From the NCBI RefSeq assembly GCF_030463535.1, contig NC_132879.1, positions 31,914,133 to 31,978,132 of the forward strand: DNA of 64,000 bases. The letters run 5' to 3'. Below the pieces are notes generated by a model. The model saw only the letters and a program-made list of their open reading frames with translations. It was not told the origin of the DNA and ran no database searches. Below, piece by piece: positions 1-64,000 of the stretch. Within the stretch, counting starts at the first letter, position 1. Each line of letters opens with the position of its first letter. A program made the translations under genes and the position numbers. Origin of the DNA: Salminus brasiliensis. Lineage: Eukaryota > Chordata > Actinopteri > Characiformes > Bryconidae.

Positions 1-400
1 AGAGGACACAACCAAACAAATACAATCAAACATGTAGGAAACATCAAAATCTGAAAGAAAATCTGTAATCTGTAAGAATAGCTAACAAGACACACAGACT
101 CAACCGGGTGGAGTTACCTGAACAACCAGGAAAAAAACGACATAGATTTGAGACCACCAAGCCAAATGGTTTTTAAAAACACAGAACTCACAAGACGAAC
201 CTGCCACACTGCCTGTCGAGGCCTCCATGAGCCTCCGTGTGCATCACTGACACGTTAAACATGTGACTGGTACAGCGAGTCTCTCACTGCCCGAGCCATT
301 CCCTTCTACAGCACATCAGATGCCAACCGTCACACCCATACCACCGGCTTCACTCACTCCAGATCTCCAGATACTTCCAAGTGCCTCGGCACGGTCCTTG

Positions 401-618
401 TATGTGTGTGTGTGTGTGCGTGTATGTGTGTGTGATCAGGGTGTCCAGATATCTGCTGTGCTGCTCTCGGCAGCCGAGCTGCATCACACACTGATCTGAG
501 GACAGAGAAGCGTTAGTCTCTCTCTCTCTCTCTCTCTCTCACTCGCCCGCTCCCTCTCTCAGTGTCTATGCTGAGTCAGGCCTGGAGCTGGAGGCTGGCC
601 AGGTGACAAAGGGAGGGG

Positions 619-649
<31 letters not shown>
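401..649. repeat. Three dinucleotide microsatellites
   Basis: A (TG)n run lies at 401-434, a (CT)n run at 516-541 and a (GA)n run at 619-649. The CT and GA tracts are complementary and 80 bp apart, so they could pair as an inverted repeat. The rest of 1-1370 shows no exon I can support. Confidence 0.85.
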
Positions 650-1370
650 CACAAGCTAGCTCCTGTAATCACTGTGATTCAGATGGTCTTAGTGAACAGT
701 TTTGTTTTTCCTTTCTAGCAAGTGGACCAGACACACCCTGCCTTCAGTCGATCAGCACGTTTTGCTATGTTTGATCTAAGGGCACGCGGACAAGCTTTGA
801 GAGATATTTAATTGACATGTTGGGGATCAAAAATAGCTTTTACACTAGTACCTGCTTGAAACCCAAAGCTTGTAACTGCTAAACCGTCAGCACACACATC
901 AATGCCATGAAGACGGTTACTTTATCTTACACAATAAACCACAGACAAGCTGGACATACATGCACACACTGTCGGGGGCCTTGGCACGCTTGAGTGTCTG
1001 AAGTGGAGTGCTTACAGGGGCAGCATGATTCAGCAACAACTTAAAACTAGAAAACCAGCTGACAACGCCATTCTGATGCCAGATTGAGTCATTTACAAAA
1101 GCGCTGGGTGTTGGAAGCACATATGCAGGCATCGGAACAGCTGTAGGAACCACGTGCAGGCATCGCAACAGCTCAGGAATTAAACTGACGTCTGTGGATG
1201 GGACTAATCTTTTGACCATTCCTTGGAAACTCATTAGTCATTAGAGCAAACAGGCTCTTCAGCTAGTTAGGTAATATATGTCATAACTACATGAATACAC
1301 TGTGTGAGTAGATGTAAATGGAAATGGGGTTTGACTGGAAGAAGGAGCTTGTTGTTGACAACTGTGTTAC

Positions 1371-1521
1371 CTGTGAGGTAATGCAGAGGAGTTTGACTGT
1401 GGGCCGATAAGGTCCATGTGCATGACAGAGAATTCTCCAGCCAGATGCTCATTCTGCTGAAGACATTTCCAGCACTGCAGGTGAGCTCTACGTGGCTGTC
1501 ACAGGTACACAGACCTTCTTT
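1371..1521 (-). other. Possible internal exon of an unidentified minus-strand gene
   Basis: On the minus strand a 151-bp interval is bounded by an acceptor (TCTTTCTAG) and a donor (CACAG then GTAACA). One frame is open throughout and Cys-rich at its start. A second frame is open from a later acceptor-like CAG. I do not recognise either product, and no partner exon was found. The plus strand also has a donor-like GTGAGC at about 1490. Chance occurrence is quite possible. Confidence 0.2.
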
Positions 1522-3317
1522 CTAGAAAGAAACAAGAGTTACGAAGAGTACAGAGAACTCAATCCTCATTCACACATTTGCTGTTCCCAGTTAAAAATGG
1601 CCGGTCTTTACAAATGAATGGGTGATCGTACAATAAGTGTATACCATTTGGATTCGAGCAATAGGGACGAGCCCTATGCATCATAAATGCAGTGCATATA
1701 TTTGTGGTGCAGGGCACATGCAACATCCATCATGTACTGTACAGCATGTGCATAATAACACAGAAAATACCACCACTATTACACTTTAATGTTTATGTTG
1801 TAAATATGATTATAATAGTGTTGCACTGCAAATCCTGATATCATTATTATTATTATTATTATATTATTCTGTTTCCATTTTTTCATTCCATTTATTTTCA
1901 GATTGTTTCCATGTTGCTTGTCCTGGAGCTTTCCAGACATCAAAATGGTCCAACTCCATATTTTCACATTTGTAGGGTATTTTTGGGGTACAAACGTTGG
2001 TACACCCTTCTTATTTGCCAATGATACAAAAACACCCGATCAACCACATGGGGTACCACAGAAATGACTTGACAATATGCTAGCAACCACCTGAGACACC
2101 ATGGCAACCTAGGATACCATACAAAATCCCAATGTAACACTTTAGGAACCACTTAGCTACTCCACAGAAACCACCACAGCCTGGAAGTGAATCCACTTAA
2201 GCTGCGCAATCATCCTAATAAATCACATTCAGGAAAATGCTCTTTTCTCGTTGTCACTGTTGTTCATGAAAGAGTTTGAAGTCTTTAATATGGTTACATT
2301 ACATGTGTCATTTGTTCACAAGAACTTAAGTATATATAAAAAGATATACATCACAACATCAGGTGATAATATAGTATTATGGATGTAAGAGCAGCTGTGG
2401 TGGGGCGGTCATTTTGGCCCTGTAACACAACACTAATGAACATTAAATCACACCACGGGAGCGTTAAACTAAGACTGGTCAGGTCAGACATTTCTCAAAA
2501 AGCAGGAGCAGGATGGATATCTATATTTATATATATTTAAAAGTTATAAATTGAGGTTCATGAGCAGTAACGTTATGGTCGACTTTACCACTTTTCCCAT
2601 ACGGGCTCCTCCACCTCGCCTCGACTCCAAGGTCAGGCAGCATGGCAGCCCATTAAAGATGTGTGGAGACAGGCAGGCTAACGTGGCAGTTCTCTTAACG
2701 AATTGGTATCTTAAAGCCTAACTAGCTAAATTTTTAAAAAAGTAGTAGCTAGCTACAACCTGAACCACGGCTTTACTTACCCAAACAAAGGCCATAGGTC
2801 TTACTAAGCTAGCGCCACATATTAAACATCGTGGACCACCACCGACCACTGCGACCCAGACACTGGGTCACACAGACACACACAGTCGATGCCTCCCTCA
2901 TTAAGTAAGTTTCGTTTTAACGTTAGCTAGCTAGCTAACTTTTTAAAACGAAAAATAGAGATGTTCCGTTACTTTGGTTAAAATAAATACGAAGCGCCCA
3001 AAGTATCAAGGTAGAAAATAATATTATAATATTTAGAGAGAAACGTTCCCTCCGTTTAAATGAAGCGTCCCATTGATTTTGTAATGCACTTTCTCACTAT
3101 AATAAATCCGTCTAACAAAAATGTCTAAAATGCAACCAAACGACTCTCTACGGCCGCGTTTACAGACCTCCTGTATCCTACAGACCTCCTGTATCACTGG
3201 TGCAGTTAGCTATAGTGCTACAGACACTGGGGGCTAACGGCATGTGTGCTTGGCTAGCACCAGCTAGCTACTGAACAAGTCAGCTGGCTACAACGGGCTA
3301 TATATATTGTAAATAAT

Positions 3318-3371
<54 letters not shown>

Positions 3372-3574
3372 TTTACTTATTGTCAATAATGTAGAGGGAC
3401 CCTATATGGATTACTTGGAGGCATTTCGATAGCTATCAACTTCAGCTATCAACGAGTTGATTCACCGGCGCCACGTTGACGAAGCTACAGTGCAGGCTCT
3501 CATCAGGGATAAGGTACCGTTGTGCTTACTAGCTAGCTAGCTATCTTCCTGGTAAGCAGTCAATTAACCCCCTT
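1522..3574. other. Intergenic DNA, no supported gene
   Basis: There is a (TTA)n run near 1843-1866, GCTAGCTA clusters near 2924-2945 and 3528-3543, and a long (TA)n run at 3320-3370. A short minus-strand ATG reading frame with a GTAAAG donor-like end at about 2585-2643 was noted but is too weak to call a first exon. Confidence 0.5.
3320..3370. repeat. (TA)n microsatellite
   Basis: About 50 bp of uninterrupted TA dinucleotides. Self-complementary and likely length-variable. Confidence 0.95.
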
Positions 3575-3790
3575 TATGCAGTCTGATCCACTCGTACCAG
3601 TGCAACACACACCCCTAACACACCATGTCAGTCAGTGTCACTGCAGTGCTGAGAATGACCCACCACTAAAATAATACCTGCTCTGTGGTGGTCCTGTGGT
3701 GTGTCCTGGCCTTTGAGGAACAGGGTGAAAACAGGCTAACATAGTATGCAGAGAAACAAATGGACTACAGTCTGGACTCAAGTGGGGTTG
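3575..3790 (+). mobile_element. Fragment of a non-autonomous DNA-transposon-like fish repeat (family A)
   Basis: The text around 'GATCCACTCGTACCAG', the CACTGCAGTGCTGAGAATG core and 'TCTGTGGTGGTCCTGTG' is typical of a repeat widespread in teleost genomes. Related stretches occur at 6700-6960, 7195-7480 and 14867-15488 in this window. The last has both ends; this one is a fragment. Confidence 0.6.
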
Positions 3791-3794
3791 TGAT

Positions 3795-4005
3795 CATTCA
3801 ATAATCTGACCTTACTAGGGCTCTTGTTGCTGAATGCAATCAAATTCTCTCATGCTCCAAAATCTAGTAGAAAGCAAATCCTGGACAGTACAGACAGTAA
3901 CTCCAACAAATGCAGGATAAACACTTTTTTTAATACCCTTGACTTTGGAAGAAACAATGAATTAGCAGATGTCCCGATACTTTTGTCCACATAGTGTATC
4001 AGGAT
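3795..4005 (+). mobile_element. Right part of a non-autonomous DNA-transposon-like repeat (family B)
   Basis: It shares 'AATCTAGTAGAAAGC', 'AATACCCTTGACTT' and a terminal 'ACTTTTGTCCACATAGTGTA' with the longer copy at 19622-20095. A left-end fragment with 'AATGTTTGTGGACAC' lies at 29646-29725. The terminal motif pairs with the left motif as an imperfect inverted repeat, as expected for a Tc1/mariner-like non-autonomous element. Confidence 0.6.
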
Positions 4006-4009
4006 GTGC

Positions 4010-5090
4010 TGGGATGAATAACTGAAAGCCTGAATTTCAAGTCAGAGCAATTTACATTTAACCAATGTAAATATGTTAATCATCATTTTGTGAACTATGT
4101 ACATATTCATGGACTATTCTTTTTCAGTATTATCCTTTTCTTCATACATGTTATCATTATTAATATGATATTAACATTAAACCTTCGTTTTCTTCAATAT
4201 TTGATTTGGCAATGGTTATTTACAATTCACACCAATAAAGCTATTTAAAATTTGAATTGTGGGATAAAACGAGAGCAGGCCGTTTTTGACTTCAAGAAGT
4301 ACATTTGCGAAATTCCACAATTACTCGTCTGAAGCAATTTCACAGTTTCTGCATTAATAAATAGATGTTAATAGATGTGAATATATGTGTTACTCCTTAA
4401 GTTTCTTTGGTGCCCTTATGTGTAAATCATCCCTTTGCAGAGAATTTCCACTGTAGATTGGTTAAACAGTATCATGGTAAACATCAGCAGTTGACAACAA
4501 GTTACAATGCAGTGTCTTTCTGTTTATTTTTCATATTGTAGGTGCAGATAGTCTTGTGACATCTGTTATCCGCGTGCAGTTTGCTGAACCAAGCAGTGAC
4601 TTTGTCAGATGTCCCCAAGCACATTCCCGTGGTTGTGTTTCTGTGTTATTATATCTTGGTAGGAGGATTCCTTATGTAGACATCATACCTGGATATATCT
4701 GAAGAGGTCAGCCAGCTTCCAGACTCAAATATCTGGATGATGGACATATTCCCATATTCTGGTATATGTTGTGATATGTGGAGTTGAATCTTCTGTATTA
4801 AAAGCCTAATCACAAACATATACACTTTACCACGGTCATACAACACTAGAACTGTGCACATGATGCCAGGTTGGCCTGGGGAACACTTTCATTCTTTGAG
4901 GGACAAATTACAGGGCTGTTCCAGCCTTCTCCTGTGGCATCCAGTTCATCCTGTATGAAAGTTTTTTGGTTCTAATGGGAGGACAACTACATGTATTCTA
5001 TTCAGCATTTGTAACTTTAACCAGCATCCTGAACCCTTAATGTCCCATTAGGTAAATTAATGAGTTAGTCAGCTGTCAGAGCCATTGCAC
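4010..5090. other. AT-rich intergenic DNA, nothing recognised
   Basis: No open frame with splice support and no repeat I recognise. Confidence 0.5.
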
Positions 5091-5214
5091 TGATGTCTGT
5101 TGCAATACAAGTGAATGGAGTGTACAGAACTCTTAAACGCCTGCAGGCATCAGTGTAGGATACTGTACCGAAAGGTATTCTGTGCACTCCATTCACTTGT
5201 ATTTAAACAGATGT
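5091..5214. repeat. Long hairpin (MITE-like inverted repeat)
   Basis: The left arm at about 5091-5129 and the right arm at about 5176-5214 are near-perfect reverse complements, sharing 'ATACAAGTGAATGGAGTG'. The loop is about 46 bp. This fits a small foldback transposon; a hairpin RNA is also possible in principle. Confidence 0.7.
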
Positions 5215-6699
5215 CCGGGTAATGACTCTGCATGCTAGGAGAGGCCTTAACTGCATCGGTGTAAAGACAACTGTGATGGACGGAACACCATTAGACTATA
5301 TAACTGTAGTTGATCACTACAGCTTAAGTAGGCAATTTAACAACATAGTGTTTTGTAGTTGAGTTGATATTACTTTTTATTTACTATAATAATAGGCGTA
5401 ACACCCTACCTGAATTCATGATAGAAAACAGAAGAGGAGCAGGTTCTTGTCCAAGAAACCCCAATCAAAATGCTTTCAGTCCATGCAAATGATCAAGCCA
5501 AACTTCAATGCAACTGTACCTTAAGGTCCAACCCTACTGTCCCAGCTCTTTATCCTCATGATTGACTGTGCTGCAGTCTTACCTAAACTTTAATCTCCAC
5601 CTTCTTCACTGTTGTGTGTCTAAAAATGCCGTATGTCACATACACTGCTTTCCGCAGTGCCCTTCATGGGGCACAGTGCCCTGTGGGGGGTTACACATGG
5701 GTCTCTGCTGGTGTGATATGCCTTTAGGCAAATCATTTTCAGTATCAGTTGACTGTGGCATTATCGCAAATGCTACACATAGTTGGAAATCATTGCCCAG
5801 TAAGCTGACATCCTGACCTCACTAACACTCTCAGACCCTAATAGCAATGTTTTAAGCTGAGTTCAAAGTAAAACTAAATAAAATCCAAGTGGTCCATGAC
5901 GTCCTGTGCACTGCATGTTATGCTCTGAAATAGACGTTGGGTCGGGTTGGCACCACAATTGATTACATCAGTGAATTAAGGAATTGAGCAAACATTTTAT
6001 GTCTCTAAATATAATAATTTTCTGTTTTGATACTTCGTAGATACTTCTGTAAAGAAGCACAGCCTTTTGAGGAGGTCTTTTAATAATAAAATAGAAAAAC
6101 GCAGATTTAATACCAGTTTTAATGGCATGGAGTTTACAATGGTTAAGCAGTTCTGAGCTCTGTTTTTAGAAAGCTGTAATATTACTGCAATTGCGAAAAA
6201 CTTTTCCTTATATAGTTTTATTATCACCCTGGCACATATCCATGTAAAATGGCATTATAAAAGCACTAAAAGAAAAAGAGTCAGCACAAATTACATTGTA
6301 AACCCAACACTCTCCAAGTCTCTACTAAAACTGCACATTATAAATATTCTAGATAGGACAGTTCATACATAACAAGGTGCAATTAGTGCTTTTGCAAAGG
6401 CACATTACATATTATTACATCATTTTGTACTTTATTCCACATCTCAGTTATTTAGCAGACAAGGCCTTGCTGCACCTTTTTGTGACTGTTACTGAGATTT
6501 TAGACATTTCTTTTACCATGAGTTCAGTTCAGTTTGTCGGTTCATTTTCTGAATGTTCCAAAGCCAGCAGCTACGATTCCAGCATACATGTTTGCCTGAT
6601 GTTGTCTCATCTGTGTGCCAAAGAATCTTACTGCTCCTCCACTCTGACTAAAAGTAAACAGGTTTAACATAAACATAAACACACCACCTGAAATACTAT
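5215..6699. other. Intergenic DNA, nothing recognised
   Basis: Only short chance reading frames without splice signals or recognisable motifs. Confidence 0.5.
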
Positions 6700-7480
6700 T
6701 ATCAGGTACACCCACAATGTACTTTGTAAGATTGCAGTGACTGACTGCAGGTGTACGGTGTATCAGCCCCTTTGTACCTCGTCCATCAAAGGAAAAGGAC
6801 CACCACAGGACCACTGCCGCCTGGATATTCTTTGAGTGATGGTAGTGCCACTGAGATGGTAGTGTGTATTGTGCTGAACAGTCAGTTTTAGTGTCACTGT
6901 TGGCTTGCTAAAACTGATCACTGATGAAGGACTAGAGGATGACTGACACAAACAGTACCGACAAGCCTGGGAGTGTGCCAGATACCTGTCTTACAGTTTT
7001 TAATCACCCTACTGAAATGCCCTGCATGTCATGTCCAAATCAAGATGTAAAAGCCACCATCATGCTAGATTGGTCTGCTTCCGTTCAATAGTCTTAATTG
7101 TTCAAAGCATATCCAAAGAGCACTGAAACTGTTCCAGAGGCTTGATACCGATTCCAACACCTTATAATTGATATCAGTGTGTAACAAGCACTACTAGTGG
7201 CTGGATGTGTTAGATTGGTGGACTGTTCTCAACACAACAGTGACAGCACCGGACGACTGCACCTGTAACACAAATACCAGCACAACACACTCTAACATGA
7301 CACTACCATGCTGGTGTCAGTGCTGTTCTGAGAATAGTCCTCCATCTAACAACAGTGGTCCTGTGGTGGTTCTGGTCCAGTGATGGATAGAGCAGGAAGG
7401 GTCTGATAAATTGTGCAGCAACAGACGAGCTCCACTAAAGGTAGACCTATGAAGCCTACCTATATGGTCAAAACGTCCAA
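6700..7480. mobile_element. Fragments of family A repeat
   Basis: 6700-6960 and 7195-7480 carry 'ACCACCACAGGACCACTG', 'GTCCTGTGGTGGTTCTGG' and 'GTGATGGATAGAGCAGGAAG' segments typical of this repeat, in rearranged orientation. They are likely decayed or nested copies. Confidence 0.5.
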
Positions 7481-7862
7481 GGAGACTGAATATTCCATGT
7501 AATGCTACTATTGTTTTGTACACACCAAGTATTGAGAAGATCAATCATTGCAAGGATTATTCAGGGAACAAACTTCTGAGTAATGAAGTAGATTACTACA
7601 TTACTTCCCTCCACTGTCTATTCATTTACATTTTCTCCACAGCTTGTAGTAGTACTTTATTTGCCTGGGAGGGTGCCAGAGACCTGCGTTACAGTCTTTA
7701 ATCCCCCTATTGAAATGCCCTGCATGTCATGTCCAAATCAGCATATCCCAAGAAGCACTGAAACTGTTCCAAAGGCTTGATACCGATTTCAACAACTTAT
7801 AATTGATATTAGTGTGTATGCTGTCTTAATATATGCATGTTTGGTTTTATAAATGCTGTCTG

Positions 7863-8028
7863 TATATCGTCACTGTCCAATGAAAAGCATGTATCTCTGG
7901 AAGTGTGAAATAAGAGCATTTCTATTGGTACATTCATCCAGAATTCAAGGTTCAAACCATGAAGAAAACCTAAAAACGGACAAAAATGGAGAGACATGGT
8001 TTTCAATGGACAGCAGCGATATAGTTTG
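7863..8028. mobile_element. MITE with about 35-bp terminal inverted repeats
   Basis: The left end (7863-7897, TATATCGTCACTGTCCAATG) matches the reverse complement of the right end (about 7990-8024, giving TATATCGCTGCTGTCCATTG) with few mismatches. It has no coding capacity. It lies 3' of the cracr2a stop codon. Confidence 0.7.
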
Positions 8029-8354
8029 GTTAGGTTGGTATAAAAGGACAAGCCTATATAGATGAAAACAAGTAGATTCCTTATGTTTATATCACTACTG
8101 CCTATAATTCTAGACACTTGTGTTTAATACTGGCATACACCTCACTTTGGACTGAATATGCTGAACAATATCCCCAGAAACCCTGTCCAGAATGGTTGAA
8201 GTCATCTTTCTCATGTAATCCGGGAGAATTCCCACTTGTTCCATCAGTGCTCTGAGACCAGGTCATGTTCTTCCTGGCATGATGTAAGCCTCTGTCATCA
8301 GTTCCACGGCCAACTGACTGGGTTTCACTTCCTCAAATGGTGCTGCTTCTCGAA

Positions 8355-11328
8355 CTATTTGCAACAGTGCCCTCTGTCGCTGGAGTTGTCGAGAAGCTGA
8401 AGAGCAGACTCACACTGCTTATCTTGCTGTGCCGCCATCAGTCTACAGGGGCACAGTGCAGTGGGTGTGTTTGAGTAGTTCATACTTCTGTATAAAAAAT
8501 TTTGTGCTCTACACATGAATGCATTACCATGTCAAATATCAAATATTACTTTTAGACAACACTTATAGTTAGCAAAAGTCAGAGACCACCCATTAATTAA
8601 TTTACTGATTTCTGCACGCAAATGTTCTTTTTTTCAGACACTGAACCAACAAATAGCTTGTGCTTAATGGTAGTTTTAAATGGAAATTTACAAATAAAGG
8701 GTGCTCTCTGACTTTTGCACAACACTGAACCTTACTATCATATCCTTTACACAAGATTCATCACTTTTGGTCCTGGAGGGCTTCAATGCTGCACTGTTTC
8801 ATGATTTCTCTGGGCAAACACACCCCTAATTCAGCTCAGCAGTTATTCCCAGGCTTAGCTGGTCTGTTATAGCAGGTAAATCACCAAACTGTGTTAGACT
8901 CCAGGAACCAGATTTTATGACCCTTGGTCTACACAAGAGTCTCACCTAGCAAGGTGTGTCATGGCCTTCTGGATATTATGGCCACTCTTTGCACTGCATT
9001 CAAAGAATTCTGCCTGGTACTCCTGTGTCACAAATATGAACAATCAATACAAAAGAAAACAGAAATATATATTTCTGTATAAAAAAACAGAAGAAAAAGA
9101 ATACAGGTAATACTTCATGTGGTGTTTATTACCTCAGCCAGTTTCTGGCCTTGCCTGATGGGCACCTGTCTCCTTCCTCCTTCCTCAATGTCCGTCTTAT
9201 TGCCTAACAACATCAGACAGGCTTCCTCTGCCATGTTATTCTGTCAGAAGGATGGACTTGCATTAGAATAACCAATCGTAGGTCATGTAACTCCTTATTG
9301 AACTGTGCTTTTATTGCTCTTTTGTTAAACTGAACATACCGAATCTTAGGCCCACTTTGCCAGCCATAGTAACCCACCCGTGCAAAGGCAAAACCTTACG
9401 AAAATACCTTATTTGCATCTCAAATGGGCCTCACCCGAATCTGGTCCAGCCAGTCCCGTACTGCCGTGAGTGAGGTGGCCTGAGTCACATCATACATGGC
9501 GAGAATTCCATCTGCCTTGCGGTAGTACTGCTGGGTGATGCTGTGGAATCTGAGACAGAGGAATGAAAGTCCTGATGATTTCCCTGCTTTATTGATTTAC
9601 CTGATACTTTCAACAGGACAATTTTGAAAAATCCTATTACTCTTTTGCACTTTAAATGACTTCAGGGGCTTTGCCTTGCCTGTGACAATACACTGGTAGT
9701 GAAAAAGAACAGCTACAATGAAGGATGCAATGAAGGATATGTGGGAAGCCATTGAGATCAGCAGTGCCCAATTCACATCTCCCAGATTAACCTTTTGTTA
9801 TTTTTCCCTAAAAAATTTAATAATAATACTAATAGCGTTGCACAATTAATGTACTATTAATAATACTTGATGTATATTATATACACAATTAATACACACA
9901 ACATTAACTAAGTGACTCCAAGCCCACACATAAGTGACTGGCTTAATCTATTAACAGTTATAAAGTCAACTACATAGAATAGCTATTTTCTGTAGACTAT
10001 GTAATTTCAGTAATTAGAAATATATTTTATGTCTGTCCCAATGTTTTGGTCAACTCTGTCACCTCTGATTTAAAGCTGCAAAAACTGTTCTAATTTAAAA
10101 CGTGACCCGCACTCAGTTATGTCACTCAGACTTCTTTTGAGGATAAATCAACAGTATCTTATTTAAATAATCAAATCTTTTATTGTGATCTTGAGTGAAT
10201 CAATTCAGTCAATCAAACTGTTTTAATAAACATTGAAAATTCATGAAATTCTGTTTTTGACGTTCCCTGTGGAGTCTAGTTTGAGGTTAGCATATGGAGT
10301 TAAAGCATCTATTTATTTGGAGTATATGGAGTTAAGGCATGTCTATATTTGCATGTACACATCAGTCTAGCAAGTGTAACGATAATACACTTGAAAAATA
10401 CCCTCAATTCTAGAATAGGCTTGCGTGTTCTGTGGTAGATCCTCAGGAATGGATACCCTTGATTTAGAAAATTTTAAGACAAAAATATGCTAAAGCAGTG
10501 TGTGTTAGTTATCATGACCAGAGAAGGAACCTACAACATTTTAATATAAACACCTTTTTTTCCATTGGATTTGTTTTGGTGTGTGTATGTAAGGGACATA
10601 GTTTTGAGGTCAAGTTAAGATGGGAAACCTAGACCCACTCAATACACATAGCTGGTCCCAGTTTTTCCTCTTACCTCTCCTGTCCTGCTGTGTCCCAAAG
10701 CTGAAGAGCAACATGGGTGGAGTCAAGTTCTAAACTTCTTACCTGGAAGTCCATACCTGTCAAGCAAATGCAAATGAAACTTGGTGCTGTGCAATGCTGT
10801 GAACCTGTGACCTATTTCAAGTTATGCTGCTTGGGACAAGCAATTTTTCTAGGCACCAGTGGCTAGATCAGTGTTGAAAATTGTGGCTTACCTACAGTAG
10901 CACTCATTTTGTTAGGGAAATGCCCTCTGCAGTAGTGATGGATGAATGAGCTCTTGCCCACTCCTGAACTGCCTAAAAATACCACCTTAAACACACGCTG
11001 GGGTCCAGCCTAAAAAAGGGAGGGCCAGAATGATTAAAACTATAGAAATGTTAAAATGTTAAAACAATAGATATCTGCTTGTGTAGTACATCTCAGTTTC
11101 AGCATTCTTCATTTTTCAGCAGTGAGAAGCTATTATGAGAGAGTATGATTGGGTGCTTAGACGTTTTATTCAGGCCGGTAGGATCTTTGAAATTTCCGAA
11201 ATGCAAATTCCCTAAGCTCTATATTTGCATGTACACATCAGCCTAGCAAGCCTTCTTTTCTTTCTTTCTTTTACTCCCTCTGTCTTTGTTTTGCTTAAAC
11301 ATACATATATATGTGTGTATCTCTATCT

Positions 11329-11395
<67 letters not shown>

Positions 11396-12216
11396 ATATA
11401 TTGAAATACCTTTTTGTCATCCAGCAGCATGGCCGATCTCTGGTTGTTTTCTGAGAGTAGTGATGACTCTGCCTCTGCGATGACGTCAGGTGAGTCTTTC
11501 TTCAACTGACTGGTAAAACTGAACTGCCTTAAGTGTTAATGAGAAAACACACCATATCCTCAATACTTCCATACTTTACGTCATAGTCATTAGGTCAAGT
11601 ACAAAAAAAAATGCACAGTAACTGTAAAACACTGAGGCACACGAAAGTATTAGGACACACCTCTTAATTATTGAATCAGTTGTTTCATTCAGTCCCATTG
11701 CCACATATGTCACACAATCAACTGTCACGGGTATTATAGAAAAGTGGTGAGTCGCCGAGTGCACATCGTGTATAAAAGTGGTCAACGCTCTGCTGACTCA
11801 ATATCTGATTTGTGTTCCAAATCTGCTGGGATTTGAATTTATGATATCCTTACACCTGATGAGCAGGCAGTTAGACTGCTGTGCCACTCTGGAGCTATGG
11901 AATTACTCTACATGAAAACATAGTTATGACTTTAGTGTGGGGAATTAGTCTTCTTGTCACAATGTGAGATCACTTCAAATACTATCAATACCACAGCCCA
12001 TCTTTACGAGTCTGAGAAGACACAAGAATTTGTTATACGACAGTAACGATATGTGTGTTATGCATTTAAAAAGCTGATCATAGGTGAAATGGTACTGCAT
12101 ATCATTGCTGTCCATAATGTGGAAAATGCAGAAACATTCACTTAATATAATTAATATATTTTGCATTTATTTTTGTCCATATATCAAGAAATGTTCACAC
12201 ATTGTAAACTCTGATC

Positions 12217-12247
<31 letters not shown>

Positions 12248-15200
12248 ATAGGCATATGGTTTTGGACAGTTTTAATATGAACCGTTTTTAAGGCATTTTA
12301 CCTATGATTGGTTATGACAACTTTGTAAATTTGAGTGACGCACCTGTTGACAGGCTTCTTGGTCAGGATATAATCTCCAATTACTGATCCTTTCTTCTCT
12401 AAAGGTCTCTTCATCTTAGGCGTCTATGAAACAGTCCATGAAATAGGAGACACACGTTTTGTCTTTAGCCGAAATTCTGAGCAAATCATTCATTAGGGTT
12501 TTTAAGGTTATTAGAGTTATATACTCTTCCACAATTAAACAATGAACTGTGTACCCCTACAGATTAGGGCAACTGTGTGCTTCCTAAGGTGCAGACATTT
12601 GTTGTCTGACCAAATCCCATCTGTGTGTGTACATAATTGAGAGCATGCATTGGGTTCTTGTGCAATAAGGACACGAATAGGGAAGTGTACCTTCAATAAA
12701 GACTTTTATTGTACACTGTGGCGGTGCTGGAAAACACCCATTTGTTCATAACCTGACTAGCTTCAGATTTACAAACTCTTTCACTAAAAACTTTGTTCAT
12801 TAAAAGTAAGATCTTTTAATCTAATTGTCACTCCTTTTTACATGTTCATCAGGTTGTTTCAAACAAACTGGCTAAACATAAATTAATAAATTAATCTCAC
12901 ATTATAAATGTGTACCATATAATGGTACAGACACATAATGGACAAACATAAAATAGATAAAAGGATAAATAAAATTTGTACTGTTATGTGGCAGGTCAGC
13001 CTGCTTATGAGAATTGCATAACACTTCAGAATGGAACCCATTAGAATCCATTGTAAAACATAAGGAAGAAACATGGAAATATATAAACATATAAAATACA
13101 GCATTTCTGTGACACAAAAACCTTTTATTTCCATTTCTGCCCTCTTATTAACATGGCAGTTGTTCTTTACAATGTATATAATTGTAATGATGAATGGACC
13201 AATAGAAAAGGTCCAAAAAGCCTTTGTTTTCTACTATAAAGTTGCCATTTTGGAGATAAAAGGTTTCTGTGTGGTAGCAATGAGATATATCTATATGCCT
13301 GGGCAAGTACTTAGCAGGTGTTATCTCCTAGGTGGGTGTCAGTGATGGTTACAAACATGCTGAAAAAATATCTGAAGTAAAGTTGGGGTACACTGAACAG
13401 ATAAGCAGCACCCAACCCACTGGTAGAACTCATAATGCATCACTGTAGCTGCGAAACAAACTGATTTCAGCGCTGTTCTCATGGTAGCTTCATTGGGAGT
13501 TATTCTTCATGCTTTTACTTTTAACTCACAGTGCAGTTTCCCCCTTTTAATACCAAGTACAAAATAACCTAATCTAATGTTGACATTGAGTGGGAAAATT
13601 AGGGGGAACACTTGTTTTCTGTAACAGATACAATAAGGAAAGCGTTTTCTTCTTATCTATTCATCTAAAACAGAGAACAGCTAATATAATCACAGTTCTG
13701 AGCGGACATCCCCATCACATGTCCTTGACTTATCAGTTATGTGTTCATTTTCTCATAGTTGTTCATTATTTTAGCTCAAGGCTCCGTGCCACCTGCCTTT
13801 AGATGATCTTTTAGCTTTCAAATAAGCGAAAGGCCATGAAGGGCCACTCTAACTAATGTAGCTAAAGACTAACTAAACCATTGACTAGAATGTAACGCAG
13901 AGTTTTAACAGACATACTAGAACATTTACATTCTTAGGTAACAAAGATTTAGCTCACTGTAACCATTCGGCATACCATATACATTAAATAACATACAACC
14001 ATCCAGGACAACCATCATTTTGACAAGAGCTCAATATCACAGTCACATGCAAAGGCTGTGAAAGCAGGTGAAGATTCACAGGTTTCTGCTGACCAAGGAT
14101 AGACATGCATAGCGCTGCCCATAGCATTACACCAGCAACTAGGGGCAAACTCATCTGCACCAGCGCAGAGTCCGGCTCAGTACGGGTAAAAGGGATATGC
14201 CCAGGGGGGGTTGCCTCGCCCACAGCTGCATTGTGAGTAAGGGAGGAGAGAAGGATTGAAGGATTGTCTGTGACTAACCCTCTTCTGATCCTGATGGGCG
14301 TCCTTCTCATCCCGCAGACGCTTGTTCATGTCTCTGAGGAAGAGATAATGATGAATGATAAAAGATAAAACAATGTGTTAGATTTATAAAAGACACAGAA
14401 GAAGAAGAAGACACTGTTTCTGCCCTTCAGTGTTAAAATGTTAAAACTGCCTGACATCTATAGACTGTGTTTGTGCTTTATTAGATGTACCAACCTAGAA
14501 CCTACACTTATTAGACTGTATAAAATTGATAATTCTCACCCATTACCTAGAACTCCCCAATCTTATGGTACTACTGGCACTGGGAGGGCGAAGCCAGCCA
14601 ACCACCATCTTTTCATCCTTTGCAGATGCAACATCACTGGAGTTATTGGAGTCTACATATTTTACATAATTGGCTTAAAAGGGGATTGGCTTAAAAGATG
14701 CCAAATGTATTAAGTCTGTGGCTGTCCTACCCACCTAAATGACACCAATTGTGCTCTCTTGGACTCCCAGCCACAGATGACAGTAGCATCACCAGGGAAG
14801 GAATTTACAATTTCCCAGTGACACGGCTAATACCTAGACAGTTGTGTCCGTCAAGAGTCACTCATTAGCCATTTTATCAGGTGTGTGTACAACATAGGTG
14901 CACGTTTAAGATTTACAAGTACTGACTGTAGCCCATCTAATGTTCCACAAATAATCCAACCCCTCCTACTCTGCCTAACAGTTGAATGAGGTTGCCGCAA
15001 GACCACTGCTTCTCAGCACAGCACTGACACCAACATGATGGTCCCATGGTAGAGTGTATTGTGCTGGTATTCGTGTAACAGATGCACCTATGTTGCTGCA
15101 GTTTTCAGTGTCACGGTTGGGTTGATAACAGCCCGCCAACCAAACACATCCAGCCACCTGTGGTCGGAAGGTGAACATGACAAGTTACACAAAGTGTCCT

Positions 15201-18200
15201 TTGAGTTATGCATCAACAAGTCAGAGGGGTGTAATAAAGTGGCCATCAATGTACACACTCCAGGAACACTGCTGTACCTGACACATTCACACCAGTACAA
15301 CACACACCAAGATGTCATCACTGCTCTGCTGAAAATTCTCCAGCACCCAAACAATGGCTTGACGGCAGTGGTCCCATAGTGATCCCTTTCCATTTATGAA
15401 CTGGGGCTGATAAACTCATAATAGACGGTTGTCTGTAAATGTAAACCTACAAAGTATATCTCATAGGGGTACCTGATAAGATGGCCAGTGAATATATATA
15501 TATTGACAACTCATATATGGGTTACAGTCCAGCAGAGTAACTCCTCTTTTTTATATGGTCTGTTACCTCACTCAGTGATTATACAGAGAGGGCTGGTGAG
15601 GTTATTAAGCACTAGTAACACCCTCTTAATTGCCAGTACAATGACATGTACTGTACACGGTTACCTTGTCTTGAACATTGCCAAGAGGATATGGTTTCAT
15701 GTGTGCATTGTGCCATACTTTGCACCTTATCTCACTGATAAAAGTAATAAAAACTGAAATGGCTCTTATCCTGTAGCAAGACACACCTACACTCAGTTAC
15801 ATGTCATTCTACAAAGCCAGAGAGTCCTACCTGAGCAGGTCCAGCTGCCTCATCAGGCTCTCTCTCTCTTTCTGCATATTTTTGGAGACTTTCAGCACTT
15901 CCCTGGTCAAGCAGAGGAGTAAGAAAGAGAGTGAGAAACAGTGGAATTGTCTCATTGTTTCAAGTCACATATTTACCAAATTTCCCTCTCTACCTCAAAT
16001 ATAACATATCAAGCCACAAGCCCTGGTAGAAAGCTCTGGACTGGGCATTTCTTACCTCTGCTTGCCCTTGTGCTGTTGCGCAAGTGTGTCTTGCAGTAGC
16101 TGTAGCTGGTTGAGGGCTCTCTGCAGCTCCTCCCGGCTCTGTTCCAGCTGATCATGCAGCTCAGCGTTCATGTGCTGCAGCTGGTGGTTCTGCCCTCGTG
16201 TGAGCACATGCTCCCGACCCAGAGCCTCGATCCTACTCTCCAGCTACAGGAGAAACAGGAGAAAAATGTTCATTTGCGGCTAATGCTTTGATGAAATGGT
16301 TGGGGAAAGAGTGAACGAATGGCATGTTTACCTCTTTCTGCTTGGTTATTGTGAACTCGAGTTCCTGCTCTCGCATCGTCAACTCCTGCAGCAGCTGCTC
16401 TCTTCTGTCTCCCTGCTTCACACTGCCCTTCATCAGAAAACCAGTATAAAATGTTATCAGCATTATTAACCCCTAGCCCAGACCTGCAGAGCTGCAGTCC
16501 AGCACAGTTCAAAAACTAGGTACACTGTTTAAAAATGAAGGGTTTTACAAGACCCACTTCCATAAATAACCATGTTTGTAAAAGAGAAAAACTATTTCAG
16601 GGTCTGTAAAACCTTCACTTGATGACTATTCCAAATATGCTTTGTAGAACCAAAAGACTGGGTCTATGATGATGAAAAAAACATTTGTACCTGTTACATT
16701 TAAGATGTGTTTGACCAGTGGAGTGGCCGCCCTGACCCTCTAAGATTGGAGGCACTAACACCAGATATAAATAGTCGTACAATTTCTCTCCCTTTCATTA
16801 GGACCTACCAGAACCTGGTGTTTTTCTCTCTCTTCTTTGATTTGGCTCTCCAGATCTTCATACAGGGAGCGTACTATTCGGTCATGGTCATCTTCTCGCC
16901 TGGCCAAAAAGACTTAATCTTAAGTAAGTAAGTCCAAACATTAGCATTGTCAAACCTGACCCAACAGGTACATCAATCTAGTTGTAAAACAAAGAGTGAG
17001 ACAATGACACCTGATACAGCTAATGAGGTTAATCCTCTGGGGTCTCAGGGGAACTTTGCTTCCAAAATTCATCTTTACAGGCACTTGCATTTAACATAAA
17101 CAAAAACACCTTTTTACGTCTCTTTCCAATATCGACTGAATGAAATCACTTATGATGTGATTTTCTAAGTCCGGGTCATTTTCTCAAAAACATAGGTAGA
17201 CGCACAATAATAGATATGTCAGATGATTGACATGAAACATAAATCCACTAGTTAGACATGGCGAGAGGCAGAAGATGAGTTTCTCAACCCTTCTTTATAG
17301 CCTCATAACTCCAAAAGTGAGTCACGTCCAAGGTCGCAATAAGATGCAATAGAAAGGGCGGGCTCAACAGATTTAGGAAATGTTTGAACTATATTCCTGT
17401 GCTGCATTGTTGCAAATATTTTAATAGAGAACGTTAAATTTGGCATGCCAGCATGTTTATCATCCCCAAAGGGTCAACAGAATTGTTTACTGTTCAGTTT
17501 CTGAAAAGCATCTTAGTATTAAGATCATTTCAAATTGTGGAGGTAGTGTTCACTCACTTGACCAATTAAGAATCACCTTGTGGGAATTGGTCGGAGACAA
17601 ATTTGGCAGTTTATTCTAAAATAGTTAAGATCGATGCTTGGGCAGGATGAGCTGGTTATAAATAAAAATATCTATCCAAATCCAGATGTGAGCAGCTGTG
17701 TGAGTAGAAGAGTCCAGTGCAGACTGACCTGCGCAGCGCCTGTTCCAAACTATTCCTTTCTTTCAGTGAATCCTGAAGATGAGCAACGGCATGAGAGAGA
17801 ATTTCCTCCAGCATGCTCAACAACTCCGGCCTGTTCCTCTGCAAATCACACCAGAGAGAGCACAGCTCCCACTGACTACACACATACACACACACAAACA
17901 CATCAGAGCTTTATAAAACTCTGAAAACAGATGCAGCCATCCGGCAGACTTGATTTTCTTTGTAGTTTTCTCCGTTGCTATAGATAGAAGCATAACATGA
18001 GCTGGACATCTGTTTGAGAAGACTTAATAATTGTAATTTGAGGCATGGGTGTGATGATTTAAGCATACAGTTTAAACAAGGCTGCTGACAGCAGGTAAAT
18101 CTTATTTCTGACACTGATCTGAATCTGATCATCATTACTGAGAAAATGCTTGTTGCTTGAGTTCTGTCCCACTCACTCTTTGAAGAGTTTATCTGCTCCA

Positions 18201-19546
18201 AGCTCCATAAGAATCTCTGTGAATCTGATCTCTGCTGAATCCACTCTTCTCTCCTTCTCCTCACAGTCCTCCACTCCTACAAGCTCCCCTGAGAGAGAGA
18301 GAGAGAGAGAGAGCGAGATCAAAATGTAGAGGGTGCTGTCAAAAGCTTGTCAGCGGTTTGTGTACTATGCCACTGCATGTCCATACACACAAACACTAAC
18401 CAAGGCCTGTATGAAACTCTAGAGGGGTGAGGAAGCCATTTCTGTCCCTGTCCAGACTCTCAAACACGGACTCCAACTGCTCCGGGGTAAGAGGCAGCTC
18501 TCCCTGTAACCGCTGACAACCACATGCACCAAGACAACATGGTTACAGCCATGAGACACAACAAAACACAAGGCATATCTCTAAACAAATGGGCTATAAT
18601 TTGCAGTCTGAGGAATCACAGACACTACAGATACAGTACACTACTCTTCAAATGTTATGAACAGTGCAATGCACACAAGCCCAGTCCCACACTGCACACT
18701 TACAGTCCTGTAGGCCTCATGTGCACATGCCCATCATGGCAGAGAAGAAAACATTTAAGTACGAGTTAAAAGCATTTTCTGAACAATTATTTAGCAGAGA
18801 TTTAGAGCAGGACCACAGGGCTTGGGGCAAGACGTTGGATTTGCATGGAATTGTGGGAACTGAGAGTAGTATTGTGGGATTTAAGAGTATTGCTATGGTA
18901 TCTGTAGACATGTCAAGATTTTAATGATATTTTCAAATCGTCTGTCTATCTTTCTGGATAGATCAAAAAGGTCTTCACTTTTTTCAGATCCCTGTTAATT
19001 ATTTGATTGACATTTTATAAACAAACTGATGTTTAATAATAATGGAGACACATAGGATTCTGTCATAATTATGTTTTTTGTATTGTTTATAGCTCAATTT
19101 TAGTTCTATGAGTATTAGCATTTTTAGTTTTGCACAAGAACATGGTACTTTCTCATCTTTTTAAATCATCTACTCCAGCAGGTATTCTTTTTATTGATTA
19201 ATTGATTTAAATAATACTTACAACATTTATTCATAGTTTAAAAACAGACCCTGTGGTAAGTGCAACCAAACAGTAAACTGTAGTGTATGATGCGTAAAGA
19301 GACCTGCATGTCCCTTTTGGTAATGAAGCCCTTGCCCTCTTTGTCACACAGCTCAAACAGTTCTTTGGCTTTGCTCATGCGGTCTTGCGGGACAGGGCCT
19401 GGAGGCTGATCTTTGTTCAGTCCGCTGATGGAGGAGGGTCTTCCCCCTCTGCCTGGCATGGGACTCTTTAGCCTGGGGGTACATGGAGATGCTTGCCCAC
19501 TGCCCTCACCTTCAAGCACCTCTTCATCCTTCAACCAGCCTGACAT
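8355..19546 (-). CDS. cracr2a: CRACR2A-like EF-hand/coiled-coil/Rab GTPase, complete coding region in 17 exons
   Basis: Exons in transcript order: 19546-19304, 18512-18401, 18288-18177, 17875-17729, 16899-16809, 16412-16332, 16243-16056, 15902-15831, 14333-14279, 12423-12344, 11509-11410, 11009-10892, 10756-10675, 9549-9435, 9240-9133, 9022-8946, 8442-8355. All introns are GT-AG and phases agree throughout, giving 622 residues. An EF-hand-like loop (residues 68-79, [12 protein letters not shown]) precedes a canonical loop (102-113, [12 protein letters not shown]). A coiled coil covers roughly 190-385. The Rab-type GTPase shows GSSGVGKS (440-447), WDTAGQE (487-493), NKTD (546-549) and SAK (578-580), and the chain ends CCK, a prenylation-type tail. 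In mammals the long CRACR2A form is a calcium-sensing Rab GTPase acting with ORAI1/STIM1 and vesicle traffic. The linker between coiled coil and GTPase is shorter than the long mammalian form. The start is the first ATG of the EF-hand exon. The last exon is the least certain; which fish paralogue this is remains unresolved. Confidence 0.92.
8569..8724. mobile_element. Small MITE in the last cracr2a intron
   Basis: The left end 'GTTAGCAAAAGTCAGAGA' and the reverse complement of the right end (GTTGTGCAAAAGTCAGAGA) form terminal inverted repeats about 150 bp apart. No open frame. Confidence 0.65.
11332..11386. repeat. (TA)n microsatellite beside a cracr2a exon
   Basis: About 55 bp of TA repeats begin some 20 bp downstream (in transcript sense) of the donor of the 11410-11509 exon. 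Expansion or contraction could affect splicing. Confidence 0.95.
11630..11780. mobile_element. Fragment of a DNA-transposon-like repeat
   Basis: 'AAAGTATTAGGACACACCTC' followed by 'CATTCAGTCCCATTGCCACA' resembles the left end of a common fish non-autonomous element. Intronic in cracr2a. Confidence 0.4.
12217..12251. repeat. (AAAT)n microsatellite
   Basis: About nine tandem AAAT units in the intron upstream (genomic left) of the 12344-12423 exon. Confidence 0.9.
13110..13280. mobile_element. Possible small foldback element
   Basis: 'TGACACAAAAACCTTTTATT' near 13110 is matched by the reverse complement of 'GGAGATAAAAGGTTTCTGTG' near 13255. The arms are imperfect. It lies in a cracr2a intron. 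Confidence 0.4.
14867..15488. mobile_element. Full-length family A non-autonomous DNA transposon
   Basis: The element starts with AGCCATTTTATCAGGT and ends with ACCTGATAAGATGGCCAG, which form terminal inverted repeats of about 18 bp with few mismatches. The interior carries the TGTATTGTGCTGGTATTCGT-type text shared with 3575-3790 and 6700-7480. It has no transposase frame, so it would depend on an enzyme encoded elsewhere. It sits in the intron between the 15831 and 14333 cracr2a exons. Confidence 0.65.
18291..18313. repeat. (GA)n microsatellite overlapping a splice acceptor tract
   Basis: On the minus strand this CT-rich run forms the polypyrimidine tract immediately before the 18288-18177 cracr2a exon. 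Confidence 0.85.
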
Positions 19547-19621
19547 TACTGAGAGAATAAGAAAACAAGGTAAGAAAAATAACATAAGAAGGAAAATAAC
19601 ATAAAACAAACTTCTAGCGCC

Positions 19622-20095
19622 ATTTTCATTAAATGTCCAAATGTTTGTGGACACCCTGCAAATAAATGCATTCAGCTACTTTAAGTAGCACCCATTGCTG
19701 GCACAGATGTGCAAATGCACACATACAGCTTGTGCTGCCAATACAGTAGGAGTATCTGGAGCAGGTAAACATGAACTTTGAGCTGTGGATCTGTGGAGCA
19801 GTGAAACTGTGTTCTCTGGATTGAGGTATGGTGCTTCATCCAGTATATTGGGGAGTTGGGGATGAGGGGAGGTGGTAACCATCCAACATCCTGACCTCAC
19901 TAATGCTCCTGTCACTGAATGCAATCAAATTCTCACAGCAATGCTTCACAATCTAGTAGAAAGCTTTCCTTGGACAGCAAAGACAGAATGTCTTTTTAAT
20001 ACCCTTGACTTCAGAAGGAACAATGAATGAGCAGGTATCCCACTTCTGGTTTTCCCCATAGAGTCCATGTCCACATTTTGTTTATTAATGAAACT
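19622..20095. mobile_element. Family B non-autonomous DNA transposon, near full length
   Basis: Begins 'AATGTCCAAATGTTTGTGGA' and contains 'TTTAAGTAGCACCCATTGCT', 'GAGCTGTGGATCTGTGGAGC' and 'TGCTTCACAATCTAGTAGAA', a well-known dispersed teleost repeat layout. Right end decayed. It lies just upstream of the cracr2a first coding exon. Confidence 0.65.
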
Positions 20096-20495
20096 TAAAT
20101 AAACATTAGACTATCAGTGTTACTGTGTATATTTTACACTATATTCTCAGACATGTTTTCTCTAAATAAGGGAATTCTGAGTTAATAATTAGATTAGAAA
20201 TGAACTGCCTCCAGCTAAAAGTGCAGGTCATAGCAGAAACAAAGTGCTGAGTAAGTGAAGTTGACTGGAACAGTTTAAAACACAAACCAGGAACCTAAAA
20301 AGCCCCCAGAACGCTCTCAGAACATTAAAAAGTAACTTCTTGAAAATCCATTAGGCCTAAAAAGTAACTCCTTTATCCAGGATACGCCTCTCAGCATGGT
20401 TACACACACATACAAGTGGCACAACATGCAGTTCTTTTCAACCATGCTAGGCCCTGAGTACACAGTACACAGTTTGCTCATGTTCTGTTACTTAC

Positions 20496-20522
20496 CAGCT
20501 GTAATGGAGAGACCTAATGATT
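20496..20522 (-). other. cracr2a: Candidate 5'-untranslated mini-exon of cracr2a
   Basis: A 27-bp minus-strand interval lies between an acceptor (CTACATGTTTGCAG) and a consensus donor (GTAAGTA). A further upstream donor (TTACG then GTAAGAG) at 24595 could end the first exon. There is no coding evidence; it needs transcript support. Confidence 0.3.
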
Positions 20523-22035
20523 CTGCAAACATGTAGAAAACCTTGAGGCACTACAACAAGTTCAGCGTTCTCTTCTACAGAATACAGCATAAATCATCTA
20601 AACAGCGTAAACATTAAATGGTGGTTTGCTATGTTGTTTGAGCCGAGGCATTAGGGAGCTCTGCCCTTTGTAAATATCAGCATGTAAGTTCAGTAAGGCT
20701 CACACACACTACACTTCATCCCAACCACAGAAACGTAACTCTAAGCTCACATAAAGTTCGGAAATATATTCGGGAATATCAGTTGACTCAAAAACTCCAT
20801 AACACTCCATGATTAGTGGTTTAAATGATACTGTGGTGGCCAAGAAAATAAAGCCATAATCCCCAAAAAGTAACTTTACACAAGAACAAAAAAAAGCCTC
20901 TAGTACTTTTAATATGCATTAATGCAATTTGGGAGATTTTACTCAATGTGATTTAGGAGCACTTCTGTTTACACACATTTTTGTCATTGGCGATAACGAC
21001 GACCAAAAAAATCATATAAAAGTATGGAACTGCTGGACATTTTCCAAAGTGAAGCACAAATGAAACTAATAACTTCATTTGTTAAAAAAAAAAAACACAA
21101 AAAAACTCTCTCTTAAAGCTCCAGGATGTAGACAGGGAAATGCTGTGGCCATGTGGCAGGGCTACGGGGTGTGTACCTCACAGGGAGTGGATACAGAAAC
21201 AAAGTGAGATGCAAATAAAGCATTAATGCATGTTTGCAGTCTTTACAAAACAAATAAAGCAATCGACTCCCCTCAACTCATTCCCACTGAATACCCCCCC
21301 CCCACACACACACACACACCCCCATGAGCTCCAGGATATAGACGGCAGGACAAGATGGTCATGTGATTGGACTGTGGCGTGGTGTGGTGTGTGTTGATTT
21401 TTTAAATCAAATATGACCTCTTTAGACAAGAGCAAGGGTGGCACAGTGTCTCTTCCTTACAGAAATGATGGTTCCACTATAAATTATTCAAATTATTATG
21501 AATGGTGTAACAATTTCAATACAGTCCTGATTAAAACTGTGTATTGATGAGACACCTTGACTTCTTCCAATGGTTTCTCATTTGCAGTTGTTATGAACGT
21601 ATTTATAGTGAATGCTTAGTGTCAGACTCTGACAGACTATGAAATCCCTTTTGTGACGAACTGATATTGTGAGGAGTTTTAATGGGGGTATAAAAATGGA
21701 GACATGCTATACAGGGATCATAAAGAGGTAGTTTAGGTTTCTCTTTAGCTCCGTTTTAGTTTTCTTAAGATCACTGTTTTATACAGATGCATTCTACTTT
21801 GCAATCCTTTATTTTAAGATGTCACTTTGTTTGAGCCAAACCAATCAGTGTAGTATATAAGTAGATTTTTTAAATTCAGTATCAACCCAGCGATCAAAAA
21901 TTTGATTAAACCTGCAAAAACGTGTAATGTTACAGATATTTATCATCTGCCCCAACAGTTACTATTTTTTATATTTTTAAAATTTTTATTTGTTTAATTT
22001 AATTGTTGCTGTCACACAAAAACTTTGGGTATTAT
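20523..22035. other. cracr2a 5' intron or flank, nothing else recognised
   Basis: There is a poly(A)-rich patch near 21080-21110 and a short C-run followed by (CA)n near 21294-21320. No supported gene. Confidence 0.5.
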
Positions 22036-23202
22036 TTTACTTGGATGGTCCATTGTAGATGCCTTGTAGATGCTCACCTGACATTCAACTAATATTCCAC
22101 TGAATGCCTATGCAGTGTTTTTAAATGTGTTTAGGGTTAGGTTTAAGGTTGAGGGTAAGGTTAGGGTTAGGTGCAGGGTTAGGGTTAGATTTAAGGTTGA
22201 GGGTAAGGTTAGGGTTAGGTGCAGGGTTAGGGTTAGATTTAAGGTTGAGGGTAAGGTTAGGGTTAGGTGGAGGGTTAGGGTTAGATTTAAGGATTTAAGA
22301 TTTAGGGTAAGGTTAGGGTTAGGTGCAGGGTTAGGGTTAGGTTTAAGGTTTAGGGTAAGGTTAGGGTTAGGTTTAAGGTTGAGGGTAAGGTTAGGGTTAG
22401 GTGCAGGGTTAGATTTAAGTTTGAGGGTAAGGTTAGGGTTAGGTGCAGGGTTAGGGTTAGATTTAAGGTTTAGGGTAAGGTTAGGGTTAGGTTTAAGGTT
22501 GAGGGTAAGGTTAGGGTTAGGTGCAGGGTTAGGGTTAGATTTAAGGTTGAGGGTAAGGTTAGGGTTAGGTGGAGGGTTAGGGTTAGATTTAAGGATTTAA
22601 GGTTTAGGGTAAGGTTAGGGTTAGGTGCAGGGTTAGGGTTAGGTTTAAGGTTTAGGGTAAGGTTAGGGTTAGGTTTAAGGTTGAGGGTAAGGTTAGGGTT
22701 AGGTGCAGGGTTAGGGTTAGATTTAAGGTTTAGGGTAAGGTTAGGGTTAGGTGCAGGGTTAGGGTTAGATTTAAGGCTAGATTTAAGGTTGAGGGTAAGG
22801 TTAGGGTTAGATTTAAGGTTGAGGGTAAGGTTAGGGTTAGGTGCAGGGTTAGGGTTAGATTTAAGGTTTAGGGTTAGGATAGGGTTAGGTGCAGAGTTAG
22901 GGTTAGATTTAAGGCTAGATTTAAGGTTGAGGGTAAGGTTAGGGTTAGGTGCAGGGTTAGGGTTAGATTTAAGGTTTAGAGTAAGGTTAGGGTTAGGTGC
23001 AGGGTTAGGGTTAGATTTAAGGTTTAGTGTAAGGTTAGGGTTAGGTGCAGGGTTAGATTCAATAGACAACCATTGGTTAGGGTTAGGGTTAGGGTTCATT
23101 CAACCTAGAGTTCAGTTGTATTTAATAGGCGTTCAGTTGAATGCTAGCGGAGCATCAGGTGAACATCTACAAGGCACCTCTAACAGACCATCCAAGTAAA
23201 CA
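22036..23202. mobile_element. Inverted-repeat-bounded element carrying a telomere-like minisatellite
   Basis: Left end (22036-22080) and reverse-complemented right end (about 23157-23202) align over about 45 bp: both contain TTTACTTGGATGGTC, then GCCTTGTAGATG and TCACCTGA. Subterminal 'CATTCAACT' motifs also mirror each other. The interior is almost wholly a degenerate TTAGGG array. No transposase is present. Most likely it is a non-autonomous DNA transposon whose core is or acquired a telomere-like tandem repeat. Confidence 0.75.
22130..23095. repeat. Interstitial telomere-like array with 48-bp higher-order unit
   Basis: Variants of TTAGGG (TTAGGT, TTAAGG, TGAGGG, GTGCAGGG, TAAGG) are organised into a recurring unit of about 48 bp in which two TTAGGG-type copies alternate with TGCAGGG and GATTTAAGG. 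Several units contain deletions. Because 48 is divisible by 3 and stop codons are absent from the unit, long artefactual open frames (up to about 209 codons) appear on both strands. Confidence 0.9.
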
Positions 23203-24590
23203 TCGCATCTCTATGTATCTCTTTTTCTCTTGTTCACTCTTTGGTCTAATTTATATCTGGTCATTGCTCTCCTTACATTGTGGCATTGGAATGTAGCTAC
23301 TAAATTCACTTGGAATAAAATATTTTTTCTTTGAAAGTTTAGGTTTTTCCACTTTTCTTAATTTATTCATAATTTAATGTTGTAATCTTTTTCAGCATTA
23401 TGCAGAACATGACAGCAATCAGCCTGTATTGGAATAATTGGAAGGCTTTTTTATTGACCTTAAATATTTCATGATGCACTGCTTATACTGCCTGAAATAA
23501 TTATTCAAAAATTAATTATAAAAGGCAGCAATTATTGAATATTTCAGCTAACCACAGGTTTGTTTTTTTTTTGCTCGGTATGCCTGTGAGCAACAACTGC
23601 ACTAGTCACTATACATAGAAACAAACAACAACATAATCCCACTCTTTGGCCTACGATCATGTCACATGTTAAACTGCAATTTTGTGATTTAGTGTGTCAT
23701 ATAATACAAACTACCAAACCCAAACAAACACTATCTCATCTGACACAGCCTACCAAAACCCAACACATCATCAAAACCTTCACAAATGCCAACACACACT
23801 AAACACAAGATCCTGCGGCAGGCAGTGCTTCTGCAGCCCTCAAGGTTAAACACACACTGGCCTTCAGTTAGCACAGTTTTAAATGACAGGAAGAGATAAG
23901 TGAGCCAGTCATGTCAGGCACCTTCAGAGCTCTGTACTGAACCTGAACTAAACTAAACAGTTTGGGCGAGAGAAGTGAAGGTCCAGCTTTATGCTACAGT
24001 GAAATCTGCCATAAAACTTTCTGCATCTTTTATCTGGAGCTACAGCTGAAGATCACCTAACAGTATTTGGTATTTGACCTAAGCTTACCCAAAGCTCTCT
24101 ATTTCCCAAATCGGAAACCATTCCTGGATAAAACACAAGGCTACACCTGTAAAACTAGACCAGCTCAGTACATTTACTTTATGTCCGCAAAAGCAGATGA
24201 TGGCAAGTTCACGCGAAGCATCTACAGACTGTGTTTCCAAATACCAATACCAATATACACAAAACGGTAGTCAATGCAGCTAAATACTGGACAGTACTCA
24301 TAGTGTGGTTTGCGAGCAATCGCTAACTAACAGCCAGGCTAGATCCTGAAAAGAGTATCCTGTTGGAGCCATGCATTATTGATTAGTAGCCCCTTAGACT
24401 CCTCCACACGTTTAATATGTAGACTAATTATTCGAAACGCTGTAATTCACGCATTCAGTTTCAAAACTCTCCCATTTCAAACTTTTCCCAGTTTAAAAGA
24501 GGCACTGAACTCACCTTTATCAGAGTTGGGGAATGTGTGCGCTGTCCCAGCACAGCCCCAGGTGTTCTCTAGCGGCTACGGCACTGCTCT
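23203..24590. other. cracr2a upstream region, nothing recognised
   Basis: AT-rich DNA without supported exons or repeats. Confidence 0.5.
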
Positions 24591-24595
24591 CTTAC

Positions 24596-24999
24596 CGTAA
24601 CTCTCCACAAGAGGGCTCGATGCTAACTTTACCGTAATCTTCCAAATAGAGGGATATAATCCAAATAGGGCTTTAATGCTTTCAGCGACTCAGATCTTGC
24701 ACTGGTTTTACACGTCACGTTAATGTACACATGTCCTTTTTAACCATGCGTACTGAAAGTTCGCTTTCGTTTTGCCTCTGTGTTGGTCTCTCTTCTACGA
24801 AGATGTGAATGACGTGCAGAAATGCGCCCTTTTACGATCGTGTACGGTAAAAGGTACCACGGGCGGTTGCCACGGGAGACGTGGTCGTCCCCCTGTTGGC
24901 GGCGGCGGCGCGTTTGTCCGCTTGTTTATGAGGAGAGCACTCAGTCCTGTTCTCGCTGGATGAGCCCCTTTTCAACCCGCTAAGAAAAGGCTGAGGAAA
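24596..24999. promoter_or_regulatory. Probable bidirectional promoter of cracr2a (-) and tmem138 (+)
   Basis: The most GC- and CpG-rich stretch in the region (about 24830-24920) lies between a minus-strand donor (GTAAGAG at 24595) and a plus-strand donor (GTAATG at 25001). Both can end first, non-coding exons of the divergent neighbours. Start sites are inferred, not seen. Confidence 0.5.
24866..24880 (+). promoter_or_regulatory. X-box (RFX) motif
   Basis: GTTGCC-ACG-GGAGAC matches the RFX/DAF-19 X-box consensus RYYNYY-N1-3-RRNRAC at all constrained positions. RFX factors drive ciliary genes, and the adjacent tmem138 is one. Function is inferred. Confidence 0.5.
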
Positions 25000-26217
25000 G
25001 GTAATGCGTGTGTTTTACTCCTATTACTCAGGTGGCGAGCTAAATAACATTTTAGCTCATTGGCTGTGTTAAGTGTTAACTTTGTTGGTGCTAGAACTAG
25101 CAGTAGCTGGCTGGCTAGCTAGCTAACGTTAGTTAACGGTTCGGTTTGGCGAGGCTGTCGAGTTCACTGGCTCGCTACCATGGACTTGGACTTCTGTAAA
25201 ATGTTGCTCCGCAAATGTAGCCTGGCTAGCTAGTTAGCAATGCGTATTCCACATATTAAAAGTTAGAATGGACAGCAGAAAGGTAGTTAGCTAGCTGTCT
25301 AGCTCAGTTACGCGTTCACACGATGTAGTGCTACCTGGGTTGGGTAGCTATAGCTAGCTATCTAACTACGCCAACACAACAACGCATGTTTGGCGGTTTA
25401 GCGGTACCGTTATCGAGATAACGTTGTTTGTTTAGCTAGCACTAGCTAGCTACCTCAACTGTCCAATTCAGTTGTTAATAGCACTAGTGCTAGCTAGCTA
25501 TTTTCGTTTGCTACTGCTGAATAAGCTCAAGGGAGTGTGCAGGACATCAGCTTTAACAGTTCTCCTGGTTTAGAGAGCCACAGCGCTGGATGCCAGTCAC
25601 AATGTTTATCCTAAGTCAGTTCATGCCAGGCAAGCTTTGACTCATCCAGTGTTAGCTAGCTAGTGAAACAGGGTTTAATCCGTTTCACTCCGTCACCGAC
25701 TGGCACACTGAGACTCAGCTAGCTAACTGGCTACCTCCTAATAGATCTTCCTGGCACTCGCAGTCCTGTGGAGGGTAAAGGGGAAAAGGGCACAGTTTTT
25801 TTTTTTTTAATAAACGTATCGTCCGAAGTAGCTAGCTAGCTAACTAAGCGCGTTTCTAAAGTATTTCGTGTAATGTGTGGAAGTAAGAGTCAGGGAGAGA
25901 TTAGTGGGAACACAGAAGATATGTCTCTCTCTTCGCTCAGTGAAATTAAACCTTAATCCCCTGTGTGACCTCTGCCTGCCTGCGAAACCGCCTACATGCG
26001 TAGCACCTTGAATAACAGAGGCTGGCTGTGACTCACAGGGCTGATGAACGAGGGAGAGCAGGCCAGTGTGGCACTGATGTGTGCAAGTGTTTATCTGCAG
26101 GTAAGGAATTAATGAAGACTTTTTTTAATACCCAATACTTGTGTGCATTACCTGATTTATTCTAAACATAAAATTGCCTCCTTTTCCATTGTAACCCTGT
26201 TGTTTGTCTCATTTCAG

Positions 26218-26751
26218 CTTGTTGGATGACCGCATCTATTGAATTTAGCATACCTGTTGGGGAGATCTACAACTTCTAAAGATTCTTGTATAAACCTGAT
26301 TTTTACTTGAAAGACACAAAGACCAAGGAGGTTTCACATGGAGGCAAATGCTTTTTCAGAGATGGCTGAGACAACAGTGCTAAAGCTCTAAATGTGCTAG
26401 AGTTTGGAAACATGCACCTAAACTTCTAAAATAAGCAGAAGACTGCAGCCGTTTTCTTTTTGCATCACTTCTCTCATTTTACCCCAGTGGACAACCTCAA
26501 GAAAAGGACAAGACAGCCTGGCACGGAAGGAAAGTCACACCCATTTGTGCTCTAAAGAGCAAAATATTTTGCCGCACTGTTCTGGACTTGTATGCTTGTA
26601 TGGAGAAGTGCTGAGGCAGTAGTTTTTGCTGGTTTACCATCACAGTCAAAAGGAATATCCGGGGAACCAGCACCAAAGTGGCTGAAGGATTCACTAAAGC
26701 CCCCTCTGTGAGCTCCTGGGCTGGAGCTCTGGGGCAACACTGAACCCTGAG
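26218..26751 (+). other. tmem138: tmem138 5'-untranslated part of the start-codon exon
   Basis: The exon begins after the acceptor TTTGTCTCATTTCAG at 26217. It carries upstream ATGs, including a short uORF starting at 26338 and ending before 26395. An optional upstream exon (about 26039-26100) ends at donor GTAAGG at 26101, and a first exon could end at 25000. Confidence 0.5.
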
Positions 26752-29124
26752 ATGCTCCAGACCAACAATTACTCGCTGGTCCTGCTGATCCAGCTGGCCC
26801 TTCTGGCTTTTGACCTGTTTGTTAACTCCTTCAGTGAACTTTTGAGGGCAGCCCCGGTCATTCAGCTAGTGCTGTTCATGTGAGTGGAAGAGGGTAATAC
26901 AAATTAAGGGGGTTTGTAAAGACATTGTAAATAGAAATTAACTGTAGATGTGTGCAAACAACTGCATAGAAATTTGGTTTAACTGAGAATTGAAAAGTGT
27001 AATGTTTTTCACATATTTTACTTTTCTCTCTTTCCTTCATACAGAATCCAGGACATTGCCATCCTGTTCAATGTGATCATTATCCTCCTGATGATGTTCA
27101 ACACTTACGTGTTCCAGGTAGGGCTGGTGTCTTTGCTTTTGGAGAGGTTCCGGGCGCTGCTGATGTTGTCTGCTCTCTACCTCACCCTCAGCATCTCCCT
27201 TCACTGCTGGGTCATGGTATGCCTCTCCTGAACTGTTATGTTCAGTTATAATTTGTAGTAATTCTCTTAAATGACCAGTAAACCATTATAGCAATCAGTG
27301 TGAAAGGTTTTACCAGTTTGTTCTTGCATGATAATCTGAAGCTTCCTGTCACTGTACCACGTCTGATATGCTCCACTTTATTAATGTTCATAGTTTTAAA
27401 TGAATTACACTGGATGAGATCCTCTCCATTCTCTCCCCTGTTTAATTTTACAGTGCAGTTTATAAGTGATTTAACACTGACCTAGTTTTTGTTGATTTGG
27501 CTCTGTACTCAAGTACATGGATTGCAGTTACAAAGTGCACAATGTCCAATCTAATTTGAGATTGTTTACATTTATATTTGGTGAACCTTGTTGCCCTCTT
27601 TGTATATAGTTACCTAATGACGGGGTACCATTTAGGGTACTGAAATGTTATATATGTGTGTGTGTGTGTGTGTCGACTTTTGAATTCTGTGATTTACAGA
27701 AAGATACTGTTTTTTGACAGCTTGCATCTAGCAGCATCTACACTGCACAGACTGAACTCTCTTGATCTTCCTCTTATTTATAATGCATCTTCACAAACTG
27801 CAACATGATGATGATTATTATTATATCACTAAAACTTCAATTAATATCAAACACATTACTATTTCTGTCATTCTGGTAAAGGTTAATTAATAATTTATAG
27901 AACAAGCCCTGTTTTAGCACTGTTGATGCGATTGAATTTAGGTAAAGAATTTCATTTAAATCCCACTATAAAGTATCTGAATTAGCACTATTAGAAATAG
28001 TGTCCTTTGTTCAACAGTTTCTTCTTCAGCAGTAAAATATAAAGTACTGCAATAATGTAATTTTCTATGTTCTGGTGCCAAACTGATTTTAATGCAACAT
28101 GTTTTATGATGACTCTGGCTGATTAATTTAGAAAGACATACTTTACAGACATTAACATTCAGTACATCCATCCATCCATCCCTCTTCTTATCTGTTTCAT
28201 CCTAGTCAGAGTCGTTGTGGGTCCAGAGCCTACATGGAATCATTAGGTGAAAGCAGGAACACCCTTTGGACAGGGTGCTAATCCATCGCAGAGTGAATAG
28301 TACAGATAGTTCAAATTGTGTGAAAGCTATTTGATGAAATTCCCAGCCGTGTTAATGATAGTTTGGATAGTTTAGTAGATGTTTAGGTTTTGGGTTGAGG
28401 TTAAGGTTAGTATTACACAGTTACAACACAGTTAATCAAAAGCAACATGGCAGCAACTGTCTGATTACCTGTGGTCACCCTAAATGAAGAACTGTGTATA
28501 AAAAGGGATGTGCTTCCTATATTTATGATACATATATTTCCTATATTTATAAAACTCCCAGGTTACAGAATGCATTGTACAATTAAGCAGCATTTAGTCA
28601 GTAAGGAATACACTGAATATAGAACATATTCTCCACTGTTCAGAAATCTGAAAATGACTTAAGTGGAGCATGACTAAAATGCACAGCATGACCTGAACCA
28701 CAGTACTAATTTGGCATTGGTTTACAGAATCTAAGGTGGATGGAGTCGAATCGTTTTGTGTGGACAAACGGCTTACAGGTGCTCTTTGTGTTCCAGAGGC
28801 TAGGTAAGGCTACCTGACATAATGCACTCTTTGCGTTTCTAGCAACACTTAGACTTGGACTGGCTAGTCACTAACCAGTAGTGCCAGATTACTCAGTTGT
28901 TTTTGTCTGCTTTCTACTCACATTGTGATTGCTTCTCACAACCTGAGTGATTTCAAAGGACTATGTGACAGACAATGTAACACTTCAGTGACAGTTCTTT
29001 GTTTCTTGCAGCTGCTGTTTTATACTATTACTTCTACAAGCGCACAACAGAATACCTTGGAGATCCAAGACTATATGAGGATTGTCCTTGGCTCCGTGAT
29101 GCTTTTGCTCGAGCTCGACAGTGA
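26752..29124 (+). CDS. tmem138: Transmembrane protein 138, complete, 4 coding exons
   Basis: Exons 26752-26879, 27045-27216, 28728-28803 and 29012-29124 join in phase with GT-AG introns to give 162 residues, the length of the human protein. It starts [12 protein letters not shown] and shows the family's [15 protein letters not shown] and [13 protein letters not shown] segments; four hydrophobic stretches suggest a four-pass membrane protein. In vertebrates TMEM138 acts at the ciliary transition zone, and human mutations cause Joubert syndrome. The start is the only in-frame ATG of this exon that begins the conserved N terminus. It is divergent from cracr2a and convergent with tmem258. I see no frameshift or missing conserved segment. 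Confidence 0.97.
28165..28310 (+). mobile_element. Common fish dispersed repeat in a tmem138 intron
   Basis: 'CATCCATCCATCCATCC' followed by 'CAGAGTCGTTGTGGGTCC' and 'GGACAGGGTGCTAATCCATC' is characteristic of a very abundant teleost interspersed repeat. It lies between tmem138 exons 2 and 3. Confidence 0.6.
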
Positions 29125-29645
29125 TCCAGTGCAATGCAATGGTACATGCTGTGTTGAAATGCATGCACTGTCAAGGAAAGATGACTGAAGAACAGATTGG
29201 ACGAACTGAAGCTGAACAAAAAGTCCAGACGAGGGACACGTTAACTTTGGTGAGGTGTTTGGGCAAAGGAGGAAGACCTCAGACTGTTGAAAGGCCTGAA
29301 ACGGGGTGAGGATGTTGCTCTGTTTCTGTTCGATAAGCAGGTAACGTTGACTTATTTTTGCTGTTTCACAGAAATAGACCAGCATTGTTTTTTCCTGTTT
29401 GTGATCATCACAACTGCTTATTGGTTAATGAGCCATTCTCCAGAATTGTAAATACAGCGCCTTCAAGGGACACTTTGGGTAGAGCCTGAATGCACACAAT
29501 CATGGAGCACTTTACTTCACCAGCAGATGTTGCTAAGTCCAAATCAAGAGCCACTATGGTCCCCTTTGGAAAGGCATGCACCAAATAACAGCAAAACCGA
29601 AGCATTTTTAAAATGTCACGTCAAAAGGTATCTTTTCACTTGTTG

Positions 29646-29725
29646 AGATAAGATATGTCCGAATGTTTGTGGACACTCCTTCTAATGACAGGGGTGTGCT
29701 AGAGGGGTATATATGTGACATCGCA
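29646..29725 (+). mobile_element. Left-end fragment of family B repeat
   Basis: 'ATGTCCGAATGTTTGTGGAC' plus 'GTGTGCTAGAGGGGTATA' matches that family. It lies in the tmem138 3'-untranslated region if the downstream polyadenylation signal is used. Confidence 0.5.
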
Positions 29726-30561
29726 GTTAGGCCAATACGACAATAAATTATGGTCACGTTTTGGTTGTCATTTTTGTTAGATCTACTCTTCTAATACTCA
29801 CTGTACTGTTTTGATATTTTATTTATTTTTATATATATCTGTCAACTACATATTTGGACTAAAATGGCTGATACAGGTACATAGATTCTTCCATCTCTAG
29901 TCATATGGCTTACTTGTGGCACAATGTTTACATACAGTAACTGTTTTTCCTCTGCTCTGCTCAAGCCACATCACTGCAGTCACTCTGCATTGAGATTGAA
30001 ACTATTTTTACTTTATAAGGTAACAGCAGCAGGATAACTGCATGGCTCCCTGTTATGGTTAAACCTGGGGGTTTTGTTCAGTTTTTTTTTTTTTTGGTGT
30101 ATTGATTGATATACCCATTAGACTGAAATATTGGTCTTAAGAGACTGCAGATGATGTGAATTTTTGTGAATGTCTGCCTTCTCAGAAACCGAGTGAGTTT
30201 TGGTCAATGAATTGATTCTAGCCATATGTGTTGTTTGTCTCTTTTATATGTTTGATCATCAGAGCAATTAATCTTTTGTACTGTTTCATTATGGCCATCC
30301 AGATCTAGATTTAGGGTTCTCAGGATTGTTCCAGTTAAAAACATTCCTTAAATGTTCTAGAAGTCATGACCAAAGTGCCTCGCTCATAACCATGCTTGTT
30401 GCAGTATCATAATGTACAGTAGTAATAGGTTGGCGTTAAGATTCAGCATAGCTGTGACATTCTCAGTGACTAGGGCTTGAGTTTTTGCTGCACTGTGACA
30501 CCGTTTACTTCTGTTGTAATTGTCATGTCTGCAACTGTAAATCTGTGTTCAGGTTCTATTG

Positions 30562-30567
30562 AATAAA
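30562..30567 (+). terminator. tmem138: Candidate polyadenylation signal of tmem138
   Basis: AATAAA about 1.44 kb after the stop codon. Earlier variant signals may also be used. Confidence 0.35.
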
Positions 30568-30599
30568 CGTTTCTAATTTCGGAACCTTGACTATCTGTC

Positions 30600-32220
30600 C
30601 TTCAAACGTAGACACTTTAAACAGCTGAGCCATACACAAAACAGATAATCCTGGACAAATACTTGTCACTAGGACCATTCAGTGCTCTGCAAAAGAATGT
30701 ACAATAAATGCTGTTACTGTAAATGTACATACAATTATTGTAAAGGGTTACAGGCCATGGCCTTGAGAGGCTGGCCAAGAGTGTGGCACTGACAGACTGC
30801 TCTATTCTTATCCGTGAGATTAAGATGGGATTGGGGGGTTTAGGCGCCACAAATGGCCTTCCAGACGCTTATAGACCAGTGTTTTCAAATGCCCAGCCAA
30901 TACATTCCACTGACTCTAAGCAGGTAGAGTAATGTATTGTGGAACATGGCAATTCTGGGAAAACGGACAATGGCTTAGACCGCATTACGATTGAGAGGCA
31001 GCCTAGTGATTTTCCTACCTAGATATGTCTTAACAGACGTCAATAGACACGTCTGTGAATATAGCTTTTTAGTGACAGAACCCAAAGTTGTCCTTTGAAT
31101 GAAATCAAATACCCTAAACACAATGTGTATTAGAAGAATCATTTAACCAGACAAATAATTGTTTTAAACATTCACAAGTTTATAATTTTTCTTATAGAAA
31201 TATTGCCTTAAAAAAATTTGTGTAGATTACAAAGCAACTTCTCTGGGGTATATCCAGGACAAGCCAGCTAAAGCTAAGCTAGTGCCAAGCTAAATTATTA
31301 AAATGATCCTACATACTACAGAGCACAATGCAAAACAACAGCTTATTCTGCGGTTGTTGTTGACTATTACCTTTAAAGACAACAGACATGAAATTTGTAC
31401 AAAATCTGTTTTATTTGTGACATCAATCCCAAATCCCGTCAACCAGCCAATGCAAACTCCATTCCTGTGCCGTGTGTGAGTGTGTGTGTGTGAGAGAGAG
31501 AGAGAGAGACTAAAGCCCAGAGAGTGTCTGGCCCCCGGAATGTTCTTCTCGATCTGTCCCCTCAATAGCTGTAACCTATAGCACAGAAACTCAGTAAGAC
31601 ACTCTTATCAATCAAACACACAACACATTTTTGGCCAATATGTGCACACGATAACAGCAGTTCATAAATCTAAAATAAAATATCTTTACACAGTTCAAAT
31701 ATTTTAAAATTCGCACAGTTTAAGCAGACAGTGGGAAAAAGTTTGGACACCCATTTTCATGTAAAATTTCCTAAAATACATAATATTAAGATTTAATATG
31801 TTTGTTTTTTTAATCAAGTAAAATAACTTATGCCTTTACTGGGTTTTAATTTTCCATTAGGTTTAATAGAGCAAATAAACACCAATCGTCTATAAAGTGT
31901 GGAGAAATGTGTTCTCTGTTAGGAATGTAATTTTCACTATGTTCAGAAAATAAATGGACCAATAGAAATGATCCAGAATGACCTAAATAAACCCAAATAT
32001 TTGCATTTGACTGTAACGTTAAAGTATTTAAAATATACTCCTTCAATAAAGTATAAAGCTCCAGACACAGCAGGTACCAAATTGTACAACTGTGGCAAAG
32101 TTATCAGTGCACCAAATCCAGGTTCCCTTCATGTTCATGTCATTCAAGTTAAGTTCCAGACAATAGACAGAGTCTATCAGTAACCAGCAAGTGTGGAATT
32201 TGGATTATTCAACCACAACT
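30600..32220. other. Convergent intergenic DNA between tmem138 and tmem258
   Basis: Contains a (TG)n(AG)n tract at about 31473-31509. No supported gene. Confidence 0.5.
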
Positions 32221-32225
32221 GAAAA

Positions 32226-32231
32226 TTTATT
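32226..32231 (-). terminator. tmem258: Candidate polyadenylation signal of tmem258
   Basis: AATAAA on the minus strand 54 bp after the stop codon, which would give a short 3'-untranslated region. Confidence 0.5.
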
Positions 32232-32284
32232 ACTAATATGTATTAATATGTCTCTGACCAGCCTTTAAATAAGAGCGCTCACCC

Positions 32285-33542
<1,258 letters not shown>

Positions 33543-33599
33543 GATGGCTAAACTAGCTACCTATCCTCCGACAGCTTCAGGAAAAGCCACGTATGTGAA

Positions 33600-36003
33600 G
33601 ACATCAACTCTCGCGAGATCACGCGAGCTGCCGAGGGGAGAAAAGCATTTCATAATAAAAGTCCCTGAACTTTGATTCAGTAATTGAATCAACTGACATT
33701 CCTGTCTGTATATACGACTGTATATTTCATAGGTTTTAGTTGAGTGGAACTAATCTGAATTCTTCATTACTTCGGGGATTAAATGTTTTCGTTACCATAA
33801 CGAGGGAACCTGCGCAAAGATAACACGTGTGTCCTGGATTCTTATTCGGATTTTCCGGACCGCCTTAAAACGTCGCAACAGGAATATTTCGCCAGATGGT
33901 AGATGGCAGTCTCCCCATCCGCAATATCAAGACGTGCAGAAATTAGAGTGAGGGTCGGTTGAGGATGTTTGCTGGGGAATTGGATCCGGACGATCAGTTT
34001 GTCTGTTGATCAAGCAGTCTGTTGAATCTGATAATCATGCCTGAAAGCCAAACCCTCGATTATCAAACATCCTGCAGAATCTGATATCCAATTATGATAC
34101 ATATATTAATACTTTATACTTTTTGCTGAATGATATGATCACTTGCAGTGTCAATCCAGTCTCTCTGCACAAAATTAATAATATTTACTTTAAGCGTAAT
34201 TACAACCCATTAAACGCTTAAAATGCAAGAAATATTACTGCACTTTTATTTAAATTATTTTTTTTTTTTTTTTTTTTTTACAAAAGTACGCAAAGACACT
34301 CTGGAAATCTGGCATCTGAGAAGACAGATTGAGAAATAACTGCCTATTGCACTATTGTGAGTATTTCCAGTGGGATCGACAGTACCGTTATTATTCTGAC
34401 ACTCTGAACTTGACTTTTGAGAAGATTCAATGAGAATGAATAGTCTTTTCTGTGCATCTGTGTAGGCCTAACTCTAGAATATCAAATAGTCTGTTGAGTT
34501 TGGCATGATGCTATAATACAGAAATAGGTACTATATCATACTCCTGAATAATTTCAGAATCTACTGCATCATGTTTTTCTATTGTCTTCTTTTCTTTGTA
34601 AGCATTTCCAGTAGCTTTAACTCTAGATAATCAAATAGTCTGTTGACTATGCCACCAGAATATAAAAATATATAAAAAAAACATCAATAGCATGAATAAG
34701 AAAAAATATAACATAAGATATGATAAGAGTAAGATAATCCTTCATTAGTCCCGCAGTGGGGAAATTCTCAATATGAGTGTACTGTTTCTTTGTTTTTGAC
34801 CCTCCTAACTTAAAATGTGACAAAATTCAGAAGGAACTAACAGACCTTTTTTATTACTTTACTGAAATCTTATCTCTACATTCTCAAACAGTGTGTTGAT
34901 TCTGACATGATGGTATAACACACAAACAGGTAGTTTATCATAAAAAAAAACATGGACACATTTATTTTCACCAACATAACAAACTTGAACTTCTACACGA
35001 ACAGCACCTAAACTCTTTCAAATAATTTTAAAATAATGAACAACTGAGCTTTTTAACATTAAGCACATATCCTGATTTACATGACTGTATCTAAAATATA
35101 CAAAAGGTTGAAACAATCCAAGTCACTGTAGTAAAAACTCAAAATATATATTGCATACAATATAGATTGATATGCAATACTACACATATATAACTTTGCT
35201 ATCCCCACATTCATAGATCATCTACTATTACTCCTAAATACACATTAAACTTAAATGAACAAAAAAACCCACATGAATGCTTTTTGTAATGCAGAAGTTT
35301 ACTATAATAATCAAAGCATACTTTACTACACTAAATCAAATCCCATAGATTACTGAAACAGTCTCCATTTTTTTTTATCTAGAAACAAATATCTACTATT
35401 TACTTTTTTACCTTTCACAAGAGGAACCATGTAAAGATCCAACCATACAGCATAATTTCTGAAATAAATACAGTTGTTTTGTTCAGACAAAACAAGTGAT
35501 TGATTTGATATTGGAGGTGGTGAGCATCTATCAATCAGTTGCCTTTAAAGTTTTTATGTCAAGATAAAAAGAAAGAAAATATTTTATTAAATCATCAAAT
35601 GTGTCACTCCTGTTCCTTTGTTTGGTTTCACCATGTGCTTCCAAGCACACAGCATTAGTGTTCCCATCTGTGCCTCCTCTGTAGCCACGATCCCTTGTTA
35701 GTTCCAAGTGTTCCTCATTTGCCCCTTTGTAAAGGGTATGTTGGCTTGGACTGTTTGTTTGGTTTTTGTTACGTTCTTTGTTAGTCTTAGTACTCGTTCT
35801 GTTTGCTTGTTTCTGTGGATAGTCACAGTGCTTGGTTTGTTCCTCATTTGTGTCTCTTTGTAGACAGTTTTATTTTCTTTTTCTGCATTTTTGTCTGCCT
35901 CCACCTCCAAGCTCCACACAGTGTCAAAATGATCATACGTTCTGTAGAAACACATTACAGTGAGTGTGGTGATGTATCACCAACAGAGCTCTCTCTCACT
36001 CTT

Positions 36004-36060
<57 letters not shown>

Positions 36061-36597
36061 CTTGCACTTAACCTCAGTAAAATCCCCTCTCAATTCATCT
36101 TTAGCTGCCGGCAGATCTGTGATATTTTTATCACAGCAGTTGAGTTTAGTTTAAACCAGATGCCAAGAACACATCAATAGAACCCACGTGACTCAATGAG
36201 TCTTTAAAGACAATTGTTCTTGCTTTGAGAGGAAGGATGCTGCCCTCATTTAGTGCAGCATAGCACGTCCTCTTCTAGAGCTGAATTAAAAAAATACAAT
36301 TGGTGCTAAAATAGTCTTTCCTACCAACCTAATGTTCACTTTCTTCTCTGACACTTACCTAATGACTTCATTACTGATGAGACCAGAAATGAGTTGGCTT
36401 TGACTGTGGTCGGTGGGGATGGCCTTGTTTAAATACACAGCCCTTATTAGAGAGGAAGAAAAGGAGGAAGAGGAGGAGGCATAGCAACAATCAATACAAA
36501 TATTTCCTCATCTACTCTTCATCATTACCATCAAACAATGGTCTAGGCATCGTCATCATGAGCTTTTTGTTGTCAGTAGGAGTTGCATCACCACTAA
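33600..36597. other. Intergenic DNA upstream of tmem258
   Basis: Contains a poly(T) run near 34258-34280, a short 'TCATTAGTCCCGCAGTGGGG' repeat tail at about 34740-34770, and a (CT)n(TA)n tract at about 36001-36055. No supported gene. Confidence 0.5.
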
Positions 36598-36790
36598 TTT
36601 AATTCAATTCAATGTTTATTTATATAGCGCCTTTCACAACAAATGTGGTCACAAAGCACTTTACAGAGATCCAGGACCACGCCTCTTATGAGGAAGCTCC
36701 CCAATGGAGGTGGTAGCGACAGTGGCTAGGAGAAACTCCCGGATACTTAGAGGAAGAAACCTTGGGAGAAACCAAAACTCAGTCCGAGGA
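36598..36790 (-). mobile_element. Common teleost dispersed repeat
   Basis: 'TTTATTTATATAGCGCCTTT', 'GTCACAAAGCACTTTACAGA' and 'GAAGAAACCTTGGGAGAAAC' are typical of a highly abundant fish interspersed repeat. The same family occurs in opposite orientation at about 42725-42865 and 63360-63500. Confidence 0.6.
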
Positions 36791-37604
36791 ACCCACCTGC
36801 TTAGGTCGACCCGCACAGCAAAAACAAACAAACAACATTACACAAAGAAGTAGACAGATAGACAATGAAAGGCTATAGCTCATGTAGGAACAGGTTATGA
36901 AGCATGAGTAGGTGCTGGACATATGCTCAGTGTTCATGTTAAAGTCCATGCTGATTAAGTATAGCAATGGAGTGTGGTAGGAGTGGATCATTGCAGAACT
37001 CCAGAGCAGAACTGTAACACAGCAGGGCAGTGGAGAGCCAGGCTGAGCGAACATCAGGGCACAGCAGGAGAAACAGGGCACCTCAGCACATGCAAAAAGA
37101 TGAAGATTAAAACAAGGTTTACGTTTAGTGAGTGACCTGTAGCAGAAATAGTTAAAGAGACAACCACAATAATATCAATAGAAAGCCTGTAACCAGAGTG
37201 GGACAGAACAGTGGTCCCCGTTAGGTTTAGCTGATATATAAATTTCATAGGCATAACAGTGAAAGTTATTACCGTGTTTACGGATTATTTTACCCAGCAT
37301 TACACCTTTCATGTTGGTCCTGCCTGCATAATACATTCAGCAAAAAAGTCAGCGCAAATGTTTGTTTCCCATTGGTTATTTTCCTTACTGACACAGGGCT
37401 GGACACACCTCTCTCTTTGCACCAGTGTGCAGTGCAATGAAGGATGAACATGACATAATCTATTAGGATCTTCTGAGATGGAGAGAAAACGCAACAGTGG
37501 CTGATGACAGTGAAGGAGGCAACGGCAGTTCTGGCCGTGCTATTCACAGTGGATGGGAACATGTAGTAGAACCTGTAGCAAGCTGGACTGCTTTTAGAAA
37601 ACTG

Positions 37605-37775
37605 AGGCCATGTAATGAGTAGGCTAAAACAACCCAACCCCTTGGTAAATCTGATAAAATGAGTAAACGTAAATAAAATCATTTTGGCTAATGTTCTACG
37701 GCCATGTTAGTCTTTATTGTAAACGCAGGTGAGATAAGCTAATAATGTCCTTACCACTAGCGGCTATTCAAAATA
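37605..37775 (+). repeat. Left copy of a direct segmental duplication
   Basis: Shares 'CTTGGTAAATCTGATAAAAT', 'GAGATAAGCTAATAATGTCC' and CACTAGCGGCT with 59975-60150 in the same order and orientation. It marks the left end of a block repeated at 60-64 kb. Confidence 0.8.
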
Positions 37776-39625
37776 TATGCATGAATACAAGTCTGCGTCA
37801 TATGGAGTAAGGAAGGCGGTAAAGGAGGCGAAGCAGCGCTACGGGAGGAAACTAGAGTCCCAGTTCCAGCAAAACGACTCTAGGAGCCTGTGGCAGGGAC
37901 TGAGAACAATAACGGACTATAGGAGCCCACCCTGTGGACTGGGAAGTGCAGACTTATCTCTGGCGAACGAGCTAAACACCTTTTATGCTCGCTTTGATGC
38001 TGCAGCCGGCAACGTTAACTACAGTAACACCGGCACAGCTGACATAGAGGAGCACGTCAGTGAACAAAGAGCCTTTCACCATCACAGAGAGAGATGTACA
38101 GCGGGTGTTCAGGAGAGTGAATACCAGGAAGGCTGTGGGACCTGATGGCATCTGTGGTCGAGTCCTAAAAGCCTGTGCAGATCAGCTAGCCCCGGTATTC
38201 ACGGACATCTTTAATCTCTCACTGACGCAGGGGATTGTTCCATCGTGCTTCAAACAGTCCATCATCGTTCCTGTCCCAAAGAAACCACAGCCAGCCTGCC
38301 TCAACGACTACTGCCCAGTCGCCCTCACATCAGTCGTGATGAAGTGCTTCGAGAAGCTGGTGAGAGACTTCATCACATCCACGCTGCCCGACACCCTGGA
38401 CCCGTTTCAGTTTGCATACCGTCCAAACCGTTCCACAGATGATGCCATCGCTCACCTTCTCCACACATTGATGACACATCTGGATGCTGGGAGGGGTAAT
38501 TATGTTAAAATGCTGTTTGTGGACTACAGTTCAGCATTTAACACTATTATTCCCTCAAGACTCACCACAAAGCTGGAAGATCTAGGTCTCCACCCATCCA
38601 TCTGTGACTGGATCTCCAACTTCCTCACAAACAGACCACAAGCTGTTCGGGTAGGCAAGCATGTCTCACCCACCCTCACCCTCAGTACCGGAGCCCCTCA
38701 GGGCTGTGTCCTTAGCCCTCTGCTGTACTCGCTGTACACCTCAGACTGCAAAGCCACTTCCAGCTCCACCAACATCATTAAGTTTGCTGACGACACAGTT
38801 GTGGTGGGCCTGATCTCAGGAAATAATGAGAAGGCCTACCTGGAAGAGATTAGAACCCTGGAGAACTGGTGCCAGGATAATAATCTCCAGCTAAATGCCA
38901 GCAAAACGAAGGAGCTGATTGTGGACTTTAGCAGGAAACAGCAGAGGAGCTATCAACCTGTCCACATCAGTGGAACGGCAGTGGATAGGGTAGAAAGCTT
39001 TAAATACCTTGGAGTGACCATCTCTCAGGACTTGTCATGGAGTTGCCACATCAACACCATAACGAAGAAGGCTCGTCAGCGCCTATACCACCTGAGACGA
39101 CTGAGGGACTTCAGACTACCCTCCAAGGTACTACGATCCTTCTACTCCTGCACCATCGAGAGCATCCTCACGGGGAACATCACAGTCTGGTTTGGGAACA
39201 GCACCAAGCAGGACAGGCAAGCGCTACGACGAGTGAGACGTTCAGCAGAGCGAATCACTATGATGGAGTTTCCTGACCTGCAGTCCATCTACAAGAAGCG
39301 GTGTTGGACCAAGGCCAAGAAGATTGTGAAGGACCCCAGTCATCCCAACAATGGACTGTTTTCTCTGTTGCCCTCGGGGAAACGCTTAAGAACCCTAAAG
39401 GCTAACACAGAGAGAATGAGGAGGAGCTTCTTTCCACAAGCCATCCGTGCCCTGAATGGGGACAGGGACTAGGACACTAAATTAAAATATCTACATACAC
39501 AAACTGGACCCTCACTCACTACAATACACAACCATGGCTCGCGGAAAACTCACTACGGACAATAACGAAAATATTTCTTTTTAACTCACACATATACTCA
39601 CATACAGATAAATATGTACATATGT

Positions 39626-39692
<67 letters not shown>

Positions 39693-40003
39693 CACGCACT
39701 ATTTCATCTGTATATATATATATTTTTTTCCTTATATTTCTATATTTCTATATTTTCATATTTTTATATTTTATTTTTTAACTTAAATTTAACTTAAATG
39801 TAACTTATTCTATTTTTATTTTTATTTTATTTTTCTTTTGCACTTTACTTCATTAAGTTAAGGTTTAGTTAAGTTTAAATTTGGATCTTTATTGTATAGC
39901 TTTGATGTGGGCAGACTGTCAAAAAAGCATTTCACTGCAAGTTATACTGTGTATTACTATGTATGTGACAAATAAAATTTGATTTGATTTGATTTGATTT
40001 GAA
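37776..40003 (+). mobile_element. 5'-truncated L2-type (CR1/L2 group) LINE
   Basis: A reverse-transcriptase-bearing body is followed by a non-coding 3' region with (AT)n/(AC)n (about 39626-39720) and a TTTGA-repeat tail (about 39973-40001), the latter typical of fish L2 elements. The endonuclease half of ORF2 is missing, as expected for 5' truncation during insertion. It sits inside the left segmental duplicate, directly after the CACTAGCGGCT boundary. Confidence 0.8.
37777..39472 (+). pseudogene. LINE ORF2 reverse-transcriptase domain, one frameshift
   Basis: The region encodes the linker and RT of a LINE polymerase. From 38060 to 39472 one frame runs 470 codons without a stop. It shows VGPDGICGRVL, FAYRPNRSTDDA, FVDYSSAFNT, GAPQGCVLSPLLYSLYTSDC and the catalytic FADD, followed by a thumb-like C-terminal part ending QAIRALNGDRD. 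The upstream part (37777 to about 38060) is in another frame, so a single indel near 38060-38075 breaks the ORF. The RT motifs look uneroded, so insertion is fairly recent. It cannot move by itself because the endonuclease is absent. Confidence 0.85.
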
Positions 40004-40460
40004 AGAATATCTCACTTTTCAAAATGACATAATATTGTTCATTGCCAGTGTGATGCCAGTGCTGCTGTAAATATCTTTATAAGAGAATCCAATAATTCTG
40101 CACCTGACTGCATCATTATGTAAAGAAAAAAAGCCATCCCACAGTCTCTATTCATTTCTATTTTTTGTTGAGCTAGGTTGAGATGGCACCCCCAGAAGAG
40201 GAGAGTGTTAGTGAGAAAGAGTTAAAGTGTCCACTCTCTCTGGATTGGGGCAATAGGTTGTGTGTTATTAGAATGAGAAGTAATGTAGCATCGCTATGAC
40301 AGTCATCACTGCGAGTGAGTGTGAAAGTTGTGTGTTGGGTCGTTGGAGACATCATTAGTCTGGTCAGGGCTCTGAAAAGAAAGACAGTTGGGCTTGGGCT
40401 GTGTAAAATGAGGAGTGTTGTTCCTGTGATGACTGCTGTGAATGAAGGTGGTTGAGCAGA
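40004..40460. other. Sequence between LINE and tmem249 fragments
   Basis: Nothing recognised beyond short chance frames. Confidence 0.4.
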
Positions 40461-40469
40461 ATGGGCGTG

Positions 40470-40997
40470 AATGTTTTCCATTCAGGAGGGAAAATGAAGG
40501 TCAGTGACAACAAGAATGAGGTTCTTCCAGATGTACCAGACAGTTGGAGACTCCACTTTACAGATGATTTGAATGCAGTAGTTTAAATGAATGTCTGAAC
40601 TCTGTTGATGTGTGTGTTTGCAGTATTTGTGCTGGAATACTTTCGTAAAAAAGAAAGGCTGAATATAAAGAAGGAAGCATTTGACGTTAAACTGATCTGC
40701 AGATCTGGACCTGGATCATCAGATGATTAGGATGATCAAACCTTTTACTTACATCTGTATTCTCCAGGAGTTCTCATACAGTCTCTTTTTTATATCCAAA
40801 TTAGGACCACCATGCGTTTGTAGTGTTGGCTGTTTTCAGTCTTTTCTTCTCCATATGGCTGATGTGGTCTGGGGCCTTCCCTCGGCGCCTTGTAATAGAC
40901 AGCCAAAAGCAGGAGTACGGGTATTATGTTTGGAACATTTTACTGAAGCGTGCTCCCCTTCAGCAGCTCTGCATCAGACTGAGGGCACATACACTAT
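40470..40997 (+). pseudogene. tmem249: tmem249 fragment A1 (exons 1-3, broken)
   Basis: It holds the 3' end of exon 1 (to about 40498), the first about 25 bp of exon 2 (from 40624), which then stops abruptly and joins intron 2 text, and an open exon 3 (40805-40997) reading LFFSIWLMWSGAF and RNILLKRAPLQQ-like sequence. Loss of most of exon 2, including its membrane segment and donor, makes it non-functional. Exons 4 and 5 are absent; the sequence passes at about 41050 into the upstream flank of copy A2. Confidence 0.8.
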
Positions 40998-41122
40998 GTA
41001 AGTCTTTCTCGGATTTATCCACTGTGATATCAAACCAAAGCCTTTAAACAGTGCTCATACTTTCTGCAGTAGTAGTATTTTTGTTGTGGTCATAGTTGTT
41101 TTTTTATTTTCATCACAGAATC

Positions 41123-42539
41123 ATGAAATCAACCATTTTTAGCAACATTGAAAACGCTCTTCATGAAAGTCCTGAGCAGGCCCTGATTAAGAAGATGAAG
41201 AAGACCAGCCGGTTTCCATTCAGGAGGGAAATGAAAGTCAGTGACAACAAGAATGAGGTTCTTCCAGATGTTCCAGACAGTTGAAGACTCCACTTTACAG
41301 ATGATTTGAATGCAGTCGTTTAAATGAATGTCTGAACTCTGCTGATGTGTGTGTTTGCAGTATTTGTGCTGGAATACTTTCATGAAAACCTCTGGTATGG
41401 TTTTCTGCTCTTCATGGTCTCTGTAATCGGAACTGCAACGTACTTCAGCACTGGTGAGTAAAGACTCCAAAGTACCTATTATTCACTGTATGTTCAGTAA
41501 CTGAATAGATCAGATTGACTGAAGAAAGGCTTAATATAAAGAAGGAAGCATTTGACGTATAACTGATCTGCAGATCTGGACCTGGATCATCAGATGATCA
41601 GGATGATCAGCCCTTTTACTTGCAGCAGTACTTTTCCAGGAGTTCTCATACAGTGTCTTTTTATATCCAAATTAGGACCACCATACGGTTGCAGCGTAGA
41701 CTGTTTTCAGTTTTTTGTTCTCCGTGTGGGTGATGTGGTCTCGGGCCTTCCGTCAGGAGTACAGGTTTTATGTTCGGAACATTTTACCTAAGCATTCTCC
41801 CCTTCAGCAGCTCTGCATCGCTGAGGTCACATAAACTATGTAAGTCTTTCTCTGATTTATCAGATATCAAATATCAAACCAAAGCCTTTATGGAAGCTCC
41901 TTTCTCTGTTCTCACTAATCACTTCATGCATCAGATGATAGAAGAGCTTCTTGAAGTGTTCAGTCTGTTAATGTGCTGATTCATATTTTGGGGAGTAAAT
42001 TGCATGGCTTTATGAGACCATATGTCTGTCTATTCTTTTTCAGCCCAGGGAAAGGTGAAGTTTAGACTGATCCTAATGGGACAGGAGATGGAAGCCATTG
42101 GACTCAGCAGATTTATGAACACCAGTGAGGTACAGAACAAATCAATGCAGACATAAATTAGCCTGAAAATAAACCACAAATTAAAAGATTTTATACTACA
42201 TGTTATTCGTTAAGGGGAATTGTAGCACACACTAGTGCATCTCAAAAATACAAGATTCTAAAATAGTGAACCAGGGTTCTTGGTATCTGATGTTACATTA
42301 TTAATCAAATATAATTAAGTTGGTAGTTGATTTTTTCAATGAAAGCAAACCAGTGACACCTGTAGATATGATTATTTCTGTGTATACCTTACACTAGTTC
42401 TCTTTTTTCACAGTTACTGAATTGCCAGGGTAGAAGACTAGCCAAGACACTCGGTCTCAACTACCTGGATGATAGAAACATCGCATGGCGTAGGCCTCAT
42501 CTACGCATTGGCATACGCCCCAAAATATTGACAGTGTAA
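41123..42539 (+). pseudogene. tmem249: tmem249 pseudogene A2 (all five exons, damaged)
   Basis: Exons correspond to 41123-41234, 41361-41453, about 41674-41845, 42044-42129 and 42414-42539. Relative to the intact copy at 61660-63140, exon 1 has lost a base near its donor and the donor context is changed. Exon 2 lacks 7 bp at its 3' end. Exon 3 has a 27-bp deletion over the VIESQKQ region plus a later small shift giving an early TAA. Exons 4 and 5 are nearly identical to the intact copy, including the terminal TAA. So this is a recent pseudogene from duplication, not retroposition, since introns are retained. Confidence 0.85.
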
Positions 42540-42689
42540 AATGCAGAGCTGAAATCAGAAGCACTGAACACTGGCCCTGAGCCAGATGCTAGAGACTCTA
42601 GTAAGTGTTCACACAGTGTGTGCTGATTGCTGGAGATGGCATACAGGTGATTATGAGACCAGTAGGTGATCAGAAGGTCAGGCTGGCAG

Positions 42690-42870
42690 AGTGCTGTTAG
42701 ATGTTATTGGCTTGCTATCCAGTGTCGACCAGAGGAGTCTTGGTTCCTCTCAAGGTTTCTTCCTAATGCATTTAGGGAGTTTTTCCTTGCCACTGTTGCC
42801 CTTGGCTTGCTCACTAAGGGTCTGGACCTGGATTTTTGTAAAGCTGATTTTTATAACATCTGTCATCAAT
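42690..42870 (+). mobile_element. Common teleost dispersed repeat (same family as 36598)
   Basis: 'CCTCTCAAGGTTTCTTCCTA' and 'GGAGTTTTTCCTTGCCACTG' are the reverse-strand version of the 36.6-kb repeat. It is duplicated at 63320-63500. Confidence 0.6.
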
Positions 42871-43800
42871 AGCATTTTACATGCCTTCTTTAACTCAGAG
42901 GCAGCGGAGAATGTTATTGATGCTGCACCAGCCAGGGCTTTCTGGTTGCTCCTGGTCTCATTAAACAGACCCACCGCGTCTTGGAGCTGGTCCACTGGGC
43001 TCCAAGGCATGGGTTCTCAGCCTGCGAGTCTAAAATCCCTGTCTTTAGTGTCCTCGGACTACGAAGATGTCCAGGCGAACTTGAATTAGAAGACGTCTCA
43101 GTTACCATGTGGGTGATCATGAGTTGCTGACTGTCATACTGGCCTTAGAGGAGTGGTGGCACAATGGAGCCAGTCACCCCTTCCTGGTTTGGAAAGGCCA
43201 GTCGGGCACTGTTCTTCACCCTGTTTGACTTTGCATCTTCGTACAGGTCTGGGTGGAACAATGCTGATGCTCTCTTCCGCCAGTAGGAGGCCTCCCCTAA
43301 GGAACAGCCGCCAGCAACCACAGTACCCAAGGCCCGCATAGCATCTCCCATCCAGCTTGGGGTAGAAGCCACAGTATGGCGGGCCCCTAGGAATGAGTCA
43401 GATCTGTGAGGTGGCACTTGTGATTGGCTGTGCTGCCATTAAAGACCAGGTGCTGCAGTTGGGGCAATTTTCCCCTTCATAGCACACCTGTGGGTGGTCT
43501 GTACATTAAAGTTCTGGTGGCCGTGCTTGGACCAAGAGTTATGGGCATACGTGGCAGCTTGTAAGGTATGTACCTGCAACAAGGATCCCGGAACTGAACT
43601 GGCAGGTTTGCTCCACCTGTTATCCATCCTCTCTGGCCCATGGTCTCATGTCTCCATAGACTTTGCCACGGTGTTGCTCTCTTCCCAGGGGCATTACCGT
43701 GATCTTGGTCATGGTTGACTACTTGTCTAAGGCAAGCAAGTTTATTGCTCTACCGACACCCCTGTCGTCCAGGGAGACAGCCATGCTATAACTTTAGCAT
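42871..43800 (+). pseudogene. Decayed Ty3/Gypsy pol fragment (protease, RNase H, integrase pieces)
   Basis: Pieces in order are: a protease-like AAENVIDAAPARAF (the catalytic DSG is replaced by NSE), a linker with SWSTGLQGMGSQ and VSSDYEDVQ, RNase H C-terminal text (ASHPFLVW and NNADAL-like), and integrase N-terminal text (FWWPCLDQELWAYVAACKVC, WSHVSIDF). Stops, frameshifts and a large deletion (most RT) intervene. No LTRs identified. A near-identical copy begins at about 63500, so the fragment predates the block duplication. Confidence 0.75.
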
Positions 43801-45808
43801 GTCCGAGCCCATGGGTTTGCTTAGGATGAGTTATTAGACAGGGCACCCCCTGTAAAGGGCACCCCAATTTGCATAGAACTTACTTTCAATCTTTTTGCTC
43901 AAGATTTCTGAAACTGAAGGCGGTTGAGTGGCCTCACTTCTTTCACTGCTGACCACGATATGATATTTTCTGTGAAGAATTCTGCTGCCCAAGATCTTTG
44001 TCTGCAGCCCCTAAATTCTATTATGGTCATATGTCCCTGGTTGCTCTATGGTATTACCAAAAAACATTATATGTTCTGCAATGTTTTTTAATATATCAGT
44101 GTTTTAGCTAACAAGTTTTCCCCTCAAAGACAGTGTTTAAATGCAGCATAAGCTGATTGATCATAGTCTGATGCTGGCTGTCGAGTATAGCAGTGATTGA
44201 AATGCTGTATATTCTGGTTTGCGGTTGTTTGGTGCTGTATGTTTGTGAATCAGCACAGCATCTCGCATGTGCACTAGTGTTCTGACGTTGCAGTATTGAA
44301 TGACATGGCGATTGATGAAAATGTTGTTTAGTTGTTCTGGTGCATGGATAGAAAATCTGTTAGGTTTAGGTATTTTATTAAACTAGTCTATGTGTAACAG
44401 AGTTACATTAAACAGTTAATAAAATATTAAGTTTCACCAAAATTACTTTTTGGTAAAAAGGGTTCAGGACAAATGTAAATAGTGATTTATGTCTTTATTA
44501 AAAAAAAGCTTACAATTATTTTTAGGGACTTATGAAATATGAGTGAGAGCTCTGAGATGGACGGTGTGTAGCTGCTGAAGTTCCTCATTAGTACATAATT
44601 TAATTGAATTTAATTCGTTATTAATTCTATAAAACATTGTTCTAACACATTATATGAGCAGGTGGTGAATTTTCAGAGTGTAGTTGTGCTTATAAATGCT
44701 GTTTTTATCGAATTACTGCTCAGACATGTGCTTCAGCTAACTGAGCCATGGTAGCAAAGTCGGATTATGAAAATAAATAAACCTCTCATTTCTGCTCATT
44801 TCATTTTTTTAGATGTTCAGCTTGTGTGCTCTGCAGCCGTGTAAGACAAGAGAAGATGAACACTATAAAATCTGTCTCAGGTATGTGCTCCCTAATCTGT
44901 TCCCTCCAGAAATGCGCAGTGCATGTTGCTGCTGCTAGCCACGCAGCACTAAGAGGGTTTATTAGTTCTGCAGTTTGTTCTTTTGTGCAATAAGAAAATA
45001 ATCACTTTTCTCTGTAGTTTTGGGTTTTTTATAATGTGAACAAACTATATGATCTCGTGCCTGTTCTGGGACTATGAAAATTGCTGTGTTAAAAGAAATA
45101 CTGTAAGCTCAGATGAGTGAGAGCTCTGAGATGGACGCTTGTGTGGTCTGCAGCCGTCTAAGACAAGAGAAGATTAACACACTATAAAATCTTTATATCT
45201 TTTCAGAATAAACAGCGGAAAGCGAGCCTTGTTTCTGACTGCTTGATGGCCAAACGGTGGTCGTTACATATGCACCCAGAAGTACAAATAAACTGATTTT
45301 TCCTCTTTACCTCGATCATGAAGAAAATTCATATCTCAGCCTATTTAAAGGCTCGTCGTGATTAGCTGTTTGTGATTTGTCAGTTCTTGTGAAAAATATA
45401 TCTCAGACTTCTTAAGAAGTTTAAAGAAAAAATGACGCCTCTCATTTTCGGACCACTTTTAACTGCCACTACTCTGCGCTCTGTCCGTCTCCTTGTCTTC
45501 TTTACTAACAAGCACGTTTCAGGAAAAGTTCAACATATAGAAACTACTTATAATTGAGGTAACAAATTGCACTTAGTTTGTTTGGGTAGATTTCACCCCA
45601 TATTTTGTATGAAAATTACCTAAATGTAACATGTTTGACACATTATAATAAAAAAGTAAAGTCTATTTAACATTTCTCAATACATTTCACAACAAATGAC
45701 CATAATAAGTGAGTAACATTAACATAAATGTCAAATCTTCATTTACTTCATATTTTTCAGTAAACCATTACTTGTACAGAGAAGGTCAAATTAATATTTA
45801 AAAAAGAA

Positions 45809-45810
<2 letters not shown>

Positions 45811-45872
<62 letters not shown>
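45811..45872. repeat. (AT)n microsatellite
   Basis: About 60 bp of AT dinucleotides in the left palindrome arm. Confidence 0.95.
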
Positions 45873-45875
<3 letters not shown>

Positions 45876-46705
45876 GACCTATAAATAATCAGACACAGGA
45901 TACAATACTAATAATAAAAAAGTACAAAATGTCCTTTTCTATGCATAGTCAGCTGCAACAAAAGATTCTTGATATAGCCATATCCAGGAGGGGAGAAAAA
46001 AAGTTACACAAGAAAACAGTGTGTGCCCTAATATTGGTAAAACAGTTCATTAGTTAATTTAGCTTACATTTAAGGCTGTGGACATTCATGAGCAGCTTTG
46101 TTCTTCAAGCTCCAGAAAACGTTTGAATACTCTATCCCATTAACAGCATACACACTTTGGTTTTGTTTCCACACCCATTCAACGTTTAACAAACGCAATG
46201 TTTTACAATTGAACAATTTTAACAATATATTTATGCTATATTAATTTCTAAATAAACATTTGTTTGTATTCTTTAGCATGCTAGTACAAATTAAAGGCAA
46301 AACCTGACTACCTGCAGGACAGAAATGTGTAATCATAAAATGAATGTATAACATCTGCCCTTAGACCACCTGAATAAAGGGGTGAACCATTCAGATTTTA
46401 ATAATTGTTACTCATCTTCATATTTGCAATATAGGTCTTACATGTTAAGAATTACATATATGTGATCAGGAATTTTGCTTGACAAGTTGTTGTTTAATGT
46501 TAATGTTTAACAAATATTACACTAGAAAGATACCAAACAATGTGTGTTTAAATAATAATAAACATACAATTAAGTAAAGGGCAGGGAATACCCTGATGTT
46601 ACAGTTCTGTAATTGATATGAAAATTAAACAATAGTTTACGTTAAGGGCAATCATATGTGTAACCCTGTGAATACCTCAAGTTGATTTATAATTTAATAA
46701 CATAC

Positions 46706-46853
46706 CTAGCAGTCATGGAAGAGGTCTTTTTGGTGTTCTCCAAGGTACTCCATGAGGCAACAGACAACTGCATCCCTTATTTTCTTAATACTTTGAGACT
46801 GTAATGAGGTGCATTTTAATAACAGGAAATGCTTCTGCAAATTACTCTTGGCA
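46706..46853 (-). pseudogene. Candidate terminal coding fragment of an unidentified gene
   Basis: A minus-strand frame of about 48 codons ends at TAG (46708-46706), with text such as KKIRDAVVCCLMEYLGEHQK and ending LFHDC. The composition looks protein-like and an acceptor-like TTTTTTACAAAAG precedes it. I do not recognise the family; it could be a lone exon of a repeat-encoded protein or chance. Confidence 0.25.
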
Positions 46854-47202
46854 CTTTTGTAAAAAATTAAAAACAAAAACCTAACTTTATACTGAGAGTT
46901 ATACAGGCTGACTGACTGAATTGAGTTGTTTCAGTGAAATATGGAGACCCTATGGAGAGAGTGTCTTATGTTTTTGTACAATCTTGATAAGTAAAACTCA
47001 CACCTTTCCCATTGGCTTCTGGCCATCTATTTGCATACTGGGCCTGCCCCCCATTCCCTCACCATCATTGTAAATTCAGTCCACCAGACTGCCTTCCCCT
47101 TTGTGGTGAGCTGTTGTCTGTTTTGTACTGCAGCTGTTTGGTTTTAGCAGTAATAGTATTACTACTCTTATATATTCTATATACTATACTATTCTTTTTC
47201 AG

Positions 47203-47736
47203 CCCAGTGAAAGGTGAAGTTTAGACTGACCCTAATGGGAAAGGAGATGGACGCTATTGGACTCTATTGGCTATTGGATTTATGAACACCAGTGAGGTAC
47301 AGAACAAATCAATGCAGTCTGCATAAATTAGCCTGAATATGAACCACAAATTAAATTATTATTTAATTGAATTTTATTATAAAATTTTATACTACATTAT
47401 TTACTTATACTTATACTGTTATTCATTAATGGGAATTGTAGCACACACTAGTGCATCTCAAAAATAGAAGATTCTAAAATGGTGAACCAGGGTTTTTGGT
47501 ATCTGATGTTACATAATAAACATTTTTTTTTCAATATAAAATTTAAAGTATAATTAAGTTTGTAGTTGATTTTTCAATGAAAATTTGTTTTTTTTAAAGC
47601 AAACCAGTAACACCTGTAGATATGATTATTTCTGTGTGTATCTTACACTACTTCTTTCTTTTCACAGTTACTGAATTGCCAGGGTAGGAGACTAGCCAAG
47701 ACACTCGGCTTCAACTACCTGGATGATAGAAACATC
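47203..47736 (+). pseudogene. tmem249: tmem249 fragment B (exons 4-5, cut by an inversion junction)
   Basis: An exon-4-like 47203-47296 carries an 8-bp net insertion from a local TATTGGACTC duplication, breaking frame. Exon 5 starts at 47668 and follows the intact copy through the LDDRN codons, then at about 47736 jumps into exon 1 read on the opposite strand. Upstream (46940-47170) matches the 61020-61230 flank of the intact copy, so exons 1-3 were deleted. Confidence 0.8.
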
Positions 47737-50700
47737 TTCATCTTCTTAATCAGGGCCTGCTCAGGACTTTCATGAAGGGCGTTTTCAAGGTTGCTAAAAA
47801 TGGCTGATTTCATGATTCTATGATGAAAACAAAAACACAACTATGACCACTACAAAAATACTACTACTGCAGAAACTGTGAGCACTGTGATCTGTACTTC
47901 AAGAACAGTGCCCACCTGGCCTTTCCAAACCAGGAAGGGGTGAACTGGCTCCATTGACCATAAAGGCTTTGGTTTGATATCACAGTGGATAAATCTGAGA
48001 AAGACTTACATAGTGTATGTGCCCTCAGTCTGATGCAGAGCTGCTGAGGGGGAGCACGCTTCAGTAAAATGTTCCGAAGAAAATACCCGTACTCCTGCTT
48101 TTGGCCGTCTATCACAAGATGCCGACAGAAGGCTCCAGACCACATCAGCCATATGGAGAAGAAAAGACTGAAAACAGCCAATACTGCAACCGCATGGTGG
48201 TCCTAAGTTGAATATAAAATAGAGACTGTATGAGAACTACTGGAAAAGTACTGCTGCAAGTAAAAGGGCTGGTCAGCAGAGTTCAGACATTCATTTAAAT
48301 GAATCTGTAAAGTGGAGTCTTCAACTATCTGGAACATCTGGAAGAACCTCATTCTTGTTGTCACTGACCTTCACTTTCCGCCCTGAATGGAAAACTGCTG
48401 CTCTTCTTCATCTTCTTAATCAGGGCCTGCTCTGGACTTTCATGAAGGGGGTTTTCAAGGTTGCTAAAAATGGCTGATTTCATGATTCTGTGACGAAAAC
48501 AAAAACACAACTATGAACACTACAAAAATACTACTACTGCAGAAACTGTGAGCACTTACATAGTTTATGTTCCCTCAGTCTGATGCAGAGCTGCTGAAGG
48601 GGAGCACGCTTCAGTAAAATGTTCCAAACAAAATACCCGTACTCCTGCTTTTGGCCGTCTATCACAAGACGCAGACGGAATGCTCAAGACAATATCATCC
48701 ATATGGAGAAGACTGAAAACCGCAAGGTGGTCCTAATTTGAATATAAAATAGATACTATATGAGAACTCCTGGAAAGGTACTGCTGCAAGAAAAAGGGCT
48801 GGTCATCCTGATCATCTGAGGATCCAGTTCCAGATCTGCAGATTAGTTTTATTTCAAATGATTCCTTCTTTATGTTTTTTATATTTCTTTAGTCAATCTG
48901 ATCTATTCAGTTACTGAACATACAGTGAATTATAGGTACTTCGGAGTCTTTACAGTGCTGAAGTAAACCATAAACAGCAGAAAACCATATCAGAGGTTTT
49001 CATGAAAGTATTCCAGCACAAACACTGCAAACACACACATCAGCAGAGTTCAGACATTCATTTAAATGACTGCATTCAAATCATCTGTAAAGTGGAGTCT
49101 CGAAATGTCTGGAACATCTGGAAGAACCTCATTCTTGTTGTCACTGACCTTCATTTTCCCTCCTGAATGGAAACCGACTGATCTGTTTCATCTTCTTTAT
49201 AAGGGCCTGCTCAGGACTTTTAGGAGTGGCGTTTTCACGGTTGCTGAAAACGGCTGATTTCATGATTCTGTGATGAAAACAAAAAACAACTATGACCACT
49301 ACAAAAATACTACTACTGCAGAAACTGTGAGCACTGTGATCTGTACTTCAAGAACAGTGCCCACCTGACCTTTCCAAACCAGGAAGGGGTGAACTGGCTC
49401 TATTGAACATAAAGGCTTTGGTTTGATATCACAGTGGATAAATCATTCATTTAAACGACCGCATTCAAATCATCTGTAAAGTGGAGTCTCGAAATGTCTG
49501 GAACATCTGGAAGAACCACATTCTTGTTGTCACTGACCTTCATTTTCCCTCCTGAATGGAAACCGACTGATCTGCTTCATCTTCTTAATCAGGGCCTGCT
49601 CAGACCTTTCAAGGTTGCCGAAAACAGCTGATTTCATGATTCTGTGATGAAAACAAAAAGAGCAACTATCACCACTACAACTCTGACCACTGTGGTTTTC
49701 CTACTAAATAAAAAAAAAATAAAACACATGGTGGTCCTAATTTAAATATAAAAAGATACTGTAGGAGAACTCCTGGAAAAGTACTGCTGCAAGTAAAAGG
49801 GCTGGTCATCCTGATCATCTGATGATCCAGTTCCAGATCTGCAGATCAGTTATATGTCAAATGCTTCCTTCTTTGTATTAAACGTTTCTTCAGTCAATCT
49901 GATCTATTCTGTTACTGAACATACAGTGAATTATAGGTACTTTGGAGTCTTTACTCACCCCCGCACCAGTGCTGAAGTACGTTGCAGTTCCGATTACAGA
50001 GACCATGAAGAGCAGAAAACCATACCAGAGGTTTTTGACGAAAGTATTCCAGCACAAATACTGCAAACACACACATCAGCAGAGTTCAGACATTCACTTA
50101 AACTACTGCATTCAAATCATCTGTAAAGTGGAGTCTCCAACTGTCTGGAACATCTGGAAGAACCTCATTCTTGTTGTCACTGACCTTCATTTTCCCTCCT
50201 GAATGGAAACCGACTGATCTGCTTCATCTTCTTAATCAGGGCCTGCTTAGACCTTTCAAGGTTGCCGAAAACAGCTGATTTCATGATTTTGTGATGAAAA
50301 CAAAAAGAGCAACTATCACCACTACAACTCTGACCACTGCGGTTTTCCTACTAAATAAAAAAAAACCGCATGGTGGTCCTAATTTAAATCTTCTTTATAT
50401 TAAATGTTTCTTCAGTCAATCTGATCTATTCTGTTCCTGAACATACAGTGAATTATAGGTACTTTGGAGTCTTTACTCACCCCAGCACCAGTGCTGAAGT
50501 AAACCATAAACAGCAGAAAACCACACCAGAGGTTTTCATGAAAGTATTCCAGCACAAATACTGCAAACACACACATCAGCAGAGTTCAGACATTCATTTA
50601 AACGACTGCATTCAAATCATCTGTAAAGTGGAGTCTCCAACTGTCTGGAACATCTGGAAGAACCTCATTCTTGTTGTCACTGACCTTCATTTTCCCTCCT

Positions 50701-52270
50701 GAATGGAAACCGACTGATCTGCTTCATCTTCTTAATCAGGGCCTGCTCAGACCTTTCAAGGTTGCCGAAAACAGCTGATTTCATGATTCTGTGATGAAAA
50801 CAAAAAGAGCAACTATCACCACTACAACTCTGACCACTGCGGTTTTCCTATTAAAAAAAAAAAAAAAAAAACGCGTGGTGGTCCTAATTTAAATCTTATT
50901 TATATTAAATGTTTCTTCAGTCAATCTGATCTATTCTGTTCCTGAACATACAGTGAATTATAGGTACTTTGGAGTCTTTACTCACCCCAGCACCAGTGCT
51001 GAAGTAAACCATAAACAGCTGAAAACCATACCAGAGGTTTTCATGAAAGTATTCCAGCACAAATACTGCAAACACACACATCAGCAGAGTTCAGACATTC
51101 ATTTAAACGACTGCATTCAAATCATCTGTAAAGTGGAGTCTCCAACTGTCTGTATCATCTGGAAGAACCTCATTCTTGTTGTCACTGACCTTCATTTTCC
51201 CTCCTGAATGGAAACCGACTGATCTGCTTCATCTTCTTAATCAGGGCCTGCTCAGACCTTTCAAGGTTGCCGAAAACAGCTGATTTCATGATTCTGTGAT
51301 GAAAACAAAATGAGCAACTATCACCACTACAACTCTGACCACTGCGGTTTTCCTACTAAATAAAAAAAAAAAAAACGCATGGTGGTCCTAATTTAAATAT
51401 AAAAAGATACTGTAGGAGAACTCCTGGAATAGTATTGCTGCAAGTAAAAGGGCTGGTCATCCTGATCATCTGATGATCCAGTTCCAGATCTGCAGATCAG
51501 TTATACGTCAAATGCTTCCTTCTTTGTATTAAACGTTTCTTCAGTCAATCTGATCTATTCTGTTACTGAACATACAGTGAATTATAGGTACTTTGGAGTC
51601 TTTACTCACCCCAGCACCAGTGCTGAAGTAAACCATAAACAGCAGAAAACCATACCAGAGGTTTTCATGAAAGTATTCCAGCACAAATACTGCAAACACA
51701 CACATCAGCAGAGTTCAGACATTCATTCCGCTGCAAGTAATAGGGCTGATCATCCTGATGATCCAGTTCCAGATCTGCAGATCAGTTGTACATCAAATGC
51801 TTCCTTCTTTATATTAAACCTTTCTTCAGTCAATCTGATCTATTCTGTTACTGAACATACAGTGAATTATAGGTACTTTGGAGACTTTACTCACCCCAGC
51901 ACCAGTGCTGAAGTAAACCATAAACAGCAGAAAACCATACCAGAGGTTTTCATGAAAGTATTGAAAGTACACTACATGAAAGTACACTACAACTCTGATC
52001 ACTGTGTTTTGGAAAAAAAAAAAACGTATGGTGGTCCTAATTTAAATATAAAAGCAGCAGAGTTCAGACATTCATTTAAACGACTGCATTCAAATCATCT
52101 GTAAAGTGGAGTCACTGTCTGGAACATCTGGAAGAACCTCATTCTTGTTGTCACTGACCTTCATTTAATCTCCGGAATTAAAAACTCATCATCTTCATCT
52201 TCTTAATTAGTGCCTGCTCAGGACTTTCACGAAAGGCAACTATGACCACTACAAAAATACTACTACTGCA
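47737..52270 (-). pseudogene. tmem249: Tandem array of tmem249 exon 1-2-3 fragments
   Basis: All fragments are on the minus strand. Exon-1 copies start (ATG) near 47811, 48481, 49262, 49640, 50283, 50783 and 51290. Exon-2 copies lie near 48955-49027, 49958-50057, 50481-50560, 50986-51065, 51610-51690 and 51895-51962. Exon-3 copies lie at about 48010-48205 and 48557-48735. Two successive exon1-exon2 modules repeat at a 505-bp spacing. Exons 4 and 5 never occur, so no unit can make the protein. Long plus-strand frames here are antisense shadows of these exons. Two inserts (about 47900-47960, 49335-49400) carry Gypsy RNase H text. Confidence 0.8.
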
Positions 52271-53180
52271 GAAACTGTGAGCACTGTGATCTTCTTATTG
52301 GAAAACCTGATGAGTTACCTGAACTCAAATTGTTTGATAAAGCCAATTGCCCAAACCATTTAAGTTCAATAGTATTTCTTTTGTAAAATTATTTGAGTTT
52401 AAATTACATCATGGACTGAACTGAACACAAACTAGAAACTGGTAAGTGTTATATGAAGGTAACTAAAGGGAGTGAGTTTTAATTACTCTGCTTATGTTGA
52501 TATTTTTTTTAAAACATTTTCACAACTGGATTGCAAGCGAGAACAATGAGAATCATAATCCAGCACATTTTACTGATTTCTCTGCTCTACCAACCCTAAA
52601 CTACTAAATAATGAATGGGTTTAAAGAGGTTTACTTAAGCAGGAACAAGGATGGACAATATCCACCTTTAATTGTTTTCAACACTAAAATCAACCAGCTG
52701 CAGCATGTTATGTAATTCTGGAATAAACACAAGTTAGACGTCAACCTTTTGAGTTACTTTATTGAGAGCAGAGTAAAATCATTCAAGCTTACAAGGTCTG
52801 CCCTTCCTTAAAGCAGGCAGGGCCCAACATATATACCTTGAAATAACCACAGCTCATTGTTTAACGCACACACACAGTTGTCACCGGCGCCATTTCTGAC
52901 GCACATAAATGACAAACAGACAGTTTAGGCCTTCACATATGATATGCACATACACATAGGCAGCGCCTGTACACCATATCTGCAAAGTCAGGCTAGGCTG
53001 ACCCAGAGCTTCTTATTAGGGATAATCACAAGAGCGAGGTAATATGGAGTTCAGGACATAGCCTTCAGCAATAATATCTGTGAGCAAACAGATCACCATA
53101 GTATTAAGTGTAACTACTTGACTAAGGAATACAACTATATAATTTAAGAACACAGCTAGTAATTAGAAAACTCAATCTGC
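52271..53180. repeat. Inverted duplicates of tmem249 upstream flank and spacer
   Basis: The stretch about 52310-52690 (containing TGAGAATCATAATCCAGCAC) recurs at 54100-54300 in the same orientation and inverted at 61245-61570. 52700-53180 shows nothing recognised. Confidence 0.55.
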
Positions 53181-54060
53181 CATCACATAGTGTAAGATCA
53201 TATATAATCATATCTACAGGTGTTACTGGTTTGCTTTATTTATTTTCTTTTTGAAAAATCAACTACAAACTTCATTATATTTTATTTAATAAAAATGTTT
53301 ATTATGTAACATCAGATACCAAGAACCCTGCTTCACTATTTTAGAATCTTCTATTTTTGAGATGCACTAGTGTGTGCTACAATTCCCCTTAATAAATAAC
53401 ATGTAGTATAAAATCTTTTAATTTGTGGTTTATTTTCAGGCTAATTTATGTCTGTATTGATTTGTTCTGTACCTCACTGGTGTTCAAAAATCTGCTGAGT
53501 CCAGTGACATCTATCTCCCTTCCCTTTAGGATCAGTCTAAACTTCACCTTTCCCTGGGCTGAAAAAGAATAGACAGACATGATCTCATAAAGTCATGCAA
53601 TTTACTTCCCAAAATATGAATCAGCACATTAACAGACTGATGAAACAGACTGAACACTTAAAGAAGCACATTCAATCATCTGATACATAAAGTGAAGAGA
53701 GCTTCCATAAAGGCTTTGGTTTGATATCACAGTGGATTAGTCAGAGAAAGACTTAAATAGTGTATGTGCCCTCAGTCTGATGCAGAGCTGCTGAAGGGGA
53801 GCACGCTTCAGTAAAATGTTCCGAACATAATACTGGTACTCCTGACGCAAGACTCCAGACCACATCAGCCATACAGAAAAGAAAAGACTAAAAACAGCCA
53901 ACACTCCAACCGCATGGTGGTCCTATTTTAGATATATAAAAGAGACTGTATGAGAACTCCTGGAAAAGTACCGCTGCAAGTAAAAGGGCTGATCATCCTG
54001 ATCATCTGATGATCCAGTTCCAGATCTGCAGATCAGTTATACGTCAAATGGAAACTGAAT
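53181..54060 (-). pseudogene. tmem249: tmem249 fragment D (exons 3-4, minus strand)
   Basis: Exon 4 at about 53474-53560 and a deleted exon 3 at about 53760-53930 are recognisable, with introns between and after them. The exon 3 copy lacks the segment encoding the QKQEYGYY area. Exon 5 is missing: the copy ends in intron 4 at about 53185. It is the mirror partner of fragment B in the palindrome. Confidence 0.75.
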
Positions 54061-57000
54061 TGAAAACTGCTGCTCTTCTTCATCTGTGAGTTTTAATTAC
54101 TCTGCTTATGTTCATATTTTTTTTTATATATTGTCCACTGGATTACAGGGGAGAACAATGAGAATCATAATCCAGCACATTTTACTGATCTCTCTGCTCT
54201 ACCAACCCTAGACTACTAAACAAATGAATGGGTTTAAAAAGGTTTACTTGCGCAGGAACAAGGATGGACAAAATCCACCTTTGATTGTTTTCAACACTAA
54301 AACCAACCAGCTGCAGCACAAAACAGACAACAGCTCACCACATAGGGGAAGGTAGTCTGGTGGAATGAATTTACAATGATGGTGAGAGAATGGGGGGCAG
54401 ACCCCAGTCTCCATATTTCACTGGAACAACTCAGTTCAGTCAGTCAGCCAGTATAACTCAACTGAATAAATATAACAGTGCTCTACATTTTTATTCCAGT
54501 GTAATGACATGCCGAAATGTGATGGAATTGCTGCTCTGTGCTAGGTTTTGTAGAAGGGAATATATGAAGCTGGTTGGCGATGATCTTAATCTGCAACTGT
54601 CAGCTGTCTTACATAATTAGACATAGTGTGTCTTGTTGATAATTATGTTTTACACACATACTTTTTATTATTACCATTGGCAAAAATGTGTAAACTTACA
54701 CTTAAGCTTCTCCCTTTCAACGTTAGGTACTCATGAGACGGCAGTGTAGGACATGCAATAGCATTCTACAGAATAACGGTGCTCTCCTAATAGTATAGAT
54801 CTCTTGGGAAACATTAACTACAGGGAATATTGAATTGCTCATCTAATATGGATGTGAAACTCAGATGTTTGATAGTAGTTTTATTTGCAATTCTGAAATT
54901 TTGTGCTGAAAACCAAAAAAAAATGTCACTGTTGTACAGGGTGCTTTGTTGAATTTAAAATCATTGTTTCATAGAAATACACTTGAGAGTAACAGTAATA
55001 GTTCTAAAACTAGTTTAAGTTAACTTTATCCTATGTAATTAGTTTTAAAGTGTATTCTTTCTTTACTGCAGGTAAAATGGCTGCAACGTCCGCCCTCTAC
55101 TGTGCATGCAAGATTTAATGCTTATTCACAAACCTACAGCACCAAAGATGCACAATCCAGTGTATGCGGCATTTAAAACACGTGTATAGTGGAAAGCCAG
55201 CACCAAACCATTACAGATCAGCATATGTTGCGTTTAGAACTTGTTAAAATCTCAGAACTGTAATTTCACCTTTACACGTGTCGTTAAGCTTTAGAAAGCA
55301 GAGGAATATCCTTCACACAAGTCTTTAAATATGCTGAGAATTGCCTATCCTCGACGATGATTGCGAAGAGGCACAAATCTGTATTTGTTTTCACCTATTT
55401 GTAAAGACTAATTCAAGAACAACACATTCAACTCCCTCAACCTAAAGGATTTTTAAGTAACGGGAACAAAAGTAAGTTTTAAACAAACTCTATTTCATTT
55501 CATACTGCGACGTCCGTCCTCTACTGCGCATGCGAGGTGTGTAACGACCGCCGTTTGGCCATCAAGCAGTCAGACACAAGGCTCGCTTTCCGCTGTTTAT
55601 TCTGAAAAGATATAAAGATTTTATAGTGTGCTAATCTTCTCTTGTCTTAGACGGCTGCAGACCACACATGCGTCCATCTCAGAGCTCTCACTCATCTAAG
55701 CTTACAGTATTTCTTTTAACGCAGCAATTTTCATAGTACCATAACAGGCACAAGATTGTATAGTTTGTTCACATAAAAATTCCAAAACTACAGAGAAAAG
55801 TGAACATTTTTTCTGCACAATGAACAAACTGCAGAACAAATACAAAAAAAAAACACTTGCCGCTGCGTGGCTAGCAGCAGCAAAATGCACTGCACATTTT
55901 TGGAGGGAACAGATTTTGTAGTGTGTTAATCCTCTCTTGTCTTAGAGGGCTGCAGAGCACACAAGCTGAACATCTAAAATAAACGAAATGAGCAGAAATG
56001 AGAGGTCTATCCATTTCTACAATTCGACTTTGCTGCCGAGAACAAGTTTAGGCCAGCCACCTTGCCACCATGGCTCAGCCAGCCGACGCACATGTCCGAG
56101 CAGCAGTTTGATAAAAGCAGCATTCACAAGCTCAACTACACTCAGAGAAATCAACCACCTGCTCATACAATGCGTCAGAACGACGTCGTAAAGAACCAAT
56201 AACGAAATTCAATTAAATTATGTATTAATGAGGAACCTCAGCAGCTAGCCACCGTCCATCCCAGAGCTCTCACCCATCTGATGGAGGCACGGCAGCAACA
56301 GAGACACAGTCCGCAGCGACGTCACAGCAAACGAAGAAAAGCTCCCAAAAAACAACTGCAACCCTCTTTTTTTATATAAAGACATAAATGACTATTTAAA
56401 TTTGTCCTGAACCCTTTTTCCAAAACTAGGGTTATTTTGGTGAAACTCAAAATTTAATTTAAAAAGTTTAATTTAACTTTAATGATACAGGTGCAATGCT
56501 TCCTCCCAAACCTACAGAACCAAAGACCATTATAAATCAGCATTTGCTGCATTTTTAAACACTGTTTTTGAGGGGAAAACTTGTTAGCTAAACACTGAAA
56601 TATTCAAAAACATTGCTGAACATATAATGGTTCTTGGTAATTCCATATAGCAACCAGGGACATATGACCATAATAGACTTTAGGGGCTGCAAACAAAGAT
56701 CTTGGGCAGCAGAGTTCTCCACAAAAAATATCATATCGTGGTCAGCAGTGAAAGAAGTGAGGCCTCTCAACTGCCTTCAGTTTCAGAACTCTAAAAAAAG
56801 ATTTAAAGTATGTTCAGAGCAGATCAGAGCAGATCAGAGTATGTTCAGAGCAGATCTGAACCTTTTCTGAAAGACGATTGTTAGTGAAAAAAACAAGGAG
56901 GAGAGCCCGAAGAGTAGTGGCAGTAATAAGTGGACAGAAAAGAAAGACAATGTTTTATCTTTAAAATGTTTGTGAAGTCGCAGAAGGCAGAAATATATTT

Positions 57001-57400
57001 TTTCCTGACAACTGACAAACCACAAACAGTCAATCCCGTCGAGCCTTTAAATAGGCTAGGATATGAATTTTCTTCACAATCGAGGTGAAGAGGAAAAATC
57101 TGTTTTTCGTCAGTCTTGGTGCGTAGACGAGTTACATAAAATACATACAACTACCTAAACCTGACAGATTTTTGTTTCCATGCTTGAGAACAACAAAAAC
57201 ATTTTAAACAATCGTCATGTCATTCAATACTGCGATGTCCGCCCTCTACTGCGCATGCGAGGTGCTGTGCTGATTCACAAACATACAGCACCAAACATGC
57301 GCAAACCAGAATATACAGCACATCAAACACTGCTGTACTGGACAGCCAGCACCAGACCATTATAAATCAGTGTGACCAAGTGAAAGTTGGGACGTGTATG
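53181..57400 (-). repeat. Right arm of the large imperfect palindrome
   Basis: Reverse-complement partner of 43900-47736 (anchor pairs listed there). Around 55070-55230, 55505-55560 and 57220-57375 a shorter family recurs with the hallmark CCCTCTACTGCGCATGCGAG; its inverted copy lies at about 44155-44320. Confidence 0.7.
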
Positions 57401-57535
57401 GGTAGATTGAGTGAGTGGGGAGGTTTATGCATAGAACCCATGCAGGTAAGGGTGGGGATTCCTGTAGTTGTGAGGCTTTTTAACTAATTTATTGCAGCTG
57501 CGATGTGCATGTGTGAGGCTCGTGTAGGTGGGTAA

Positions 57536-57625
57536 AGTCAAGTCAAGTGGGTTTTATTGTCATTTCAACTACATACAGAGTACACAGTGAAACGAAACAA
57601 CATTCCTCCAGGACCATGTTGCAAC
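57536..57625 (+). mobile_element. Dispersed repeat with GTCAAGTCAAG start
   Basis: 'GTTTTATTGTCATTTCAACT' and 'ACACAGTGAAACGAAACAAC' match a common fish repeat tail. A second copy lies at 58133-58216. Confidence 0.55.
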
Positions 57626-58132
57626 ATAGACAGTGCATACAGTGCCCTTACATGTAAAGGTGGAGACCCCTGTAGTTGGCAAGGCTCTACATTGAAGGTG
57701 GGTGAAATGTTGTGTTTGGGGCAGGTTTCAAATGGATGATAAAACATTGATGCTGGAGTGCAACTGATCTTGGATGATGCTGGTTGAGATTTAGTAGCCT
57801 TTGCTGGGGGGCTGAGTCATGTTTTTTTAATTTTTTTATTTTTGGGGTTTCCCAAATGTATTCACAGAATAAATTTGATTGCTGAACTTATTTTGCACTT
57901 GGCAAATAGACAAGTAATGGAGGGGGAGGACCCACACATTGTGCACTCACAAATAGCAGAGTCAGTGGGAAACTAATTCCCCCTGCTGTGCAGTGGCAGG
58001 ACGGGGACAAATAGGCTCAAATGTAAAGAAGCCTTTCAGTTATAATTAGATGGTGGGATAAAGTCCAGTGGTGAGAGTGAATTTGGGTGGAGATATACAA
58101 TGTTTATTAGATACAGGCTCAATGGTAAGCCA

Positions 58133-58216
58133 AGTCAAGTCAAGAGGCTTTATTGTCATTTTAACTGTATACAGAGTGCACAGTGAAAGGAAACAAGGTT
58201 CCTTCAGGACCACGGA
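58133..58216 (+). mobile_element. Second copy of the GTCAAGTCAAG repeat
   Basis: 'AAGTCAAGAGGCTTTATTGT' and 'GCACAGTGAAAGGAAACAAG' align to 57536-57625. It abuts the Gypsy remnant. Confidence 0.55.
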
Positions 58217-59309
58217 AATCACAGTTGGAAATGTTTGACTTTGATATTGTCTATCGCCCAGGAACGCAGAATGGCAACGCAGATGCCCTGTTTCCAAGCA
58301 GCATGTAGTATGCAGTAAAAAGGATCATTCCTGGGATTCTGCAGAAGAGGAGAAAGACCTAATCAAGGGGAGCGCCAGCAACTTACAGCATCTGAGGTAC
58401 AAGAACTTGTGAGACAATGAAACTGTGTGGTGGAAATGGAGATTATTTTATATAGGAAAACTGAGGATGTACACATGTGGCCATTAAAGCTAGTTTTACT
58501 TCCAGATCAGTTGAAGGACACCATATTGAAGCAGCTCCATAATAATTATTGGCACCAGGTTGTTGAACACACCTGTACCTTGGTGAGACGCCATTGCTAC
58601 TGGCCCAATATGCACAGATATTGGTGTAAAATATGTGAAAGGTGTTGTATAGCCAAAGATGTACATGTTAAGTAAAAACATGTTAAGCAAAGTTCCAGAT
58701 GGGAAGTCTCCAAGCCTCTGAACCTTTGCAGGTGCTTGCTACTGATTTCACTGTACTAGAACCCTCACAGGATGGAGGAGAAAACGTGATGATAAGGACT
58801 GATGTATTCTGACCAGAGAATGGTTTCATAAATATGGTGTGTTATCGTGCGGTTGCTTTGCCGGGGTGTGGTATTAAAAAGAGCCGCACTACCTGGGAAA
58901 TAGCCAATGTGAGATGTTCAATAGAACACTCCACAAACTTCTTTGTGTATAACACCACAGAGAGTCAGAGTACAGGATTTTCATCATATTTTTGGATGTT
59001 TGGTAGGACTCCAGGAGCCTTCCAGACTTCTAGGGCTGATGAAAGAACCCATGCACTGGGTGATGTACCATCATGAGGTCTTGCAACACGCATTTACTTT
59101 GACAAGATCACGGCTGGCAGAAGTATGGTGCAAAAGGAAGCCGCAAAGTTGTGACCCCTCTGATGTAAGCGTGTTGATACCAGGTCAGTTGGTATATGTA
59201 CAGAATCTGCAAAAAAGAGGTCGGAACAAAATCCAGGATGTGTGTACAAACATCAGTACAAATCAAGCAACAAAACAGCAGTCATGCCAATCAGTCACAG
59301 AGTCGTAAA
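58217..59309 (+). pseudogene. Ty3/Gypsy pol remnant (RNase H end and integrase)
   Basis: It begins with RNase H C-terminal text (FDFDIVYRPGTQNGNADAL). An integrase zinc-binding domain follows, with histidine/cysteine spacing H-N-N-Y-W...YWPNM...C-E-R-C from 58427 to 58675. Then come core-domain text (VLATDFTVLEPS) and a C-terminal 'TGFSSYFWMFGRTP'. Several frameshifts and stops separate the parts, including a stop where the core DDE domain should continue. It appears to belong to a different Gypsy lineage from the 42.9-kb fragment. Confidence 0.75.
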
Positions 59310-59974
59310 TGACCCCAAGAGATTTTTTTTTATTTATTTCTTTATTTTTTGTTAATAAGCTTTGTGTGACTTGCATAGACTTCAGGAACCTAAAATAATG
59401 GACTTTTATTTTGAAGACTTTTGACGGTTATTGGTGGAAAGTAGATTCACGGTAGTAGAAGAAGCAAAATCTCCAGTACAAGTGCCCATGTAGTGCTCAA
59501 GGACTGTTTTTTAAGCCCCCCTTTGAAGAGGCACAAGGTGTGTATAGTGAAAGTATATCACTAAAATAACTCATATATAGTCGATATATGCAGTATGCAG
59601 TAATAGTTGTGTGTAATTTGAAACTTGTCAGCCTTTTTGTTAAAGCTGGTAAAGGTACTGTGCACTGGTTCATTTACATGCAGTTGGACTGTGGATGAGT
59701 TTCAACACACTTAGGTAGGTGTACTGTACCTTTAGAGCTTTGGTTTGTGTTTATATCGGCCTACATACGTTATATGGTTAAAGCTAATCATATGAGAAAG
59801 TTGAAATAACAAAGCAGACATGGACAAGCTTCTCATTGTATTCTTTATTTCCTTTCAGCTCTTACGGTGGTTTACTGTAATCATTGCTCAGCTGACTTTG
59901 TGCAAAGGTTTCAAACAATAAATACTTCATGAACCATCAGTCAAGTCTCAAACCATAATTGAAATGGGGAATGC
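59310..59974. other. Intergenic DNA, nothing recognised
   Basis: No supported gene or repeat. Confidence 0.4.
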
Positions 59975-60150
59975 TACAGTAAGAGATTAGACTAAAACAA
60001 ACCAACCTCTTGGTAAATCTGATAAAATGAGTAAACTTCAATATAAAACAAAATTGGCTAATGTTTTATGGCCACGTTGGTCTGTATTGTAAACACAGGT
60101 GAGATAAGCTAATAATGTCCTTCCCACTAGCGGCTTTTTCAAAGATATTG
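59975..60150 (+). repeat. Right copy of the direct segmental duplication (left boundary)
   Basis: Partner of 37605-37775, here without the LINE. It lies about 1.5 kb upstream of intact tmem249. Confidence 0.8.
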
Positions 60151-60740
60151 TGTACACTGACTGAATGAGAAAATAAGCCTAGGTTAGTACGTTCAGTACG
60201 TTTGGTACATTAGTACTTCAGTACGTCTTTCATTCTGAACTAAATAGTCACAAATGTGAGAACACTTTTTAAACCCTCCAACAAAAACAGTCAGCGTCCA
60301 TTGCATTATTAAAAGAGTTTGACAGTGATAAATATTTTCATATGCATTATTAAAAGTATATTTAAGCATAATTAAAGATATGTTGTAAAATGAAAGAAGA
60401 TTCTATTTTTTTGTCAATATAGATTATTAAAAAAAAAAACAAATGTTAATATATTCTGTTTATAGTTTTTGTGATAAATTACACTTTGCAATATTTTCAT
60501 TTTTAGTCTAATTTAGTTTTCCTGTCATTTGTAAACACAGGGAAGTTGTTTTGGGAAAACCTGTAAAAATTGTACCGTGTAACAACACAATTTAACGATT
60601 TAATGTCCTGTGGTCTGGGTATTTGGTAAGTGTGGATTGTGTCCTCTTCAATTCTGTTTAAGTCCTACACAGATGATTCAGGGGGTCTTCAGTGTCTTCA
60701 TTATTCTCAGCTAATTCATGGAAAGCTGCGGTTTACGGTT

Positions 60741-60879
60741 TCCGTAGTTACCAGAGTGTCTATGACGTCACAAAGGTGCGTGTGTCCATGCTGCTCTAGT
60801 TGATGGTCAGAAGTTGGAGGAGCAGGACGCTCGTATAGACTCTCTCTGTTTACCCGGATCGGACGACCTCCTACAAAAG
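60741..60879 (+). promoter_or_regulatory. tmem249: Probable promoter and first non-coding exon of tmem249
   Basis: A GC-richer stretch holds a perfect CRE (TGACGTCA, 60763-60770) and a near X-box (GTTTCC-GT-AGTTAC, one mismatch) just upstream. A transcript starting about 60780 could end exon 1 at the donor AAAAG/GTAAGA (60879/60880) and splice to 61656. The exon has only short uORFs. In the phase that joins ATG 61660 an upstream TAG blocks extension, so 61660 is the start. Confidence 0.5.
60763..60770. promoter_or_regulatory. Full palindromic CRE
   Basis: TGACGTCA, the optimal CREB/CREM site. CREM-tau drives many post-meiotic testis genes in mammals, which suits a sperm protein gene. Activity here is inferred. 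Confidence 0.5.
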
Positions 60880-61659
60880 GTAAGATCCACATTTAAACCA
60901 GTTCAAATCAGAACCAGAACCGAATTCTTTCAGCAGCAGAAAAACACGACCCGGCTCTCAGAAGAAGCGCCTTCATATTTGACGAACCCTGAACCTACTG
61001 TTCAGTAAACATCATAGACTCTTCACCCTTTTGGAGACTTTTAGAGAGTGTCTTATGTTTTTGTACAACCTTGATGAGTAAAACTCACACCTTTCCCATT
61101 GGCTTCTGGCACCATCTATTTGCATACTGGGCCTGCCCCCCATTCCCTCACCATCATTGTAAATTCATTCCTCCAGACTACCTTCTCCTATGTGGTGAGC
61201 TGTTGCCTGTTTTGTGCTGCAGCTGCTTGGTTTTAGTGATGAAAATAATCAAAGGTGGATTTTGTTAATCCTTGTTTAGGGTTTAGGGTTGGTAGAGCAG
61301 AGAGATCAGTAAACTGTGCTGGATTATGATTCTCATTGTCTTCTCTGCAATCCAGTTGAAAATTATTAAACATAATATCAACATAAGCAGAGTAATTAAA
61401 ACTCACTTCCTTTAGTTACCTTTATAAAACACTTACCAGTTCCTAGTTTGTGTTCAGTTCAGTCCATGATGTAATTTAAACTTAAATAATGTTACAAAAG
61501 AAATGCTATTGAACTTAAATTGCAATTGGCTTGATCAAACAATTTAAGTTCAGGTAACTCATCAGGTTTTCCAATAAGAAGATCACAGTGCTCACAGTTT
61601 CTGCAGTAGTAGTGTTTTTGTTGTGGTCATAGTTGTTTTTTTGTTTTCATCACAGAATC

Positions 61660-63140
61660 ATGAAATCAGCCGTTTTCAGCCTTGAAAACGCACTTCATGA
61701 AAGTCCTGAGCAGGCCCTGATAAAGGAGATGAAGAAGAGCAGCAGTTTTCCATTCAGGAGGGAAAATAAAGGTCAGTGACAACAAGAATGAGGTTCTTCC
61801 GGATGTTCCAGACAGTTGGAGACTCCACTTTACAGATGATTTGAATGCAGTCCTTTAAATGAATGTCTGAACTCTGTTGATGTGTGTGTTTGCAGTATTT
61901 GTGCTGGAATACTTTAATGAAAACCTCTGGTATGGTTTTCTGCTCTTCATGGTCTCTGTAATCGGAACTGCAACGTACTTCAGCACTGGTGCGGGGGTGA
62001 GTAAAGACTCCAAAGTACCTATAATTCACTGTATGTTCAGTAACTGAATAGATTAGATTGACTGAAGAAAGGCTTAATATAAAGAAGGAAGCATTTGACG
62101 TATAACTGATCTGCAGATCTGGACCTGGATCATCAGATGATCAGGATGATCAGCCCTTTTACTTGCAGCAGTACTTTTCCAGGAGTTCTCATACAGTGTC
62201 TTTTTATATCCAAATTAGGACCACCATACGGTTGCAGTGTTGACTGTTTTCAGTCTTTTCTTCTCCGTATGGCTGATGTGGTCTGGGGCCTTCCGTCGGC
62301 GCCTTGTGATAGAGAGCCAAAAGCAGGAGTACGGGTATTATGTTCGAAACATTTTACTGAAGCGTGCTCCCCTTCAGCAGCTCTGCATCAGACTGAGGGC
62401 ACATACACTATGTAAGTCTTTCTCTGAATCCACTGTGATATCAAACCAAAGCCTTTATGGAGGCTCCTTTCTCTGTTCTCACTAATCACTTTATGCATCA
62501 GATGATAGAAGAGCTTCTTGAAGTGTTCAGTCTGTTTCATCAGTCTGTTAATGTGCTGATTCATATTTTGGGGAGTAAATTGCATGGCTTTTTGAGACCA
62601 TATGTCTGTCTATTCTTTTTCAGCCCAGGGAAAGGTGAAGTTTAGACTGATCCTAATGGGACAGGAGATGGAAGCCATTGGACTCAGCAGATTTATGAAC
62701 ACCAGTGAGGTACAGAACAAATCAATGCAGACATAAATTAGCCTGAAAATAAACCACAAATTAAATGATTTTATACTGTATGTTATTCATTAAGGGGAAT
62801 TGTAGCACACACTAGTGCATCTCAAAAATACAAGATTCTAAAATAGTGAACCAGGGTTCTTGGTATCTGATGTTACATTATTAAATAACATATAATTATA
62901 AAAGTTTGTAGTTGATTTTTCAATGAAAAAAATAATATTTATAAAGCAAACCAGTAACACCTGTAGATATGATTATTTCTGTTTGTCTCTTACACTACTT
63001 CTCTCTTTTCACAGTTACTGAATTGCCAGGGTAGAAGACTAGCCAAGACACTCGGCCTCAACTACCTGGATGATAGAAACATCGCATGGCGTAGGCCTCA
63101 TCTACGCATTGGCATACGCCCCAAAATATTGCCAGTGTAA
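61660..63140 (+). CDS. tmem249: Transmembrane protein 249, intact copy, 5 coding exons
   Basis: Exons 61660-61771, 61896-61996, 62219-62411, 62624-62709 and 63015-63140 have GT-AG introns and consistent phases, giving 205 residues. Hallmarks shared with mammalian TMEM249 are NKVFVLEYF followed by W and a first hydrophobic helix, a second helix ending WLMWSGAF then RRRLVI, and a C-terminal ARxLGLNYLDD-like segment (here RLAKTLGLNYLDD). In mammals TMEM249 is an accessory subunit of the CatSper calcium channel complex in the sperm flagellum. This is the only copy in the window with all exons open. Paralogous fragments at 40.5-54 kb derive from it or a common parent. Assignment rests on remembered family features, since identity to the human protein is low outside these blocks. 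Confidence 0.85.
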
Positions 63141-63319
63141 AATGCAGAGCTGAAATCAGCCCCAAAAACACTGAACACTGGCCCTGAGCCAGATGCTAGA
63201 GACTCTAGTAAGTGTTCACACAGTGTGTGCTGATTGCTGGAGATGGCATACAGGTGATTATGAGACCAGTAGGTGATCAGAAGGTCAGGCTGGCAGAGTG
63301 CTGTTAGATGTTATTGGCT

Positions 63320-63500
63320 TGCTATCCAGTGTCGACCAGAGGAGGATGGGTTCCCCTTTTGAGTCTTGGTTCCTCTCAAGGTTTCTTCCTAATGCATTTA
63401 GGGAGTTTTTCCTTGCCACTGTTGCCCTTGGCTTGTTCACTAGGGGTCTGGACCTGGTTTTCTGTAAAGCTGATTTTTATAACATCTGTCATCAATAGCA
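63320..63500 (+). mobile_element. Common teleost dispersed repeat (duplicate of 42690-42870)
   Basis: Near-identical to the 42.7-kb copy, with a short insertion (GATGGGTTCCCCTTTTGA) after the GACCAGAGGAG motif. Confidence 0.6.
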
Positions 63501-64000
63501 TTTTACATGCCTTCTTTAACTCAGAGGCAGCGGAGAATGTAATTGATGCTGCACCAGCCAGGGCTTTCTGGTTGCTCCTGGTCTCATTAAACAGATCCCC
63601 CGCATCTTGGAGCTGGTCCACCGGGCTCCAAGGCATGGGTTCTCAGCCTGCGATTCTAGAATCCCTGTCTTTAGTGTCCTCGGACTACGAAGATGTCCAG
63701 GCGAACTTGAATTAGAAGACGTCTCAGTTACCATGTGGGTGATCATTTGTTGCTGGCTGTCATACTGGCCTTAGAGGAGTGGTGGCACAATGGAGCCAGT
63801 CACCCCTTCCTGGTTTGGAAAGTTGGGCACTGTTCTTCACCCTGTTTGACTTTGTATCTTCGTACAGGTCTGGGCGAAACAATGCTGATGGTCTCTCCTG
63901 CCAGTAAGAGGCCTCCCCTAAGGAACAGCTGCCAGCAACCACAGTACCCAAGACCCGCATAGCATCTCCCATCCAGTTTGGGGTGGAAGCCACAGTATGG
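63501..64000 (+). pseudogene. Decayed Ty3/Gypsy pol fragment, cut by the window end
   Basis: Same protease-like (AAENVIDAAPARAF), linker and RNase H text as 42871-43380, with few differences. It continues beyond the window. Confidence 0.75.

Follow-up and report, generated by a model that had tools for sequence, protein, structure and literature searches.

How did an array of telomere-like repeats come to lie at an internal position in a fish chromosome, enclosed by two inverted copies of one terminus? This question is raised by a locus of Salminus brasiliensis that was analysed within a stretch of 64,000 nt (GCF_030463535.1, NC_132879.1, positions 31,914,133 to 31,978,132, forward strand), referred to here as the window; all coordinates are counted from its first letter, and the parts of the locus are collected in Table 1. 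The initial annotation described the array as bounded by inverted termini, and this description holds, since arms that are identical at 61 of 76 positions enclose a 926-bp array whose period-6 consensus is TTAGGG. The inverted copies are longer than the roughly 45 bp first proposed, each arm being 76 bp, and of the proposed span of 22036 to 23202 the start is retained while the end falls 2 bp past the arm, which stops at 23200. The locus is probably one non-autonomous DNA transposon with terminal inverted repeats, MITE-like and about 1.16 kb in length, in which the 76-bp arms carry a telomere-like minisatellite as their filling.

Table 1. Parts of the telomere-like element and its candidate target site, in window coordinates.
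Feature	Positions	Strand	Remarks and basis
Left terminal inverted repeat, 76 bp	22036-22111	+	Outermost letters TTTACTTGGATGGTC; with TA taken as target duplication, the arm begins CTTGGATGGTC
TA, left copy of candidate target-site duplication	22038-22039	.	Offset and length scan
Left inner spacer, short, from arm to array	22112-22130	+	Sequence
Degenerate TTAGGG-type minisatellite array, 926 bp	22131-23056	+	Units of 48 bp (eight hexamers) and 30 bp; + strand G-rich; TRF, hexamer counts, lag identity
236-bp block, first copy	22177-22412	+	Recurs 302 bp downstream; 234/236 identical
236-bp block, second copy	22479-22714	+	234/236 identical
Right inner spacer	23057-23124	+	Contains the sole perfect (TTAGGG)3 stretch (23077-23094)
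Right terminal inverted repeat, 76 bp	23125-23200	-	61/76 identical to left arm
TA, right copy of candidate target-site duplication	23198-23199	.	Offset and length scan

The telomeric character of the filling is degenerate. When TRF was applied to the array, a period of 48 was returned with 19.1 copies and 80% matches, and at period 6 the consensus is TTAGGG with 65% matches. Exact TTAGGG occurs 41 times on the + strand of the array and not once on the - strand. The main 48-bp unit consists of eight hexamers (TTAGGG TTAGGT GCAGGG TTAGGG TTAGAT TTAAGG TTGAGG GTAAGG), and nowhere inside the array do two perfect hexamers stand in succession. The (TTAGGG)3 run of the right inner spacer is the sole run of at least two perfect hexamers between 22000 and 23230; some 20 bp of other sequence lie between it and the array, with whose right-hand half it shares its hexamer phase, and it may be a remnant of the stretch that founded the array.

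Such degeneracy leaves room for a different origin of the filling, in which a fold-back or other inverted-repeat element contains an array without telomeric ancestry, that is, a G-rich minisatellite that converged on TTAGGG. We regard this as unlikely. Although the period-6 match to TTAGGG is just 65% and period 48 fits better, as convergence would have it, the 48-bp unit matches a rotation of the telomere repeat at 38 of its 48 positions, an agreement that none of 100,000 letter shuffles equalled, for one chosen unit that was possibly picked for its look. Convergence is also opposed by the perfect TTAGGG run that lies beside the array in matching phase. A G-quadruplex claim for the array was dropped, since neither strand of the window holds a motif of four GGG runs joined by loops of 1-7; a relaxed GG-run pattern, counted on the + strand, covers 698 of the 926 array bases versus 938 of the 63,074 others.

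The internal organisation of the array indicates how it grew. Among lags 1-599, identity within the array is strongest at lag 48 (0.767 versus 0.65 at lag 6), which indicates that blocks of previously varied hexamers were amplified, since lag 48 would not be expected to exceed lag 6 had telomerase added the repeats and each then mutated independently. The stretch 22131-23034 splits into 19 pieces, with one 30-bp form present in four identical copies and one 48-bp form in three, and the array as a whole is a hierarchy of 30-bp and 48-bp units and a 302-bp repeat. The view that the 48-bp unit reflects amplification of a variant block, not telomerase addition, is borne out by the predominance of lag 48 over lag 6 and by the 236-bp block that recurs with 234 of its 236 positions identical. 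These observations support an origin of the array by block amplification of variants, not as a fresh product of telomerase. Provided that the arms were once identical, the 99% likeness of the block pair set against the 80% likeness of the arms suggests that the arms diverged before the amplification took place.

These features also bear on the proposal that the locus is an interstitial telomeric site left by a double-strand break or by repair templated by telomerase RNA, with arms that are unrelated local DNA. Such an origin would agree with a period-6 consensus that is exactly the vertebrate TTAGGG and with the presence of the perfect (TTAGGG)3 run. In the available portions of one study, however, short telomeric sites of the break-repair type are described as exact or nearly exact repeats (PMC8537989), and an array without two consecutive perfect hexamers departs from this description. 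Arms so similar to each other would not be expected, and no match to a telomerase RNA family was obtained in 21800-23450 at E values up to 10. We therefore consider break repair very unlikely. For the class of interstitial sites that it examined, those flanked by telomerase RNA sequence, the same study found no sign of spread by transposons (PMC8537989). No Rfam family reaches its gathering score in the window, and two snoRNA hits, close to the element's edge or on it, score far under their cut-offs and were taken as chance.

The arms themselves support the reading of the locus as a single unit. They align in inverted orientation without gaps (80% identity), with 15 of 15 positions identical in the outer 15, 40 of 46 in the first 46, and 21 of 30 in the last 30, and the alignment stops sharply at both outer ends. 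The local alignment score of the arm pair is 92, compared with a maximum of 37 among 3000 pairs of first-order Markov sequences modelled on the two flanks; in a cruder and less favourable control, 953 pairs of stretches drawn at random from the window included two with higher scores (182 and 203), followed by one of 78. None of the other inverted repeats in the whole window, 88 in total at a minimum length of 30 nt and a maximum spacing of 2000 nt, is as long as these arms, and 22 of the 24 others listed are, as judged by eye, simple AT- or CT-rich repeats. Strong inverted matches are found elsewhere in the window, mostly at 40-64 kb among the 90 of 115 matches listed. In the minimum-energy fold of the single DNA strand, the two ends of the element form one stem that is absent from the centroid fold, a result that, with no shuffle control at such length, adds little. 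The differences at 15 of 76 positions imply either that this copy is old or that its family never had identical ends. A relic left by the fusion of chromosomes, or an old telomeric site that two independent inverted elements flank by chance, would account for telomere-like DNA at an internal position, and either arm could by itself end a separate element, but both are highly improbable, as all exact repeats have the same orientation (41 forward and 0 reverse), with no head-to-head arrangement, and the arms share length and outer limit and point towards each other across a single filling. Taken together, the rival explanations are weaker than the transposon reading.

Other inverted and dispersed repeats were observed in the window. 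A small palindromic element at 5077-5230 (arms 5077-5129 and 5178-5230, 53 nt, 83% complementary, 48 nt apart) has the ends CAGAG/CTCTG and looks like another MITE, and 72-nt inverted arms (72%, 536 nt apart) are located at 6745-7424. Among the 90 of 115 matches listed, a mosaic of repeats in both orientations occupies 40473-64000, where for example 41048-43379 pairs with 61585-64000 at 92%, and repeat copies about 500 bp apart lie at 49868-51398.

If the locus is a transposon, its target site may be sought at the outer ends of the arms. The initial annotation's reading of a transposon is supported in part, in that one unit with terminal inverted repeats surrounds the array; a check for a target-site duplication yields at best 2 bp, TA, which also belongs to the inverted repeat. 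When end offsets of 0-7 were combined with duplication lengths of 2-12, TA was the only full duplication that the ends of the element allow, and it abuts both of them. This 2-bp palindrome is weak evidence, since TA is frequent where DNA is AT-rich and, being identical to its reverse complement, may merely extend the arms by chance. The element nevertheless probably has a TA target duplication, and Tc1/mariner is a first guess for its superfamily. Tc1/mariner ends are usually CAGT or CCAG, from which the terminal bases of the element, CTTGG, differ. The 8- or 9-bp duplication of hAT or Mutator elements was not found, the best agreement over offsets 0-7 being four of eight positions (offset 6) and three of nine. 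Nor was the TTAA duplication of piggyBac or Kolobok elements found; TTTA on the left and TAAA on the right are each one change away from it, and these are possibly decayed copies of TTAA.

Four stop-to-stop frames of at least 90 codons are present in the element, and by eye all of them are translations of the repeat array, as expected for a non-autonomous element. Elsewhere in the window, where the Pfam domain scan covered seven of 54 frames, the open frame at 38048-39472 (474 codons) looks LINE-type, as it encodes a reverse transcriptase domain (PF00078, E 1.2e-29) followed by an ALKBH8_N match (E 1.3e-10). A frame at 43443-43718 shows a weak integrase zinc-binding match under the Pfam cut-off. 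On the - strand, an exon-like frame at 19238-19675 has an EF-hand Pfam match under the cut-off; among solved structures its nearest relative is EFCAB4B (6psd, E 1.2e-6, 27 residues), the other matches being mostly to calmodulins. The distance from this frame to the telomere-like element, which is on its upstream side, is about 2.4 kb. The reverse transcriptase and EF-hand frames are in keeping with an animal host, probably a vertebrate.

Within the 64-kb window there is no second copy of the element. Searches were also made in collections that say little about the host. The arm pattern was found at three loci in viral contigs, with no match extending beyond the 23-base pattern; comparison with both arms and with the window revealed no second arm alongside and no match to the window at 1e-5, and these loci were rejected as chance matches. 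The array pattern was absent from the viral contigs and the arm pattern from prokaryote genomes, and no match was obtained for the left arm among plasmids or for the whole element among phages.

MITEs with internal tandem repeats are established, and include Xmix/Xstir and miDNA4 of Xenopus, according to the available portions of three papers (PMC12628747, PMC9659126, PMC6004289). Of these, miDNA4 is a Tc1/mariner MITE with an internal satellite (Scalvenzi and Pollet 2014, via PMC12628747, PMC9659126). Like the present candidate, it is non-autonomous, has terminal inverted repeats, and encloses an array, for which variable copy number is reported and capture of tandem repeats has been proposed; in the portions of these sources that were available its satellite is not described as telomeric, whereas the present element is known from one copy and its superfamily is unproven (PMC12628747, PMC9659126). 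Xmix/Xstir, a T2 MITE of the Kolobok superfamily, likewise contains an amplified internal segment, but in the accessible text Xmix has a TTAA target and an AGGRR end, where the element described here has TA, one change per side from TTAA, and CTTGG (PMC6004289). The fold-back element Tetris of Drosophila virilis is a further Class II element with tandem repeats, which, as far as the available text describes them, are located in its terminal repeats and not between them as in the present case (PMC9659126). A general model in which two transposons flank repeats shares with the present case the carriage of tandem repeats between terminal inverted repeats, but it is a general model and not an element with a telomere-like filling.

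A transposon origin of interstitial telomeric sites is not a new idea. Insertion of transposons with telomeric repeats has been proposed as a source of heterochromatic interstitial telomeric sites (Bolzan 2017, via PMC9693754, as cited in the accessible part). The general idea is alike; what differs here is that a single candidate, whose ends are defined and whose array is degenerate, can be followed base by base. Within the open literature, to the extent that its text was available and with most subscription papers and repeat libraries such as Repbase lying beyond this scope, no description of a MITE with TTAGGG repeats was met, and no base-level example with a telomere-like filling was met in the open papers.

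A plausible history of the element can be outlined from its present structure. An ancestral short element would have gained a short stretch of TTAGGG, which mutation would then have turned into variant hexamers. Slippage or unequal exchange may have amplified blocks of these variants into the 30-, 48-, and 302-bp repeats, and a transposase supplied by an autonomous relative could have mobilised the whole element through its ends. It is possible, at odds slightly below even, that a MITE family of the host carries telomere-like arrays of varying length to many internal sites, in which case part of the interstitial telomeric signal would be the filling of transposons. As a single copy, the element is a well-shaped candidate only. 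Should a family of copies be confirmed, it would constitute a case at the level of sequence for a transposon origin, and not one by chromosome fusion, of some interstitial telomeric sites, and the two end sequences would allow the telomere-like sites of a genome to be sorted into those that are borne by transposons and those that are not.
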